Of a stretch of DNA of 64,000 bases, positions 1-64,000 are shown piece after piece. The notes beneath the pieces were generated by a model. The model made no database searches and had not been told where the DNA came from. It worked only from the letters and a program-made list of their open reading frames with translations. The stretch is from assembly GCA_943788725.1 (NCBI GenBank), contig CALSRJ010000002.1, forward strand, positions 186,001 to 250,000, given 5' to 3'. The position numbers were made by a program, and so were the translations under genes. The first letter of the stretch is position 1; each line of letters opens with the position of its first letter. Source of the stretch: an uncultured Flavobacteriales bacterium. Lineage in GTDB: Bacteria; Bacteroidota; Bacteroidia; Flavobacteriales_G; Salibacteraceae.

Positions 1-1088
1 ATTGTCACTTCGATTGGCACTGGTTCCTTGGCCAAATCAGCGAGTGCCTTAACCGCCGCAAGCTTCATCTCTTCGTTGATGGTAGAAGCGCGGACGTCTA
101 ATGCACCCCTAAAGATGAATGGAAACCCAAGCACGTTGTTCACTTGGTTTGGAAAGTCGCTTCTACCTGTGGCCATGATGATATCCTTACGAGCTGCAAT
201 GGCAACGTCATAAGCGATTTCTGGATCCGGATTGGCACAAGCGAATACGATCGGATTCTTGGCCATCTTTTTGAGCATCTCCTTGGTAACGATACCCCCT
301 ACAGAAAGACCCAAAAACACATCTGCACCATCCATGGCGTCGGCCAGGGTTTTCTTTTTGGTCTTGGCTATGAATTTGGATTTAATGTCGTCCAGGTCGT
401 CTCGACTATCTGAAATGACCCCCTTACTATCTACCATGAGAATGTGCTCTGGCTTCACACCTAGGGACTTGTAGAGGTTCACACAAGACACCGCAGCAGC
501 TCCTGCACCGCTTACGACCACCTTTACCTTTTCAATTTTCTTTCCCGCAATCTCCAGTGCATTCAGCAAGGCCGCACTCGATATAATCGCAGTGCCATGC
601 TGATCGTCATGCATGATTGGGATATTGAGCTCCTCTTTAAGGCGGCGTTCTATTTCAAACGCCTCTGGAGATTTGATGTCTTCCAGGTTGATTCCCCCGA
701 AGGTAGGAGCAATCGCTTTTACGGTATTCACGAATAGATCTACGTCCGTAGCATCGACTTCAATATCGAAAACATCAATATCTGCGAAGATCTTAAACAA
801 CAAGCCCTTGCCCTCCATCACCGGCTTGGAAGCCTCTGGCCCGATGTTACCTAATCCCAAAACCGCCGTACCATTCGAGATTACGGCCACTAAGTTCCCT
901 TTCGCAGTGTACTTGTAGACATCCTCTTTCCTTTCCGCTATAGCGAGACACGGCTCCGCTACCCCTGGAGAATACGCCAAGCTTAGGTCTCTTTGAGATG
1001 AATAAGGTTTGGATGGCACAACCTCTATTTTGCCTGGTCTTCCTAACGCATGGTAGTCCAATGCATCCTGCTTCTTTCGCTTCTTCAT
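1..1088 (-). CDS. maeB: NADP-dependent malic enzyme, N-terminal part (cut by window edge)
   Basis: Malic enzyme decarboxylates malate to pyruvate and yields NADPH. The ATG is at 1088 on the minus strand, and about 362 codons are visible before the left edge. Seen: YSPGVAEPC near residues 39-47, the [13 protein letters not shown] segment, HDDQHGTAI, and the dinucleotide-binding loop SGAGAAA, all in family order. Large MaeB enzymes of about 760 residues carry a phosphotransacetylase-like C-terminal domain; that part would lie outside the window, so I cannot say whether it is present. The gene is divergent from the sirtuin gene. A one-mismatch -7 element (TACTTTTA on the minus strand, about 1110-1117) could drive it. 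Confidence 0.93.
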
Positions 1089-1158
1089 AAGGTTGTTTTC
1101 AGAAAGGCGTAAAAGTAGAAATATTGACCGTGCCTGCATGCCAATGACGCGCCTTTTA

Positions 1159-1166
1159 TAGCTTTG
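1159..1166 (+). promoter_or_regulatory. -7 promoter element (TAGCTTTG) of the sirtuin gene
   Basis: This is an exact match to the Bacteroidota -7 consensus TAnnTTTG. It ends 18 bases before the ATG at 1185, the same spacing as at several other genes here. It overlaps the longer TTG-started reading frame at 1164 and so argues for the ATG start. I see no good -33 TTG at the usual distance. Confidence 0.5.
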
Positions 1167-1184
1167 AGGTTATTCCCCTTTCCC

Positions 1185-1886
1185 ATGAAACGATTGGTCA
1201 TTTTTTCCGGAGCCGGCATGAGTGCTGAAAGCGGCCTGAAGACTTTTCGGGACTCTGGAGGTCTTTGGGAAGAATACGACATCGAGCAAGTGGCTACTCC
1301 TGAGGCCTGGCAGGCCAATCCAGAACTGGTGCTCGATTTTTACAACATGCGGAGAAAGCAAGTATTAGATGCCGAACCCAACGCCGCCCATACCGCACTT
1401 GTTCGCCTTGAGGAAAAGTTTGACGTCCAAGTGATCACCCAAAACATTGACGACTTGCACGAGCGCGCAGGCAGCGCTCATGTCCTGCATTTGCACGGAG
1501 AAATCCTCAAAGCGCGCCCAGAAAATGACCCTGCTCGTCTATATCCAATCCAACAAGAGTTAAACATCGGCGATGTTTGTGAGTTAGGAGCTCAATTGCG
1601 GCCGCATGTAGTTTGGTTCGGAGAAGAAGTTCCAGAAATGATGCGTGCCATCGAAGTCATGCGCAAAGCGCACGTTGTTTTGATAGTGGGTACAAGTCTA
1701 AATGTTTACCCAGCAGCGGGGCTCATTCACTACGCCCCTAAACGCGTACAATGCTATGTGGTAGATCCGGAAGAAATTCAACAACCGAAGCTTAAGAATC
1801 TAAAGTTCATTCAAGCGAGAGCTTCGGAAGGCGTACCAACGGTTGTGAACGAATTGCTCGCAATGGCTGAGGTGGACCAATTCTGA
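1185..1886 (+). CDS. cobB: Sirtuin-family NAD-dependent protein deacylase without zinc cysteines
   Basis: Removes acyl groups from protein lysines using NAD+ (family knowledge). Seen: the NAD loop GAGMSAESG at residues 9-17, TQNIDDLHERAG from about 85 with the catalytic HG at 104-105, and GTSLNVYPA near 170. A Tyr-x-x-Arg pair (Y53, R56) marks the class III, SIRT5-like type that prefers acidic acyl groups. The usual four zinc-binding cysteines are missing: only one Cys (about 132) lies between the catalytic His and VVWFGE. This form appears common among Bacteroidota homologues, so it is probably not a defect. Length is 233 residues. The ATG at 1185 was chosen because an upstream TTG lies inside the promoter. 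Confidence 0.93.
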   Translation: MKRLVIFSGAGMSAESGLKTFRDSGGLWEEYDIEQVATPEAWQANPELVLDFYNMRRKQVLDAEPNAAHTALVRLEEKFDVQVITQNIDDLHERAGSAHVLHLHGEILKARPENDPARLYPIQQELNIGDVCELGAQLRPHVVWFGEEVPEMMRAIEVMRKAHVVLIVGTSLNVYPAAGLIHYAPKRVQCYVVDPEEIQQPKLKNLKFIQARASEGVPTVVNELLAMAEVDQF

Positions 1887-2000
1887 GCATTATCACACGT
1901 CAAGAATAAGACTATAATTGGTACGGTGATTGTAAATAGGATGCCAAGTAAAATGAGATTATCACGGAGCAAAGGCCATGGTCAAAGATGAATGAAACGG

Positions 2001-2008
2001 TACCTTTG
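2001..2008 (+). promoter_or_regulatory. -7 promoter element (TACCTTTG) of the tlpA-like gene
   Basis: Exact TAnnTTTG match followed by CCGCC, ending 18 bases before the ATG at 2027. It lies inside the longer reading frame that starts at 1988, which supports the internal start. No clear -33 element. Confidence 0.5.
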
Positions 2009-2026
2009 CCGCCTTTAAAAACAACT

Positions 2027-2542
2027 ATGCGACAAGTATTCACTCTATTGGCGATTGCACTGATTGCCTCCACAACCCTTCAAGCACAAGATGGCGGACG
2101 AAAAATTCCAGCTGTTGAGATCAAGGCATTGAACGGTGCTTCATTTAATACCGGCTCCATTGAAAATGATGGCAACCCTATCATCATCAGTTTTTGGGCC
2201 ACTTGGTGTAGTCCATGCAAGCGTGAGCTCAACACCATCGCAGAAGATTTTGTGGATTGGCAAGATGAGACCGGAGTAAAACTCGTAGCCATCTCCATCG
2301 ATGACGCGAGAAACATGCACAAAGTGAAGCCGTACGTGGATGGCCAGTCATGGGAATACGAAGTGTACCTCGATCCGAACGCCGATTTCAAACGCGCAAT
2401 GAACGTCAACAATGTACCCCACACCTTTTTGATCGATGGCGATGGTAACATTGTTTGGCAGCACAACTCATACCAGCCTGGGGATGAGCACGAATTGTAC
2501 GAATTGGTAGAAAAACTTGCCGCTGGAGAAAGCATCAACTAA
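2027..2542 (+). CDS. TlpA/ResA-like exported thioredoxin-fold oxidoreductase
   Basis: Predicted periplasmic thiol-disulfide oxidoreductase of 171 residues. A Sec signal peptide (MRQVFTLLAIALIAS...LQAQ) is followed by the redox motif WCSPC with cysteines near 61 and 64, and by the cis-proline loop VPHTF near 130, as in TlpA/ResA proteins. The start at 2027 gives a clean signal peptide; the ATG at 1988 would add 13 residues and lie upstream of the predicted promoter. It is followed after 24 bases by the DUF6029 gene and then by a lipoprotein that also carries a CxxC motif, so the cluster may handle thiols in envelope proteins; that link is inference. Confidence 0.9.
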   Translation: MRQVFTLLAIALIASTTLQAQDGGRKIPAVEIKALNGASFNTGSIENDGNPIIISFWATWCSPCKRELNTIAEDFVDWQDETGVKLVAISIDDARNMHKVKPYVDGQSWEYEVYLDPNADFKRAMNVNNVPHTFLIDGDGNIVWQHNSYQPGDEHELYELVEKLAAGESIN

Positions 2543-2566
2543 CCAAACGCCCCTCATTTCCCGCTG

Positions 2567-4282
2567 ATGAAACAGCTACAACTACTTAGCTCAACCTTCC
2601 TACTTGTTTTTTTATGCACGCAAACGCTCACGGCTCAAGACGAGGGTGGAGGTTTGCTGGACGGTTTGCAAATCCATGGCAATTTCGACGTCTACGGACA
2701 ACAGTATAATAAGGACTCGATCATCGGAGCTCCGGTTGTCCCTCAGAAAAGCGGCATCAACGCATTTACTAACCTGATCGCGACCAAAGGAAAATTCACT
2801 GCTGGGGTGCGCATTGAAAGCTACCTTCCTCCTGTTCAAGGTTTTGACGTACGATATGGAAATCAGCCCATCGGCGTGCCGTTTCGCTATGCTACTTTCA
2901 AGCAAGACGGACTCGAAGTGACGGCAGGTAATTTCTACGAACAATTTGGAAATGGATTAATCCTACGGGCCTACGAGGAACGGGCTTTGGGTATAGATAA
3001 CGCCTTTGATGGAATTCGGGTAAAGTACTCTCCCTACAAAGGCGTTTACCTGAAGGGCCTTGTTGGAAACCAACGCTACTACTGGCAAAAAAGTGACGGC
3101 ATTGTGCGTGCCTTCGATTCAGAATTCCAATTGAACGAACTGATATCTCAGCTCGAAACACGTGCTTTGCGTATTTCATTGGGAGGCAGCGTGGTCAGTA
3201 AATTCCAAGCAGGAGGCACCTCCTCTCTCAAGTTACCCGAAAACGTGGCCGGTGGTGCTGGACGTTTTCAACTCAATTGGAAAGACTTTGGCTTGATGGG
3301 AGAATATGCCTACAAAGCGAACGACCCCACTAAATCCAACCACTACATCTATAAGGAAGGTCAAGGCCTCTTCATGTCGGCTACGTACTCTAGAAAAGGA
3401 TTTGGTGTCAACATCTCGGCGAAGAGCATAGACAACATGGAATTCCGAAGCGATCGGGAGGCTGGGTTGAATGACCTGTTCATCAATTACCTTCCTGCGC
3501 TCACACGTCAGCACACATACAACCTAGCAGCTACGCTTTATCCTTACGCCACGCAACCGAATGGCGAAGTGGGCATTCAAGGAGATTTGATTTACAAGAT
3601 CAAACGAGGCAGCAAGATCGGTGGTAAGTACGGAACCACCATTCAAATCAATGTCTCCCTGATCAATGCACTCAAGCGAGATTACTACACGAGTGAAAAC
3701 ATTGACACGGCCAACGCCTTGCTAGATCAGCAGGTGTACTTGGACGCAGATCCAGGACGCAAAGGATACAAGACCAATCTCTTGAATATTGGTGATTCCG
3801 TATACTACCGTGACTTCAACATTGAGATCGATCGAAAATTCACAAAGCACTTTAAGCTCAAGGCTACGTATGCCTTCCAGGAATACAACATTGCATTGAT
3901 TCAGAACAAGGTGTCTGACAATGTTGTCGCCCACATAGGCGTTGTTGAAGGCTTGCACACCTTTGGTAAAAAGCACAGCATTCGATGGGAAGCTCAAACA
4001 CTTTTCACGGATCAAGACCAAGGGGATTGGATCTTTGGCTTGATCGAATACGGTTATTCTCCTCATTGGATCGTAACCATACTCAACCAGTACAATTATG
4101 GCAATAAGGTCGAAGATCTGCGGGTCAATTACCCAACAGCACAGGTGACGTATATCCAGAACGCGCTGAGGATGAGCATCGGATACGGCCGGCAACGGGC
4201 TGGAATTTTCTGTGTAGGTGGAGTTTGCAGAAACGTGCCTGCAGCCAATGGTTTAACGGTTGCCATCACTAGCAGCTTTTAA
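2567..4282 (+). CDS. DUF6029 family outer-membrane protein
   Basis: A protein of 571 residues with a Sec signal peptide (MKQLQLLSSTFLLVFLCTQ...LTAQ). The body is rich in alternating aromatic/polar strands, for example GNFYEQFGNGLILRAYEE and the terminal VAITSSF with C-terminal Phe, as expected for an outer-membrane beta-barrel. I recognise the pattern of the Bacteroidota family DUF6029, whose function is unknown. It sits between the thioredoxin-like gene and the Omp28-like lipoprotein on the same strand, with gaps of 24 and 10 bases, so all are probably cotranscribed. Confidence in the family is fairly high; substrate or partner is unknown. Confidence 0.82.
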   Translation: MKQLQLLSSTFLLVFLCTQTLTAQDEGGGLLDGLQIHGNFDVYGQQYNKDSIIGAPVVPQKSGINAFTNLIATKGKFTAGVRIESYLPPVQGFDVRYGNQPIGVPFRYATFKQDGLEVTAGNFYEQFGNGLILRAYEERALGIDNAFDGIRVKYSPYKGVYLKGLVGNQRYYWQKSDGIVRAFDSEFQLNELISQLETRALRISLGGSVVSKFQAGGTSSLKLPENVAGGAGRFQLNWKDFGLMGEYAYKANDPTKSNHYIYKEGQGLFMSATYSRKGFGVNISAKSIDNMEFRSDREAGLNDLFINYLPALTRQHTYNLAATLYPYATQPNGEVGIQGDLIYKIKRGSKIGGKYGTTIQINVSLINALKRDYYTSENIDTANALLDQQVYLDADPGRKGYKTNLLNIGDSVYYRDFNIEIDRKFTKHFKLKATYAFQEYNIALIQNKVSDNVVAHIGVVEGLHTFGKKHSIRWEAQTLFTDQDQGDWIFGLIEYGYSPHWIVTILNQYNYGNKVEDLRVNYPTAQVTYIQNALRMSIGYGRQRAGIFCVGGVCRNVPAANGLTVAITSSF

Positions 4283-4292
4283 CTTGATTGAA

Positions 4293-5213
4293 ATGAATTC
4301 ACTAAAACACTCTTTTCTTCTGATCGCTATTGCTGGTTTTTTTACTGCTTGCAACAAGGTGGACTTACCCATTCCAAAGCCGGTTGAAGTGGCAGGCGTT
4401 TGCATCTTTCCAGAAATTGATTCCAATGCCATTAATCGAGACTTCAGGAAGACCTATGTGGAGGAATTCACAGGGCACAAATGCATTACCTGCCCAGCAA
4501 ATACAACACTCTTGTTGCAACAACTAGAGGAGAACAAGGAACGTATGATTGTCGTTTCCGTGCACGCTGGAGGCTTTGCAAAGGTGGATCTTCCCGACTA
4601 CCCTACTGATTTCAACACCCCCTACGGAACGGACCTTTTTCAACACTTCAGCATGGCGACACAGCCGATTCCTAGTGCGGTAATCAACCGAGATACATTT
4701 CCAACGTTTAATGACCTGCTGGTATTCAACCAAGCTACCACGTTCTGGGATAAGCCCATCGATGAAGCAAACACGAATTCAAGCACCGATTTCGGATTGG
4801 GTATTGCAGCCGAATACGCTGAAGAACTTGGAAACTTCTGCATCAAATCGAGCATTGAAGTGCTCAGCACAATCACTGGAAACTACAACCTTTTAGTACT
4901 CTGCGTAGAAGACAGCATCATAGCAGAGCAATTAGATGCTCGAGTAAGTGAGGATGAATATCCGAAGAAGATTGTGACGGACTACATGCATCGCCATGTG
5001 TTGAGAGGAAAACTGAACAACGACCAAAGCATCAATGGAGATCCTTTAATTTCAGGGACTATAGAGGCTGGAACTTGGATTGACTACGAACTTAACACCG
5101 TCATGCCTGCCAATGTAGTTTCCACAGAGAATACCCACGTCATCGCTTTGATCGTGAATGCTGACACTGAAGAAGTAGTCCAAAGTGAAGAAGTACATGT
5201 GCACGTCAGGTAG
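4293..5213 (+). CDS. Omp28-like outer-membrane lipoprotein with thioredoxin-type CxxC
   Basis: A protein of 306 residues. A lipoprotein signal ends in the lipobox FTAC with Cys20, so it should be lipidated. Residues 60-70 read TGHKCITCPAN: a CxxC in a thioredoxin-like fold typical of Omp28-related proteins of Bacteroidota. The C-terminal part looks like a beta-sandwich (VIALIVNADTEEVV...). The ATG at 4293 was chosen over an earlier in-frame codon at 4260, which lies inside the upstream gene and would spoil the signal peptide. The exact function of the family is not established. Confidence 0.83.
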   Translation: MNSLKHSFLLIAIAGFFTACNKVDLPIPKPVEVAGVCIFPEIDSNAINRDFRKTYVEEFTGHKCITCPANTTLLLQQLEENKERMIVVSVHAGGFAKVDLPDYPTDFNTPYGTDLFQHFSMATQPIPSAVINRDTFPTFNDLLVFNQATTFWDKPIDEANTNSSTDFGLGIAAEYAEELGNFCIKSSIEVLSTITGNYNLLVLCVEDSIIAEQLDARVSEDEYPKKIVTDYMHRHVLRGKLNNDQSINGDPLISGTIEAGTWIDYELNTVMPANVVSTENTHVIALIVNADTEEVVQSEEVHVHVR

Positions 5214-5847
5214 GTTTTCGTACCTACCCCTCCTGGTCTCCTTCTTCTTAGTTGGCGCCGCAAATGCCCAGAAGCCGGCACTCAACAAGGGTGAATTCTC
5301 TGGACTCATTCGCGCGGGAATCGTGGCTAGTCAGATTCACAACGATGACATAGGGGGTTTCAACAAGTTTGGCGGCACCCTCGGAGGAGGCGTTTTCACC
5401 CCAATAAGCGAAGAGCTCAACCTTCAAATGGAAATCAATTACGCCATGCGTGGAAGTCGGAAACGACCAAATCCAAAATCAGGAGACTTGACCACCTTCG
5501 CCATAGAGCCACACTACGTGGACGTACCGATTTTACTCAAGAAATTTATCTGGAAATTCGAGTTCGAAGCAGGTCTGAACAATGGCTTTTTCCTTTTCAG
5601 CCGCATCAGCGACCCCAACTTCCTCTTGCCCACTTCAGTGAAGGAATTCAATCGATATGAGCTTGCTGCTAACTTAGGTGTAAATGTGCCTATCAATGAA
5701 TTTTGGCATACCAACGTACGCCTCCACTACTCGATCACTCCTGCTTCAGGGCGACTCCAATTCGTCAACGGATTCAGCCTACTGGGAGGCGCCTACAACA
5801 ACGCCATAACCTTCTCTGTCAATCGGGTATTCTATCCGAAAGATTGA
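5197..5847 (+). CDS. Small outer-membrane beta-barrel protein (PorT-like fold)
   Basis: A protein of about 216 residues with a signal peptide (LPLLVSFFLVGAANAQ) and amphipathic strands consistent with the PorT/outer-membrane beta-barrel family; specific function is unknown. It overlaps the end of the Omp28-like gene by 17 bases, and its last 29 bases overlap the convergent queG gene. A GTG at 5185 would add four residues (MKKY) and more positive charge to the signal peptide; I chose the ATG but cannot exclude the GTG. The overlap suggests translational coupling with the lipoprotein. Confidence 0.8.
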   Translation: MCTSGRFSYLPLLVSFFLVGAANAQKPALNKGEFSGLIRAGIVASQIHNDDIGGFNKFGGTLGGGVFTPISEELNLQMEINYAMRGSRKRPNPKSGDLTTFAIEPHYVDVPILLKKFIWKFEFEAGLNNGFFLFSRISDPNFLLPTSVKEFNRYELAANLGVNVPINEFWHTNVRLHYSITPASGRLQFVNGFSLLGGAYNNAITFSVNRVFYPKD

Positions 5848-6775
5848 GGAAGCGAATGTTGCGCATCAAGCCTGTGTACTTGGTTCGTTTGACCGCTGAC
5901 CCTTCAAAAAGTGCATCGAACTTTTCTTCTTCTAAGCGTTCCCAATCTTTCCTATCCATTTCCCGCAAAGCTTGCTTTGGCAGGAACTCTTCTGTTTGAT
6001 GTGGTCGACTGAATCGATTCCAGGGGCAGACGTCTTGACAGATGTCGCAGCCAAACATCCAATCGTTGAACTTACCTGAAAATTCCGCAGGTAGATCGGC
6101 GTCCTTCAGTTCTATCGTGAAATAGGAGATGCACTTGCTCGCATCCAGGACATAGGGGGCTACAATGGCATCCGTTGGGCAAGCATCAATGCACGCCGTG
6201 CAGGACCCGCAGTGATCCGCTACGGGCTCATCGCTGGCCAGTTCCAGGTCGGTAATGAGCACTGCAAGAAAATAGAACGATCCTCTCTGCTTTGAAAGGA
6301 CATTGGTGTGTTTTCCCATCCATCCGATTCCAGCACGTGTAGCCCAAGCCTTCTCCATCACTGGTGCAGAATCAACAAATCCCCTTCCTTGCACTTCGCC
6401 AAACTGCTCTTCTATGCGAACCAAAAATTCTTTTAAGCGCTTCTTGATCACCTTGTGATAATCTCGACCGTAGGCATATTTCGAAAGCTTGGGCCCTTCA
6501 TCAGAAAGGAAGGCCTCAGGATAGTAGTTCATGGAGAGGACGATGACACTCTTGGCGCCCGGCACTAGCTTTCGTGGATCAACGCGGAGATCGAAATGGT
6601 TGGACAAATAATCCATCCCGCCATGCTTCTGATCGCGCAGCCATTTCTCAAGGAAAACCTCCTCTTGCTCCAGCCGTGCAGCCTTAGCAATTCTACAATC
6701 CAAAAACCCCATGGACAAGGCTGTCGACTTCACCCACTCGCTTCGAGCCTGCAGCTTTAGGTCGAAAGCCTCCAT
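5819..6775 (-). CDS. queG: Epoxyqueuosine reductase
   Basis: Catalyses the last step of queuosine biosynthesis in tRNA, the reduction of epoxyqueuosine, using cobalamin and two [4Fe-4S] clusters. Seen: the catalytic Asp in DSAPVM (D135), the cluster motif CGSCTACIDACP (Cys 189, 192, 195, 199), Cys215, and CDICQDVCPW (Cys 243, 246, 250). Length of 318 residues is normal for the short form. It follows ruvB with a single base between the genes, so the two are probably cotranscribed. The 3' end overlaps the convergent barrel gene by 29 bases. Confidence 0.96.
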   Translation of the reverse strand: MEAFDLKLQARSEWVKSTALSMGFLDCRIAKAARLEQEEVFLEKWLRDQKHGGMDYLSNHFDLRVDPRKLVPGAKSVIVLSMNYYPEAFLSDEGPKLSKYAYGRDYHKVIKKRLKEFLVRIEEQFGEVQGRGFVDSAPVMEKAWATRAGIGWMGKHTNVLSKQRGSFYFLAVLITDLELASDEPVADHCGSCTACIDACPTDAIVAPYVLDASKCISYFTIELKDADLPAEFSGKFNDWMFGCDICQDVCPWNRFSRPHQTEEFLPKQALREMDRKDWERLEEEKFDALFEGSAVKRTKYTGLMRNIRFLNLSDRIPD

Positions 6776-6776
6776 A

Positions 6777-7805
6777 TCATTCGAACAAAGATCCTTGGGG
6801 GCCTTTGGGTACTTCGCGTCCTAGGTGTTCAAACGCCTCTGGGGTGGCTATCCTACCCCGTGGAGTTCTGTGCAGGAACCCCTCTTGGATAAGAAAGGGT
6901 TCGTATACTTCTTCAATCGTACCCGCCTGCTCACCGACAGCGGTAGCAATGGTAGTAAGCCCAACGGGGCCTCCTCGAAACTTATCGATGATGACCGAAA
7001 GGATCTTGTTGTCCATTTCATCGAGTCCATGGGTATCAACGCTCAGTGCTTCCAAACCATAGGCCGCGATCTTAAAATCGATTGCACCATCTCCTTTAAT
7101 CTGAGCAAAATCTCGGATCCTTCTGAGCAACGCATTCGCAATGCGAGGGGTGCCTCGGCTGCGTCTTGCAATCTCCATCGCCGCTTTATGGTCTATAGCA
7201 ATGTTGAGTATGCCCGCACTGCGATCAACGATGGTGCTGAGCAATTCAGCATGGTAGTAGGATAACCTACTATTGATTCCAAAACGAGCGCGCAACGGTG
7301 AGGTCAATAGCCCAGAACGGGTCGTGGCACCGATCAATGTAAAAGGTGCCAATTCAATTTTCACGCTTCGCGCACTCGGCCCACTATCGATCATGATGTC
7401 GATGGTGTAATCCTCCATTGCTGAATACAGAAATTCTTCCACCACGGGACTCAAGCGATGGATCTCATCGATGAAGAGCACATCTCTTTCCTCGAGGTTG
7501 GTCAGAAGCCCAGCCAAATCACCGGGCTTGTCCAGCACCGGACCACTAGTCGTCTTGATGTTAACCCCCAACTCCTGTGCTATGATATTCGCTAATGTCG
7601 TCTTACCGAGTCCGGGAGGGCCGTGCAGCAAGACGTGATCCAAGGCCTCATTTCGCTGGGTGGCGGCCTGCACGAAAATCTTCAGGTTATCGATGATGGC
7701 TTCCTGTCCGTTAAAATCCTCGAACTGGATGGGCCTCAGAACGCGTTCAATCTCCTTATCGGAGGCAGAGAGTTCAGAAGGATCTGGATCGAGGAAGTTG
7801 TTCAT
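6777..7805 (-). CDS. ruvB: Holliday junction branch migration ATPase RuvB
   Basis: Hexameric AAA+ motor that drives branch migration with RuvA. Seen: Walker [12 protein letters not shown] near residue 63, Walker B with DEIHRL near 113, sensor I GATTRSG, and the arginine-finger segment SPLRARFG, followed by the winged-helix domain near the C terminus ([17 protein letters not shown]). Length of 342 residues matches the family. The ATG at 7805 gives MNNFLDPDP. It is the first gene of a two-gene unit with queG; ruvA and ruvC are not in the window. Confidence 0.98.
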
Positions 7806-7848
7806 CCTAACAAAGGTAGCAAGTGACCCGACACTTTTTGGGCATAAA

Positions 7849-7872
7849 AAAACCCGCTATTCAGCGGGTTTT
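7849..7872 (-). terminator. Intrinsic terminator after coxA
   Basis: A perfect 10-bp stem (AAAACCCGCT / AGCGGGTTTT) with a 4-base loop. On the minus strand it is followed by a run of T (complement of 7846-7852). It lies 19 bases past the coxA stop and closes the long respiratory operon. The T/A symmetry means it may also act on the other strand. Confidence 0.88.
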
Positions 7873-7890
7873 AAACAATGATCAGAGTTC

Positions 7891-9678
7891 TTAATGTCCT
7901 GCGCCACCGTCGAGTTCGCCTTCTTCAAGCGGAACGATCTGTGGAACGAAGTCATGCTCCTTTCCTGGCTTGCTGTAGTCATATGCCCAACGGTGAACCG
8001 TAGGCAATGCACCTGGCCAGTTTCCATGGATATGTTCTACAGGAGTAGTCCATTCCAAGGTATTCGATCCCCAAGGGTTCTGAGAAGCTTTAGGTCCACG
8101 GAACATGCTGTAAAAGAAGTTGAACATGAAGATGAACTGCGCAAGGGCACCCACGATCGCGAAGATCGAGACCATCTCATTCATCCCGATGAACTCATCA
8201 AACAATGGGAACTCACTATTGGTATAGTAACGTCTTGGTACACCAGCAAGTCCCATGAAGTGCTGTGGAAAGAATACTCCGTAGGCACAGATAAATGTGA
8301 CCCAGAAGTGAGCATAACCCATTTTTCTGTTCATCATCTTGCCATACATTTTTGGGAACCAATGGTAGACTCCTGCAAACATTGCAAGTACCGCTGAAAG
8401 TCCCATTACAATATGGAAGTGAGCGACCACAAAATAGGTGTCGTGCAAATTGATATCGAGGGCGCTATCTGCCAAAATGATACCCGTTACACCTCCAGAA
8501 ATGAACGTGGAGACCATTCCGATGGAGAACAACATGGCTGGCGTAAACCGCACGTTTCCTTTCCACAATGTAGTGATGTAATTGAAAGCCTTTACCGCAG
8601 ATGGAATGGCAATCAATAGTGTGGTAAAGGTGAATACCGATCCAAGGAATGGATTCATACCTGTGATAAACATGTGGTGGCCCCAAACGATGAACGAGAG
8701 GAATGCGATAGCGAGGATCGAACCGATCATAGCACGGTATCCGAAAATGGGTTTACGTGCATTGGTCGCAATCACTTCAGAGGTGATACCTAAGGCTGGA
8801 AGCAATACAATGTATACCTCCGGGTGACCTAAGAACCAGAAAAGGTGCTCATACAAAATTGGGCTGCCGCCGGTCTGTTCGAGTAACTCTCCTGCAATAT
8901 GAATATCACTAAGGTAGAAGCTCGTGCCGAACATTCGGTCGAAGATCAACAGCAAGGCCGCTGAAAATAGCACTGGGAAAGAAAGCACACCGATCACTGC
9001 GGTTACAAACAAGGCCCAGATGCTCAATGGAAGACGCGTCATGGACATTCCCTTTGTGCGCAGGTTGATCACAGTAACCACGTAGTTCAATCCTCCTAGA
9101 AGCGATGAAACAACGAACAGCGACATACTGACAAGCCACAAGGTCATACCCATTCCCGAACCAGGCATGGCCTGCGGCAACGCACTCAATGGAGGGTAAA
9201 CAGTCCAACCGCCAGATGCGGGTCCAGTCTCCACGAATAGAGAAACGATCATCACGATACTTGACGCAAGGAAGAACCAATACGAAAGCATGTTGATGAA
9301 GCCAGAAGCCATATCGCGCGCACCGATCTGCAATGGAATAAGCAGGTTCGCAAAGGTTCCACTCAAACCTCCTGTCAAAAGGAAGAATACCATGATGGTA
9401 CCGTGTATCGTTACAAGCGCTAAGTACATATTCGGATCGAGGATTCCATCAGGAGCCCACTTGTCACCCAGGAAGAAGTTAAGGATCCAAAAGGACTCCC
9501 CTTGCCATCCGAGTTGAAGACGGAACAACGATGACATGATCATACCGATGACGGCCATGATCATTCCTGTGATCAAGAATTGCTTCGAGATCATTTTGTG
9601 GTCCATACTGAAGATATACTTCGATATGAACGTCTCTTCGTGGTGATGATCGGTGTTATGTGCTGTTGCTGTTGCCAT
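7891..9678 (-). CDS. coxA: Cytochrome c oxidase subunit I
   Basis: Heme-copper oxidase catalytic subunit of 595 residues with about twelve membrane helices; it reduces oxygen and pumps protons. Seen: HPEVYIVLLPALG, which holds a CuB His and the cross-linked Tyr of A-type oxidases, and DTYFVVAHFHIVMG with the heme a3 and heme a ligands. HHEE near the N terminus is variable. It is the last gene of the act-cox operon, five bases after coxB. No subunit III gene follows it here, so coxC would have to lie elsewhere. Confidence 0.97.
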   Translation of the reverse strand: MATATAHNTDHHHEETFISKYIFSMDHKMISKQFLITGMIMAVIGMIMSSLFRLQLGWQGESFWILNFFLGDKWAPDGILDPNMYLALVTIHGTIMVFFLLTGGLSGTFANLLIPLQIGARDMASGFINMLSYWFFLASSIVMIVSLFVETGPASGGWTVYPPLSALPQAMPGSGMGMTLWLVSMSLFVVSSLLGGLNYVVTVINLRTKGMSMTRLPLSIWALFVTAVIGVLSFPVLFSAALLLIFDRMFGTSFYLSDIHIAGELLEQTGGSPILYEHLFWFLGHPEVYIVLLPALGITSEVIATNARKPIFGYRAMIGSILAIAFLSFIVWGHHMFITGMNPFLGSVFTFTTLLIAIPSAVKAFNYITTLWKGNVRFTPAMLFSIGMVSTFISGGVTGIILADSALDINLHDTYFVVAHFHIVMGLSAVLAMFAGVYHWFPKMYGKMMNRKMGYAHFWVTFICAYGVFFPQHFMGLAGVPRRYYTNSEFPLFDEFIGMNEMVSIFAIVGALAQFIFMFNFFYSMFRGPKASQNPWGSNTLEWTTPVEHIHGNWPGALPTVHRWAYDYSKPGKEHDFVPQIVPLEEGELDGGAGH

Positions 9679-9683
9679 AGTAA

Positions 9684-10901
9684 TTATTGTTCGATCATTG
9701 AAATTTCGTTACCGGTCACTTTAGTTGCTTCCGCCATCCCCTCTTCATCGGCAGGCTGAATGGATTCTGCGAAAGTTTCTTGTTCGGCGATCCATTGGTC
9801 GTACACCTCTGGTTCAACCACCTTGATTATCATTTTCATGTTGTAATGAGCGGCCCCGCATATCTTATTGCAAAGAAGCAAGTAGTCAAACTCAGGGTTA
9901 CCTGTCATCTCACGCATCTCCTCCGTAGTCTTTCTAGTCACAAAATTGAGGGAGGTGGTCATGCCCGGAACACAGTTCATCTGCGCTCGAAAGTGCGGCA
10001 TGTACGCACTGTGAATAACATCGCGGCTTCTGAAAATGAAGTCAATGCTTTGTCCGACCGGTATGTAGAATTCAGTCTTTACCAAAATGTCGTCATCGCC
10101 TGCAACCAAGGAGGCCTTTTCAAGTCCTTCAAAAGAACTCACGCGGGCGAGTTGTCTTTCTCTCTTTCCAATGGTCTCCGTAATTTCCTCTTCTTTCAGT
10201 CCTCCTTTTGGAACCGTTTCCAATTCCTCTTTTAAGGCCCCGATCTCATCCGATAGCTCCTGCTGCATAGCCATCAATGAAGCATTCGTGATCACGCCAA
10301 GCGGATTGGTTCCCGAGATCATATTGTAGTTGGAAGCTCCCAAGACGGAGTCCGTACCAGAGTAGCGTGCGGTCCAATCAAATTGCTTGGGATACAACTC
10401 GATTTTCAACGAACCTTCTGGAGCTTCGGCGGTGATGTCCATCCACGCAGAAAGACCATACACTATGATTACGGCAAGGAAAACCGCCGGCACAGTAGTC
10501 CAAAGCATCTCAAGCTTATTGCTGTGCGTGAAGAACGTCGCTTTACGATCACTAGAATACGTGTACTTAAACGCGAAGTAGAACAAGAAGACGTGTGTAA
10601 TCACAAATACAACCGTGATGATCAAGAAGTTGAAATTCAACAGTTGATCCAGCACTAGGCCATGCTCAGAAGCGGACTCCGGAAGCAAGTGCGGCGCATA
10701 GCGTACATACAACCAAGCGAAAAACGCGAAGTATCCAAACATGAACAGAAGCATCATTCGGCCTTGGTACTTATTCTCCGCATCCGTAGGTACGAATGAA
10801 TCTCCCCCTTTCAGCTTAGCTGTTCCTTCAAACACCCTCAACAACTGCCATACGGCGAGTGATGCGAGTGCAATTGCGACTATGATCAGAAACGTTACCA
10901 T
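9684..10901 (-). CDS. coxB: Cytochrome c oxidase subunit II (CuA)
   Basis: Receives electrons from cytochrome c and passes them through CuA to subunit I. At 405 residues it is long. There are N-terminal membrane helices (from residue 3, near 45 and near 85-110), then the cupredoxin domain. An insertion of about 80 residues with coiled-coil character (ELSDEIGALKEELETV) interrupts that domain. The CuA motif reads CNKICGAAHYNM: both Cys, His and Met are present, but the usual Glu is Lys/Ile. I recall this as the Bacteroidota form rather than a defect. There is no fused cytochrome c domain, so this is an aa3-type subunit fed by ActE/ActA. Confidence 0.95.
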   Translation of the reverse strand: MVTFLIIVAIALASLAVWQLLRVFEGTAKLKGGDSFVPTDAENKYQGRMMLLFMFGYFAFFAWLYVRYAPHLLPESASEHGLVLDQLLNFNFLIITVVFVITHVFLFYFAFKYTYSSDRKATFFTHSNKLEMLWTTVPAVFLAVIIVYGLSAWMDITAEAPEGSLKIELYPKQFDWTARYSGTDSVLGASNYNMISGTNPLGVITNASLMAMQQELSDEIGALKEELETVPKGGLKEEEITETIGKRERQLARVSSFEGLEKASLVAGDDDILVKTEFYIPVGQSIDFIFRSRDVIHSAYMPHFRAQMNCVPGMTTSLNFVTRKTTEEMREMTGNPEFDYLLLCNKICGAAHYNMKMIIKVVEPEVYDQWIAEQETFAESIQPADEEGMAEATKVTGNEISMIEQ

Positions 10902-10924
10902 GTTCTCTATACTAGCGTTAATAC

Positions 10925-12130
10925 TTAATTAATGTGGTGGTGGAGGCTTTCCTCGAGCATTGGATGCCCCTTAGCGAGGAGTGAACGCTTAGAAAGCGCA
11001 TTCAATACTACGTGTAAGAATAACCCCAAAAACCCTAGAAATGTTCCAATCTCAACCAATCCAATGGTACCATGATCCTTCATAACACCTGGAGTGATGA
11101 TCATAAAGACATCCATCCAGTGGCCGAAGAAGATGATCACTCCGACGAAGACCAAGAATCCTGCATTGCGCTTGGCGTCTTTCGACATGAGCAGCAACAT
11201 TGGGAAAATAAAGTTGATCAAGAGGGTACCCCAGAACAACCATGAATAATCATTGATCCGCGCCTGGAAGTACATGACTTCTTCAGGTATATCGGAATAC
11301 CAGTAAAGCATGAATTGGCAGAAAAATAAATAGGTCCAGAGGAAGCTGATCGCGAATACCCATTTACCCATGTCGTGCATGTGGCTTTCATTCACAAACT
11401 CCATCAAGCCTTTGCTGCGGAGGTAAATCACCAACAGGGTCATCATCACCATTCCGCTGATCCACATTCCAGAGAAGATGTACCAACCAAAAATGGTCGA
11501 GAACCAGTGCGTGTCGATACTCATTACCCAGTCCCAACTTGCAGTAACTGAAGTATATCCGAAGATTACCAAGAAAATGGCGGCGAGGGTTTTGTTCTTG
11601 TTGTAGTAGCGCTTAGGATCCTCAAGGACACCATCTTCCATCAAGGAACGCTTGCGGAACAGCATGGTGAACCAAACATACAATCCCAAATAAGCCAGTG
11701 TACGAATCCACCAGAAAGGCAAATTCAAATAAGGTTCTTTGTGTGCGATGATCTCATCGTACTTCGGCGAAGCTGGATCGTATAGATCATGGTCCATCCA
11801 ATGGTACAGGTGAAAGTCCATCAAGTGCGCACTTGCAACCGCAAAGACCACCAATAAGGTGATGGCCCCAATTGGCAGGTAAGCCGCTACACCTTCAAAG
11901 ATGCGCTTCAATACTGTTGGCCAACCCGATTCAGCAGCGTACTGCAATGCGAGGAAGAATGTTCCAGTAAGTCCAACTCCGAAAAAGAAGAAACCACTGA
12001 TAAAGATGCTGGTCCACACCCTGTTACCGGCGTGATCACCACCGAAGAAGCCCAAGATGATCGATAGTAATCCTATCCCCATCAATATGAACGTGGTCCT
12101 CTTGGCTCTACCTTCAAATGCGTATTCCAT
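10925..12130 (-). CDS. actF: Alternative complex III membrane subunit ActF
   Basis: Integral membrane quinol-side subunit of alternative complex III, 401 residues with about ten predicted helices. It resembles NrfD/ActC proteins but is shorter and lacks their N-terminal extension. Seen: LGFFGGDHAG at the start and the conserved helix SWDWVMSIDTHWFSTIFGWYIF, typical of ActF. The C terminus is His-rich (EESLHHHIN). It sits between actE and coxB, as expected for Bacteroidota act operons. Confidence 0.92.
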   Translation of the reverse strand: MEYAFEGRAKRTTFILMGIGLLSIILGFFGGDHAGNRVWTSIFISGFFFFGVGLTGTFFLALQYAAESGWPTVLKRIFEGVAAYLPIGAITLLVVFAVASAHLMDFHLYHWMDHDLYDPASPKYDEIIAHKEPYLNLPFWWIRTLAYLGLYVWFTMLFRKRSLMEDGVLEDPKRYYNKNKTLAAIFLVIFGYTSVTASWDWVMSIDTHWFSTIFGWYIFSGMWISGMVMMTLLVIYLRSKGLMEFVNESHMHDMGKWVFAISFLWTYLFFCQFMLYWYSDIPEEVMYFQARINDYSWLFWGTLLINFIFPMLLLMSKDAKRNAGFLVFVGVIIFFGHWMDVFMIITPGVMKDHGTIGLVEIGTFLGFLGLFLHVVLNALSKRSLLAKGHPMLEESLHHHIN

Positions 12131-12144
12131 AGTCGTGATTTCGT

Positions 12145-12810
12145 TTAGTTGTTCATTGCTGTTTCGTCCGACATAGCTTCAGCCTCAGCTGGAGCCTCTT
12201 CACTTCCTTCTTCTGCACCTGCTTCCGCTGGAGCTTCTTCCCCTTCAGGATTCTGCAAGGTCTGAACGTATCGAATGACCTTCCATCGCTCTTCAACATT
12301 CAATTGAGAAGAGTGCGCTCCCATCAAGTTTTTACCATACGTGATGGTATGAAACATCTTTCCTTCAGGAAGCGTCTTCAAAGCTGCGCTGTTATAAGCC
12401 GGGGGCGGTGGATGACCACCAGCCGTAACCGTAAGTCCATCGCCGGCTCCTTCCTTGCCATGGCAGTGAAGGCAGTACTTGGTATAAATTGCTTTTCCCT
12501 CAGCAATCATTTCTTCATTGCTTGGGTATGGGTTCGTAAGGAGTGAACCTGCCATCTCGTAACCATCGTTACTGTTAGGAATTCCATACGGAAGGTATCC
12601 GCGCGGAATGCTTCCTTCTGCCGGCGTGCGTGCCTCCATGCTGTCTGCATAGTTGCTGTTACCGCCGTACGGTTCCAATGCTACAGTGCGATACATATCA
12701 GGCATGTATTCAACACCAGGGCTTTGTGGTGTATTGCCACACGAAGCGAGGAACAGGGCCATCGCCATCAGGGCAACATTGGTAAGCGCGTGTAGATTCA
12801 TCTTTCTCAT
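12145..12810 (-). CDS. actE: Alternative complex III monoheme cytochrome c lipoprotein ActE
   Basis: A protein of 221 residues. A lipoprotein signal ends at FLASC (Cys near 24), and one heme-binding motif CLHCH lies near residue 117 with the following GKEGAGDG. A distal Met is likely at NLMGAHSS. The C terminus is a low-complexity Glu/Ala tail (EEAPAEAGAEEGSEEAP). In ACIII this lipid-anchored cytochrome accepts electrons from ActA and passes them to the oxidase. The actD gene ends upstream with only two bases between the coding regions. Confidence 0.93.
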   Translation of the reverse strand: MRKMNLHALTNVALMAMALFLASCGNTPQSPGVEYMPDMYRTVALEPYGGNSNYADSMEARTPAEGSIPRGYLPYGIPNSNDGYEMAGSLLTNPYPSNEEMIAEGKAIYTKYCLHCHGKEGAGDGLTVTAGGHPPPPAYNSAALKTLPEGKMFHTITYGKNLMGAHSSQLNVEERWKVIRYVQTLQNPEGEEAPAEAGAEEGSEEAPAEAEAMSDETAMNN

Positions 12811-12812
12811 GC

Positions 12813-13337
12813 CTATTTTTCAAAGATTTCAACTGGGTTCGTCTCTTGCAATACGGTTCGGATTTCGTCATCCGACATACCTGCATTCTCCGCTCTGTCG
12901 ATCTCGATGCAGAAATGATCATCCGTGGTACGAGGGTGCGGATTCCTTGCCTTCATACCTGGAAGTGTCTTGTTTCTGATGAGATAAGTAATCGCCATTC
13001 CATGTGCCGCACAGAGTACTGTAAATTCAAACGTGATCGGAATGAACGCGGGCAAGTTCTGATAGAGGAAGTCGTTCGGCTTACCTCCGATGTTCATCGG
13101 CCAATCTTGGATCATGAAGAACCACATACCGATAAGGGCAAGTGTCAACGCTGTCAAACCATAGAGGAATGCAGTGATCGCAAGCCGCGTCCACTTGATG
13201 CCTAGTACATTCTCTAATCCGTGTACCGGAAATGGAGAGTAAACATCTTTGATGCGAATATTCTTGGAGAGGATGCTTTTGGCACCGTCTACCATCACTT
13301 CGTCATCGTTGTAAAGAGCATAGATCGCCTTACTCAT
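12813..13337 (-). CDS. actD: Alternative complex III subunit ActD (DUF3341)
   Basis: A DUF3341 protein of 174 residues. Two membrane helices follow a soluble N-terminal region (FPVHGLENVLG), and the segment TDDHFCIEID near the C terminus is typical of the family. It is a structural membrane subunit of ACIII. The start was set at 13337 (MSKAIYALYNDDE), one base after the actC stop; an earlier Met would overlap actC and adds an unconserved tail. Confidence 0.92.
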   Translation of the reverse strand: MSKAIYALYNDDEVMVDGAKSILSKNIRIKDVYSPFPVHGLENVLGIKWTRLAITAFLYGLTALTLALIGMWFFMIQDWPMNIGGKPNDFLYQNLPAFIPITFEFTVLCAAHGMAITYLIRNKTLPGMKARNPHPRTTDDHFCIEIDRAENAGMSDDEIRTVLQETNPVEIFEK

Positions 13338-13338
13338 T

Positions 13339-14709
13339 TTAGTGTTGCTTTTTATAGTTCTCACCAGAAGACTTAAGGATTGACTTCAATTCATTCAACG
13401 CCAATACAGGGAAGAATCGGCTGAACAATAAGAACAGCGTGAAGAAAATTCCGATGGTACCGAGGAAGATTCCAATATCGACAAACGTCGGATGGAACAT
13501 ACTCCAACTCGATGGGATGTAATCCCTGTGCAGCGATGTAACGATGATCACGAAACGTTCGAACCACATACCAATGTTGACGAAAATCGAAAGGACAAAG
13601 GAAGCGATGAGGCTTCTACGGATCTTCTTAAACCAGAAGAGCTGTGGGGTGATAACGTTACAAGTCATCATAGACCAATACGCCCACCAATAGGGTCCTG
13701 TTGCTCTGTTCATGAAGGCATATCCTTCATACTCCACTCCTGAATACCAAGAGATGAAAAGCTCCGATAAATAGGCCACGCCTACCATGGAACCTGTAAT
13801 TACAATTACAATGTTCATGTACTCTGCGTGCTGTACCGTGATGTAGGATTCAAGGCTCAACACCTTACGAGCGATGAGGAGCAGTGTCTGCACCATGGCG
13901 AAACCGGAGAAAATCGCTCCAGCAACGAAGTAAGGAGGGAAAATCGTGGTGTGCCATCCAGGAATCACCGAGGTAGCAAAGTCCATAGATACAATCGAGT
14001 GAACCGAGAATACAAGCGGTGTTGCAAGACCCGCTAATACGAGGGATACTTCCTCGAAACGAATCCAAGCCTTAGCATTTCCTGTCCAGCCGAAGCTCAA
14101 TACGCTGTAGGCCATTTTCGAAATCGGCTTTACCGCACGATCACGAATGGTAGCAAAATCAGGGATCAAACCGATGTACCAAAATACAAGGGATACGGAG
14201 AAATACGTCGAAATCGCAAACACGTCCCACAAGAGAGGTGAATTGAAGTTTACCCATAGTGATCCAAATTGGTTCGGCAATGGGAACACCCAGTAAGCCA
14301 TCCAGATTCGGCCCATGTGAATACCTGGGAACAGAGCGGCCATGATTACCGCGAAAATGGTCATCGCTTCAGCCGAACGGTTAATGGCCATTCTCCACTT
14401 CTGACGGAACAGGAGCAATACGGCAGAGATCAGCGTACCCGCGTGACCAATACCTACCCACCAAACGAAGTTGGTGATATCCCAAGCCCAGTCAACCGTG
14501 GTGTTCAATCCCCAAGTACCGATTCCTCGGCCGATGGTGTAAAGAATACATCCTACACCCCAGAGGGCAACCATAACAGATATGGAGAAAACGATGTACC
14601 AATACTTATTGGCCTTGCCTTCTACGGGAGCGCATACATCTTCGGTGATGTCGTGGTAGCTCTTGTCACCTAAAATGAGCGGCTCTCTTATCGCTGATTC
14701 TCTTTGCAT
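13339..14709 (-). CDS. actC: Alternative complex III membrane subunit ActC (NrfD-like)
   Basis: A polysulfide-reductase NrfD-type membrane protein of 456 residues with about ten helices. It is the main menaquinol-binding membrane subunit next to the ActB iron-sulfur chain. Seen: WDITNFVWWVGIGHAGTLISA, the HMGRIWMAYWVFPLPNQ segment, and TTIFPPYFVAGAIFSGFAM, all characteristic of ActC. It lies between actB and actD, with 25 bases to the former. Confidence 0.95.
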   Translation of the reverse strand: MQRESAIREPLILGDKSYHDITEDVCAPVEGKANKYWYIVFSISVMVALWGVGCILYTIGRGIGTWGLNTTVDWAWDITNFVWWVGIGHAGTLISAVLLLFRQKWRMAINRSAEAMTIFAVIMAALFPGIHMGRIWMAYWVFPLPNQFGSLWVNFNSPLLWDVFAISTYFSVSLVFWYIGLIPDFATIRDRAVKPISKMAYSVLSFGWTGNAKAWIRFEEVSLVLAGLATPLVFSVHSIVSMDFATSVIPGWHTTIFPPYFVAGAIFSGFAMVQTLLLIARKVLSLESYITVQHAEYMNIVIVITGSMVGVAYLSELFISWYSGVEYEGYAFMNRATGPYWWAYWSMMTCNVITPQLFWFKKIRRSLIASFVLSIFVNIGMWFERFVIIVTSLHRDYIPSSWSMFHPTFVDIGIFLGTIGIFFTLFLLFSRFFPVLALNELKSILKSSGENYKKQH

Positions 14710-14734
14710 AAGAACGTGTTAATTCAAATTAGCT

Positions 14735-17700
14735 TCAAGCAGTATGATCTGCGTTGTGTTCTGAGTTTCGGACTTTGGTTTGATACCAGACGTTTGGCTG
14801 CACACCTACTTCTTCGAGCAAGTGATAAGCACGATCGTTCATCGCTTGCGAACGTACGTTCGATCCTTTGTCGTTGATGTCACCGAATGCGATGGCATTG
14901 GTAGGACAAGCGGAAGAACATGCGGTCTGAATCGAACCATCTTTCACTGGGGTGCCTGCTTTCTTAGCGTCAAGCTTACCTGCTTGAACACGCTGAACGC
15001 AAAGGCTACATTTTTCCATGACTCCACGAGAGCGAACCACTACGTCTGGGTTCAATACCATACGAGCGAGGTTGTCTTGCGATGGATTCACGTCGGTAAA
15101 CTTGCTATCACCAACATAATTGAACCAGTTGAATCGACGTACCTTGTAAGGACAGTTGTTCGCGCAGTAACGTGTACCAATACATCGGTTGTACGTCATC
15201 TGGTTGTAACCCTCATCACTGTGTGTTGTAGCAGCCACTGGACAAACCGTCTCACATGGAGCATGGTTACAGTGCTGGCACATTACAGGCATATATCCTA
15301 CCTCTGGATATTCCGAAGGAATCTCCATGGTTTGGTAATCTTTGTCTTGGTTGATGTCTCCGTGAATGTCCGGATCAGCATCGCTGCTGTAGTAACGGTC
15401 GATACGAATCCAGCTCATGGAACGCGTTCGGTTCACTTCGTCTTTTCCGACGACGGGAACGTTGTTCTCAGAGTGACATGCAGTAACGCATGCTCCGCAT
15501 CCGATACAAGTACTCAAGTCGATAGACAATCCCCAACGGTGTCCAAGATCGATGTCATGCTCAGCCCACAGGTCAAGTTTGTCCATGGTCACCTTGTTGC
15601 CATAAGCATCGCTCAGCATCTCAACCGGGTTCCAAGCCTCGCGCCCTTCCGACTTGAATTCGGAGTACGTAGTCTCGTTGAGGATCTTACGACCCATCAT
15701 CGTGTGCTGTGTCTGGGTAGAAGCAATGTTATAGCGTCGCTCGATTTTCTCTACGGTAGCAGGCGCACTGTACTGGATAAAACCTTGAGCAACTGGCAAC
15801 ATCGCAAAGGCGTTCTCGCCGATCAGACGATCACCTTCATATCCTTTTCCATAACCAAGTGCAACGCCAATGGTTCCGCGCTTCTGCCCAGGAACAGACA
15901 CGACAGGAAGCTCAATAGAAGCACCATTCACGGTTACTCTGACCATACCAGCGCGCTGTTGCTCACCCATCAGGGTATTCAATTGGAACGCGTCGCTCAT
16001 CATGTCAGCTGGGTTCATCGCTACGTATTGATCCCACACCACTTTCGTGACAGGATCAGGAAGCTCTTGCAACCAAGGGTTGTCAGCATTGGTACCGATA
16101 CCAATACCCGCTTTCACATAGAATGCAACCTCCCAACCATCGGTTGGCTTTGACAACGATGCCGCTGCACCTGAAACTGCTTCAGCGTTGAAGACTGGTT
16201 CAACCGCCATTTCTGGCATCGGCATCGTACCTACACCATCGTGAATGATTTTGTTCCACTTGCTGGCAAAGATCACCGATGGATCATCGGCCGCAGTTAC
16301 CTCAGCATCCCATCGGCGCTTCAGAACATCGTAATAAGAGTGTTCAGAACCCATCCAAGTAAGGAGGGAATCTTGCCACTGTCGCGTATTGTTGATCGGG
16401 TTGATCGTCGGCTGCGAGAAGGTGATCTCATCGCCAAATGGATTTGCATCGTTCCAGCTCTCCAAAAAGTGGTGTACTGGACAGATATACTTCGCATTCT
16501 GAGAAGTAGCGTCAGGCTTTTCAGCAAACGAAACAACGTTCTTAACCTTTGCCATGGCATCAGAGAAGCCCCATGCAGAAGGCATGGTATAGGCTGGGTC
16601 TGTATCCATTACGAAAAGAAGATCTACCGAACCTGCATTCATTTCTCCGATCAACTCAGCAACAGCAGCATCGCTACCCTTACGCAAATTCATCGCGTGA
16701 GAAAAATCAATGGTTGAGCCAATGTTGCCCAACATCTCATTGATGCCGTTCACAATTGCTTGTACGTTCGGATCGTTCGAATCCGAAATAACCAATCCTT
16801 TTCCTTTGGCCGCGACCAGTTTCGAAGCAGCATCTTTCAGCTTGCTCTCTACGTTATTGTCATCGTTCACAAGAGATGCGCTGATGCTCCCTCCTGTGCC
16901 CATCATGCCCGCGATGGCATTTCCAAGCATTGCAACTGCAGCTGCATGTTCTGAAGGTTTAATCGCTCCGCGTACGTCAGCGTTAGAACCCGTTGTGGAC
17001 ATGACCGACTCAAACTGGTAGTGCTTGCTCATGTCCCCTTCTGGGTTACGCCCATTGGCGTAATCACGAGCAAACCCGATCGGATTGATCCAATTGATCA
17101 AAAAGTCAGCGCCGAAGCTCACGATCACCTTGGCCTTATCGAAATGATAAGAAGGAATAGCAGCAATGCCGTGCGTATTCTTGTTTGCCTCAATCATTGC
17201 AGCAGAAGAAACCGCGTCGTACATGACGTGATTTACAGATGCCGATGATGGAGTTGCTTCCTCGGTCGCGTCAACCGGAACATTTGCGCTTTCCATCCAA
17301 GCCTTGAACTCTTCGATGATTGCCATCGAAGACGGACTGATCATGGTAGAAGACAGGAAGCGCACATTGCCTCCACTGCTTTTTACATTGTTCAAAACAC
17401 CGGCAATTTCACCGTCCATAGTAGCCCAATCCGCAGATTGACCTTCTTTCATTGGACCTGTAAAGCGCCGCTTATTGTAAAGAGATAGAATGGAAGAGTT
17501 CACACGAGCACTTACACCTCCTTGTGTCGTCTTCGAAAGTTTATTGCCTTCGATGTGGATCGGGCGACCTTCGCGCGTCTTCACCAAGATGCTGGCATAA
17601 TCGTAGCCATCAAAGTGGGTTGAAGCGTAATAGTTCGCAATGCCAGGCATCACTTCGTCCGGCTTCACTACATAAGGCATGCTCTTGACCACAGGGGTCT

Positions 17701-17908
17701 CGCAAGCAGCTAAGGTAGCCGCGGTAATTCCAAAGCCCATGAATTTCAAGAAATCTCTTCGACTCGTATTGGTCGAATCGAGATCCTTATTCGATAGGAA
17801 CTTGTCGATTGGGAGTTCTTCAGAGAATTCCTTGTCCGCGCTCTTTACAAACGCAGGATCCTTTTCAAGCTCCTCCGTTCCTCTCCAGTATACTTTATTA
17901 TTACTCAT
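14735..17908 (-). CDS. actB: Alternative complex III subunit ActB (molybdopterin-oxidoreductase-like/Fe-S fusion)
   Basis: A fusion of 1057 residues. The N-terminal part has a Tat-variant signal (RRDFLKFMG, Arg pair near 50) running into a lipobox-like LAACE. A large domain follows that resembles molybdopterin oxidoreductases; in ACIII this domain is known to carry no cofactor. The C-terminal part is a four-cluster ferredoxin domain with CIGCGACVTAC, CQHCNHAPCETVCP, CIGTRYCANNCP and CSLCVQRV plus ACSSACPTNAI. It wires ActC to the ActA hemes. The start at 17908 (MSNNKVYW) is an ATG; an upstream TTG adds only three residues. Confidence 0.96.
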   Translation of the reverse strand: MSNNKVYWRGTEELEKDPAFVKSADKEFSEELPIDKFLSNKDLDSTNTSRRDFLKFMGFGITAATLAACETPVVKSMPYVVKPDEVMPGIANYYASTHFDGYDYASILVKTREGRPIHIEGNKLSKTTQGGVSARVNSSILSLYNKRRFTGPMKEGQSADWATMDGEIAGVLNNVKSSGGNVRFLSSTMISPSSMAIIEEFKAWMESANVPVDATEEATPSSASVNHVMYDAVSSAAMIEANKNTHGIAAIPSYHFDKAKVIVSFGADFLINWINPIGFARDYANGRNPEGDMSKHYQFESVMSTTGSNADVRGAIKPSEHAAAVAMLGNAIAGMMGTGGSISASLVNDDNNVESKLKDAASKLVAAKGKGLVISDSNDPNVQAIVNGINEMLGNIGSTIDFSHAMNLRKGSDAAVAELIGEMNAGSVDLLFVMDTDPAYTMPSAWGFSDAMAKVKNVVSFAEKPDATSQNAKYICPVHHFLESWNDANPFGDEITFSQPTINPINNTRQWQDSLLTWMGSEHSYYDVLKRRWDAEVTAADDPSVIFASKWNKIIHDGVGTMPMPEMAVEPVFNAEAVSGAAASLSKPTDGWEVAFYVKAGIGIGTNADNPWLQELPDPVTKVVWDQYVAMNPADMMSDAFQLNTLMGEQQRAGMVRVTVNGASIELPVVSVPGQKRGTIGVALGYGKGYEGDRLIGENAFAMLPVAQGFIQYSAPATVEKIERRYNIASTQTQHTMMGRKILNETTYSEFKSEGREAWNPVEMLSDAYGNKVTMDKLDLWAEHDIDLGHRWGLSIDLSTCIGCGACVTACHSENNVPVVGKDEVNRTRSMSWIRIDRYYSSDADPDIHGDINQDKDYQTMEIPSEYPEVGYMPVMCQHCNHAPCETVCPVAATTHSDEGYNQMTYNRCIGTRYCANNCPYKVRRFNWFNYVGDSKFTDVNPSQDNLARMVLNPDVVVRSRGVMEKCSLCVQRVQAGKLDAKKAGTPVKDGSIQTACSSACPTNAIAFGDINDKGSNVRSQAMNDRAYHLLEEVGVQPNVWYQTKVRNSEHNADHTA

Positions 17909-17925
17909 AGTGATCAATCACACGA

Positions 17926-19194
17926 TTAATAGTGACACTTAACACATTCGAGGCCCCCGATGTGCTCAACTGTAAATGTTTCGAGGCCCTCGCCCTTGTA
18001 TTTCTCAACGAGATCTTCATGAATGGATTCGTAGTATCCGTTTCCGTCCATAGTAACGCTCGTCTCTCGGTGGCAGGTGATGCACCATCCCATAGTAAGC
18101 TCTGAATATTGGTAAACCTCATCCATCTCTTCGATAGGGCCGTGGCAGGTTTGACATTCTTGCTTTCCGACAACTACGTGCTGACTGTGGTTGAAGTAAA
18201 CAAAGTCTTGGAGGTTGTGAATACGTACCCACTCAATCGGCTTTTGATCGTACCCATCGATGTAGCGATTCTTGTCAGCATCCCATCCAATGGCGTCGTA
18301 GATCTTAGCAATCTCCTTGGTTCCAGAAACCTTTCCTTCTTGAACCCCCATGTGGCAGTTCATGCAAATATTGAGGGATGGAATTCCAGCCGCCTTTCCT
18401 TTCTCCGCTGAATTGTGACAGTAGACACAATTGATTCCATTCTGTCCTGCGTGGATCTTGTGAGAGAACCAGATCGGTTGTTTTGGCTGATAGCCTTGAT
18501 AGACACCAATACCGTTGATGTAATCCCATCCTAGCACACTGATATACGCTCCAATGACAAGGAACACTACCACCGTAACGGCGCGATTGCGCGTAAAGAA
18601 TCCGATAAACTCACCGAACATATCGGTGGTAGGCGCCGGCGCATCGCCTTCGTTTTGACGATTGAGGGATTCAAGGTTCTTATTGACTCCCCATAGTACT
18701 CGGAAGACGACGAACAAGACAACTGCAACCAGAATCAACCAAAGCGTAGGATCTCCAGCGCTCTCTTCAGCTCCTGCAACACCCGCTTCTCCCCCTGCTT
18801 GCGCAACGGGAACCTCAGGTTGCCAATTATCAATGTAATCTAACACCGCGACGACCTCTTCCGAAGAAATGGCTATGGGCGTCATTACACTCTTGTTGTA
18901 ATCGTCAAATAGTTTATTCGCGTAAGCATCGTTCGCAGACTTCATGTAGCCTTGGGAGTTCTTCACCCAAGCGATGATAGCATCATCACTACCTGTACGT
19001 TCAGCCCAACGCGCTCGCGCGCCTTGAAGAGCAGGTCCTACAAGCTTCTTATCGATCTTGTGACATGCAGTACAGTTGGCTTTGAAGATCGCTTCACCCT
19101 CTTGGGCTGAAGCAGGCGATGACATTAGGAGCAGAGACATTACGCTCGTAACAAAGAGAAAATTCTTTGTTAAGCTCACCCACGTATTTCGCAT
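17926..19194 (-). CDS. actA: Alternative complex III multiheme cytochrome ActA with fused N-terminal cytochrome c domain
   Basis: A protein of 422 residues. After the signal peptide (VTSVMSLLLMSSPASAQ) an N-terminal class I cytochrome c-like domain carries CTACH near residue 41. An Ala/Gly/Glu linker and one membrane helix (LWLILVAVVLFVVFRVLW) follow. Then come five further CxxCH motifs: CVYCH, CMNCH, CQTCH, CITCH and CVKCH at the very end. The last five match the pentaheme ActA core; the first would be an extra heme. It is the first gene of the operon. Confidence 0.94.
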   Translation of the reverse strand: MRNTWVSLTKNFLFVTSVMSLLLMSSPASAQEGEAIFKANCTACHKIDKKLVGPALQGARARWAERTGSDDAIIAWVKNSQGYMKSANDAYANKLFDDYNKSVMTPIAISSEEVVAVLDYIDNWQPEVPVAQAGGEAGVAGAEESAGDPTLWLILVAVVLFVVFRVLWGVNKNLESLNRQNEGDAPAPTTDMFGEFIGFFTRNRAVTVVVFLVIGAYISVLGWDYINGIGVYQGYQPKQPIWFSHKIHAGQNGINCVYCHNSAEKGKAAGIPSLNICMNCHMGVQEGKVSGTKEIAKIYDAIGWDADKNRYIDGYDQKPIEWVRIHNLQDFVYFNHSQHVVVGKQECQTCHGPIEEMDEVYQYSELTMGWCITCHRETSVTMDGNGYYESIHEDLVEKYKGEGLETFTVEHIGGLECVKCHY

Positions 19195-19240
19195 AGATTC
19201 TTTCAGTTTTCGTTGTAAAAGGGTGGTCAGAAAGCGGTGG

Positions 19241-19248
19241 CAAATTTA
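19241..19248 (-). promoter_or_regulatory. -7 promoter element (TAAATTTG) of the act-cox operon
   Basis: Exact TAnnTTTG match on the minus strand followed by CCACC, 46 bases upstream of the actA ATG. This predicts a leader of about 40 bases. No convincing -33 element. The remaining sequence up to 19393 is AT-rich and shows nothing else I can name. Confidence 0.45.
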
Positions 19249-19414
19249 GAAGAATGGCAGTATGAGCGTTAACATTTATTTAAAAATCCCGTCGCGTCCG
19301 TCAATTTAAAACCATTCTATATAAGCAGTCTTACAAACTAATTATCAATAATTTAGTGTATATCATTTTTGCGTCGAAAAGTTTAAAATTCTGATGCAGA
19401 GTAACTTCGCATCC

Positions 19415-19879
19415 ATGCCAAAATTTCCCCTTCGGTTTGTATTCCTTTTAGCTGTATCAGTTATCACGATGGACGCGATGGCTCAGACCCCAGATGCGAC
19501 GCGCAGCGAAACGCCTCAACCTTCTGACCCACAAGTGATTGTTCGCCTTGATTCTTCCTCCATAGCGATGGAACCCCAGATGAAACGCTACCTGGAAATG
19601 ATGGATAGTTTGGATGCCGCAACGATGAAGAGCCATGGATACCGCATTCAAATCTTTTCGGGCGCGGGGCCAAATGCACGCAAGACTGCACTCGAAAAGC
19701 AGGCAGATTTCTTGAAATTATACAACCAAGAGCGCGCCTACACCAAATGGAACTACCCGAATTGGGTTGTTCGACTGGGAGATTTTCGGACGCATTTGGA
19801 AGCCTTAGAGTTTCACCATGAGATACGGCAGCTCTACCCCGCATCCTTCATCGTAAAGGACGAGATCACGGTGGAATAA
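19415..19879 (+). CDS. Exported SPOR-domain protein
   Basis: A protein of 154 residues with a Sec signal peptide (MPKFPLRFVFLLAVSVITM...AMAQ), a Ser/Pro/Thr-rich linker, and a C-terminal SPOR-like domain from about residue 75 (HGYRIQIFSG ... YPNWVVRLGDFRTHLEALE). SPOR domains bind denuded peptidoglycan glycan strands, so a role at the septum or in the envelope is likely. An ATG at 19394 in frame would add seven residues. A one-mismatch -7 element (CATTTTTG at 19364-19371) fits that longer start by distance, so the start is uncertain. The gene is convergent with infB, 18 bases apart. Confidence 0.83.
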   Translation: MPKFPLRFVFLLAVSVITMDAMAQTPDATRSETPQPSDPQVIVRLDSSSIAMEPQMKRYLEMMDSLDAATMKSHGYRIQIFSGAGPNARKTALEKQADFLKLYNQERAYTKWNYPNWVVRLGDFRTHLEALEFHHEIRQLYPASFIVKDEITVE

Positions 19880-19897
19880 CCACTGCGTCTAGGAAAC

Positions 19898-22657
19898 TTA
19901 GAGTTTACGTGCTACTTCTACTTCTTCAAAGCCTTCGATAATATCACCTGCTTCGATGTCGTTGAAGTTGTCAATGTTCAGTCCACATTCGAATCCTGCT
20001 TTCACCTCTTTCACGTCGTCCTTGAATCGCTTGAGCGAACCTAGGTTTCCGGAATAGATGACAATGCCGTCGCGGATGATGCGGACCTTCGTGTTTCGCG
20101 TGACCGTTCCGTCGAGGACATAACATCCCGCAATCGTTCCGACCTTGCTGATCTTGAAGGTTTCACGGATCTCGATGTTACAGACCACCTGCTCTTCGAT
20201 CTTCGGCTTGAGCATTCCTTCCATTGCCGCCTTCATGTCATTGATGGCATCATAGATGATGGAATACAATCGGATCTGGATCCCTTCGTTCTCAGCATGC
20301 TTTCGCGCTTGAGCCGATGGACGAACCTGGAATCCAATAATGATGGCATCAGAAGCTGTCGCGAGCAACACATCTGATTCGGTAATCTGTCCGACCGACT
20401 TGTGGATGACATTGATCGCGATGTTTTCTGTAGAAAGCTTAAGCATAGAATCCGCAAGCGCTTCTACTGAACCATCCACGTCACCTTTGATGATAACGTT
20501 GACTTCGTGGTAATCGCCCAATTGGATGATCTCGCCAATGTCCTCCAATGTTCTTCTTCGCTGGGTACGAATGCTCTGCTCACGCTGAAGCTGTTGACGT
20601 TTTGTAGCGATGTTCTTCGCTTCTCTTTCGTCTTCCATTACGATGAAGGTATCACCAGCACTTGGCGCACCATTCAATCCCAAAAGACTCACTGGATGCG
20701 AAGGACCGGCCTCTTCAATGGCAACACCACGTTCGTTGAACATAGCTTTGACGCGTCCGAAGTAGCTACCTGCTAAGATCACATCGCCGATGGCGAGCGT
20801 TCCGGACTGCACCAACAATGTGGATGTATATCCACGTCCTTTATCCAGTGTTGCTTCAATGATCGTTCCTCGCGCATTCTTGTCTGGGTTTGCCTTCAAT
20901 TCAAGCATTTCAGACTCAAGCAATACTTTCTCGAGGAGCTCATTTACGTTCAATCCTTGTTTCGCGCTGATTTCCTGGCACTGGTATTTACCCCCCCAGT
21001 CTTCAACGAGTATATTCATATTGGCCAATTGCTCGCGAATCTTGTCCGCGTTGGCTCCATCCTTATCAATCTTATTGAATGCAAAGACCATCGGCACGCC
21101 GGCGGCTTGCGCGTGATTGATGGCTTCCACCGTTTGTGGCATTACCGCATCATCCGCTGCGATTACAATAATGGCGATATCCGTTACCTGAGCACCTCGG
21201 GCACGCATGGCGGTAAACGCTTCGTGACCTGGCGTATCTAGGAAGGTAATCACCTTACCCCCCTCAAGCTCGACACTGTAAGCGCCAATGTGCTGTGTGA
21301 TACCTCCAGCTTCACCGGCAATCACGTTCTCGCGTCGTACATAATCCAAGAGGGATGTCTTACCGTGGTCTACGTGACCCATCACCGTAACGATTGGTGG
21401 ACGCTCCACCAAATCTTCTGGCTCATCTACGTCTTCTGCGAGTACGGTGTCCTGAATCTCTGAACTGATAAACTCTACTGTATATCCGAATTCTTCGGCC
21501 AGCAAGGTCAACGTCTCCGAATCAAGTCGCTGGTTGATGGAAACCATCATTCCGATGGACATACACATGGAGATCACCTCGGTAGGCGAGACGTTCATCA
21601 TAGTAGCCAATTCACTAACGGTTACGAATTCCGTCAGCTTCAATACTTTCTGATCTTCTTCCGCCTGCTCGAGCTCCTTTTGCATCTTTTCGCTCACCGC
21701 GTCACGGCGTTCGCGTCGATACTTTGAACGGGTAGATTTTCCTTTGCTCTTGAGTGCCGCGAGTGTTTCGCGCACTTGGCTCTGAATTTGTTCTTCGGTC
21801 AACTCTGGCTTCGGAGCCGCCTTAGCACCTCTTCTTCCTGGACCTGACGGACCGCCTGGACCTCGTTTGAAGTCAAGACCTCCGCCGCTAGCTGGTCTGT
21901 TGGTGTCAACTTTAGCGATCCGCTTGCGCTTGCGCTTTTTAGCATCCTCTTCAGACTCACCGACATTCTTCTTGACCCGTTCCGCAGGCAGGTCGATCTT
22001 ACCGACGAATTTCGGACCATCAAGCTTATCAGCCTTGGCCTTCATGACCTCTTGCTCTACTTTCTTTGGCGCAGGGGCTTCTTCCTTTACCTCTTCAACA
22101 GCAGGCTTTTCAGGCTCCTTCTCGGCAACCTTCTTCTCCTCCTCAGCAGCGACCTTCGCTTCCTCTTTCTTCTTCTCTGCAGCTACTTTTTCTTCCTCAT
22201 CTTTCTCGGCCTTCTTCTTTGGGCGATTCGACTTGATGGTAGATAGGTCGATCTTACCGACTACAGTAGGCCCAGCATCTCTCTCCTTTGGCTCTTCCTT
22301 CTTCTCCGTTTTTACGGCAGGAGCTTCTGACGCAGGTTCGGGCTCGTCGATACCGCCAACGTTCTTGATCAATACTTCGTCCTGCTCCGTATCTTGGTTG
22401 GTCTTGGTCTTTTTGGAATCATCCAGCGTAATGGTCTCCCTTACTACTTTGGTATGAGCGAGCTCATTGGACTTCTGCTTCTTTGCTCTGTCCGGGGCAA
22501 ACTCCTCCACCAGTAACTGATAAGCCGAAGGTTCAATCTTGGTATTTGGACGAGCTTCTACTACGATGCCGTTCTTACCCAAGAATTCCACTACGGTAGG
22601 TAATCCTACGTTAAACTCCTTTGCTGCTTTACTTAATCTAATCGGTGCGTCTGACAT
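19898..22657 (-). CDS. infB: Translation initiation factor IF-2
   Basis: GTPase that delivers initiator tRNA to the ribosome; 919 residues. The N-terminal third is a long, highly charged Lys/Glu/Ala-rich region with PKFVGKIDL-like repeats ([20 protein letters not shown]). The G domain shows [20 protein letters not shown] and NKIDKDGAN, and the C-terminal domains follow. It is the last gene of rimP-nusA-infB; the gap to nusA is 41 bases. No terminator is visible in the 18 bases before the convergent SPOR gene. Confidence 0.97.
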
Positions 22658-22698
22658 AAATATGTTGCGAATCTCGTGATTTTATCACATTCTCATGC

Positions 22699-23934
22699 TC
22701 ATTCAAATTCTGCGCGGAGGATCTGAAGAACCTCTTTCACGGTCTCCTCTTCAAGATCGGTGCGCTTTACAAGGTCTTCTTTGGTCAATTCAAGGACACT
22801 TTTCGCAGTGTCACAACCAATGGCCTTGAGTTCGTCGATGATCCAGCTGTCGATCTCATCTGCGAATTCTTCTAGATCCACGTCTTCATAATCTTCTTCA
22901 GACTCTCTGAAAACGTCAATCTCGTGTCCTGTAAGCTTTCCAGCTAATTTGATGTTATGACCTCCCTTACCAATGGCCAAGGATACTTGGTCGGGCTTGA
23001 GGTATACGCTGGCATGCCCAGTCTCTTCGTTGATCTTGATGGTGGTGATTTTCGCAGGACTCAAAGAGCGCTGGATAAAAAGCTGAGGATTGGCCGTGTA
23101 ATTGATCACGTCGATGTTCTCGTTTCGCAGTTCACGAACGATACCATGAATACGTGACCCCTTCATGCCTACACATGCTCCTACTGGATCGATACGATCA
23201 TCGTAAGACTCTACCGCAACCTTGGCGCGCTCTCCTGGCTCACGTACAATCTTCTTGATGGTAATCAAGCCGTCGAAGATTTCAGGCACTTCCATTTCAA
23301 ACAATCTCTCCAGGAAGGCGGGAGACGTTCTTGACAAGATGATTACAGGACTGGTGTTTTTCATATCCACCTTACTAACAACCGCGCGTACCGTATCTCC
23401 TTTTTTGAAATAATCGGTAGGAATCTGCTCTGATTTTGGAAGCACCAATTCATTGCCTTCGTCATCCAACACCAAGATTTCACGCTTCCATATCTGGTAA
23501 ACTTCACCCGTGATGATGTCTCCCACTCGATCCTTGTATTTCTTGTAGATGGTATCCTTCTCTAATTCTTGGATCTTCGCCTGAAGGTTTTGACGCATCG
23601 AAAGGATGGCACGCCGACCGAAGTTTTCGATCTTCAATTCCTCTGATGCTTCCTCGCCGATTTCAAAGTCAGGCTCAATCTTCACAGCATCGCTGTACTC
23701 AATCTCAGTCAGCGGATCTTCCACTGCCCCATCGGCAACGATGGTTCGGTTTCTCCATATTTCGAGGTCACCCTTGTCTGGGTTGATGATGATGTCGAAA
23801 CTGGCATCGTCTTCATACTCCTTGATGATCATGCCACGAATTACATCCTCAAGGATGTGCATCATGGTAACCCGGTCAATGTTTTTAAGGTCTTTGAAGT
23901 CCTGAAACGACTCGATCAATTCATCGGTATTCAT
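22699..23934 (-). CDS. nusA: Transcription termination/antitermination factor NusA
   Basis: A protein of 411 residues with the N-terminal RNA-polymerase-binding domain, an S1 domain (GDIITGEVYQIWKREILVL near 137), and two KH domains (DPVGACVGMKGSRIHGIVREL near 250 and SLAIGKGGHNIKLAGKLTG near 320). An acidic C-terminal stretch with a helix-hairpin-like end follows (LEEETVKEVLQIL). It lacks the long C-terminal acidic repeats of the E. coli protein. It follows rimP by 11 bases. In E. coli NusA regulates its own operon at leader terminators; see the hairpin at 24404-24429. Confidence 0.97.
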   Translation of the reverse strand: MNTDELIESFQDFKDLKNIDRVTMMHILEDVIRGMIIKEYEDDASFDIIINPDKGDLEIWRNRTIVADGAVEDPLTEIEYSDAVKIEPDFEIGEEASEELKIENFGRRAILSMRQNLQAKIQELEKDTIYKKYKDRVGDIITGEVYQIWKREILVLDDEGNELVLPKSEQIPTDYFKKGDTVRAVVSKVDMKNTSPVIILSRTSPAFLERLFEMEVPEIFDGLITIKKIVREPGERAKVAVESYDDRIDPVGACVGMKGSRIHGIVRELRNENIDVINYTANPQLFIQRSLSPAKITTIKINEETGHASVYLKPDQVSLAIGKGGHNIKLAGKLTGHEIDVFRESEEDYEDVDLEEFADEIDSWIIDELKAIGCDTAKSVLELTKEDLVKRTDLEEETVKEVLQILRAEFE

Positions 23935-23945
23935 ATCCGAAATGT

Positions 23946-24392
23946 TTATTTAAACGAAATAATGATTTTAGCTTCCTTAATGTTTTCCCAATCGACCAAC
24001 TCCTCACGCTCTGGCAGTTTCTTCTTCTTCGATGCAGGAAGCTTCAACTTCACTTGTTCATCGGCTTCGATGAGCTCACCTTTCAGTTCTACCCCATCAT
24101 TCAACTGCACCCGGAGCTCACGTCCAACATTCTTAACATATTGACGACGATCTCGCAAAGGCTTGTCAATGCCCGCAGAAGAAACCAACAATTCAAAATC
24201 CTGCGTCTCGCGATCAAGACTAGACTCTACATGGCGACTCACCTGAACGCAATCTTTGATGGTGACTCCTTCCAGGCTGTCCAATTCAATCACAATGCGG
24301 TTAGACGAACTGACCGTAAGCTCAACGACAAACATGCCGGTTCCTTCGATCTTCTCGTCTACCAATGCGTGGATGTCTGAGGCGTTAATCAT
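23946..24392 (-). CDS. rimP: Ribosome maturation factor RimP
   Basis: A 30S assembly factor of 148 residues. Seen: the N-terminal region with VVELTVSSSNRIVIELDSLEGVTI, the family motif SSAGIDKPL, and the small C-terminal SH3-like domain ending in IKEAKIIISF. The ATG at 24392 was chosen because the earlier in-frame Met lies beyond the hairpin and T-run and would add an unconserved tail. It is the first gene of the classical rimP-nusA-infB operon. Confidence 0.95.
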   Translation of the reverse strand: MINASDIHALVDEKIEGTGMFVVELTVSSSNRIVIELDSLEGVTIKDCVQVSRHVESSLDRETQDFELLVSSAGIDKPLRDRRQYVKNVGRELRVQLNDGVELKGELIEADEQVKLKLPASKKKKLPEREELVDWENIKEAKIIISFK

Positions 24393-24403
24393 GGTATTCT
24401 TGC

Positions 24404-24429
24404 AAAAAAAATGAGGGGACTTCCCCTCA
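24404..24429 (-). terminator. Intrinsic terminator between the MORN gene and rimP; candidate attenuator of the rimP leader
   Basis: On the minus strand a 7-8 bp GC-rich stem (TGAGGGG / CCCCTCA, positions 24412-24418 with 24423-24429) is followed directly by eight T. It terminates the upstream MORN-repeat gene, which stops at 24480. A consensus -7 element for the next operon lies upstream of it (24447-24454), so transcripts of rimP-nusA-infB should also pass through it before the rimP start, 11 bases further on. Confidence 0.85.
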
Positions 24430-24446
24430 CCACTTCTTTGACGCCG

Positions 24447-24454
24447 CAAATATA
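24447..24454 (-). promoter_or_regulatory. -7 promoter element (TATATTTG) of rimP-nusA-infB
   Basis: Exact TAnnTTTG match on the minus strand followed by CGGCG. It lies in the 87-base gap between the MORN gene and rimP, upstream of the hairpin at 24404-24429. A start site about six bases on would give a leader of roughly 45-50 bases that is mostly hairpin plus T-run. No clear -33 TTG. Confidence 0.5.
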
Positions 24455-24479
24455 ATCAAGATATCTCTAGCTGAATCAC

Positions 24480-26090
24480 TTAAGGTGCCTGAATTCCATC
24501 CTTGAAGTTCATTTCGTTGATCACCTTCCCATTGTCGTCATAATTGATTGCCTTACCGTGGGGTACTCCATTCTTGTAATGCCTAACACCAATGAGCTGG
24601 CCGGTTTGGTTGTACATTTCGCTCTTGCCATCCAATCGGTCCATTTTATACGATTGTTTTTTCAAGATGGAACCGTGCGGAAAATAGTATGTGCACTTGC
24701 CGTCCTTAGAGCCATTGGAATATGTGCATTCATAATCCATATTTCCCGCCTCGTAGAAATAAGACCACTTTCCATCCTGCGTTCCCGCCTTGTAGGCACC
24801 CTCTTCACGCTTTTTACCGTTAGGGTAGCCATAAACCCATTGCCCGTCCTTTAGCCCATCGGTTCGCACGCCTTCATAGTTGAGCTTTCCATTATCAAAC
24901 CACCCTTTCCAGTCGCCATGCATCACGCCAGCCTTGTAGGTGCCTTCATCTTTTAGTTGCCCATTTTGATACCAAGCCTGCCAAAGCCCTTCTTCCTTTC
25001 CGTGGGAATAATTGCCCCTTTGCACGAGTTGCCCTCCTTCGAAATAAGTACGCCATTCCCCGTGTTTCTTATCATCTAGGTAGCTGCCAATCTTCCAATC
25101 CGAACCATCCTTATAGAACATACGCCACTCTCCTTGCCGCAGATTTTCATCAAAATCTCCTGTACTCTCTACCTGGCCATTCTCAAAATAATACGTCCAC
25201 GTTCCGTGCTGCATATCATCTTTGAACGCACCTCTCATGTACACTTGACCTGAACTATTGTACCAAGTCCAAGGTCCATTCTTTTTACCCTTTGCATGCC
25301 TTCCTTCAACGCTAATCGCACCGGTTGGATACCACGTGCGAATCACACCATCAAGTTTCCCTTCTTTGTACTCAATGTGCTTCCATCGCGAGCCGTCTTC
25401 ATAATTAAATTTCCAAAGTCCGGTCCGATCCGTCACGTAAGTATCTCCTTCGCTTTCTATGTTTCCATTTTCGTAATAGTAGGTTGACAATCCGTAGAAT
25501 TGATTGTACTTGACGCTCAATTTCGAGCGCAGTCGTCCACTCTCATAGTAGTCATAGAGTATGCCATTGCCTTCAGAAAGCGTTTGTTCCCCGTCCATGT
25601 TCCAACCCTCTTGTGGATAGGCCAAGCCTTGCGCATAATCAACCACTTTCCACACATCGCCTTCAGGAAACCACCATTTCCATTCGTTGTTCTGGACATT
25701 ATAGTAGTACTCCCCTTTCACCTTCATGTTTCCATTTGGATACCACTCTTTGTATACACTATCCCTTAACGGAGCAAGGATAGCATCTTGGTATACGAGT
25801 TTGAAATAGCCCTCTGCCTTTCGCTGTCCGTTGTCATACCAATAAAGAACCGAACCACTCAAGAGGCCATTGTTGTAATGACTTTGTTCTTGCTTATTGC
25901 CGTTTTCATAATAATACGTCCATTCACCATGCTTTTTTCCGAGCAGAAAAAACCCTTCGCTGTACTTCTGTTTGTGTTCGTCATCATAGAACGTGACAAA
26001 AGCTTCTGGCTTTGCATCAGAAACTTTGATCTCTTGAGCAATGACCAGAGATGACAGCAGCATCATAGTCACAATTACGTAGTACTTCAT
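24480..26090 (-). CDS. Exported MORN/YwqK-type repeat protein
   Basis: A protein of 536 residues: signal peptide (MKYYVIVTMMLLSSLVIAQ) and then about twenty tandem repeats of roughly 23 residues of the form G-x-W-x-x-Y-Y-E-N-G-N/Q, for example GEWTYYYENGNKQE, GTWTYYFENGQVES and GKWSYFYEAGNMDY. These match MORN_2/YwqK repeats. Such proteins are often labelled antitoxin, but there is no toxin gene nearby and this one is exported, so I do not use that label. A surface or periplasmic scaffold role is inference. The start at 26090 gives the signal peptide; a further 20 residues upstream are unlikely. Confidence 0.85.
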   Translation of the reverse strand: MKYYVIVTMMLLSSLVIAQEIKVSDAKPEAFVTFYDDEHKQKYSEGFFLLGKKHGEWTYYYENGNKQEQSHYNNGLLSGSVLYWYDNGQRKAEGYFKLVYQDAILAPLRDSVYKEWYPNGNMKVKGEYYYNVQNNEWKWWFPEGDVWKVVDYAQGLAYPQEGWNMDGEQTLSEGNGILYDYYESGRLRSKLSVKYNQFYGLSTYYYENGNIESEGDTYVTDRTGLWKFNYEDGSRWKHIEYKEGKLDGVIRTWYPTGAISVEGRHAKGKKNGPWTWYNSSGQVYMRGAFKDDMQHGTWTYYFENGQVESTGDFDENLRQGEWRMFYKDGSDWKIGSYLDDKKHGEWRTYFEGGQLVQRGNYSHGKEEGLWQAWYQNGQLKDEGTYKAGVMHGDWKGWFDNGKLNYEGVRTDGLKDGQWVYGYPNGKKREEGAYKAGTQDGKWSYFYEAGNMDYECTYSNGSKDGKCTYYFPHGSILKKQSYKMDRLDGKSEMYNQTGQLIGVRHYKNGVPHGKAINYDDNGKVINEMNFKDGIQAP

Positions 26091-26095
26091 AGGCT

Positions 26096-26103
26096 CAAAT
26101 CTA
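26096..26103 (-). promoter_or_regulatory. -7 promoter element (TAGATTTG) of the MORN-repeat gene
   Basis: Exact TAnnTTTG match on the minus strand, with a TTTG box 22 bases upstream (complement of 26126-26129) as a possible -33. It ends only five bases before the ATG at 26090, so the transcript would be leaderless or nearly so. Confidence 0.5.
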
Positions 26104-26219
26104 GCCTGAGCATGATGTTGGGTGCCAAACGCCCCGAAAAGTTTTCCCATAGGTGTGTTAACTCAGTAGTAGGTGGATTATTTCCTTCAAGTTTCTTCCT
26201 TTGCCCAAATTTCAGCTCT

Positions 26220-26978
26220 ATGTCAGAAGCATACGTCACCCAAAAGATCAACGACGGAATAGCCGTTATAGAATTCTTTCACCCTCAAAGCAACTCCTTA
26301 CCCGGGGCCATATTGAACAAGCTAGCAGAGACGATTAACGAGGCAGGACAGAACAAAGAAGTACTCGCCATCCTACTTCAAAGCGGAGGGGACCGAGCTT
26401 TCTGCGCAGGCGCAAGTTTTGATGAACTCATCGCGATTGAAGACAAAGCGCAGGGAAAGGAGTTCTTCAGTGGTTTTGCGAAGGTGATCAACGCAATGCG
26501 CACCTGTCCGAAGTTTATCGTCGGTCGCGTTCAAGGCAAAACTGTTGGTGGCGGAGTGGGAGTAGCCTGCTCCATGGACTATTGCTTTGCCACAAAGTTT
26601 GCTTCCGTTAAACTTTCTGAACTCGCGGTAGGCATAGGCCCTTTCGTCGTTGGCCCCGCAGTTGAGCGAAAGGTGGGCAAGGCGGCTTTTAGCGAGCTGG
26701 CCATCGCAGCCTCCGAGTGGCGATCGGCTGAATGGGCGCAGCAACGCGGCATGTTTGCAGAACTTTTCGATAGTATCGACGAAATGGATGCAGCCCTCGC
26801 TTCCTTTCTTCAGAAAGTGAAGAGCTTTAACCCAGAAGCCATGGCGGAGATGAAACGCATCTTTTGGGAGGGTACCGAAAACTGGGATGAATTACTTTTG
26901 CGCCGTGCGGAGGTGAGCGGAACGTTAGTTCTGTCCGAATTCACTCGAAACGCTATCAACTCATTTAAAACAAAATAA
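26220..26978 (+). CDS. Enoyl-CoA hydratase/isomerase (crotonase) family protein
   Basis: A crotonase-fold protein of 252 residues. Seen: the oxyanion-hole segment FCAGASFDELI near 63-73, the second oxyanion segment VQGKTVGGGVGVACSMDY near 106-123, and ELAVGIGPFVVGPAVERKVG. The catalytic Glu of hydratases falls in SVKLSELAVGIGP, which keeps one acidic residue, so hydratase or isomerase activity is plausible. Substrate is unknown. The start at 26220 (MSEAYVTQKINDG) is the family start; the 36 residues before it look unconserved. A DUF3078 gene follows after 14 bases. Confidence 0.9.
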   Translation: MSEAYVTQKINDGIAVIEFFHPQSNSLPGAILNKLAETINEAGQNKEVLAILLQSGGDRAFCAGASFDELIAIEDKAQGKEFFSGFAKVINAMRTCPKFIVGRVQGKTVGGGVGVACSMDYCFATKFASVKLSELAVGIGPFVVGPAVERKVGKAAFSELAIAASEWRSAEWAQQRGMFAELFDSIDEMDAALASFLQKVKSFNPEAMAEMKRIFWEGTENWDELLLRRAEVSGTLVLSEFTRNAINSFKTK

Positions 26979-26992
26979 TAAGCTCCTGAATT

Positions 26993-27928
26993 ATGAAAAG
27001 AGCCCTCACTCTTGTTTGTTTACTATTGCTTCTTTTTAACGCTACTGCCCAAGATTCAACGGCAGCTGAAGAGCCTTGGAAAAAAGGTGGGGTATTTGGC
27101 ATCAACTTTTCTCAAACTTTCTTAGACAACTGGCAAGGGGGTGGACAATCAGCCATCAACGGAACAGTTCTCTTCACTGCCTTTGCCAATTACAAAAAGG
27201 ACAAATGGACTTGGGACAACACGCTGGATGCTGCTTACGGCATTTCCCGCATCGGCGAGAAAGGTTTGGTTCAAAAGACCGATGACCGCATTGAAATCAA
27301 TTCTAAACTCGGACACACCACGCCCGTCGTGAATACCTTCTGGACCGCCATGTTCACATTTCGTACGCAATGGGATGCTGGATATGACTACGCCGCAAGT
27401 CCCTCTCCTTTGATTTCGGATCCCTTTGCCCCTGCGTATGTGATTGCTGGTTTGGGTATTGACTACAAGCCGAGTGATAAATTTTCAGCGTACATCTCGC
27501 CTATTACTAGCAAGACGACCATGGTAGACAACCAACGCCTTGCAGATGCTGGTGCCTTTGGAGTCGTCGAAGCTACCTATGACGACATGGGCATGAAACT
27601 GACCGATGGGGAAACCATTCGTTATGAGGTGGGAGGCTTTCTAAAGCTTCAATATACCACGCAGGTTGTGAAGAATGTAAAGCTGAACACACGTATAGAT
27701 TTGTTCTCGAATTACTTGAACAACCCGCAAAACATCGACATCAATTGGGAAACCCTGATTGCGATGAAGATCAACTCTTGGTTGTCTACCAGCATTACAA
27801 CACACCTAGTTTACGATGACGACATCACCTTTGCGGTGGATAGGGATGGTGATGGCTCAGACGATGGTCGTGGCCCTCGCACCCAGTTCAAAGAGGTGTT
27901 TGCACTCGGCCTTCAGTTTCAGCTTTAA
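26993..27928 (+). CDS. DUF3078 family envelope protein
   Basis: A protein of 311 residues with a Sec signal peptide (MKRALTLVCLLLLLFNATAQ). It has the family pattern WKKGGVFGINFSQTFLDNWQGGG followed by repeated amphipathic strands and a C-terminal FALGLQFQL ending, which suggests an outer-membrane beta-barrel. DUF3078 is widespread in Bacteroidota; its function is not known. A short Asp-rich loop (DRDGDGSDDGRGP) near residue 285 could bind calcium. The last four bases overlap the convergent DUF2461 gene. Confidence 0.87.
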   Translation: MKRALTLVCLLLLLFNATAQDSTAAEEPWKKGGVFGINFSQTFLDNWQGGGQSAINGTVLFTAFANYKKDKWTWDNTLDAAYGISRIGEKGLVQKTDDRIEINSKLGHTTPVVNTFWTAMFTFRTQWDAGYDYAASPSPLISDPFAPAYVIAGLGIDYKPSDKFSAYISPITSKTTMVDNQRLADAGAFGVVEATYDDMGMKLTDGETIRYEVGGFLKLQYTTQVVKNVKLNTRIDLFSNYLNNPQNIDINWETLIAMKINSWLSTSITTHLVYDDDITFAVDRDGDGSDDGRGPRTQFKEVFALGLQFQL

Positions 27929-28593
27929 TCGCTGAGGGGGGCATGCAGGAAGTTTCTTACTTCTTTACTCTCGCCATATGCTTCAAAAAAAGCATCGATT
28001 AACCCATCGGTTGTGAGGAGCTTCGGGTCGAACTCGGTGAAGTAATAGAATTGCTTATTGGCTATGAGCGGTTGTTTGTCTTGGATTTCGGCAAATTCAG
28101 GCGGTAACCGCTTGTTTTTTTCTCCACGAATTTCACCGAACCGCGCCTTGAATTTCTTTTCGTTGAGGAGCTTCTCAAAATCCGACAGATTGTAAAGAAT
28201 TTCTTGTCGGATACGGTACAACTGGTCTTTATCTGGCTGATAGACACCTCCATACATCCGTATGTGTTTAAACCCTAATTCGAGGTAGATCCCTTCTAGC
28301 GTAATATCCTTCCGACCTCCCCTGCTTACTACTGCAGACATTTGCGTTTTGTAAGGCGTTTTATCCTTTGAAAACCGAGTGTCACGGTAAATCCTAAAAA
28401 TTGCATCCTTTGCTTCAATCTTGCAATTCGGGTCGACTGCCTGCATGCGAAGGATCATATCCGTAATGAAAGATTCGAAAGGCTTCTTGACATCCCTTTC
28501 GTACCGCTTCTTGTTCGCTGCAAACCACTCCCGGTCGTTGTGTTTCGCAAGGTCCTTAAAGAAGTCGTTGTATGCTGAAGTAAACCAAGCCAT
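27925..28593 (-). CDS. DUF2461 (TIGR02453) family protein
   Basis: A cytoplasmic protein of 222 residues. Seen: the family motifs LAKHNDREWFAANKKRYE near the start and FRIYRDTRFSKDKTPYKTQMSA near 65-85, plus GGVYQPDKDQLYRIRQEI. The function of the family is unknown. The ATG at 28593 was chosen; the longer frame begins with TTG directly at the stop codon of the histidine kinase. It lies 24 bases after the kinase gene and may be cotranscribed with it. Confidence 0.9.
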   Translation of the reverse strand: MAWFTSAYNDFFKDLAKHNDREWFAANKKRYERDVKKPFESFITDMILRMQAVDPNCKIEAKDAIFRIYRDTRFSKDKTPYKTQMSAVVSRGGRKDITLEGIYLELGFKHIRMYGGVYQPDKDQLYRIRQEILYNLSDFEKLLNEKKFKARFGEIRGEKNKRLPPEFAEIQDKQPLIANKQFYYFTEFDPKLLTTDGLIDAFFEAYGESKEVRNFLHAPLSD

Positions 28594-28617
28594 AGGCGTT
28601 GAATTTATAATTGACAA

Positions 28618-30138
28618 TTAGTTTTTACGGCGAAGACTGATTCGGAAGGTGGTTCCTTCTCCCAATTCAGACTTCAATACATAGATTTTTCCATTGTGAT
28701 AGTCCTTCACAATCCTCCTGCTCAGGGATAGGCCGAGTCCCCATCCTCTTTTCTTCGAGGTATATCCTGGTTGAAAAATAGATTTAAATCGATTGGCTGG
28801 AATTCCTTTTCCCGTGTCGCTGATCTCAATGTGCACCTTACTTCCGAAATCTTCCACCCGCATCTCGATGTTCCCCTTCCCCTCCATTGCATCGAGTGCA
28901 TTCTTAACTAGGTTTTCAATAACCCATTCAAACAGAGATCGATTAAGTGTCAGCATGACGGGGTGATCTGGAAAGGCCGTAAAGAATACAACGTTCCTGC
29001 CGTTTCTGTGCTTAAAATACTGCACCGACTCACTGAGCAGAGGAATTAAATCTTGCTCGACAAGGGCAGGCTGCGAACCGATTTTGCTGAAACGATCGGT
29101 CACCACTTGCAGGCGTTCGATGTCCTTCATCAACTCGTCAGCTACTTGCTTGTTCTTCTCTTCTTCTCTCAGCAACTCCACCCAAGCAATCATCGAGGAG
29201 AGCGGGGTCCCCAATTGATGTGCGGTCTCTTTGCTCATGCCGACCCAGACTTGATTCTGCTCCGCCTTTCGCGCGGTACTGAACAACAAATAGGCAATCA
29301 TGACGAACAAGCCAATGATACCAAACTGCGCCAATGGGTAATAGGTGAGCTGGGTTAAAAGGAAGGAATCCTCATAGTACACATATGCCTTAAGTCCATT
29401 GATCTCGACTTGCAATGGCTGATGCTGGCTGTTCATTTCCTTTAGCTTGGCAGCGAGTAGGTCGGGGTCACTCAATATTTCCTCGCTTACATTTCCAGCT
29501 TCAATGACCCTCCTACTTGCTGAATCGAGCAGGATCAACGGGCTAGAAGCCGCATTCAGCATCAATTCAGAAATAAAGGATTCTTGCAAGTCTTCAAACG
29601 TGGTTTTCAACTCAGAAAAAAGCCTGGAATCTTTATAGTGTAGGAATACCCGGGAATTGCCATAGTAGACAATTTCGATCGGATCGTATTGCTTCGTCAT
29701 GTCCTCCAGCTCTTTGCGGAGGTAGTCGTCCTTCTCCTCCCCTGAAGGCACTTCAATGTTTCGGTAGGACGTTATTACCCCTTTCTCATTGGTCAGAATG
29801 ACTGGGACAGTTGTATTGTCATTGAGCACATTCAACGCGAAGCTCACGTCTGTAATGTCTGGTCTCGCCAAGTATTTGGTGGCTTCTAAGTAGAGTTCAA
29901 CTTTGTTCCGCTCTCCCATTTGCAGCTTGTTGAAGAGCCGACTCGTGTATTGCACCAGCGCAGACCGCTTCTTGACTGCCTCTGCCCAGATCTCAACTTT
30001 GGATCGTTCCTCTTTGCCAATTTTATCTACCAGCGATTTCGTGTACCAAAGCGACAACGCTACAAACACTAGCGCAGCGGTGAAGAGCAAAAGCTTCCAT
30101 CGCTGTTTCTGAGAGTATATGTTGAAGTTGTTTGCCAT
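28618..30138 (-). CDS. Membrane-bound sensor histidine kinase
   Basis: A protein of 506 residues. A membrane helix at about 16-33, an extracytoplasmic sensor region of about 230 residues, and a second helix at about 272-288 precede the kinase core. The phosphorylated His is H307 in KETAHQLGTPLSS. The ATPase domain shows ENLVKNALDAMEG (N box), DTGKGIP (G1) and GWGLGLSLSRRIV (G2). No response regulator gene is next to it, so its partner is unknown. A perfect 12-base palindrome lies directly upstream of the start codon. Confidence 0.93.
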   Translation of the reverse strand: MANNFNIYSQKQRWKLLLFTAALVFVALSLWYTKSLVDKIGKEERSKVEIWAEAVKKRSALVQYTSRLFNKLQMGERNKVELYLEATKYLARPDITDVSFALNVLNDNTTVPVILTNEKGVITSYRNIEVPSGEEKDDYLRKELEDMTKQYDPIEIVYYGNSRVFLHYKDSRLFSELKTTFEDLQESFISELMLNAASSPLILLDSASRRVIEAGNVSEEILSDPDLLAAKLKEMNSQHQPLQVEINGLKAYVYYEDSFLLTQLTYYPLAQFGIIGLFVMIAYLLFSTARKAEQNQVWVGMSKETAHQLGTPLSSMIAWVELLREEEKNKQVADELMKDIERLQVVTDRFSKIGSQPALVEQDLIPLLSESVQYFKHRNGRNVVFFTAFPDHPVMLTLNRSLFEWVIENLVKNALDAMEGKGNIEMRVEDFGSKVHIEISDTGKGIPANRFKSIFQPGYTSKKRGWGLGLSLSRRIVKDYHNGKIYVLKSELGEGTTFRISLRRKN

Positions 30139-30139
30139 T

Positions 30140-30151
30140 CGGAGCGCTCCG
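30140..30151. repeat. 12-base perfect palindrome at the histidine kinase start
   Basis: CGGAGCGCTCCG is its own reverse complement and ends one base before the ATG of the histidine kinase gene on the minus strand. It could be an operator or an RNA hairpin at the translation start. It could also be chance. Confidence 0.5.
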
Positions 30152-30225
30152 ATTGCGAAATTGAACGAATAATACGAATATCCGCTCGAAGGGTGCGTTA
30201 GGAATTGTGAATCAGGGGATCTGCG

Positions 30226-32922
30226 TCAAAAGTCGTCGTCGTCAAAATCCCCCTCCTTCAGCTTTTTCTTATCCGTCTCCGCCTTTTGAATCAGTTTGTT
30301 CAGGAGCTTCTTATCTCCTGACTTCTCTTTTGGAGTTTCGGTTGCAGGTGTAATTTCTTCAAGCTTTCCATCAGCCTCAGTGCCCGACTCAGCATCAAAT
30401 TCAAACTCCAGCTCCTTCGGCTTTTCTACTGGTTTTCGCACGGAATCCTTGGCTATAGCATTGAACTCGTCGCGCAGCAAATCCTTGACGGCCTTTGATT
30501 CAGAGAGCACTTGCTCTTTTAGGGTATGCTTCAGTGTGGTGCGTTTTACATCAATCTCAAAATCGTCGGTCGTGCCAATCATGGTAATAAACACTCTGGT
30601 CTTCCCGCTCTCATCACGCTGAACGTATTCATTGTAAGGCTCTGTAAGATCCTTTAACTGCAAGACTTCCGACAATGCGAAATCCATTTCGTAGTCGATC
30701 TTGTCATCAAACGTGTGGGTCCCACTCACATTCAGATTGAGCGCAGATGAATTGATTTCCATGGTCGGTATGGTCACCACCCCATCGCGGATTCCGATCT
30801 CATTCGTCAAGGTGGCGAAGCGCACATCCTCCAAGCGTTTTCGCAACTCGTCTACGGGTATGAATAGGCGCAGCATCGGACGTTTCTTTATTTCTTCAGC
30901 GACGTCCATCAAGGGTTTGAAACCGACCAAAGCCCCGTCTGACAAGGTGATATCCAACGAGGAGACGATGCTCTGCATATCGATATTGAGCAATGAATCG
31001 CAAAAGGCCTGGAATGTAATATCAGCATTCAACTTCCCCTCCAACACTTCAGCCGTAATGAAGCTTTGATCGAAGTTGTTGAAAGTGGTGAACAACTCCT
31101 TGATGTTTACTTGATCTGTTTTAAAGTCAGTACGTAGACCGAATTGATTGTTAGCAAAGCGGTAGACTCCGACTTTGCCACTAACGGTCCCATGCTGACT
31201 GTTAAACGCTAGTCGTGTAGCTTCAACCTTGAAATGATTCATCACCAACCTTCCGCTGATATCCTCGGCAATAAACTTTCCTTGCTTGAACGACGTACTT
31301 GTTAACTCGAGGTCCCACTCGGCACGCGCTGGGAATGCAATCACAATTCCACTTTCGCTTTCTGATGTGTTAGGAAAGAGTTCTTCGAGGTCGATCGCAC
31401 CGGTAGTGACCTTTCCTTTTACATCTATCACGCCTGATTCAGAAAAAAAGTAATTCAGAAATCCGTCCGCTCTTCCTTTCAACACCAAGGCGCAGTCATT
31501 GATATTCCCGGCATAGCGCTCAATTTCGAGGCTGTTGTTCAATATTTTGAACTCAGCGTCTTCCACACTGTAACGTCTCTGATCATCTCGCAGGGTCCAA
31601 AACGCATCCGTAATTCGGATGACGCCACTGGCTTTTGAGTTCAGGAAATCTCGTGCTGCTGGTTCCGATGGGTTTTCCAGGGTAGTGGAAATTTGTGCGT
31701 CAATCTCGAATCCTCCTTCACCTTCTGCCAGCCATTCGATCCCAAAAAATTCCTTCATGGCTGCTAGGTCAGAACTTAGCTTGATGCTTCCATCGATGTT
31801 CGGCTTTTCAAAGTTCGTAACACTGAAGGCTGTTTGAAACGGATTGCCATTAAGTTCACCCTTTAAATCGTCCAAGACAAGGTGAACTGAGCGGAACGTG
31901 CGTTCCTCTCCATTATCGATGCTTCCCGATCCGACCAAACCTGAAAGCTTCCAATCGCTGCCTTTCCTTGTAATGCTCGCGTCTTCCATCGAAAAGCTGG
32001 CAATACAACGAGGGTTTTCTGTTCTGCCAAATGCCCCTTTGAGAGTGCAATCAAAAGCGATGACTCCAGAACTTGCGTAGGCATCCAACGCTTCCCGACT
32101 CTCAGAAGGTATCAAAGCCAGGGTGCGAATGACGTCTAAGTCGGCTCCCGTAATGTGCAGGTCAACACCATCCCCCACCAATTCACCTGAAATATTGAAC
32201 CGCAATCGATCGTCGATGGTCAAGCTTCCCTTTCTAAATCCATAGCGTTCTTCTTTGGAGATGATATCAAGGTCAGTCTCCACATCTACTTCCCGGTCAT
32301 GGAGGTAGTTGGTGCCTTTGATCAGAATGTCGTTCACGTAGCCGTTTCCGACTACCGCCATGGTATAGCTCTCATCAGAGAAGCGGCCATTGAAGTACAA
32401 ATCGTTGGCACGGAGTCGATATTCTTGTTGTCGAGCGTGGTTGACATAGGTCAGTCGCGTTCGTTGAATGTGCACTTTATCCAATTCAAGGAGGAAGCCC
32501 GTTGTGTCCTGGTTTTTGACCCAGATGTGGTAATTATCATAGCCTTCATCGTCTACGAGTAAATCCACGAAACCATCGCGGGCTTCGATCTCATTGATCT
32601 TGTACTGCCCCTTGAGCATGTCCAAGAGGTTTAGGTTGAGGTAGACCTTTTCAAAGAAAAAGAGCGTGTCGGGAGCGCCCATCTTCACAATGTTCTCTTT
32701 GGCCCATACACTATCCATGACCAAGGAAGCCGAAGGAAAGTTTTCGAGCAAGGAGAAATTGATATCAGACACGTGCACCGGCGACTGGAGCCGCTTGTTT
32801 ACTTCCCCGACGATATAATTGCGCACTGGTTCCTCGTATTTCTTAGCTAAGAAATACGCCCCAACCGCACCTAGAATCAAGGCGATGGTAAGTCCGAAGA
32901 ACCATATCAGAAATTTGCGCAT
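30226..32922 (-). CDS. AsmA-like protein
   Basis: A protein of 898 residues with one N-terminal membrane anchor (FLIWFFGLTIALILGAVGAYFLA) and a very long body of beta-rich repeats. These include VHVSDINFSLLENFPSASLVMDSV near 50-73 and the C-terminal AsmA-type segment SDGALVGFKPLMDVAEEIKK near 680. It ends in a Glu/Lys-rich tail (KKLKEGDFDDDDF). AsmA proteins are thought to bridge the periplasm and influence lipid transport to the outer membrane. Size and anchor fit the Bacteroidota type. The gap of 104 bases to the pseudouridine synthase gene upstream contains two short hairpins. Confidence 0.88.
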   Translation of the reverse strand: MRKFLIWFFGLTIALILGAVGAYFLAKKYEEPVRNYIVGEVNKRLQSPVHVSDINFSLLENFPSASLVMDSVWAKENIVKMGAPDTLFFFEKVYLNLNLLDMLKGQYKINEIEARDGFVDLLVDDEGYDNYHIWVKNQDTTGFLLELDKVHIQRTRLTYVNHARQQEYRLRANDLYFNGRFSDESYTMAVVGNGYVNDILIKGTNYLHDREVDVETDLDIISKEERYGFRKGSLTIDDRLRFNISGELVGDGVDLHITGADLDVIRTLALIPSESREALDAYASSGVIAFDCTLKGAFGRTENPRCIASFSMEDASITRKGSDWKLSGLVGSGSIDNGEERTFRSVHLVLDDLKGELNGNPFQTAFSVTNFEKPNIDGSIKLSSDLAAMKEFFGIEWLAEGEGGFEIDAQISTTLENPSEPAARDFLNSKASGVIRITDAFWTLRDDQRRYSVEDAEFKILNNSLEIERYAGNINDCALVLKGRADGFLNYFFSESGVIDVKGKVTTGAIDLEELFPNTSESESGIVIAFPARAEWDLELTSTSFKQGKFIAEDISGRLVMNHFKVEATRLAFNSQHGTVSGKVGVYRFANNQFGLRTDFKTDQVNIKELFTTFNNFDQSFITAEVLEGKLNADITFQAFCDSLLNIDMQSIVSSLDITLSDGALVGFKPLMDVAEEIKKRPMLRLFIPVDELRKRLEDVRFATLTNEIGIRDGVVTIPTMEINSSALNLNVSGTHTFDDKIDYEMDFALSEVLQLKDLTEPYNEYVQRDESGKTRVFITMIGTTDDFEIDVKRTTLKHTLKEQVLSESKAVKDLLRDEFNAIAKDSVRKPVEKPKELEFEFDAESGTEADGKLEEITPATETPKEKSGDKKLLNKLIQKAETDKKKLKEGDFDDDDF

Positions 32923-32934
32923 ACCGATTTAGAA

Positions 32935-32980
32935 CGACACAAGGTGTCGAATATTCGAAGCTACACAGCCAAAAGCTGTG
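32935..32980. repeat. Two short hairpins between the pseudouridine synthase and AsmA-like genes
   Basis: CGACAC-AAG-GTGTCG (32935-32949) and CACAGC-CAAAA-GCTGTG (32964-32980) are perfect 6-bp inverted repeats 14 bases apart. Neither is followed by a T-run, so they are not classical terminators. They lie in the 5' region of the AsmA-like gene. Confidence 0.45.
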
Positions 32981-33026
32981 AAGTTTGCCATCCGCAATGA
33001 CTTATGAACGAGGGAGTTTTAGTTGA

Positions 33027-34274
33027 TTACAACATCTTGAGGTAGCCCACTTCCTTCTCGGTGAGGAAGCGCCATCTTCCGCGTGGCAATCCTTTCTTGC
33101 TGAGTCCCGCAAAAGCAGCACGATCCAAGCGCGTCACTTCGTATCCGAGGGCTTCAAACATGCGTCGCACGATGCGATTTCGTCCTGAGTGAATTTCCAA
33201 TCCAATCTCGTTTCGAACCGAACCATCACCTGCAAACAACGCGGCATCAGCCTTGGCCACACCATCGTCTAGTTCAATCCCTGTTTCCAGTTTTTTGAGG
33301 TCTGCGATGGTAACGTTCTTGTTTGTGATGACGTGATAGACCTTTCGAATTTCATTGCTCGGATGGGCCAACTTATCAGCAAGATCACCATCGTTGGTCA
33401 CGAGCAGAAGTCCAGTCGTATTGCGGTCCAGTCTTCCTACAGGAAACACACGTTCCTTGCATGCATTCTTAACCAATCCCACCACGGTACTTCGACCGAG
33501 CTCATCACTGAGTGTAGTGATGCAATCTTTTGGCTTATTCAACAGGATATAGCGAAGGGTTTCTGCCTTCACTTTTTCTCCTCCGTATTCTACAATATCC
33601 CCTGGTTTAACCTTAGTACCTAGCTCGGTTACCACTTTGCCGTTGATGGAGACCATTCCATTCTCAATATACTTATCCGCTTCGCGACGCGAACAGATAC
33701 CCGCCATGGCGAGGTACTTATTAAGCCGGGTCAATCCATCATTTTCAGGCTTCTTCTTGAATCCTTCAAACGGCTTGTCCTTTGTGAATTTGTTGTACGA
33801 GCTTTTTTTGTCGTTCTGACGGAATTCCTTATTGGCATTTCCGCGTGACTTGAACTTATCGCCTTTCCCTTCATCGCCATCGCGCGTGATAAAATCAGAG
33901 GGATTGAATTTTCTTTCGCCAGAATCGCTTCTGAACTTTGAATCGTTCGTAGAACGCCCTCCAGCACGAGGCTTACTGAACTTGGTGTCGCCCGTTGAGC
34001 GACTTCCTCCTCGCGAATCACCATATTTAGATTCGCCGGTGGAACGACTTCCACTTCTTGAATTTCCGTATTTGGAATCTTCAGAAGGACGACTTCCTCC
34101 TCTACTTCGTGGTTTCCGCTCGTCTGATCCGGTTTCCGTTTCTGACTTGGGCTTTCCTTTGCCGGCAGCGGGCTTGGCTGTAGAACGTTTCTTTCCTGTT
34201 GTGCCTCCCAGCACGAGGAATTCCTCTTTCTTGACCTTCTTTGCGCGCTTCTCCCAGGTACTCTTCTTTGCCAT
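33027..34274 (-). CDS. RluB/RsuA-type pseudouridine synthase with repetitive N-terminal extension
   Basis: Converts specific uridines of rRNA to pseudouridine. Length is 415 residues. The C-terminal half holds an S4 RNA-binding domain (LNKYLAMAGICSRREADKYI) and the synthase domain with the catalytic GRLDRNTTGLLL and EIHSGRNRIVRRMFEALG. The first 180 residues are basic and low-complexity, with four 15-residue repeats of the form SR-G-GSRSTG-E-SKYG-D. Basic extensions occur in this family in Bacteroidota, but the regular repeats stand out. The ATG at 34274 fits a promoter 18 bases upstream; the longer frame starts inside that promoter. Confidence 0.92.
   Translation of the reverse strand: MAKKSTWEKRAKKVKKEEFLVLGGTTGKKRSTAKPAAGKGKPKSETETGSDERKPRSRGGSRPSEDSKYGNSRSGSRSTGESKYGDSRGGSRSTGDTKFSKPRAGGRSTNDSKFRSDSGERKFNPSDFITRDGDEGKGDKFKSRGNANKEFRQNDKKSSYNKFTKDKPFEGFKKKPENDGLTRLNKYLAMAGICSRREADKYIENGMVSINGKVVTELGTKVKPGDIVEYGGEKVKAETLRYILLNKPKDCITTLSDELGRSTVVGLVKNACKERVFPVGRLDRNTTGLLLVTNDGDLADKLAHPSNEIRKVYHVITNKNVTIADLKKLETGIELDDGVAKADAALFAGDGSVRNEIGLEIHSGRNRIVRRMFEALGYEVTRLDRAAFAGLSKKGLPRGRWRFLTEKEVGYLKML
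33927..34106 (-). repeat. Four tandem 45-base coding repeats in the pseudouridine synthase gene
   Basis: Four degenerate 15-codon units encode SRGGSRPSEDSKYGN, SRSGSRSTGESKYGD, SRGGSRSTGDTKFSK and PRAGGRSTNDSKFRS in direct succession. They are in frame, so copy number can change without breaking the gene. Confidence 0.85.
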
Positions 34275-34292
34275 ACAATTGTTTTGAACCTG

Positions 34293-34321
34293 CAAAGGTA
34301 CAGGAATTAACCTGCAACCAA
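34293..34321 (-). promoter_or_regulatory. Promoter of the pseudouridine synthase gene (-33 TTG, -7 TACCTTTG)
   Basis: On the minus strand TACCTTTG (34293-34300) lies 18 bases upstream of the ATG at 34274, with a TTG (34319-34321) 18 bases further upstream. This is the most complete Bacteroidota-type promoter in the window. It shares the intergenic space with the divergent methyltransferase promoter. Confidence 0.6.
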
Positions 34322-34329
34322 TAGCTCCT

Positions 34330-34337
34330 TACCTTTG
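34330..34337 (+). promoter_or_regulatory. -7 promoter element (TACCTTTG) of the methyltransferase gene
   Basis: Exact TAnnTTTG match that ends only four bases before the ATG at 34342, which predicts a leaderless transcript. No -33 TTG at the usual spacing. It overlaps the alternative GTG start at 34339. Confidence 0.45.
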
Positions 34338-34341
34338 CGTG

Positions 34342-34974
34342 ATGCGCTGGAAAATAGCCCAATGGTTCGAAATTAGGTGGTGGCAACGCTACTTGAGCGG
34401 ACGCGATAAGGAGGAATACCTCACTTGGAAACGGAACTATTGGCGCGCATTTTTGGTGCGGCTAGATCTCCACCCACAACCTGGAACAACCATCTTGGAT
34501 GCAGGCTGCGGTCCTGCAGGTATTTTCTCGGTGCTTTCAGAATGTAAGTTATGGGCCGTAGATCCTTTGATTGAATCCTATGAGGCCAAGCTTCCTCACT
34601 TCAGCAAGCAGGATTACCCTCACGTTCACTTCGAAGAAAATACGGTAGAGCAGATCGACAAAAAGGACGCGTTTGATGCTGTGTTTTGCCTGAATGTGAT
34701 CAATCATGTGAAGGACATCGATGCCGCGTATGACGCGCTGGTGAAAAGCTTAAAAAGCGGCGGAATACTCGTGCTGAGTATCGATAGTCACAACACAGGA
34801 TTTTTTCGATGGCTCTTTCGGCGCGTACCGCTCGACATCTTGCACCCCTATCAATATAGCTTGGAAGAATACGAAGCAGCTTTGAAGTCGCGCGGAGTAA
34901 ACATCGATCGCGTGGCACACTTGAAAAGCGGAACTTTGTTCGACTACTATGCGATTGTGGGTACAAAAATCTAA
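34342..34974 (+). CDS. Class I SAM-dependent methyltransferase
   Basis: A protein of 210 residues. Motif I reads ILDAGCGPAGI near 52-62, followed by WAVDPL at the acidic-loop position and FDAVFCLNVINHVKD (motif IV region). A basic N-terminal part (RWWQRYLSGRDKEEYLTWKRNYW) precedes the Rossmann fold. The substrate is not evident; small molecules or lipids are likelier than nucleic acid by size. A GTG three bases earlier is possible but inside the promoter-proximal region. The 3' end overlaps the DUF2279 gene by 26 bases. Confidence 0.9.
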   Translation: MRWKIAQWFEIRWWQRYLSGRDKEEYLTWKRNYWRAFLVRLDLHPQPGTTILDAGCGPAGIFSVLSECKLWAVDPLIESYEAKLPHFSKQDYPHVHFEENTVEQIDKKDAFDAVFCLNVINHVKDIDAAYDALVKSLKSGGILVLSIDSHNTGFFRWLFRRVPLDILHPYQYSLEEYEAALKSRGVNIDRVAHLKSGTLFDYYAIVGTKI

Positions 34975-35917
34975 AGCGCTTCTTGTGCTTCTACTCCTGG
35001 TTCAGGTGAGTCTTGGACAGGGCATTTTTTCCAAGCCTGACAGTTTGAACAAGCAGCGGAGAATGATCAACATTGGGGGACAAGGCCTGCTCTACGGAAG
35101 TACGCTAACTGCCCTCAATTTTGCATGGTACAGTGACTACCAAAACGGAAAGTTTCATTTCTTCAACGATTGGCCCGGGTGGATGCAGATGGACAAACTG
35201 GGGCACAGCGCAGCGGCGTATCAAGCGGCGAGCAACCTTTATCGATTCAATCGCTGGACCGGGGCAGGAGAGCGCCAAAGCATGTGGTATGCCGCAGGCC
35301 TTGGATTCAGTTATCAATTGGCCGTTGAACTGCTCGATGGCTTTTCAGAGGGTTGGGGGTTTAGCGTATATGACGTAGCGTTCAACACCATTGGGTCGAG
35401 TGGATTTGTGGCACAGCAACATTTTTGGAAAGAGCAACGGATCAAACTGAAATTCAGTTTCTCGCCCAGCGGACTGACGCAATTGAACGGGACAGAAAGC
35501 AACTACAGAGAGGTAGATCGGGCGGAATATTTGTTTGGAACAGCCTTGTACGAACAATGGCTTAAGGACTACAACGGTCAAACCTATTGGCTCAGCATGA
35601 ACGTTTGGTCGCTGATGGGTAAACCAGATGGATTCCCAAAGTGGTTGAACGTTGCGCTAGGGCACAGCGTCAATAACGTCTTGGGGGCCGAACGAAATAC
35701 TTGGGAGATTGATCAAGGAGGGGGCGCAGTAAATTACGCCTCCGCTCTTTCAAGACAGCGTCAATTTCTTTTGTCCTTGGATATAGACTTGGATCATGTG
35801 AACCTCCCCAAATACTTGATTTGGATCAGGCCGATTGTCGGGGTGATCAAGTTTCCTTTCCCAGCCCTTGAATGGAACAGCCAGCAAGGCTTCAAAGGAA
35901 GAGGACTCTACTTCTAA
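34949..35917 (+). CDS. DUF2279 family membrane/envelope protein
   Basis: A protein of 322 residues. A signal peptide (ALLVLLLLVQVSLGQ) is followed by the family signature FFNDWPGWMQMDKLGHSAAAYQ, with WYAAGLGFSYQLAVELLDGFSEGWGFS later on. The family is related to YfiM-type outer-membrane lipoproteins; its role is unknown. It overlaps the methyltransferase gene by 26 bases and probably shares its transcript. The stop is one base from the convergent yraN gene. Confidence 0.87.
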   Translation: MRLWVQKSKALLVLLLLVQVSLGQGIFSKPDSLNKQRRMINIGGQGLLYGSTLTALNFAWYSDYQNGKFHFFNDWPGWMQMDKLGHSAAAYQAASNLYRFNRWTGAGERQSMWYAAGLGFSYQLAVELLDGFSEGWGFSVYDVAFNTIGSSGFVAQQHFWKEQRIKLKFSFSPSGLTQLNGTESNYREVDRAEYLFGTALYEQWLKDYNGQTYWLSMNVWSLMGKPDGFPKWLNVALGHSVNNVLGAERNTWEIDQGGGAVNYASALSRQRQFLLSLDIDLDHVNLPKYLIWIRPIVGVIKFPFPALEWNSQQGFKGRGLYF

Positions 35918-35918
35918 C

Positions 35919-36281
35919 TTACCAGCGCGGCTGAAACGCTCCTTCGATGTGGTTGAGCCGGCGCTCTTTTTTATTGATGACGATCCCGATCACGTCAAAT
36001 CGGACTTCTAAGTCGATGTCTTTTTTGGTGACATAGGCGTGGGCGGCGCGCACCAAGTGGGTCTGTTTTGATTTGCTTACCGCTTGTTCTGGTTCTCCAA
36101 AGAAATCTGAGTTGCGAGTCTTCACCTCCACGATTACGATTTCATCTCCCTTCTTAGCGATGATATCCACCTCTTCTTTTCCATAACGCCAATTGCGCTC
36201 CATGATCTCAAAGTCGTTCTTCTTTAAGTGGATGGTAGCGAGGGCTTCCCCTAATTCACCTAATTCATTGTGCTCTGCCAT
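35919..36281 (-). CDS. yraN: YraN (UPF0102) endonuclease-fold protein
   Basis: A small protein of 120 residues of the UPF0102 family. Seen: the start MAEHNELGELGEALATIHL, the nuclease-like core WRYGKEEVDIIAKKGDEIVIVEVKTR with its Asp and Glu-x-Lys, and RFDVIGI. The PD-(D/E)XK-like residues are all present, so it could be an active nuclease, but no cellular role is established. The ATG at 36281 is the family start; seven extra residues upstream are possible. Confidence 0.93.
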   Translation of the reverse strand: MAEHNELGELGEALATIHLKKNDFEIMERNWRYGKEEVDIIAKKGDEIVIVEVKTRNSDFFGEPEQAVSKSKQTHLVRAAHAYVTKKDIDLEVRFDVIGIVINKKERRLNHIEGAFQPRW

Positions 36282-36391
36282 TAGTAAAGGATATGAGCCC
36301 AAAGAAATGGGTCCGCCCTATCGATCAACGGGCAGAAATCTATAAGGCGAATCGAAATATTTGCGTTTAGCACAAGTCAAACCCAGTGGCC

Positions 36392-37780
36392 TCATTCTAT
36401 TGGATAGAGAAGGAAGACTTCATCCTCATAGATCAACGGGAGGTTCAATCGGACCTCTTCACCAAATCGTTGTTTGAGGATGACTATGAAGTCACACCCT
36501 CTTGCCGCAAGTGATTGTCGCACCTCCTCATCCAATAAGCTCCCATTCCACGCGACCCAACCCCTGCGGTGGGCGAAGTACAAGGGGGCTGGAATCTCTT
36601 GACTATTTACTACGATGGTTTCATCCTTCGCAACAAATGGGTCGAGACGGTTTTCAAGGTCTTCAATAGCGGATCCATTTTTGACGAATTGGTCATCCCA
36701 TCGAGAGACGATACCTTCTGTTCCAATGGCGAGCAAGGCAATGAATAACAGAGCCGGACGCATCTTCTCCAAAGCAGAAGAAGCGACCAAGGACATTATA
36801 GGGACAAACGGAATCACATAGTATGGATGATCCATGAATCGATCTCCTGACTTGAACAGCACAAGGAGAATAAGCGCAGCACCCAGACCGACAATGGGCG
36901 ATAGATTAACATCCCTTTTACGCAAATAAAACAGCCCTGCGATGAACACTCCAAACCCACTCCAACCCATCGCTTTCTGATAGAAAACAGATGCTACACG
37001 AGATTTGTGAGCAAGAATAAACTGGGCCGTTTCAGACATGGACGCTCCCATAAAGTAGCGATCCAAATGATAGGTTTCTTGCAAATAAGGAACCCACAAA
37101 AAGTACCACAACCAGGCAATGATTCCTGCTGAGGAAGTAGCTCCCGCAATAAGCCATCGATCTGCTTTTCCTGCCTTCAAAAAAGTAGGCCAAAGGAGGC
37201 TTAGCGCAACCACAACTGGTAGCTTTCCCAGCACACCCAGCGTGATGAGTACGAAGCCAACGACAAATCCAAACCACTTTCGGTGATCCAAGTACTCCAA
37301 CCACAGCGTCATTCCAATGATCACCAAGCTTACCGAAAACGTGTCGGTCATGATCTTGCGACTGTAGTAATAGTAGATCGAAAAGAGAACGATAAATGCG
37401 CTGTAGAATGCCACCTTCTTAGAGAAGATCTTTGAGACGTATCGGTGGAAGCTCCAAATGCCGACCGAACTGACGATCAAATTGATCAGGCGACCATACC
37501 AATGGTCATAGCCAAAGGGAATGGACACCAAGTATATGAGGTAGTTGAGGAACGGAAACTCCATTCCTGTGATGCCTGGCAGGTCACCTGGCATGTCTAG
37601 GCGAGGATAAAAGATATTGGCGTCGATCTCATAGAAATTACGCGCAACCATGCACATCATCGTTTGACGCCAGATGTGGGCGACCTCCAGTGGGGGTTGT
37701 ACAATGGTGATGAGACGATGAATGAACGTAACTCCGATCCAGAACCGAATGTCTGTCAACCAGGACTTAAATGAAATCAA
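36392..37780 (-). CDS. Glycosyltransferase family 39-like membrane protein
   Basis: A polytopic membrane protein of 462 residues with about ten helices. The first extracytoplasmic loop contains YPRLDMPGDLPGITGMEFPFLNYL, which holds the Asp and Glu expected of GT-C enzymes of the PMT/ArnT type that use polyprenyl-phosphate sugars. A soluble C-terminal part follows. The acceptor is unknown. The start is a TTG that overlaps the TGA stop of the LD-carboxypeptidase gene (TTGA), so translation is probably coupled to that gene. No in-frame ATG is available until well inside the protein. Confidence 0.8.
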   Translation of the reverse strand: MISFKSWLTDIRFWIGVTFIHRLITIVQPPLEVAHIWRQTMMCMVARNFYEIDANIFYPRLDMPGDLPGITGMEFPFLNYLIYLVSIPFGYDHWYGRLINLIVSSVGIWSFHRYVSKIFSKKVAFYSAFIVLFSIYYYYSRKIMTDTFSVSLVIIGMTLWLEYLDHRKWFGFVVGFVLITLGVLGKLPVVVALSLLWPTFLKAGKADRWLIAGATSSAGIIAWLWYFLWVPYLQETYHLDRYFMGASMSETAQFILAHKSRVASVFYQKAMGWSGFGVFIAGLFYLRKRDVNLSPIVGLGAALILLVLFKSGDRFMDHPYYVIPFVPIMSLVASSALEKMRPALLFIALLAIGTEGIVSRWDDQFVKNGSAIEDLENRLDPFVAKDETIVVNSQEIPAPLYFAHRRGWVAWNGSLLDEEVRQSLAARGCDFIVILKQRFGEEVRLNLPLIYEDEVFLLYPIE

Positions 37781-38676
37781 CTGAATGTCAGTTTATTGCC
37801 TGTCTCGGCACTTACCAGTTGAACCTTCCTTCCATGAAAAACTGCTTCGTTGCGATCCACATGTCCAATCGGCGCATTGAACACCACTGGAAAAGAATAG
37901 CCAGCAACAGCCTCAAGAATGATCTCGTATGCCGACTTTCCAAACGGTGTTTCATTGTCCATCATTTCGGTGAATTGCCCCACCACTAATCCTGCAAGAC
38001 CTTGTAATCTTCCAGCTCTTTTAAACTGTGTGATCATCCGATCTAAGTGATACAGGTATTCGGTCAAATCTTCAATGAACAGGACTTTTCCCATCCAATC
38101 CACGTCACTTGGGGTTCCGACGATTGAATCCAGTACAGATAGATTACCTCCTACCAAAACTCCTGTTGCTATGCCTTCGCGGTTCAATGCATGTGCCTCC
38201 CAAACTACCTCGGATTCTTCACCAAAAAGCGCTTTTCGCAAGGATTCGCTTCCGGCGTTGGAATGGCCCTCTTTAAAGAATATCGGCATGGTCGCATGGA
38301 GGCTTTCCACCCCGAGATGCACCAGAAGGTGATTGTGCAACACCGTCAAATCCGAGAAACCACACAACCATTTTGGCGCTTTTGAGAAGGCGTCCCAATC
38401 GACCCTATCGACGACCCTAGCCGTGCCGTAGCCACCGCGCGCGAAAATGACCGCCTTGATCGAGGGGTCATCTAAAGCCCATTGCAAGTCAGCCGCTCGT
38501 TCTTCGTCCGTTCCAGCAAAGAGCCGATCCGAAGCAAGCAGATGCCTTCCCGGAACCACATCCAAGCCCCAAGACCGGATAAGATCGAGCGCTCCGTCGA
38601 TCTGCCCTGGCTCTAATCGTTTGGCCGTTGCGACCACAGCGACTTTGTCGCCCTTATTTAGAAATGCTGGTCTCAA
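37777..38676 (-). CDS. LD-carboxypeptidase (peptidase family S66)
   Basis: Cleaves the terminal D-Ala from murein tetrapeptides during peptidoglycan recycling. Length is 299 residues. Seen: FLNKGDKVAVVATAKRL at the start, ARGGYGTARV near 80, the nucleophile-Ser segment GFSDLTVLHN near 113-122, the GGNLSVLDSIVGTP segment near 178, and the late GHVDRN with the expected catalytic His near 272. The start codon is TTG: an in-frame TAG lies seven codons upstream and the family N terminus begins right at this position. The next gene starts inside its stop codon. Confidence 0.9.
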   Translation of the reverse strand: MRPAFLNKGDKVAVVATAKRLEPGQIDGALDLIRSWGLDVVPGRHLLASDRLFAGTDEERAADLQWALDDPSIKAVIFARGGYGTARVVDRVDWDAFSKAPKWLCGFSDLTVLHNHLLVHLGVESLHATMPIFFKEGHSNAGSESLRKALFGEESEVVWEAHALNREGIATGVLVGGNLSVLDSIVGTPSDVDWMGKVLFIEDLTEYLYHLDRMITQFKRAGRLQGLAGLVVGQFTEMMDNETPFGKSAYEIILEAVAGYSFPVVFNAPIGHVDRNEAVFHGRKVQLVSAETGNKLTFS

Positions 38677-38695
38677 AACGCGACTAAGATAATCC

Positions 38696-38703
38696 TACTT
38701 TTG
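38696..38703 (+). promoter_or_regulatory. -7 promoter element (TACTTTTG) of metG
   Basis: Exact TAnnTTTG match 49 bases before the metG start, in the gap to the divergent LD-carboxypeptidase gene. No -33 TTG is visible at the usual spacing. Confidence 0.4.
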
Positions 38704-38752
38704 AGCCCTGATTTCATCCGTTCATCGATTCATGAACGATGGGTCTTGAATA

Positions 38753-40831
38753 ATGAACCGTACCATGCCCAAAAGACACCTTGTCACTTCCGCCCTTCCT
38801 TACGCCAATGGTCCTTTGCATATCGGCCACATCGCCGGTGCTTACTTACCTGCAGACATCTATGTGAGGTATTTGCGAAGAAAGTATGGTCACGAAAACG
38901 TATTACACGTCTGTGGTTCTGACGAGCATGGCGCGGCGATTTCAATGAAAGCCATCAAGGAAGACACTACCCCGAAGGCCATTGTAGATCAATTCCACAC
39001 CATCAATAAGCAAGCTTTTGCTGAATTTGGGATCGACTTTGATATCTATCACCGTACATCATCTGAATTGCATCGCGAAACATCGCAGGAATTTTTCTTG
39101 AAACTGCACGAAAAGGGCGTTTTTACAAAAGTGTCGAACGAGCAGATGTACGATCCCGAGGCCCAACAGTTTTTGGCCGATCGTTTCATCATCGGAACTT
39201 GTCCAAATTGTGGCAGTGACCGTGCCTACGGAGATCAATGCGAGAATTGCGGCAAGGCCTTGAGTCCCACCGACCTCATCGATCCCAAATCTACATTGAG
39301 CGGGACTGAACCAACATTGAGAAGCACTTGGCATTTTTACCTTCCCATGGGTGAGCACGCTGAATGGGTGGACGAATTCATTCGCGACGGTAGATTGGAA
39401 GGCGAGCCCCATCACGATCCCGCAAAATGGCGAAAGCCCGTGGTGGGTCAGTGCTTGAGCTGGATAGAAGGAGGTTTGGGAGACCGAGCCATGACCAGAG
39501 ACCTAGACTGGGGGGTTCCCGTCCCCTTGGAAGATGCGGAAGGTAAGGTACTCTACGTCTGGCTGGATGCTCCCATCGGCTATGTTTCTGCCACAAAGCA
39601 ATGGGCGATAGATCAAGACAGTCCTGAAGCATGGAAGAAATGGTGGCAAGATGCCGAGACCGACATGGTCCACTTTATCGGTAAAGACAACATTGTATTC
39701 CACTGCATCATCTTTCCCATCCTCTTGAAAATGCACGGAGGGTATAACCTCCCTTTAAACGTTCCCGCCAACGAGTTTCTGAACTTGGAGGGAGATAAAA
39801 TCTCCACTTCTAGAAATCACGCCGTTTGGCTGCACGAATATTTAGAAGACTTCCCTGATCGGAAAGATGAGTTGCGCTATGTACTCACGTCCATCGCGCC
39901 AGAAACCAAGGACAGTGAATTTACCTGGAAAGATTATCAAGCACGCGTCAACAATGAATTGGTAGCCATCTTAGGCAACTTCGTCAATCGAGTTGTCGTG
40001 CTGACAAACAAGTATTACAGCGGTGTAGTTCCTTTCGGTGATGTTGATGAAGCCATCCTTCAAGAGCGCGACAAGTGCATGGGAGAGGTGGAAAGTCAGA
40101 TCAGCAATTTCAAATTCAGGGACGCCCTATCTGCCGCCATGAACCTTGCACGACACGGCAACAAGTACTTGGCGGATAGCGAGCCTTGGAAACTGCAGAA
40201 ATCAGATCCTGAAGCCGTGAGGCAAATCATGTTCAATGCATTGAACATTACGGCATACTTAGCAGATGCTTTGGATCCGTTCCTGCCAGATACAGCGACT
40301 AGGCTTCGCGAAATGCTCAAAATCGACAAGGTATTTAAGGGCTACTTAGACGGGCACGAGATCGGAGAAGCTACATTGCTTTTCGCCAAGGTCGAAGACG
40401 AAGACGTTGACCGCCAAATGGCCAAATTGGCCAAAGAAGTTGGCGTTCCGATCAAAATAGAAAGTGCCTCAGAAATGGTAACACCGGTTGCTCGACCGTT
40501 CAAAGACAACATCAGCTTTGATGAATTCATGAAGTTAGACATCCGCGTCGGCACGATTGCGACGGCGGAAAAAGTTAAGAAAGCAGACAAATTACTTCAA
40601 CTCTCTGTCGATTTAGGCACGGAGGTGCGCACCATTGTTTCGGGCATCGCTGAGCATTTCAAACCTGAGGAAGTCATCGGAAAACAAGTAAGCGTTTTGT
40701 GCAATCTCGAACCTCGAAAAATTCGAGGCGTTGAGAGTCAAGGCATGATTTTGATGGCTGAAGATGGGGCAGGTAAACTTCAGTTCATCTCTCCCCCTAC
40801 CGCTTTCGAAAGCGGCGCTGAGATCCGATGA
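38753..40831 (+). CDS. metG: Methionyl-tRNA synthetase
   Basis: Charges tRNA-Met. Length is 692 residues. Seen: the HIGH motif at 23-26 (PLHIGHIAGA), a zinc knuckle CPNCGSDRAYGDQCENCG near 145, and the KMSKS equivalent as KISTSR near 346. A C-terminal tRNA-binding domain starts near 580 (FDEFMKLDIRVGTIATAEKVKKADKLLQL) and mediates dimerisation in this class. KISTSR is a normal variant of the MetG1-type enzymes. An in-frame ATG at 38765 is an alternative start. It is a single gene with no partner on either side. Confidence 0.97.
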   Translation: MNRTMPKRHLVTSALPYANGPLHIGHIAGAYLPADIYVRYLRRKYGHENVLHVCGSDEHGAAISMKAIKEDTTPKAIVDQFHTINKQAFAEFGIDFDIYHRTSSELHRETSQEFFLKLHEKGVFTKVSNEQMYDPEAQQFLADRFIIGTCPNCGSDRAYGDQCENCGKALSPTDLIDPKSTLSGTEPTLRSTWHFYLPMGEHAEWVDEFIRDGRLEGEPHHDPAKWRKPVVGQCLSWIEGGLGDRAMTRDLDWGVPVPLEDAEGKVLYVWLDAPIGYVSATKQWAIDQDSPEAWKKWWQDAETDMVHFIGKDNIVFHCIIFPILLKMHGGYNLPLNVPANEFLNLEGDKISTSRNHAVWLHEYLEDFPDRKDELRYVLTSIAPETKDSEFTWKDYQARVNNELVAILGNFVNRVVVLTNKYYSGVVPFGDVDEAILQERDKCMGEVESQISNFKFRDALSAAMNLARHGNKYLADSEPWKLQKSDPEAVRQIMFNALNITAYLADALDPFLPDTATRLREMLKIDKVFKGYLDGHEIGEATLLFAKVEDEDVDRQMAKLAKEVGVPIKIESASEMVTPVARPFKDNISFDEFMKLDIRVGTIATAEKVKKADKLLQLSVDLGTEVRTIVSGIAEHFKPEEVIGKQVSVLCNLEPRKIRGVESQGMILMAEDGAGKLQFISPPTAFESGAEIR

Positions 40832-40936
40832 TAAATCCCTGATTCCCATCATATAGGAAGAATTAACCTCTCTGCTCGACAATAGCGTTGTAATATTGCA
40901 CTCTGAATATTATTTCAGCCTTACATAGTTCTAGAC

Positions 40937-42037
40937 ATGAGTTTTACTTCCTATCGCTTTGATCGCAAAGTTGACGCTGATTTCTACAAAACCCTTCGTG
41001 GCCGGGTCAGTTCTTACTTTACCGAGAACAACATTTCGCGTCACGCGAATGCTTCTATGGTGATCAAAACCATTGTGTTGATTGCAATGTATTTTGTGCC
41101 TTACATTTTGCTTTTAGCAGGAACTGTTACGAGTACGCTCCCATTCCTTGGTCTTTGGTTGGTCATGGGACTTGGAGCCGCAGGCATTGGCTTCAGCATC
41201 ATGCACGATGCAAACCACGAAGCTTATTCTAAGAATAAGTACGTCAACATGGCCCTTGGAAACTTAATGAATTTCCTTGGCGCTAATAGCAGCATTTGGA
41301 AGCTTCAGCACAATGTCCTTCACCACAGTTTTACGAATATTCAGGGAGCAGATGAAGACATCAACTCTCCGGAGTTCTTGCGCTTTTCTCCGCACCGCCC
41401 GCTTAAGCCTATCCACAAGTACCAGTACATCTATGCTTGGTTCCTTTATGGGTTCATGATCATTCTGAAGGTGCTGTACACCGATTTCAAGCAAGCTTTT
41501 CACTACCGCGATATCGAGATCATCAAGACTCGGAAGGAATTCAATAAATTGGTAATGAAGATCAGCTTTTGGAAGGCGGTTTATTTCGGATTATTCTTCG
41601 TGTTGCCTTTCATCTTTATGCCTGTATCTCCGTTGATGATCTTACTCGGTTTCTTCCTTATGCACTACGTGGTTGGGATGTGCATGGCAGTCATATTTCA
41701 GGCGGCACACGTCATGCCGGAGACCTCATTCCCAGCGCCGACAGAGACAGGCAAAATGGACAGTAACTGGGCCGTTCACCAGCTGATGACCACGACAAAC
41801 TTTGCTCCTAACAACCGCCTCCTCTCTTGGTATGTCGGCGGTTTGAACTTCCAAGTGGAGCACCACCTCTTTCCAAACATCTGCCACGTCCATTATCGAA
41901 AAATCTCGAAGATCGTAGAGGCTACGGCCAAGGAATACGGTGTGCCATATCACACCATTGGACGTTTCCGAGAGGCCATCGCTGAGCATGCGAAGATGCT
42001 TTACATGCTGGGCAACGAGCAGAAAATGGCTGCATAG
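40937..42037 (+). CDS. Membrane fatty acid desaturase of the front-end type
   Basis: A di-iron membrane desaturase of 366 residues. The three histidine boxes are HDANHE (near 95), HNVLHH (near 128) and QVEHH (near 307); the Gln in place of the first His of the third box is typical of front-end (delta-5/6) desaturases. Four membrane helices surround them. No fused cytochrome b5 domain is present. It likely acts on membrane acyl chains, perhaps for adaptation to cold. A one-mismatch -7 element (TAATATTG, 40891-40898) lies 38 bases upstream. The 134-base gap to the convergent next gene holds no clear terminator. Confidence 0.9.
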   Translation: MSFTSYRFDRKVDADFYKTLRGRVSSYFTENNISRHANASMVIKTIVLIAMYFVPYILLLAGTVTSTLPFLGLWLVMGLGAAGIGFSIMHDANHEAYSKNKYVNMALGNLMNFLGANSSIWKLQHNVLHHSFTNIQGADEDINSPEFLRFSPHRPLKPIHKYQYIYAWFLYGFMIILKVLYTDFKQAFHYRDIEIIKTRKEFNKLVMKISFWKAVYFGLFFVLPFIFMPVSPLMILLGFFLMHYVVGMCMAVIFQAAHVMPETSFPAPTETGKMDSNWAVHQLMTTTNFAPNNRLLSWYVGGLNFQVEHHLFPNICHVHYRKISKIVEATAKEYGVPYHTIGRFREAIAEHAKMLYMLGNEQKMAA

Positions 42038-42171
42038 CACCCACGCAAACTACTTTTCGTTTCAAGCTAGCCGTAATGTCGGTTGATTCCGTGTGCCATA
42101 AAAAAACCACCTCTTGACGGGAAACGGTTTTGTGGCTTATTGTAAATCTTCGCTTATGCGGTGGTAGCACC

Positions 42172-42549
42172 TCACCCATTATCGGCTCCTCCGAGTTGAT
42201 ACGTTGCCTCGCCAAACGCAAGCACGGGGAAGAATATGAACGGAAGTAGGATCAGTCCAACGGTGAATCCACCTCCTTTCCCAAAGGCCTTGGACAAACC
42301 GTGTATCACGATGATTGCAACGATGATGTTCACAAACGGAATCAACATCAGAATGATCCACCAAATGGGTTTTTTAACCACTTGCAGTAAAACAACGATG
42401 TTGTAGATCGGAATAATCGCTGCCCAACCGGGTTGACCGGCCTTGTCGAAGATCATCCAATAGCTTAAAATAAGTATGATGAAAATAACAATGTCCGCGA
42501 TGATGAATCCCATCCCCATGGCGGCCAATGCTCCTGCTAATACGTCCAT
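42172..42549 (-). CDS. Small DUF5684-type membrane protein
   Basis: A protein of 125 residues with three to four membrane helices. The pattern WMIFDKAGQPGWAAIIPIYN ... KKPIWWIILMLIPFVNIIVAIIV ... LSKAFGKGGGFTVGLILLPF is characteristic of DUF5684. No function is established; some annotations mention signal peptidase I because of fusions. It stands alone, convergent with the desaturase. The 204-base region upstream to the tRNA gene shows only the tRNA promoter. Confidence 0.85.
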   Translation of the reverse strand: MDVLAGALAAMGMGFIIADIVIFIILILSYWMIFDKAGQPGWAAIIPIYNIVVLLQVVKKPIWWIILMLIPFVNIIVAIIVIHGLSKAFGKGGGFTVGLILLPFIFFPVLAFGEATYQLGGADNG

Positions 42550-42735
42550 AGTTTATTCGATTTTAGGTGTCCTACTCGTACGGCTTTTCGGCTCCTCCAA
42601 ACCTAACTGATGCTAACCCATTTATAATCAGGCCTAAACAATATTAGAAAACTTAGCGATGATTCCAAAGGGCCGACCCCGACAGCACTTCATGATTCGA
42701 GGAATTGAAACAACAGGTGGTTTGGATTCTAAATG

Positions 42736-42743
42736 TAGTTTTG
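42736..42743 (+). promoter_or_regulatory. -7 promoter element (TAGTTTTG) of the tRNA-Arg gene
   Basis: Exact TAnnTTTG match followed by CCGC, ending ten bases before the first tRNA base. No clear -33 box at the usual spacing. Confidence 0.45.
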
Positions 42744-42753
42744 CCGCTCTTTT

Positions 42754-42825
42754 GGCCCCGTAGTTCAATGGATAGAATAGAAGTTTCCTAAACTTTAGAT
42801 GGCAGTTCGATCCTGCCCGGGGCTA
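42754..42825 (+). tRNA. tRNA-Arg (anticodon CCT)
   Basis: A 72-base cloverleaf: acceptor GGCCCCG/CGGGGCT with a G-T pair at 1-72, D-stem GTTC/GAAT, anticodon stem GAAGT/ACTTT around the loop TTCCTAA, four-base variable loop AGAT, T-stem GGCAG/CTGCC with loop TTCGATC, discriminator A. The anticodon CCT (42787-42789) reads AGG. CCA is not encoded. The 3' end from the T-loop on is part of a duplicated segment that recurs at 42915. Confidence 0.96.
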
Positions 42826-42977
42826 CGTAGTAGACACGTTGTGATTTGCGCAGCAAATTGCATATGATGCGAAGCAGCATTGGCCGGTGAGAAGTTTATC
42901 CCGCAATCGGCGGGGATCCTGCCCGGGGCTACGTAGTAGACACGTTGTGATTTGCACAGCAGATCATATATGATGCG
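42809..42977 (+). repeat. Direct repeat of the tRNA-Arg 3' end (two 63-base copies)
   Basis: Positions 42809-42871 and 42915-42977 are copies 106 bases apart. The first 41 bases are identical, including the last 17 bases of the tRNA gene, and the rest differs at only a few sites. Each copy contains a small hairpin just past the tRNA end (ATTTGC-GCA-GCAAAT in copy 1, ATTTGC-ACA-GCAGAT in copy 2); the change still allows G-T pairing. The second copy is not a full tRNA. Confidence 0.9.
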
Positions 42978-43003
42978 CATTGTCTTATCAATTGGAGACG
43001 TCG

Positions 43004-43357
43004 CTAGCTCTTTTGCTCTCTTCTTCTATTGAAGAACAGCAGGAGGTAAAGCGCTCCTGGAAGCAAAGGGATGAGCAGGTAGAACCGCGCAGCCAACTCA
43101 GGCCGAAACACCAAAAGGCCGATGTTCGCGAGCACCGTAACTGCGCTACCTACACCTTCCCATTTCCACGCGATGCTCAATCCAACCAGGGTACACATTG
43201 GATACACCAAGAAGGTGATCACATCAGCCGTGCTCTTCATGACCATGCCTTCACCTCCGATTCCCAGTACGTAAAAGAGGACGAAATACGCCATGAACAG
43301 CACCCACAGTGTTCCTAGGAACCGCGCCGAGTAACGAATGATTTTGACTGATTTCAT
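43004..43357 (-). CDS. Small four-helix membrane protein of unknown function
   Basis: A protein of 117 residues that I do not recognise with certainty. It has a short basic N terminus (MKSVKIIRYSARF), four hydrophobic segments (about 14-32, 44-62, 70-85 and 90-108) and a basic C-terminal tail (NRRREQKS). The ATG at 43357 was chosen because upstream residues run into the terminator of katG. It lies 29 bases after that terminator on the same strand, so it is probably transcribed separately. No promoter consensus was found. Confidence 0.7.
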   Translation of the reverse strand: MKSVKIIRYSARFLGTLWVLFMAYFVLFYVLGIGGEGMVMKSTADVITFLVYPMCTLVGLSIAWKWEGVGSAVTVLANIGLLVFRPELAARFYLLIPLLPGALYLLLFFNRRREQKS

Positions 43358-43386
43358 GCGGAGTATAAGTCTACATTTTGGCATTA

Positions 43387-43412
43387 AAAAGCCGACACTA
43401 AGGTCGGCTTTT
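43387..43412 (-). terminator. Intrinsic terminator after katG
   Basis: A perfect 10-bp stem (AAAAGCCGAC / GTCGGCTTTT) with a six-base loop, ending in a T-run on the minus strand, 22 bases past the katG stop. Its symmetry would also allow function on the plus strand. Confidence 0.85.
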
Positions 43413-43433
43413 CCGTATGCTAGCATAGCGTAA

Positions 43434-45827
<2,394 letters not shown>

Positions 45828-45850
45828 TTAATTGGATAGGAGCTTTGGAA

Positions 45851-45881
45851 GCCCCAGCTGGAAATAAACACCAGCCGGGGC
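45851..45881. other. Strong GC-rich hairpin after the orphan sorting-domain ORF
   Basis: GCCCCAGCTGG pairs with CCAGCCGGGGC (one mismatch) around a nine-base AT-rich loop. It begins 12 bases past the stop of the orphan ORF on the minus strand. No T-run follows on either strand, so it may be a transcript-end structure or a weak terminator. Confidence 0.55.
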
Positions 45882-45892
45882 AATCCTCGCTA

Positions 45893-46372
45893 CTACGGAA
45901 TGAAAATTTTATTCGTTGTGTGTTCACCATATGCATCGATCAAGCTAACCAAAGCAATACCAGTAGGCACATGCGCCAGCGAAATGCTTCCGCTCCTAGC
46001 CGAGGTTCCAGCTTCGTACCTCCCGAGCAATTGTCCTGTAATCGAGTAAATGGAAAGTTCCTTCCAATCCCCCGCGCTGACCACGAGCAGATCCTGCTGC
46101 ATTAAGATTTGAATGCCATCGTTCAACCTTTCTTCGGAAATCCCAACAGGCCATTCGTCGTCACCCCCTCCGTCTCCGATGGGGTCGTCGTCGGACGGTA
46201 AAACGAGGATCAAGGCGTGCAAGTTCGATGCGATATCGTCGTTCCAATACTCATTCGAACCCACAGCTGCTGCTGCGCCAATCGTAATCTCGCCGTCCAC
46301 GAACAGATCGTCTGACACAAGGTCTTGCCGAGGCAGTCCCATTTCAACCCACCCATCGACACGTCCAAAAAC
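45893..46372 (-). pseudogene. Remnant of a secreted protein: orphan T9SS C-terminal sorting domain
   Basis: From the only Met (46342) the frame encodes 149 residues. Upstream, in-frame coding-like sequence (GRVDGWVE) continues to a stop at 46373-46375. There is no signal peptide. The first half (DDLFVDGEITIGAAAAVGS ... LHALILVLP) resembles the C-terminal beta-sandwich of Omp28-like proteins; then follow an Asp/Gly linker (DDDPIGDGGGDDE) and a type A sorting domain (LSIYSITGQLLGRYEAG ... PTGIALVSLIDAYGE). A T9SS cargo without a Sec signal cannot be exported, so I read this as a 5'-truncated gene. A functional short protein is less likely. Confidence 0.62.
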
Positions 46373-46424
46373 CTACACCAAATCAGGTATTCGATTGATG
46401 CTTAACCCCTACTGCCCGAAATAC

Positions 46425-48851
46425 CTAATGGAATATAACCACTCGGTGCACCTCGGCGTGCGCCATCGACTCACACTTGAGGTGCAAGAAATAAGTCCCG
46501 CTAGGCAAGCCTTCAACATCGATGTGACCATTTTGAATGCGCTCCTGGCGCACCAAAACTCCCATAGAAGAATAGAGCGACGCATCTACTTGGAGTCGAC
46601 CTGGAATGGCCATGCGGATCACGTTGTCGGTCGGATTTGGATACGGCGTCCAGAGATAGGAAGAAGGCAAGACCGCCCCAACGCCAATCGTGGAATCAGC
46701 GGTATCAATTGGTCCCGTGCCAATCGTGTCGACGTATCCTGTGTCGGGGAATTGAGTCGCATCCTCAGAAAGCAAAGCGAGAACCTCCAAGTCGTCAAAG
46801 TAGAAGCCGTCATACGTCACATAATTATCGCTCTCTATTTTAAACTTGATTTTGATGCGTTCACCCAAATAATCGTCAAGGCTTACTTCTTCACTCACCC
46901 AATCGTTCTGATAGCCATCCCAAAGTGGCTGTCCAGCATCTTGGTATTGATTGCCTTCCACTGAATACTTTCCGCAAAGTGGAGACCAGTTTTCCTCGCC
47001 GACTGGACTAGCTAAAACTTGCGCAAAATCCCATCCTGCTTCAATGCTCCATTTCGCCTTGAACGATAGGATTCCTTTGTCGGCTTCGCGCAAATCAATG
47101 ATTCGGTTGTACTCCAATTCGCTGTACGCGCCATTTTGATAGGGCGCGTATGGCGAATCCGTAATGGAGTGATCCGGTGAGAAATATTCCTCATCTGTTG
47201 CTCCCCACTCGCTTCCGGTAACGAAATCGTCCATATCCCCATCATTGCCCAAGAGCAGCGTTGGAGAACCGTAAATCTTGGTCATCCTTTGCTTGATTTC
47301 AAACGAACCGAAGGATGTTACCATGTCATAGACGACTTCATCACCTTGTGCAATCTGAGGGTCGAGCGTGACCTGCCATTGAATCGGATTAGGAACGAGC
47401 TGATCCATTGAGGTGAGCACAACTGCATTCCCTACGGACGTTATGTTGCTGCTAACGGCCTCAACAGAGAAGGTGTAGGGCGCATTGAATTGCATACCCA
47501 ATCGAGTTGCCGTTGCATGAATCACCGGATTCAAGCTGTCCAACAAATTGGATGCGTTATCTGTGAGGCTTGCGTAGTCACCCACTAAGTGCGCCAAAGT
47601 CAAGTTAGGATGGACGTTCTCCTGACTCAACGGAACGATCCGCGATGGAGACGGCCAAAACCCATCTCCTTGATTGCCTACCTCTGGCGTCATTGAAATG
47701 ATCTTTCCCTTGGTATTCTGCTCGCCGTACATCCAGTCGTCAGAATCGCCGTTTACAGGGTAGCCAACGGTTTCCATTCCCGTACCAAATACGTAATCGT
47801 TGTACTTCGTCATTTCTGTAGCAAAGGCGATAAACGTGCTTGAGTCCGGGGTGAACTGATCATTGTAGCCCCATGGGTAGATCAAGTAATTGCCATAGCT
47901 GTGGTAATTCAATGCAATGCCGAATGTGTGTTGTTCGCAGAACCATTTGATCGCCTGAGTTTCAGGTTCTGAAAAGGCGGATGGACCTCTATACGTTTGG
48001 CTGCTCGTATTTGGAGAAGAGCCGCTGTTGTCATGCCCCCATTCGTACCCGTAATTCCGATTTAGGTCGACGCCGTATGTTCCGTCGCCATTGTTACGCT
48101 TGTTTTTACGCCACAGACCTCCTCCGTTCGGGTCCTCTGTTTGATTTTCGACGTATCCATCAGGGTTGAGCATGGGTACGAAATACATTTCCTTAGCATC
48201 CACCAATCCTGTCACCTCGTCGTCACTGCCATAGTTCTCCAAGAGATACCACATGTAAAAGATCAACTGCGTCATGGATTCTGGTTCCCGTGCATGGTGC
48301 AATGCCGTATACAAGACTTGCGGCTCGCTCTCGCTGGTAGATGCGTTGTCAGAAATCTTCACCCACTGAACCGGTCTGCCCTCATGGGTAAGAAACGTAT
48401 CAATGGAGTCACGCACCGTGATCAAGTCTGGATACAGCGTATACATCGAATCGAGTTGTTGAAGAAACTCTTCGTAGGTATAGAAGCCCGCCATGCTACC
48501 AGTGGTGAAATTATCTGGTACGGCAACCGTGTCCCCTTGACCCTCAAAACAAGAAGATCGTCCACCTCGCGCACTTTGAACATCGGCTATACGGGACCGA
48601 TAAAAGGCCTTTACGTCCTCGATCATCACCTCGTATCTGATTCCTGCATCATCCATCCATGCCAATGTTTCTTCATCGATGTCATTGATCATGAATACGC
48701 CGGGCTTACGGATGCCGTGATCCATTTCCATTCCGTGTTCTTGCAAGAGTCTTTCCGTAATGGGATCCAACCAAATTTTAATGCGTGAATGGTCCTGCGC
48801 AAATGAAAGTGTCGCAGCAATCGAAAAGAAAAAGGCCAAGATGAGTCGCAT
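46425..48851 (-). CDS. Secreted M14 zinc carboxypeptidase with T9SS sorting domain
   Basis: A protein of 808 residues: signal peptide (LILAFFFSIAATLSFAQ), propeptide-like N-terminal region, then an M14 catalytic domain. Zinc ligands are in HHAREPES (H..E) and LNYHSYG, substrate residues in LNRNYGYEW, and the catalytic Glu in SMTPEVGNQ near 395. A beta-sandwich domain of the jelly-roll kind follows. The C terminus is a type A T9SS sorting domain (WTPYPNPTDNVIRMAIPG ... GLPSGTYFLHLKCESM). It should be secreted to the surface and degrade peptides. A -7-like TATATTCG lies 20 bases before the ATG at 48851; an ATG at 48857 is an alternative start. Confidence 0.93.
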   Translation of the reverse strand: MRLILAFFFSIAATLSFAQDHSRIKIWLDPITERLLQEHGMEMDHGIRKPGVFMINDIDEETLAWMDDAGIRYEVMIEDVKAFYRSRIADVQSARGGRSSCFEGQGDTVAVPDNFTTGSMAGFYTYEEFLQQLDSMYTLYPDLITVRDSIDTFLTHEGRPVQWVKISDNASTSESEPQVLYTALHHAREPESMTQLIFYMWYLLENYGSDDEVTGLVDAKEMYFVPMLNPDGYVENQTEDPNGGGLWRKNKRNNGDGTYGVDLNRNYGYEWGHDNSGSSPNTSSQTYRGPSAFSEPETQAIKWFCEQHTFGIALNYHSYGNYLIYPWGYNDQFTPDSSTFIAFATEMTKYNDYVFGTGMETVGYPVNGDSDDWMYGEQNTKGKIISMTPEVGNQGDGFWPSPSRIVPLSQENVHPNLTLAHLVGDYASLTDNASNLLDSLNPVIHATATRLGMQFNAPYTFSVEAVSSNITSVGNAVVLTSMDQLVPNPIQWQVTLDPQIAQGDEVVYDMVTSFGSFEIKQRMTKIYGSPTLLLGNDGDMDDFVTGSEWGATDEEYFSPDHSITDSPYAPYQNGAYSELEYNRIIDLREADKGILSFKAKWSIEAGWDFAQVLASPVGEENWSPLCGKYSVEGNQYQDAGQPLWDGYQNDWVSEEVSLDDYLGERIKIKFKIESDNYVTYDGFYFDDLEVLALLSEDATQFPDTGYVDTIGTGPIDTADSTIGVGAVLPSSYLWTPYPNPTDNVIRMAIPGRLQVDASLYSSMGVLVRQERIQNGHIDVEGLPSGTYFLHLKCESMAHAEVHRVVIFH

Positions 48852-48956
48852 ATGCATGAGTTTCTTTCCTACGAATATACCCGTACAAAAAGGTTTCCTT
48901 TCGAACAGACGTTAGAATTGACTGAATCGATTATTTTCGTCTCAAATTTCAAAGGC

Positions 48957-49091
48957 ATGTCACACGATCATCACGAAGAAAAGCCAGAAGGTTTCCTAAA
49001 TACAGTATTCGACAGCACCATGGGTGGATTCGGCATCGTATTGTCTTCTACACTTTTGATCGTCATCTTCTTGCTGCTTCTTTTAGGTTAA
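48957..49091 (+). CDS. Small single-helix membrane protein (44 residues)
   Basis: MSHDHHEEKPEGFLN is followed by a short polar stretch and one hydrophobic helix (GIVLSSTLLIVIFLLLLLG) that ends the protein. I do not know the family. A longer in-frame start at 48852 lies across the divergent peptidase gene's start and is unlikely. A TATTTTCG element (one mismatch to the -7 consensus) ends 17 bases before the ATG at 48957, the spacing seen for other genes here. The His/Asp-rich N terminus could bind a metal; this is inference. Confidence 0.6.
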   Translation: MSHDHHEEKPEGFLNTVFDSTMGGFGIVLSSTLLIVIFLLLLLG

Positions 49092-49156
49092 TACCCGAAA
49101 GCTTACATTTAGCCTGCAAAGCGATGGACCTATCCATCGTGTGAATCGTAGGCGCT

Positions 49157-50245
49157 ATGGTACGCATACCCTCCAACATTCAAGATCTTGTTTCTTACAA
49201 GCCAGGCAAGCCGGTTGCACAGATCGTGGAAGAGCTTGGTCTGAAAGAATGGGCCGTTCTCTGGAACAACGAAAACAACCTTGGCCCTTCACCTAAGGCG
49301 CTGAGCGAGATTCAAAAGGCTTTATCCCTTTCTCATCTCTATCCTGACCCATCTGCTGAAAAATTGTGTTCACTCATTGCGCAGGACAATGATTGCACAT
49401 TGGACCATGTAACGGTTGACAACGGATCCGAATCCGTTTTCGATTGTATGCTGCGCGCTCTATTCGAACCCGGCGACGAATTGCTCACTTGCGAAGGAAC
49501 CTTCGTAGCGGTATATATTTGGGCGAAAGCGAACAATGTCCACTGTGAAAAAATCCCACTCGCTGAAGGGTATCAGTTTGACATCGATCAACTCATTGCA
49601 TCCGTAGGACCAAAAACCAAGGCCATTTATGTGGCCAATCCAAACAATCCAACGGGAGCGATGATCCGTCGATCTGAGCTCGAACGCCTAGTACAATCTG
49701 TGCCTGAAGAGGTAATCGTGATTGTGGACGAAGCTTATTTTGAGTACGCCAAGGCTTTGTCCAACGAATACCCAGATAGCTTTCAAATGCGCCGTCCAAA
49801 CGTCATCACCCTTCGAACCTTTAGCAAGGCCCATGGCATTGCTGGCATTCGTGTGGGCTATGCCTTAGGACCAAAGCCTTTGATTGAATCGATTCGTAAG
49901 GTTCGCATGACCTTTGCACCGTCCCATCTTTCACAAGCTGCGGCAGTGGGTGCAATCCAAGATGCAGAACACGTTCAAAAGACGGTGGTTGTCAACCGTG
50001 AGGCTTTGCGTCAATTCTACGCAGCCTTGGAACAAGCAGGGTTAAACTATACGGCTTCCTTCGGCAATTTCGTGATGGTAGATTTAGGTACAGAAGAGGC
50101 TGCAAAGCAGTTTGCAGAAACACTCTTACATAAGGGTCTTTTCATACGTCACTTACGCGCCTTTGGATTACCCCACTGCGTTCGGATATCGACAGGGACA
50201 GAGGATGAAAACGCCTTACTCGTTCGGTCCCTCGAATCCCTTTAG
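49157..50245 (+). CDS. hisC: PLP-dependent aminotransferase, histidinol-phosphate type
   Basis: A fold-type I aminotransferase of 362 residues. Seen: DNGSESVFDCMLRALFEPGDELL, the PLP-phosphate/Asn segment VANPNNPTGAMI, IVDEAYFEYA with the Asp, and the Schiff-base Lys in TFSKAHGIAGIRVGYALG. This fits HisC, though isolated HisC-like genes may have other substrates such as aromatic amino acids. No other his genes are in the window, so the gene symbol reflects similarity only. The gene overlaps the convergent E1 gene by four bases. Confidence 0.87.
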   Translation: MVRIPSNIQDLVSYKPGKPVAQIVEELGLKEWAVLWNNENNLGPSPKALSEIQKALSLSHLYPDPSAEKLCSLIAQDNDCTLDHVTVDNGSESVFDCMLRALFEPGDELLTCEGTFVAVYIWAKANNVHCEKIPLAEGYQFDIDQLIASVGPKTKAIYVANPNNPTGAMIRRSELERLVQSVPEEVIVIVDEAYFEYAKALSNEYPDSFQMRRPNVITLRTFSKAHGIAGIRVGYALGPKPLIESIRKVRMTFAPSHLSQAAAVGAIQDAEHVQKTVVVNREALRQFYAALEQAGLNYTASFGNFVMVDLGTEEAAKQFAETLLHKGLFIRHLRAFGLPHCVRISTGTEDENALLVRSLESL

Positions 50246-52335
50246 AAAGAAAGTACCCGCTCTAGTGCTTCTCTCACCTTATCCTCATCTGGAAGGTAGG
50301 TAGCTTCCAATATCTCATTCAATGGAATGGCAGGAGTATCAACAGCCCCCACAGTAATGACAGGCGCGTCTAAGTATTCAAAACAGTCGTCTACTACTCG
50401 GCCTGCGATGCCTTGCCCAAAGCTACTTCCACGAGGCTCTTCTGTCACCACTACCACCTTTCCATGCCGTTTGGTGGCAGCGAAGATGGCCTCTGCGTCA
50501 ACGGGCTGAATGGATCGTAGGTCTAAAATCTCGACCCTTCCTGGGAAGGATTTGGCTGCTGCTTCACTCCAATAAACTCCGCGTCCGTAGGTGATGACTA
50601 CACAGCTCTCACCGCGTTTAACTGCCTCCGGATTGGCTTCTTGCACTACGCGGGCTTTTCCAAATGGCACCACATAATCCTCGCTTGGCTCTGTTGTTTT
50701 CGCCCCTTCTGTGCCTTTGATTTTACTCCAATACAGCCCTTTGTGTTCCAATAGCACGCACGGATTCGGATCGTAATACGCAGCCTTGAGCAACCCCTTT
50801 AAGTCTGCTCCTGTACTCGGGTAAGCGACTTTGATTCCTCGAATATTCGACAATACGCTCTCTACAGAAGAACTGTGATAGGGGCCTCCGCTTCCGTAGG
50901 CTCCAATTGGAACTCGGATCACGCAACTCACTGGCCACTTTCCATTGCTGAGGTAGTAGCTTCTACTCACTTCAGTAAAGAGTTGGTTCAGACCTGGCCA
51001 GATGTAATCTGCAAACTGCACTTCTACGATTGGCTTGAGACCTGCCGCGCTCATACCTACTGTAGAGCCAATGATGAATGCTTCTTGGATGGGTGTGTTG
51101 AAGACCCGATCCTTTCCAAATTTATCTGCAAGGGTCGCGGCTTCCCGGAATACACCTCCCAAACGATGGCCCACGTCTTGCCCATAAAGCAGCGCTTCTG
51201 GATGCTTTTCAAGCAATTCCCGCATGGCGAACAATGCACTATCGACCATGACAGTCTTTTCTTTTCCTTTTGGGTCCCGCTCTCCCCTTTCTTCCGTAAT
51301 CGGGGTCGGAGCGAAAATGTGATTGGTCAAATCCGAGGGCTTCGGATCCTCTGCTTTCTGTGCCTTTTTGAAGTCTTTTTCCACCCGCTCTGTTGCCTCC
51401 ATCTGCAATCTTTCGAGGACTTCGCTCTTGATACCCAATCCAAGAAGTTGGTTCTTGAAGTAAGGATGCGGATCACGTTTGCGGTCGTCTTCAAGGTCAT
51501 CTCGGTACCATTCCATTCGGACACCCGATGTATGGTGACTGAGCAATGGAACCTTCAGGTGTACCAAAAACGGCCTGCGCTCTTTTCGGATGGTTGTGAT
51601 TGCACGGTTCAAGGCTTCGTAGCAAGCGATGAAATCATGGCCATGCTCTACAGTAATAACCTCGAGCCCTTTGAATCCTTTTGCATAATGCGTTGCATCA
51701 CCCGCGCGAATTTCATCGGCACTTGCCGAAATATCCCATTCGTTGTCCTGAATGAAATACAGCATCGGCAGCTGCTTCAATACCGCCATTTGAAAGGCTT
51801 CAGCTACTTCCCCTTCGGTAATGGAAGCATCACCAAGAGAACAAACCACCACTGGATTTTCCCCTTTAAAATCTTCTGCTAGACCTTGCTTTTCCTTGTA
51901 TTGAATGCCCATTCCAACACCCGTAGTAGGAATCGCCTGCATTCCAGTTGCCGAGGATTGATGCGGGATTTTGGGCTTGTCGGGATCGTTGAGGGATGGG
52001 TGACAATAGTACGTTCGACCTCCAGAGAAAGGATCTTCTCGCTTGGCAAAGAGCTGGAGCATGAGGTCATAGGGGCGCATGCCTATTCCGAGCAGGATAG
52101 AGTCATCGCGGTAATAGGGTGCTACAAAATCTTGTGGTTTTAGTTGAAGCGCCAATGCCAATTGGGCTGCTTCGTGTCCTCGGCTTGTGGCGTGGACGTA
52201 TTTGGAGGTCAATTGAATGTTCTCATTGTACAAGTCACTCATACGCTTGGCAGTACTCATCAATTCCCAAGCCTTCAGTAAAATCTCCTTTTCAACCGGC
52301 AGCTTCGCTTTCACCTCTTTCGTTGTCTCACTCAT
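50242..52335 (-). CDS. 2-oxoacid dehydrogenase E1 component, alpha-beta fusion
   Basis: Thiamine-diphosphate-dependent dehydrogenase of 697 residues in which alpha and beta subunits are fused. The N-terminal half carries the ThDP motif GDASITEGEVAEAFQMA ... QDNEWDIS (near 180-210). The C-terminal half is the transketolase-like beta part (GQDVGHRLGGVFREA, EVQFADYIWPGLNQL) and the C-terminal domain. The fused form is frequent in Bacteroidota and is usually annotated as branched-chain 2-oxoacid dehydrogenase. No E2 or E3 gene is next to it. The ATG at 52335 was chosen because it lies 21 bases past a -7 element, whereas the longer frame would start upstream of it. Confidence 0.92.
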   Translation of the reverse strand: MSETTKEVKAKLPVEKEILLKAWELMSTAKRMSDLYNENIQLTSKYVHATSRGHEAAQLALALQLKPQDFVAPYYRDDSILLGIGMRPYDLMLQLFAKREDPFSGGRTYYCHPSLNDPDKPKIPHQSSATGMQAIPTTGVGMGIQYKEKQGLAEDFKGENPVVVCSLGDASITEGEVAEAFQMAVLKQLPMLYFIQDNEWDISASADEIRAGDATHYAKGFKGLEVITVEHGHDFIACYEALNRAITTIRKERRPFLVHLKVPLLSHHTSGVRMEWYRDDLEDDRKRDPHPYFKNQLLGLGIKSEVLERLQMEATERVEKDFKKAQKAEDPKPSDLTNHIFAPTPITEERGERDPKGKEKTVMVDSALFAMRELLEKHPEALLYGQDVGHRLGGVFREAATLADKFGKDRVFNTPIQEAFIIGSTVGMSAAGLKPIVEVQFADYIWPGLNQLFTEVSRSYYLSNGKWPVSCVIRVPIGAYGSGGPYHSSSVESVLSNIRGIKVAYPSTGADLKGLLKAAYYDPNPCVLLEHKGLYWSKIKGTEGAKTTEPSEDYVVPFGKARVVQEANPEAVKRGESCVVITYGRGVYWSEAAAKSFPGRVEILDLRSIQPVDAEAIFAATKRHGKVVVVTEEPRGSSFGQGIAGRVVDDCFEYLDAPVITVGAVDTPAIPLNEILEATYLPDEDKVREALERVLSF

Positions 52336-52356
52336 ATCTCCAAAATTCGGGGCTGT

Positions 52357-52364
52357 CAAAGATA
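52357..52364 (-). promoter_or_regulatory. -7 promoter element (TATCTTTG) of the E1 gene
   Basis: Exact TAnnTTTG match on the minus strand, 21 bases before the ATG at 52335. No -33 TTG within 23 bases. It lies next to the inverted repeats at 52369-52425. Confidence 0.45.
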
Positions 52365-52368
52365 GTAT

Positions 52369-52425
52369 AGGGCATAGGAATACGCCCTCCGGGCAATTGA
52401 CTAGAATTATTTTGTGCCCTGAGGG
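52369..52425. repeat. Overlapping inverted repeats between the E1 and DUF389 genes
   Basis: CCCTCCGGGCA (52385-52395) pairs with TGCCCTGAGGG (52415-52425), an 11-bp stem with one mismatch and a 19-base loop. The segment GCCCT (52384-52388) can instead pair with AGGGC (52369-52373). The two pairings exclude each other. It could be an operator for divergent control or a switchable RNA structure. Confidence 0.55.
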
Positions 52426-52470
52426 TACACCAACAAAATCTTTCGCACTTTAGTTAGACTAAATAGAGCC

Positions 52471-53940
52471 ATGCAACACGATTCTGACAATTCTGCCCCG
52501 GACCCTGAGCCGAAACCAGAAAGCACCCCAGCCGAATCTACTCCACGTGCGGGTCTTTCCCGTTCTATAAAGGAAATCTTGGTTTTCCTTCGTCAGCGGG
52601 TCAGCTTAGACGAGGACAAAGCAGACCCACAAGAAACGATCGATTACATCAAAAAGGGAATCGAATTCCGAGGCACCAATGTCTGGATTCTCGTTTTTGC
52701 GATCCTGGTAGCCTCGATCGGACTCAACATGAACTCTGCTGCTGTCATCATCGGAGCCATGTTGATCTCCCCACTCATGGGTCCCATCATGGGCGTAGGT
52801 ATGGGCGTGGGCATCAACGACTTCGATCTGATCAAGCGATCTGGAAAGAACCTAGGCCTCATGGTCGGCATCTCCGTGCTTACTTCAACCATTTACTTCT
52901 TCCTAACCCCTCTGAGTGATGCGCAAAGCGAATTGCTCGCCCGCACCACACCTACCATCTGGGATGTGCTCATTGCCATCTTCGGTGGATTGGCAGGCAT
53001 TGTAGCAGGTTCTCGCAAGGAAAAAAGCAATGCCATTCCTGGCGTCGCCATCGCTACCGCCCTTATGCCTCCTCTTTGTACCGCTGGCTATGGGATTGCC
53101 ACCGGAAACCTAAGTTATTTTCTAGGAGCGTTCTACTTGTTCACGATTAATTCAGTTTTCATCAGTCTTTCAACCACCATCATCGTTCGCTTCCTCAGGT
53201 ATCCGACGCGAGACTTTGTGGACGCTGCGCGTGAAAAAAGGGTGAAACGTTGGATTGCGGGCTTCGTAATCATCGTGATTCTACCCAGTCTATTTATCGC
53301 TTACAACCTGGTCAAGGAAAGTGTCTTTCAGCGAGAAGCGGGCGTGTTCATTTCGGAAAACTTCGTGTTTGATCAGGCACAGGTCATCAGCAAAAACGTT
53401 GTAGTAGATGGTGACGAAAAAAGGATTGAAATAGCCTTGATCGGGCAGCCTATCTCTTCTGAAACCATAGAACACTTGCAGAATAAATTGAAACAAAACA
53501 GCCGACTAACAGATGCCGTTCTGGTGGTGCGGCAGGGTCCCATCAACGATGCCGGCTTAGACATGGAGACAGTGCAGCTGATGAACCAGAGCATGAAGAC
53601 GGGTATCATAGAAGACTTGTACAAGCGCAACGAGGAAGTACTGCAATCTAAGGATGAGCGGATCAAAGTGCTTGAAAATGAGATTTATAAATTAAAGTCT
53701 CATGAATTGCCTATCGATGACATCTCTGCGGAACTAAAGGCGCAACATGACAATGTGCAAGAATTTACGCTCATGCGAAATCCGATTGTGAACATGGATA
53801 GCATGCGGATCGACACGGTGACGTTTGCCTATGTGCATTTCAAGAAACGTCCAAAACAAGAAGAGACGGATCGCTTAGAGAGCTGGTTAAAAGCCCGCTG
53901 CAAAGCCGAGTCACTCCGTCTTGTTATCCAAGTGGACTGA
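52471..53940 (+). CDS. DUF389/TIGR00341 family membrane protein
   Basis: A protein of 489 residues: a charged N-terminal region, then five to six membrane helices with the family signature SIGLNMNSAAVIIGAMLISPLMGPIMG near 86-112 and GSRKEKSNAIPGVAIATALMPPLC near 178-201. A long cytoplasmic C-terminal part follows with a coiled-coil stretch (KERNEEVLQSKDERIKVLENEIYKL). The function of the family is unknown. It is followed after 70 bases by the antiporter gene on the same strand. Confidence 0.9.
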   Translation: MQHDSDNSAPDPEPKPESTPAESTPRAGLSRSIKEILVFLRQRVSLDEDKADPQETIDYIKKGIEFRGTNVWILVFAILVASIGLNMNSAAVIIGAMLISPLMGPIMGVGMGVGINDFDLIKRSGKNLGLMVGISVLTSTIYFFLTPLSDAQSELLARTTPTIWDVLIAIFGGLAGIVAGSRKEKSNAIPGVAIATALMPPLCTAGYGIATGNLSYFLGAFYLFTINSVFISLSTTIIVRFLRYPTRDFVDAAREKRVKRWIAGFVIIVILPSLFIAYNLVKESVFQREAGVFISENFVFDQAQVISKNVVVDGDEKRIEIALIGQPISSETIEHLQNKLKQNSRLTDAVLVVRQGPINDAGLDMETVQLMNQSMKTGIIEDLYKRNEEVLQSKDERIKVLENEIYKLKSHELPIDDISAELKAQHDNVQEFTLMRNPIVNMDSMRIDTVTFAYVHFKKRPKQEETDRLESWLKARCKAESLRLVIQVD

Positions 53941-54010
53941 GTTTTGGCCTATGTCCTATTGCTTACCTTTCAGGCCAACAACTGTTTTACCTGGTAGCTA
54001 AACACAACCT

Positions 54011-55276
54011 ATGAGTGCCTATACCTTGGTCATCGCAGCGTCTGTGCTGGTGATTCTCTCTTACTTCTTCAACCTCATTGCGAAGCGGTATAACATCCCT
54101 TCGGTATTGCTGTTGATCATCACCGGCATTCTGATAAAACAGGCGATGAACTACGCGGATGTAGGGCGAATCGATTGGTTTCCCTATCTCGAAATCCTCG
54201 GAATCGTTGGACTGATCATGATCGTGCTTGAAGCGGCACTGGACCTAAAGTTGGAAAAGAAAAAAATGCCGCTGATAGGTCAGTCAATGTTAATCGCATT
54301 GCTGGGGCTCGTCGCCTCATCAATCATTGCCGCATTTATCATCTTGTTGATCTTGCCCGATTTCACTTGGCTGCAAGCCATGATCTACGCCGTGCCGTTG
54401 TCCATCCTCAGCAGCGCCATTATCATTCCATCTGTTTCGTTTCTTCCCGAGAAAAAGAAGGAGTTCTGTATTTATGAGAGTACGTTCAGTGACATCTTGG
54501 GTATCATGTTCTTTTACTTCCTTATCTCCTTGACAGAACCTGGATCTGGCTCAGGAGCGGTAGGAGATTTCTTCATTAATTTGTTGATTACGATCGTCGT
54601 GAGTGCGGTCGCTTCCTACGGATTGGTGTACGTGTTTCAAAACGTACGTTCTCAAGTAAAGACCTTCCTGCTGATCGCCATTTTGATCCTGCTCTACGCG
54701 ATCGGAAAGCAGCTGCACCTCTCCAGCTTGATCATCATCCTTGTATTCGGCCTGGTAATCAGCAATGCCAATATTTTCTTTCCCGGCTTCCTTAAAAAGC
54801 ACCTTAACGAAGACAGTGTCAAGACGCTCTTTCACGAATTGCACATCGTCACCGGTGAGACAGCCTTTATCGTACGCACCTTTTTCTTCATCATTTTCGG
54901 CATCACCATCATGTTGAGTTCTTTGCTCAGCATAAAGGTCATCCTCGTTTCAGCCCTCATCCTCGCCTCTATTTATGGATTGCGATTCATGATGTTTCAA
55001 TGGTTCTTGGGAAGAGACATCTACCCTGAAGTGTACGTAGCACCCCGTGGGTTAATTACCGTGCTCCTCTTTTTTGCCATTCCGCAAGAACTCCAAGTCG
55101 CTTCCTTTGATACGGGCATTTTGTTATTCGTCATTATCGCAACGGCCTTGGTCATGACATGGGCGATGATTCGTGCCAATGACAAGGACTTGGGAGACGA
55201 AGTGCTGGAGATGCTGAACCGTGATGAACCTCAAGAGGGCAGCACGGAAGACCCTTACGCCCCCAAACCAGATTAA
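54011..55276 (+). CDS. Cation/proton antiporter (CPA family)
   Basis: A membrane protein of 421 residues with about twelve helices. It has the pattern of Na+/H+ exchanger-type CPA proteins: an N-terminal half with GLIMIVLEAALDLKLE, where the acidic residues in the helix resemble the ion-binding site, SILSSAIIIPSV near 136, and VYVAPRGLITVLLFFAIP near 345, the conserved late helix of antiporters. The C terminus is hydrophilic and acidic. No regulatory TrkA domain is attached. The transported ion cannot be read from the sequence. Confidence 0.88.
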   Translation: MSAYTLVIAASVLVILSYFFNLIAKRYNIPSVLLLIITGILIKQAMNYADVGRIDWFPYLEILGIVGLIMIVLEAALDLKLEKKKMPLIGQSMLIALLGLVASSIIAAFIILLILPDFTWLQAMIYAVPLSILSSAIIIPSVSFLPEKKKEFCIYESTFSDILGIMFFYFLISLTEPGSGSGAVGDFFINLLITIVVSAVASYGLVYVFQNVRSQVKTFLLIAILILLYAIGKQLHLSSLIIILVFGLVISNANIFFPGFLKKHLNEDSVKTLFHELHIVTGETAFIVRTFFFIIFGITIMLSSLLSIKVILVSALILASIYGLRFMMFQWFLGRDIYPEVYVAPRGLITVLLFFAIPQELQVASFDTGILLFVIIATALVMTWAMIRANDKDLGDEVLEMLNRDEPQEGSTEDPYAPKPD

Positions 55277-55351
55277 ACCTTTATCGCAGCTCATCCGTTT
55301 CATGGATATAAGATTATTTTTTTGTATGTAGATACATTTATTGTATTTGTA

Positions 55352-55359
55352 TATATTTG
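55352..55359 (+). promoter_or_regulatory. -7 promoter element (TATATTTG) of the nitroreductase operon
   Basis: Exact TAnnTTTG match in a very AT-rich stretch, eight bases before the ATG at 55368 and 26 before the ATG at 55386. A TTG at 55322-55324 is too far for a standard -33. It is the only promoter-like signal upstream of the four-gene operon. Confidence 0.45.
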
Positions 55360-55367
55360 ATCGAGAA

Positions 55368-55964
55368 ATGGAAACAACACAACAAATGACCAAGACAGCG
55401 GAAACGCACCACGATGTGCACGAATTGATCAAGAAGCGATGGAGCGCACGATCATTTTCCGATAATGCTATTTCTTTAGAAACTCTGAACACCTTGATTG
55501 AAGCGGCCTCTTGGTCAGCCAGTAGCATGAACGAACAGCCTTGGAAATACATCTACGCGCATCGTGGCACGGAGGCCTTTGACCGCATGGCGGCCTGTCT
55601 TATGGAGGGCAACAAGGTTTGGGCAAAGGAGGGTGCTGTATTGCTCCTTTCGCTTGCCAAAAAACACTTCGAACGCAATGGCAACGTAAACCATCATCAC
55701 ATGCACGATACGGGAGCTGCGAATACTACCTTACTGCTCCAAGCTGCTCACCATGACATTTTTGGACACATGATGGGTGGGTTTCACCTACAAGAAACGC
55801 TGCAAGAGTTTAACATCAACCCTGAAGAATGGGAATCTGCTTGTTTCATTGTCTTGGGCTATCTTGACGACCCATCTCGGCTAGAAGAACCGTTCAAATC
55901 GCGCGAAACTGCAAAACGTATCCGCAAGCCGATTGACGCCATTGCCGTAGAACACAAGCACTAA
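55368..55964 (+). CDS. Nitroreductase family FMN protein
   Basis: An NAD(P)H-dependent flavin reductase-like protein of 198 residues. Seen: the FMN-binding KKRWSARSFSDNAIS near 23-37, LIEAASWSASSMNEQPWKYI near 45-64 (typical nitroreductase core), and the late CFIVLGYLDDPSRLEEPFKS. It probably reduces quinones or nitro compounds and forms the first gene of a tightly coupled operon: the stop TAA overlaps the next ATG. The start at 55368 is very close to the -7 element, so the ATG at 55386 (MTKTAETHHD) is a real alternative. Confidence 0.9.
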   Translation: METTQQMTKTAETHHDVHELIKKRWSARSFSDNAISLETLNTLIEAASWSASSMNEQPWKYIYAHRGTEAFDRMAACLMEGNKVWAKEGAVLLLSLAKKHFERNGNVNHHHMHDTGAANTTLLLQAAHHDIFGHMMGGFHLQETLQEFNINPEEWESACFIVLGYLDDPSRLEEPFKSRETAKRIRKPIDAIAVEHKH

Positions 55965-56254
55965 TGGAACCGACGTTTCATCACAGCGAAGAACAAGCAC
56001 GTGGTCTGTTCGAAATGCGCACAGCAGACGATACGATCGCACGGATGACCTATTCTAGGATGGACCCGAACAACTTCATCATTGACCATACGGCGGTGAA
56101 CCCGTCCGTAAAGGGCACCGGAGCAGGAAAGAAAATCGTTGCTTACGCCGTAGAATGGGCAAGAGCGCATGATCAAAAAATCCTGCCCCTCTGTCCGTTC
56201 GCCAAGGCAATCATCGAAAAGGCCCCCGAAATGCAAGATGTCCTGAGAAAATGA
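55964..56254 (+). CDS. GNAT-family N-acetyltransferase, YidJ-type small protein
   Basis: A minimal acetyltransferase of 96 residues of the Gcn5-related type. Seen: the acetyl-CoA loop PSVKGTGAGKKIVAYAVEWAR near 47-67 and the end PLCPFAKAIIEKAPEMQDVL, as in the small YidJ/YjdJ family. Substrate is unknown. Its ATG shares one base with the stop of the nitroreductase gene, and its stop overlaps the DoxX ATG (ATGA). These junctions suggest coupled translation of the operon. Confidence 0.9.
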   Translation: MEPTFHHSEEQARGLFEMRTADDTIARMTYSRMDPNNFIIDHTAVNPSVKGTGAGKKIVAYAVEWARAHDQKILPLCPFAKAIIEKAPEMQDVLRK

Positions 56255-56661
56255 AAAGCGTACTGACCAATACAAAACCACTGCACGCTGACGCTGGGCT
56301 TTTGCTTTTGCGTGTTTTTATCGGACTGACAATGCTTTTCAGTCATGGTTGGGGAAAGATGATGCGCATGCTTGACGGAGATTTTGGCTTTGCGGACGTC
56401 ATGGGCATCGGTGAAGCACCTTCTTTGATGCTTGCTGTATTCGCTGAAGTAGTTTGCTCGTCGTTTCTTGTCCTTGGACTTTTCACACGCTTCTCACTTG
56501 TTCCATTGATCATCACCATGCTAGTGGCGGTCTTTTACATTCACGGCGACGACCCTTTTGCAAAGCAAGAGTTCGGACTGTTGTTCTTGATCCCTTATGT
56601 AACCCTCTTTCTGACCGGACCTGGAAAATTTTCGTTGGACGCTAAACTCAATCGATCATGA
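56251..56661 (+). CDS. DoxX family membrane protein
   Basis: A protein of 136 residues with four membrane helices and the DoxX family pattern LLLRVFIGLTMLFSHGWGKMMRM near 22-44, FAEVVCSSFLVLGLFTRFSLVPLIITML and EFGLLFLIPYVTLFLTGPGKFSLD. DoxX-like proteins accompany oxidoreductases and quinone metabolism. The ATGA overlaps on both sides place it inside the nitroreductase-GNAT-DoxX-pirin operon. Confidence 0.92.
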   Translation: MKSVLTNTKPLHADAGLLLLRVFIGLTMLFSHGWGKMMRMLDGDFGFADVMGIGEAPSLMLAVFAEVVCSSFLVLGLFTRFSLVPLIITMLVAVFYIHGDDPFAKQEFGLLFLIPYVTLFLTGPGKFSLDAKLNRS

Positions 56662-57548
56662 AAAGAAAAGATTTCATCAAGCGCTCGGCAATGGGAGTTG
56701 TAGGTGGTTTGGCTGCGGCAAATGCCTTGGCTAGCAACCTGCAAGTCTCTGACTTAGAACATTCCATTTTCCAACCTGAGGCCGACCGGGTTGGATTCAA
56801 TCATTTACCCAACACATCACCCAAAATCATGGAAAACATGGTATTGCACCGCGCCAATTCGCGCGGCCACGCCAACCACGGTTGGCTCGACTCAAACCAC
56901 ACCTTCAGCTTTGCAAACTACCACAACCCAGAGCGTATGCACTTTGGTGTACTGCGCGTACTCAACGATGATCACGTAGAGGCTGGAATGGGATTTGGCA
57001 CACATCCTCACAACAACATGGAGATCATTTCAATCCCGTTGGAAGGAGACTTGGAACACAAAGACAGCATGGGAAACAAAGGTGTAATCCGGCAAGGCGA
57101 CGTGCAAGTCATGAGCGCTGGAACCGGCATTCAGCACAGCGAATTCAACAAGAACAAAGACCGTGCGGTGAAGTTTCTTCAAATCTGGCTATTCCCGAAA
57201 AAGAAGAACGTTGAACCTCGCTACGACCAGATGAATTTCAAGGTCGAGGATCGCAAGAACAAACTCCAGCAAGTGCTTTCCCCTCAAGCAGATGATGAAG
57301 GCGTTTGGATCCATCAAGACGCTTGGTTCCACCTCGGATCGTTTGACAAGGGTTTCAAGACGTCTTATGACATCAAGAAATCCGGTAACGGTGTGTATGC
57401 ATTCGTTTTGAAAGGCGACGTAACCATCAATGGTCAGCAACTGCATCGTCGAGACGGCCTCGGCGTGTGGGATGTTGCCAAACTTGATATTCAGGCCGAT
57501 GCCAATGCAGAGGTGCTTCTGATGGAAGTTCCTATGCAGCTCTCCTGA
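56658..57548 (+). CDS. Pirin family protein with an export signal
   Basis: A bicupin of 296 residues. The metal-binding pirin motifs are GFGTHPHNNMEIISI near 112-126 and GTGIQHSEFN near 154-163, so an iron quercetinase-like site is present. The N terminus MKRKDFIKRSAMGVVGGLAAANALAS looks like a twin-arginine-type signal, although the second Arg is Lys (KR). Most pirins are cytoplasmic, so export would be unusual. It is the last gene of the coupled operon; a terminator follows 27 bases on. Confidence 0.9.
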   Translation: MKRKDFIKRSAMGVVGGLAAANALASNLQVSDLEHSIFQPEADRVGFNHLPNTSPKIMENMVLHRANSRGHANHGWLDSNHTFSFANYHNPERMHFGVLRVLNDDHVEAGMGFGTHPHNNMEIISIPLEGDLEHKDSMGNKGVIRQGDVQVMSAGTGIQHSEFNKNKDRAVKFLQIWLFPKKKNVEPRYDQMNFKVEDRKNKLQQVLSPQADDEGVWIHQDAWFHLGSFDKGFKTSYDIKKSGNGVYAFVLKGDVTINGQQLHRRDGLGVWDVAKLDIQADANAEVLLMEVPMQLS

Positions 57549-57575
57549 GTCGTCTTATTAATATAATTATGTTTG

Positions 57576-57600
57576 AAGCGCGTCCTCGGATGCGCTTTTT
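57576..57600 (+). terminator. Intrinsic terminator after the pirin gene
   Basis: AAGCGCGTCC pairs with GGATGCGCTT (one G-T pair) and is followed by a T-run. It closes the nitroreductase-to-pirin operon and ends ten bases before the start of the sulfotransferase-like gene, which therefore needs its own promoter or read-through. Confidence 0.85.
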
Positions 57601-57609
57601 CTTTCTCCT

Positions 57610-58344
57610 ATGGACTTGATGATTTATGGCCTGCAGCGTTCGGGAACGAACTACACGGAAGCGCTCATCCTTGAGAACTTCAAGCACACTTCTTTCTGGA
57701 ATGAGCACTACCCAAAAAGCCTCCCTACCCACAAGCATTTCCGACTGTACGAGCAGAAGCACCTGGTGCCTAGCCTGTATTATCTCAATGAATTTTACTA
57801 CCCCACTTTTGAGTCTTTTGATGCGCACACGAGTGAGCTGACAAAGAAGAAGAACCTGAAGTACGTGGTAGTGGTAAAGGATCCGTATGGATGGTATTTG
57901 AGCTATTTGCGCTACGCCCATCGAACCACAGAAATCAACTTTTTAAAGAAGGACGCCAACGGACAATTCATTTTGGAGTGGAACCTCTTTTACGGGAAAT
58001 GGCTGCAATTTCAAGAAGAGGCTCCAGACCGTGTCCACATCATCCGCTACAAAGATCTACTCAAGGATTTAGGTCCTTCATTGGAAGCGATTGAAGCAAA
58101 GTTTGGCTTGACACGAAAAGCCAAAGAATGGCACAATCCTAAGGCGGTAGGTATGAGCAAGAAATTCAATTTCAAGCGCAAGAAGTACTACACAGAAGGA
58201 TCCTATTTGGAAGAATTCGACCCTAAGCACTTCCGCGTTATTTCTGAAATGATCGACCCCGTAGTTTGCGAAAAATTGCAGTTCGAGCACATTAAAAGCG
58301 AAACCACCTTCCACGTTCAGAACAATTACCAACCCAAAACATGA
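57610..58344 (+). CDS. Sulfotransferase-like P-loop protein
   Basis: A protein of 244 residues. The N-terminal [16 protein letters not shown] near 5-20 has the P-loop of the PAPS-dependent sulfotransferase fold, and [17 protein letters not shown] near 88-104 matches the second PAPS-binding segment. No signal peptide or membrane helix is visible. The acceptor is unknown; sulfation of a small molecule or glycan is only a guess. It overlaps the next gene by four bases (ATGA), so the Fe-S/CDGSH gene may be coupled to it. Confidence 0.75.
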
Positions 58345-58774
58345 GCGCAAACGTCGTGAAGGAGTATACCAACGGTGAGATTACCGTTGTTTGGAAACCC
58401 AATACCTGCATCCATTCAGAAAAATGTTGGAGAGGACTGGGAACGGTATTCAATCCGAAAGGCAAACCATGGATCAATGTGGAGGGCGCTTCTACCGATG
58501 AGATCATTGCTCAAGTTGAAAATGTCCATCCGGAGCATTGAGCTGGTACCGCAATAGCGAAGGAAAACCCAGTCAAGAAGCAATTTCGGCGAACACACAA
58601 GTGGAGGTCACGGACAACGGACCGTTGTTAGTGCATGGCACGATTGAACTGCAACATCCTAACGGAGCCAGAGAACATCGAGAGAAGACTACAGCCTTGT
58701 GCCGCTGTGGGATGTCGGGCAGCAAACCTTATTGCGACGGCTCTCACAGAAGAAACAACTGGACTGCCGACTAG
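58341..58774 (+). pseudogene. Fer4_19 plus CDGSH iron-sulfur protein, broken by a one-base frameshift
   Basis: The first frame from 58341 gives a Fer4_19-type (DUF1271) domain ([29 protein letters not shown]) and then stops at 58539-58541 after QVENVHPEH. In the next frame from 58523 the sequence reads [14 protein letters not shown], exactly the expected continuation after QVEN, and leads into a CDGSH-type [2Fe-2S] domain (CRCGMSGSKPYCDGSHRR). One missing base near 58521-58523 thus breaks an otherwise intact protein of about 144 residues. It may be a mutation, a sequencing error, or, least likely, recoding. Confidence 0.85.
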
Positions 58775-58805
58775 CTCGCTGCATTGAAGAACCCCGATCT
58801 ATTCG

Positions 58806-59690
58806 CTACTTCACCTTTTCCATCTGCTGCTGCTTATCCATATCGGTTGGCATTTTTAATCCCTCCCTTGTGCGCACAGGGGTGCAGTCCATGGTGTTGG
58901 CATTTCTGATGAAGAAAAAGCGCAAGCTGAAAATCAGCGGACGATAGCGACTTGCAAAAAAGCCATAGGTGGACCGTCCATTCTCCCAAGGCCAGCCATT
59001 CAGGATCGGCGTTTCAATGGATGGGATCAACAACCAATTGCCACGCATCTTGATGCCAAAACCCAACTTGTAGTGCAATTGTGCGGCTATTTTACCCGGA
59101 TTCTCATACCCAACTGGAGAGAGCGACGTACCCCCTTGGTTCGCTAAAAATGCATAGCCGGCGTTTGCACCGATCGAGTTTTGAATGAAGTTATACTTGC
59201 TGATGCGCCACACGTGATTGAAATTCACGAAAGCCTGGGCGTAATGAAACCCAAACTTACCTTGCGTTTGCTCAAGCGGTGAAAGTTCGGCCTCCGCAGG
59301 AATGGAGACGTATTGACCATTTGCGCGTTCATTCCCCCGTAATCCAGTATAAGAGATTCCATAATCCATGTACTTGAAGAAGTACCAGTATTCCAGCATT
59401 TGATATCGCCCTACCTCGCCGTAAAGACCAGGCTTCCCTATACCGCGGGCCCTAGCGTCAAACTTGGAAACGTCAGTCTCATCAAAGGTTCGAGATTGAT
59501 AAATGAAAGGGGTCAACATATACGTCGCACCCGGAGCAAACAGCCATCCGCTTTTTTTGTGCTGCGGCGTTTTTGGCAGCACCTCATTGTAATGCTTCTG
59601 AAAAGAAACAGGCTTTTGCTTGCCCTTGTATTGTGCCGTTGCACCACCAACCAGAAGCGAGCATAAGAAGAGGAGAAGTATCGAACGCAT
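58806..59690 (-). CDS. Exported protein of unknown function, probably outer-membrane barrel
   Basis: I do not recognise the family. The protein has 294 residues with a signal peptide (ILLLFLCSLLVGGATAQ), many aromatic alternating strands (YWYFFKYMDYGISYTGL, GIKMRGNWLLIPSIETP) suggestive of a beta-barrel, and a hydrophilic Lys/Gln-rich C-terminal tail (DMDKQQQMEKVK). A barrel would normally end in an aromatic residue, so the tail is odd. It is transcribed away from the TetR gene, and the promoter is nearly on the start codon. Confidence 0.72.
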   Translation of the reverse strand: MRSILLLFLCSLLVGGATAQYKGKQKPVSFQKHYNEVLPKTPQHKKSGWLFAPGATYMLTPFIYQSRTFDETDVSKFDARARGIGKPGLYGEVGRYQMLEYWYFFKYMDYGISYTGLRGNERANGQYVSIPAEAELSPLEQTQGKFGFHYAQAFVNFNHVWRISKYNFIQNSIGANAGYAFLANQGGTSLSPVGYENPGKIAAQLHYKLGFGIKMRGNWLLIPSIETPILNGWPWENGRSTYGFFASRYRPLIFSLRFFFIRNANTMDCTPVRTREGLKMPTDMDKQQQMEKVK

Positions 59691-59694
59691 ACAT

Positions 59695-59702
59695 CAAAAC
59701 TA
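59695..59702 (-). promoter_or_regulatory. -7 promoter element (TAGTTTTG) of the barrel-like gene
   Basis: Exact TAnnTTTG match on the minus strand ending only four bases before the ATG at 59690; predicts a leaderless transcript. No -33 TTG at the usual spacing. Confidence 0.42.
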
Positions 59703-59816
59703 CGTTCGTTCGAAGCACACGGTTGCGTCACCGATGGATTTTATCAACTTGCACCCCTCTATTTGTACAAAAGAGAAAAATATGGCACCGATGTATTCCT
59801 CGCTCAATTATCTTTT

Positions 59817-59840
59817 TACATTTGTAAGTGATTACTCACT
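59817..59840 (+). promoter_or_regulatory. Promoter (TACATTTG) and overlapping operator of the tetR gene
   Basis: The -7 element TACATTTG (59817-59824) is followed two bases later by the inverted repeat AGTGA-TTAC-TCACT (59827-59840), which would sit on the transcription start. The GTG start of tetR comes three bases later. A near-identical 14-mer lies upstream of the neighbouring SDR gene. This is the layout expected of an autorepressed TetR gene. Confidence 0.65.
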
Positions 59841-59843
59841 ATT

Positions 59844-60365
59844 GTGACGGAAAAACAAGAAAATATTCTCAAATCAGCGCTAAAGCTTTTCGCTCAAGAA
59901 GGATACGCATCCACTTCGACGAGCAGAGTAGCTAAGTCGGCCGGCGTTTCTGAAGGATTGATTTTTCGTCACTTTAAGAACAAGGAAGGCCTGCTGGAGG
60001 CGGTTCTGCAAATGAGTATGGAAGCAGCAAAAATGCACATGGCCGACATCGTCATGACCACTGATCCGAAGGAATTGATAGGTAAGATCTTAGAACTCCC
60101 TTTCAAGATTAAAGAAGAGGAATACGAGATGTGGCAACTAACGTACGCGCTCAAATGGCAAACCGACAGTTATGATACCAGCAGCCAAGAACCGCTAAAA
60201 CTCGCCCTTCGGAATGCATTTGAAAAACTGGGTTATCAAAACCCTGCAGCCGAAGCAGAATTGATTTACATGTTCATAGACGGAGCAGCCACTTCGATTC
60301 TTCTGCATCCGCCTGAACACAAATCCGAAATATTAAACGCACTCAAAGCCAAATACCAGCTTTAA
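59844..60365 (+). CDS. TetR/AcrR-family transcriptional regulator
   Basis: A protein of 173 residues. The N-terminal helix-turn-helix reads ALKLFAQEGYASTSTSRVAKSAGVSEGLIFRHFKNKEGLLEAVL (about 11-54), the classic TetR domain. The C-terminal part is an alpha-helical ligand domain with no recognisable signature. The start codon is GTG; no in-frame ATG is available before the DNA-binding domain. A pseudo-palindromic operator sits at its own promoter and a second copy precedes the next gene, so autoregulation and repression of the SDR gene are likely. Confidence 0.93.
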   Translation: MTEKQENILKSALKLFAQEGYASTSTSRVAKSAGVSEGLIFRHFKNKEGLLEAVLQMSMEAAKMHMADIVMTTDPKELIGKILELPFKIKEEEYEMWQLTYALKWQTDSYDTSSQEPLKLALRNAFEKLGYQNPAAEAELIYMFIDGAATSILLHPPEHKSEILNALKAKYQL

Positions 60366-60385
60366 AAAATTTCACTCCATTAGTG

Positions 60386-60399
60386 AGTGATTAATTACT
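60386..60399 (+). promoter_or_regulatory. Second copy of the TetR-type operator, upstream of the SDR gene
   Basis: AGTGATTAATTACT matches the operator at 59827-59840 in 12 of 14 positions and ends four bases before the ATG at 60404. The copies share spacing to their start codons (three and four bases). No own -7 element is visible between tetR and the SDR gene, so both may be on one transcript. Confidence 0.6.
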
Positions 60400-60403
60400 T
60401 ATT

Positions 60404-61459
60404 ATGACCATAACAGACAAAACAAAACCGGTATTAGTCACGGGAGCCACAGGATACGTAGCTGCTTGGATCGTCAAAGGCCTTTTGGAAGAAGGAATCA
60501 CCGTAAATGCGGCGGTCCGAAATCCCCACGACAAGAAAAAGCTGGCACACCTCAACAAGCTGGCCGAAACGCTACCTGGAAACATCCACTACTTCAAATC
60601 GGACCTATTAGAGGAAGGCTCCTACGCAGCGGCGATGGAAGGATGCGCGGTAGTATTCCATACGGCCTCTCCATTCACCTCTCGTTTCAAGGACGCACAA
60701 AAAGAACTGATCGACCCAGCTGTGAAAGGAACGGCTAACGTGTTGGAGCAGGCGAACAAAACGTCATCTGTGAAGCGGGTGGTAGTTACCAGCAGTTGCG
60801 CTGCCATCTACAACGATGCCATCGACACGGTCAATGCTCCGGGCAAGAAATTAACTGAAGCCATGTGGAACGAGACGGCTTCTTTAACGTATCAACCTTA
60901 CTCCTATTCCAAGACCCTGGCAGAAAAAAAGGCTTGGGAGATCAGTGAGCAACAGGATCGATGGGACCTGGTCACCATCAATCCAAGCTTTGTGCTCGGA
61001 CCAGCCTTGAACGCCGCATCAGTCACATCTGAGAGCTATCACATTTTGAAACAATTGGGTAATGGCACCCTCAAAGCCGGAGCGCCAATGCTCGGGATAG
61101 GCGTAGTCGATGTGCGAGATGTAGCCGAAGCACACCTACGAGCGGGATTCACCCCTGAAGCCAAGGGGCGTTACATTACCTCAGCCCACAACAGCAACAT
61201 CCTGGAGCTTGCCAATACCCTGCAGGCCAAGTATGGAGCATACCCGCTTCCCAAGCGTGCACTCCCAAAGTGGTTACTCATGCTTGTGGGACCAATGGTG
61301 AACAAAGCCTTTAGCAGAAGATTCATTCGCGACAACGTCAATATTCCGTGGAACGCAGATAATTCTAAGATCATAAAGGCCTTAGGAATGAAATTTAAAC
61401 CGCTCAAAGAGACAATGGAAGACTCTTTCCAAGTCTTGATAGACCACAAGTTGATTTGA
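60404..61459 (+). CDS. NAD(P)-dependent epimerase/dehydratase-type reductase (extended SDR)
   Basis: An extended SDR of 351 residues. Seen: the cofactor loop VTGATGYVAAWIVKGLLEEG near 11-30, VVFHTASPF near 84, VVVTSSCAAIYN near 125, and the catalytic YSYSK near 167-171. The overall pattern (AAVRNPHDKKK, INPSFVLGPAL, DVRDVAEAHL) is that of dihydroflavonol/cinnamoyl-CoA reductase-like and aldehyde reductases, so reduction of a carbonyl compound is likely. The gene lies 38 bases after the TetR gene and behind the shared operator; ligand and substrate of the pair could be the same. Confidence 0.9.
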   Translation: MTITDKTKPVLVTGATGYVAAWIVKGLLEEGITVNAAVRNPHDKKKLAHLNKLAETLPGNIHYFKSDLLEEGSYAAAMEGCAVVFHTASPFTSRFKDAQKELIDPAVKGTANVLEQANKTSSVKRVVVTSSCAAIYNDAIDTVNAPGKKLTEAMWNETASLTYQPYSYSKTLAEKKAWEISEQQDRWDLVTINPSFVLGPALNAASVTSESYHILKQLGNGTLKAGAPMLGIGVVDVRDVAEAHLRAGFTPEAKGRYITSAHNSNILELANTLQAKYGAYPLPKRALPKWLLMLVGPMVNKAFSRRFIRDNVNIPWNADNSKIIKALGMKFKPLKETMEDSFQVLIDHKLI

Positions 61460-61489
61460 CGCTATCGCCCCTTAAGCCCCTACCCAGCA

Positions 61490-62524
61490 ATGGCTATGAC
61501 CAAACAATTCCGAGGAAAACTTACCAAGGCGCTCGCAGAGCGTTACGCCAATTCCGCTCAATGGAAGCAAGGGAAATTCTACAACGCGGAGGCAACAAGC
61601 ATGGACATTTCCTTCCAATCTATGCCGAAGTTGCTGTTCGAGCAATTCTTCAAGACCAAGGGGAGAAATCCGCCTGCACCATTGCCTGTGGAAGCATTTG
61701 ACTCGGCATCCTTTTTAGCCCCGCGCGCAACACCTAAATTCATATGGTACGGTCATTCCGCCGTATTGATGCGCTGGAAGGATAAAACCATCTTCATCGA
61801 TCCCATGATGGGTCCAAATGCGTCGCCTATTGCGCCTTTCAAAACGAAACGCTTTTCAGAGTCTACCCTAGATTTAATCGACGATCTACCTCCCATCGAC
61901 CTTGTATTGATGACCCATGATCACTATGACCACTTGGACCTAGAAAGCATCCGAAGATTACGCGCAAAGACCGACAAGTGGTACGTAGCACTGGGCGTTG
62001 GAAGGCACCTCGAAGCTTGGGGAATCGATGGTGATCAGATTACGGAGTTTGACTGGTGGGACACTGCAACACTGTACGGCTTGGAATTTCACTTCACCCC
62101 ATCTCGTCACTTTTCAGGCAGAGGATTGACAGATAGAGCCACATCATTGTGGGGAGGCTGGGTAGTACGGTCTGATGACTATAACCTCTACTGGAGCGGC
62201 GACGGCGGTTATGGAGACCACTTCAAGGCCGTCGGTGAAAAATTCGGCCCCTTTGACATTGGGTTTATGGAATGCGGACAGTACAACGAACAATGGCATC
62301 AAATCCATATGTACCCAGAAGAAGCTGTTCAAGCTGCTCTAGATGCTAAGGTGCAAGTTGCCGTGCCCGTGCATTGGGGAGGTTTCGCACTTTCTCTGCA
62401 CACCTGGAAGGATCCTGCGGAGCGCTTCAGCGCAGCCGCACAAAAACGGTCTCTGTCCATCCAAACCCCTTCATTGGGATCCCTGTTTTCAGCCAAAGAT
62501 CAAACAAGCGATTGGTGGACCTGA
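61490..62524 (+). CDS. MBL-fold metal-dependent hydrolase (NAPE-PLD/UlaG-like)
   Basis: A metallo-beta-lactamase-fold protein of 344 residues. Seen: FIWYGHSAVLMRWKDKTIFIDPMMG near 84-108, the metal motif THDHYDHLD near 143-151, the HFSGRGLTDR segment near 207, the Asp in SGDGGYGDHF, and the late His in VPVHWGGF near 298. This set matches the family that includes N-acylphosphatidylethanolamine phospholipase D-like and UlaG-like enzymes; the true substrate is unknown. The ATG at 61490 is followed by another Met two codons on. It lies 30 bases after the SDR gene. Confidence 0.9.
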   Translation: MAMTKQFRGKLTKALAERYANSAQWKQGKFYNAEATSMDISFQSMPKLLFEQFFKTKGRNPPAPLPVEAFDSASFLAPRATPKFIWYGHSAVLMRWKDKTIFIDPMMGPNASPIAPFKTKRFSESTLDLIDDLPPIDLVLMTHDHYDHLDLESIRRLRAKTDKWYVALGVGRHLEAWGIDGDQITEFDWWDTATLYGLEFHFTPSRHFSGRGLTDRATSLWGGWVVRSDDYNLYWSGDGGYGDHFKAVGEKFGPFDIGFMECGQYNEQWHQIHMYPEEAVQAALDAKVQVAVPVHWGGFALSLHTWKDPAERFSAAAQKRSLSIQTPSLGSLFSAKDQTSDWWT

Positions 62525-62564
62525 TGTTATCGGCGAGCAAGCGTACTCTAAACAGGCTCTTCAG

Positions 62565-62582
62565 ACGGATCGATCCGTTTTT
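62565..62582 (+). terminator. Probable intrinsic terminator after the MBL hydrolase gene
   Basis: ACGGA-TCGA-TCCGT followed by a run of T (62578-62582). The stem is only five pairs, so it is weaker than the other terminators. It lies 40 bases past the stop and would separate the TetR-SDR-MBL unit from the bestrophin genes. Confidence 0.6.
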
Positions 62583-62651
62583 GCTAGCTCAAGCGCTAGG
62601 ATACACGAATTGACCACGCGATAACTATATTGTAACCATCAATCAAAATCT

Positions 62652-63678
62652 ATGATCGTAAAAAAGAACATCAACCTGTGGGGCATCATCTCCTTCAGTT
62701 GGTTTCACATGATATGGCTTCCCCTGTGGGCCTTAATAATGGCCACCGTCTATCACTATTTTCATTTCGAATGGATGAAGATTCCATGGTTACCGCTTTC
62801 GATCATGGGTACCGCAGTAGCCTTCTACATTGGCTTCAAGAACAACAGCGCCTATGACCGCCTTTGGGAGGCCCGAAAGATTTGGGGCGCCATCGTCAAC
62901 AGCAGTAGAATGTGGGGCACCATCGTAAAGGGATTTGTGGGCAATCAATTCAACGACGCTCCCCAGTCTGAGGCTGAAATCAGTGCAGTGCACAAGCGAT
63001 TGATCTATCGACACATAGCCTGGTTATATGTCTTGCGCGACCAACTGCTCATTCCGACCCAATGGGAGCACCTTCGAGACAGCCATACTGGTTGGGTAAA
63101 GCGCTTCTTTGATTCCAGAAAAAACCGCTTCGGCATTGGAATGCTGGGAGAAGAGGTCACACGAAAGGAACTTAACTTGCTCCTTGAAAAAAAGGAACTC
63201 GAAAAGGTGATCAACTTTCAGAATACCGCCACGCAGCTGATCGACAACCAATCGCAGGAGCTCAAAAAACTCCGTAAAAACCACTTGATCGACGATTTCA
63301 GGCACATGGAATTGCAGCAAGTGTTGAATGACTTTTATACGCATCAAGAAGTTTCCGCTGCCGCGTCAATACGCTTCGATGAGTTTTGTCTTCGTTTCCC
63401 TTTTCATCATCCTGCTGCCGTTCGGAATGATTCCCGCATTCATGGAATTGAGCCCTGAATGGGGGCACTGGGTATCCGTTCCCTTCGTAGCCTTGGTAGG
63501 TTGGGTATACATCATGATGGAGCTGGTTGGCGACTACAGCGAAAATCCATTTGAAGGACTGGGAAATGACATTCCCATGTTGGCGCTTTGCAGAACCATA
63601 GAGATCGATCTGAGGGAAATGCTCGGAGAGACAGACCTACCCCCTGCCATTCAACCTGTCAACGATGTGTTACTATAG
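62652..63678 (+). pseudogene. Bestrophin-like channel protein gene, disrupted by a frameshift
   Basis: The first frame (62652-63458) encodes the N-terminal part of a bestrophin/UPF0187 channel: FYIGFKNNSAYDRLWEARKIWGAIVNSSR near 60-88 and the DNFQ-like helices, up to LNDFYTHQ near residue 233. From there it runs into unrelated sequence. In another frame from about 63340 the sequence continues as RIKKFPLPRQYASMSFVFVSLFIILLPFGM to a normal end at 63678. Homologues have about six more residues between these parts. The lost segment is flanked by copies of CGCATCAA, consistent with a 20-base deletion. A TATATTG promoter-like box lies 19 bases upstream of the ATG. Confidence 0.82.
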
Positions 63679-63758
63679 TCCGCCTTATCTAGGTTTGGTT
63701 AGGGACTCTCAGTGAACGAATGGGAAGCGTTATATTGCCCTTGAAATAGCCAAACAAC

Positions 63759-64000
63759 ATGTACATCGAAAGAAATTATGGGTTTTGGATGACCTTCAAT
63801 TGGTCCAAAAAACCCTTCATTCTCGGCTTTATTTATGCCACAGCGATTTCAGCCGCTTCCTATTTTACCGATTTCTACATAGCCTTACCCTGGCAGCCGA
63901 TGAGTGTGATTGGTATTGCCGTTGCTTTTTACTTGGGCTTCAAGAACAACAGTTCATACGACAGGACTTGGGAGGCCCGGAAAATTTGGGGCAGCATTGT
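63759..64000 (+). CDS. Second bestrophin-like channel protein (cut by window edge)
   Basis: The ATG at 63759 opens an 80-codon frame to the right edge: MYIERNYGFWMTFNW, a membrane helix, then FYLGFKNNSSYDRTWEARKIWGSI. This last segment is almost the same as in the gene just upstream, so the two are tandem paralogues. Bestrophin-like proteins in bacteria form pentameric ion channels, often chloride-conducting. The gene is intact as far as visible. A TATATTG box lies 21 bases upstream of the start, as for the first copy. Confidence 0.9.
   Translation, partial: MYIERNYGFWMTFNWSKKPFILGFIYATAISAASYFTDFYIALPWQPMSVIGIAVAFYLGFKNNSSYDRTWEARKIWGSI

Follow-up and report, generated by a model that had tools for sequence, protein, structure and literature searches.

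The rimP-leader was described in 2010 among attenuators found in many bacteria (Naville and Gautheret, PMC2965389). As defined there, it is a short terminator hairpin with a G-rich 5' arm, a C-rich 3' arm and a T-stretch, lacks an antiterminator, and lies in the 5' UTR of rimP-nusA-infB, 4-130 nt before the gene; its stem motif is GGGc..gCCC, a signature that the report did not see in other terminators. The figure legend of that report refers to Firmicutes and Gammaproteobacteria, and the string "Bacteroid" is absent from its main text, tables apart. Transcripts of the Streptococcus agalactiae rimP operon are reported to end at an intrinsic terminator 31 nt past the transcription start, and feedback by NusA is suggested (PMC4448216). 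NusA of Bacillus subtilis is reported to control its own expression by stimulating termination in the 5' leader of its gene (PMC12288461). Within the Bacteroidota, a 2021 transcriptome of Flavobacterium psychrophilum lists a structured 5' element upstream of rimP that has no reported Rfam hit and is conserved in other genera of the Flavobacteriaceae; the same source gives TAnnTTTG as the -7 consensus of the phylum's own promoter type (PMC9723704). Our search of the open-access literature, outside which most subscription journals lie, found no description of a rimP leader across the Bacteroidota.

As comparison across genomes indicates, a real attenuator-like leader is conserved before rimP across this phylum, and it extends the known kind of rimP-leader to the Bacteroidota. 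The locus from which the comparison starts lies in a window of 64,000 nt (the whole stretch of DNA analyzed) of contig CALSRJ010000002.1 (assembly GCA_943788725.1), from an uncultured Flavobacteriales bacterium of the Salibacteraceae. Its features, in order of transcription, are as follows.

24480..26150, minus strand: MORN-repeat gene, upstream of rimP on the same strand (Pfam MORN_2, 5e-57)
24447..24454, minus strand: -7 promoter element TATATTTG, an exact match to the Bacteroidota TAnnTTTG type
24438..24442, minus strand: predicted transcription start region, about 5-9 bases past the last base of the -7 element
24411..24430, minus strand: hairpin GUGAGGGG-AAGU-CCCCUCAU, 8 bp with a loop of 4, based on sequence, fold, relatives, and covariation
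24404..24411, minus strand: run of eight T (U-tract), seen in the sequence; in the predicted fold, its first T is also part of the closing pair of the stem
23946..24392, minus strand: rimP, 148 aa (Pfam RimP_N, 5e-8, above the cut-off)
22699..23934, minus strand: nusA, 411 aa (Pfam NusA_N, S1, and KH_5), 11 bases past rimP
19898..22657, minus strand: infB, 919 aa (Pfam IF-2, IF2_N, and GTP_EFTU)

The genes rimP, nusA, and infB are arranged head to tail; the C-terminal RimP domain of the window's rimP scores slightly below the Pfam cut-off. As listed, the MORN ORF extends over the start of a plus-strand enoyl-CoA hydratase-like ORF, and a likelier start for it is an internal ATG ahead of the signal-peptide-like stretch MKYYVIVTMMLLSS.

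From the MORN stop (24480) to the rimP ATG (24392), the minus strand has no TANNTTTG other than the element TATATTTG; eleven bases (24403-24393) separate the T-run from the ATG, which lies about 18 nt from the hairpin (17 as measured by the script). This confirms from the sequence what an earlier note on this DNA had described, namely a single consensus -7, a GC-rich stem, eight T, and an ATG 11 bases on. The note had also named a transcription start after the T-run as grounds for giving up its proposal of an attenuator; at the level of promoter elements, no consensus -7 lies between the T-run and the ATG. On the strength of the -7 element the hairpin would belong to the 5' UTR of rimP. The segment 24440-24392 folds at -17.7 kcal/mol, compared with a shuffled mean of -9.2 (sd 2.2; z = -3.85), and 0 of 200 shuffles were as stable, with pairing of the T-run to the upstream A-rich CAAAGAAG supplying part of the fold energy. 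The predicted fold is one hairpin, extended by this A-tract/T-run pairing, in a leader of probably about 37 nt, which agrees with the note's remark that the leader is too short for an antiterminator. In a consensus scan of 17-32 kb the rimP site ranked first among 15 terminator-like sites; at the loose threshold used 14.1 such sites are expected in shuffles, so the scan by itself proves nothing and the weight comes from comparison.

Other kinds of element were considered at the site. No Rfam family scored above its gathering cut-off at the leader (E up to 10), and both PrrB_RsmZ (25.1 bits, cut-off 44) and BTnc231 (15 bits, cut-off 80.4) were rejected. Attenuation through a leader peptide was also rejected: the reading frame that runs across the hairpin could begin at a TTG (24449), but this TTG lies inside the -7 element, before the predicted transcript start.

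For comparison, loci were fetched by their NusA (the best 80 of 587) and the window was added; among these best 80, the closest locus is that of a Crocinitomicaceae MAG at 81% identity. The usable set comprised 75 loci, the window and 74 others, each with a rimP start and upstream DNA. Left out of L001-L081 were L007, L020, L036, and L079 (no rimP match), L053 (no start), and L013, which has 168 nt of upstream DNA and in which the hairpin is visible. To pass a strict test, the 150 nt upstream of rimP had to contain a hairpin of 6 bp or more, including 4 or more GC pairs, and next to it 5 or more T in 8; a -7 element was counted when TAnnTTTG lay no more than 60 nt before the stem. The hairpin with its T-run passed the strict test in 74 of the 75 loci (1.6% in 1500 dinucleotide shuffles), and in 66 of 75 the -7 also preceded it (0% in 1500 dinucleotide shuffles). 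The exception is L063, a Butyricimonas MAG (~185-244), where the hairpin GAGGGGGC..GCCCCCTC is retained before rimP and the T-run is lost. In this sample the -7 starts a median of 29 nt ahead of the stem (range 17-47), and the distance from the end of the stem to the rimP start codon has a median of 17.5 nt and a range of 5-66 nt with L052 excluded; in L052 the script picked a second, upstream hairpin at 86, and the visible leader hairpin was aligned by hand. The 5' arm carries GGG in 71/75 loci. Tails with at least seven consecutive T occur in 7/74 and tails without in 67/74; the window's run of eight is uninterrupted. An Alistipes MAG (L031, ~1905-2011) has a second TAnnTTTG downstream of the hairpin, 53 nt before rimP, so that some of the transcripts at this locus could bypass the terminator.

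The arrangement is rare at other genes. At 229 other ORF starts in the same loci, a hairpin with T-run was found at 9 and a -7 before the hairpin at none; requiring an A-tract in place of the T-run gave 6 at these starts, which is chance level. In the organism's own genome (2.75 Mb in 140 pieces; 2184 ORF starts of at least 100 aa), the order -7, terminator, start was found at 5 of 2184 starts, compared with 0 when the T-tract was replaced by an A-tract; without the -7 requirement the counts were 91 (T-tract) and 32 (A-tract). The five genes are rimP, greA (its place confirmed), one that we take to be secD-like, and two others. The greA leader (own genome C2:120001-140000, L181, ~3803-3900, minus strand) is arranged as that of rimP is, with TAATTTTG, a hairpin GGAACCG..CGGTTCC (-15.8 kcal/mol), a T-rich tail, and the start 34 nt on. 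A greA-leader is among the attenuators named in the 2010 report (PMC2965389).

Base pairing in the leader was assessed in alignment A1, made by MAFFT from sequence alone, in which L026 and L056 were excluded as duplicates and some rows, including that of the window, are out of register. The consensus is nAnAnnGAGGGGACAnnnGTCCCCTCTTTTATT. Its T columns are among the most conserved: one never varies, and several others have T in 90% of rows or more. The Bacteroidia stem consensus is GGGGAC..GUCCCC, in which the GGG-type pairs are followed by A-U and then C-G; the window does not have the C-G pair. Across the alignment 88.9% of cells are paired, a percentage that is inflated because the rows were chosen for having the hairpin; better evidence comes from double changes, since 8 of 9 pairs have changed on both sides (as many in 3/500 shuffles). 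The covariation score is 0.336, compared with at most 0.147 when the partner is slid by 1-3 columns, and was reached in 0/500 shuffles. The covariation indicates that base pairing of the rimP hairpin matters, and the T-run points to termination over a purely translational role.

The stem sequence, by comparison, does not set the rimP site apart. When the model R2 was run on the organism's own genome, three ordinary 3' terminators outscored the rimP site. The first lies between convergent genes, another follows a gene that we take to encode a ribosomal protein L20-like product, and the third is at the end of a presumably adenosylhomocysteinase-like gene. R2 was therefore rejected as a rimP-specific detector. 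Among the matches listed for 36 other Bacteroidia genomes, which were compared manually with the places of RimP, the best R2 match is just upstream of RimP in at least 15, and 3 have no match; none lies just upstream of RimP among the matches listed for other classes. Six genomes of one genus in another class (G010, G028, G090, G094, G102, and G141) share an R2 match ~27-28 kb downstream of rimP, and this recurrent match would be a conserved terminator or leader of another gene. The special feature of the rimP element is its position, not its stem sequence, and because that sequence is shared with ordinary 3' terminators it provides no mark of a dedicated NusA site.

A second sample consisted of the start regions of 90 of 147 RimP-bearing genomes of the phylum, 36 from the same class and 54 from other classes; the two samples may share species. 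In the same class the strict test was passed by 33/36 (29/32 plus 4/4), with the -7 in 32 (28 plus 4). In the other classes it was passed by 35/54 (16/28 plus 19/26), and TAnnTTTG preceded the strict hairpin in just 8 of 54 (4 plus 4), so the order of promoter and hairpin is not established for them. A permissive folding test gave 35/36 in the same class (31/32 plus 4/4) and 51/54 in other classes (26/28 plus 25/26), and serves as support only, given its high shuffle backgrounds of 40/375 and, for the first 60 regions, of 23/160 (14%) in the same class and 37/140 (26%) in other classes. The permissive test missed L320, whose hairpin is 112 nt upstream, and found no hairpin before rimP in L336, L338, and L277; L305 was counted for a weak AT-rich fold at the chosen start (-6.4 kcal/mol) that we do not regard as a rimP element, and in L282 and L290 the chosen start is a doubtful TTG.

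Stems in the other classes differ, for example GTGGG..CCCAC or TCGCCC..GGGCGA, with the T-run and the site before rimP unchanged. A C-rich 5' arm was seen by eye in at least 11 of 26 other-class loci in one batch of the second sample (L262, L263, L264, L266, L272, L276, L281, L283, L284, L286, and L291). In the other batch (28 loci), a script found such an arm in 3 of 16 strict other-class matches. Inverted arms, with a C-rich 5' arm, also occur in L044 (1797-1837) and L318.

We consider it likely that the leader is a promoter-proximal attenuator, in which early termination sets the read-through into rimP-nusA-infB and NusA is the most likely factor. RNA polymerase would start about 10 nt before the hairpin, near 24440, and transcribe a leader of some 37 nt that includes an intrinsic terminator ahead of the first rimP codon. 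Some polymerases would stop there and the remainder would read through into the operon; because an alternative antiterminator fold would not fit, the stopped fraction would be set by factors on the polymerase. NusA, itself a product of the operon, would favor hairpin formation and pausing, so that high NusA would lead to less synthesis of NusA, RimP, and IF2. Feedback by NusA is favored by the precedents in B. subtilis, S. agalactiae, and E. coli, and the occurrence of termination, the start site, and the role of NusA as sensor are carried over by analogy from other bacteria. We know of no experiment that links NusA to the rimP leader hairpin in any member of the Bacteroidota. The T-tracts bear on this reading in two ways: the window's run of eight is long and could act without a factor, which counts against the reading, and the rarity of long T-runs would suit a weak, factor-assisted terminator, an argument that carries little weight because it has no baseline from ordinary terminators. 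Also counting against the reading are the lost T-run of L063, the weak fold of L305, and the failure of the permissive test to find a hairpin in L336, L338, and L277.

The hairpin might instead be just the 3' terminator of the MORN-repeat gene, standing before rimP by chance. That gene is read from the same strand, and 49 bases separate its end from the hairpin, into which its transcripts would also run; the stem resembles the ordinary 3' terminators of this genome. Against this, the hairpin is retained in 16 of 16 loci in which the neighbor of rimP is divergent and confirmed by Pfam, with no tRNA between, although, with neighbors shared, the number of independent cases is below 16 (L051 and L077 come from a single species, and the core sequence of L050 is identical to that of L056). 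In these loci the neighbor starts within 350 nt of rimP, and the gaps may hold genes shorter than 80 aa. The neighbors are of five kinds, a divergent HD-domain gene (HD_assoc_2) occurring in 11 (L027, L032, L034, L037, L042, L046, L050, L051, L056, L074, and L077). The raw divergent count was 23/23, from which seven loci, all with the hairpin, were set aside: L021 (an ORF overlaps rimP), L017 (tRNA-Gln between), L022 (no Pfam hit), L040 and L049 (without a Pfam run), and L047 and L065 (gaps above 500 nt). The presence of the -7 within 60 nt before the hairpin in most loci of the first sample also speaks against a role confined to the MORN gene. Retention beside divergent neighbors means that a MORN terminator fails as the sole explanation, which contradicts the simpler view, left open by the earlier note, that the hairpin only ends that gene; we give this alternative very little probability, and the hairpin may also be of incidental use to the MORN gene. 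The note's main proposal, a candidate attenuator between promoter and rimP, is supported by retention, by the divergent loci, and by the controls, and the relatives that it suggested comparing, in which a missing hairpin was to count as refutation, have kept the -7, the stem, and the T-run in the same order (66/75 in the first sample and 32/36 in the same class of the second). In L017 (1895-1968), the rimP hairpin immediately follows a tRNA-Gln gene, and the search for TAnnTTTG gave none, so rimP may be cotranscribed with the tRNA, as with metY before rimP in E. coli.

It is likewise very unlikely that the hairpin acts on translation or mRNA stability, as a protective 5' stem or a shield of the ribosome site, and not through termination. 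The stem ends, by its median distance from the start codon, at the edge of the ribosome footprint, but the T-run that follows it in 74 of 75 loci is unneeded for such a role, and the 5-66 nt spread of that distance (L052 excluded) argues against it. An attenuator that works by termination and senses something other than NusA, such as RimP, S1, NusG, or polymerase speed (nucleotide supply), has a somewhat better standing and is still improbable. No sequence signature ties the hairpin to NusA; in B. subtilis, the terminators reported to have distal interruptions of the U-tract include both NusG-dependent and NusA-dependent ones (PMC8060035), and the scarcity of tails with seven or more T in a row (7/74) fits with this. 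In opposition stand the repression of the E. coli operon by NusA (PMC2965389; as a proposal in PMC4448216) and the NusA-stimulated termination in the leader of B. subtilis nusA (PMC12288461). The present data show how the leader is built, that it has been kept throughout the phylum whatever gene lies upstream, and that its base pairs covary.

A broader proposal, which we hold tentatively and at less than even chance, is that bacteria in general use a terminator in roughly the first 40 transcribed bases as a homeostat of rimP-nusA-infB, one with a nearly free stem sequence that senses the state of the polymerase and not an RNA sequence. The sensed quantity would be how fast NusA replaces sigma on the early elongation complex, and a 5' arm that is G-rich in the class Bacteroidia and often C-rich in the phylum's other classes would be compatible with such a device. 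Stems differ or invert while position, pairing, and T-run persist, so the element can separate two ideas of sensing: recognition of a motif in the RNA (the 2010 proposal) and readout of polymerase state. The additional inverted stems in the second sample slightly raise the odds of the broader proposal.

Compared with the rimP-leader of the 2010 report (PMC2965389), the window has the hairpin and T-stretch in its sequence before rimP-nusA-infB, at about 18 nt and so within the 4-130 nt given there, and it has no antiterminator or larger conserved element in its predicted ~37-nt leader. It differs in that the Bacteroidia consensus is GGGGAC..GUCCCC, with arms inverted in some lineages, and in that this stem sequence is common to ordinary 3' terminators, unlike the signature reported there. 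The Rfam family RF01770 (rimP) concerns the same gene and position with a model of 102 positions; it gave no match at the site and 47 weak matches elsewhere in the organism's own genome (E up to 10; 150 of 187 candidates scored). The metY-rimP-nusA-infB leader of E. coli K-12 likewise has GGGC-loop-GCCC-TTTTTTT shortly before rimP, to which R2 gives a weak match (16.2 bits, E 0.25), but further upstream it also has an inverse CCCC..GGGG terminator, preceded in turn by the metY tRNA; the inverted arms of L044 and L318 resemble this inverse terminator. In S. agalactiae, a Firmicute, the start and the end of the short transcript were mapped by RNA-seq (PMC4448216); those of the window's leader are predicted. 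The rimP 5' element of F. psychrophilum, from the same phylum, is a transcribed 5' region (PMC9723704), like the predicted leader of the window. The leader described here would extend a regulatory device of a core operon, which encodes NusA, IF2, and RimP, to a phylum with its own promoter type.
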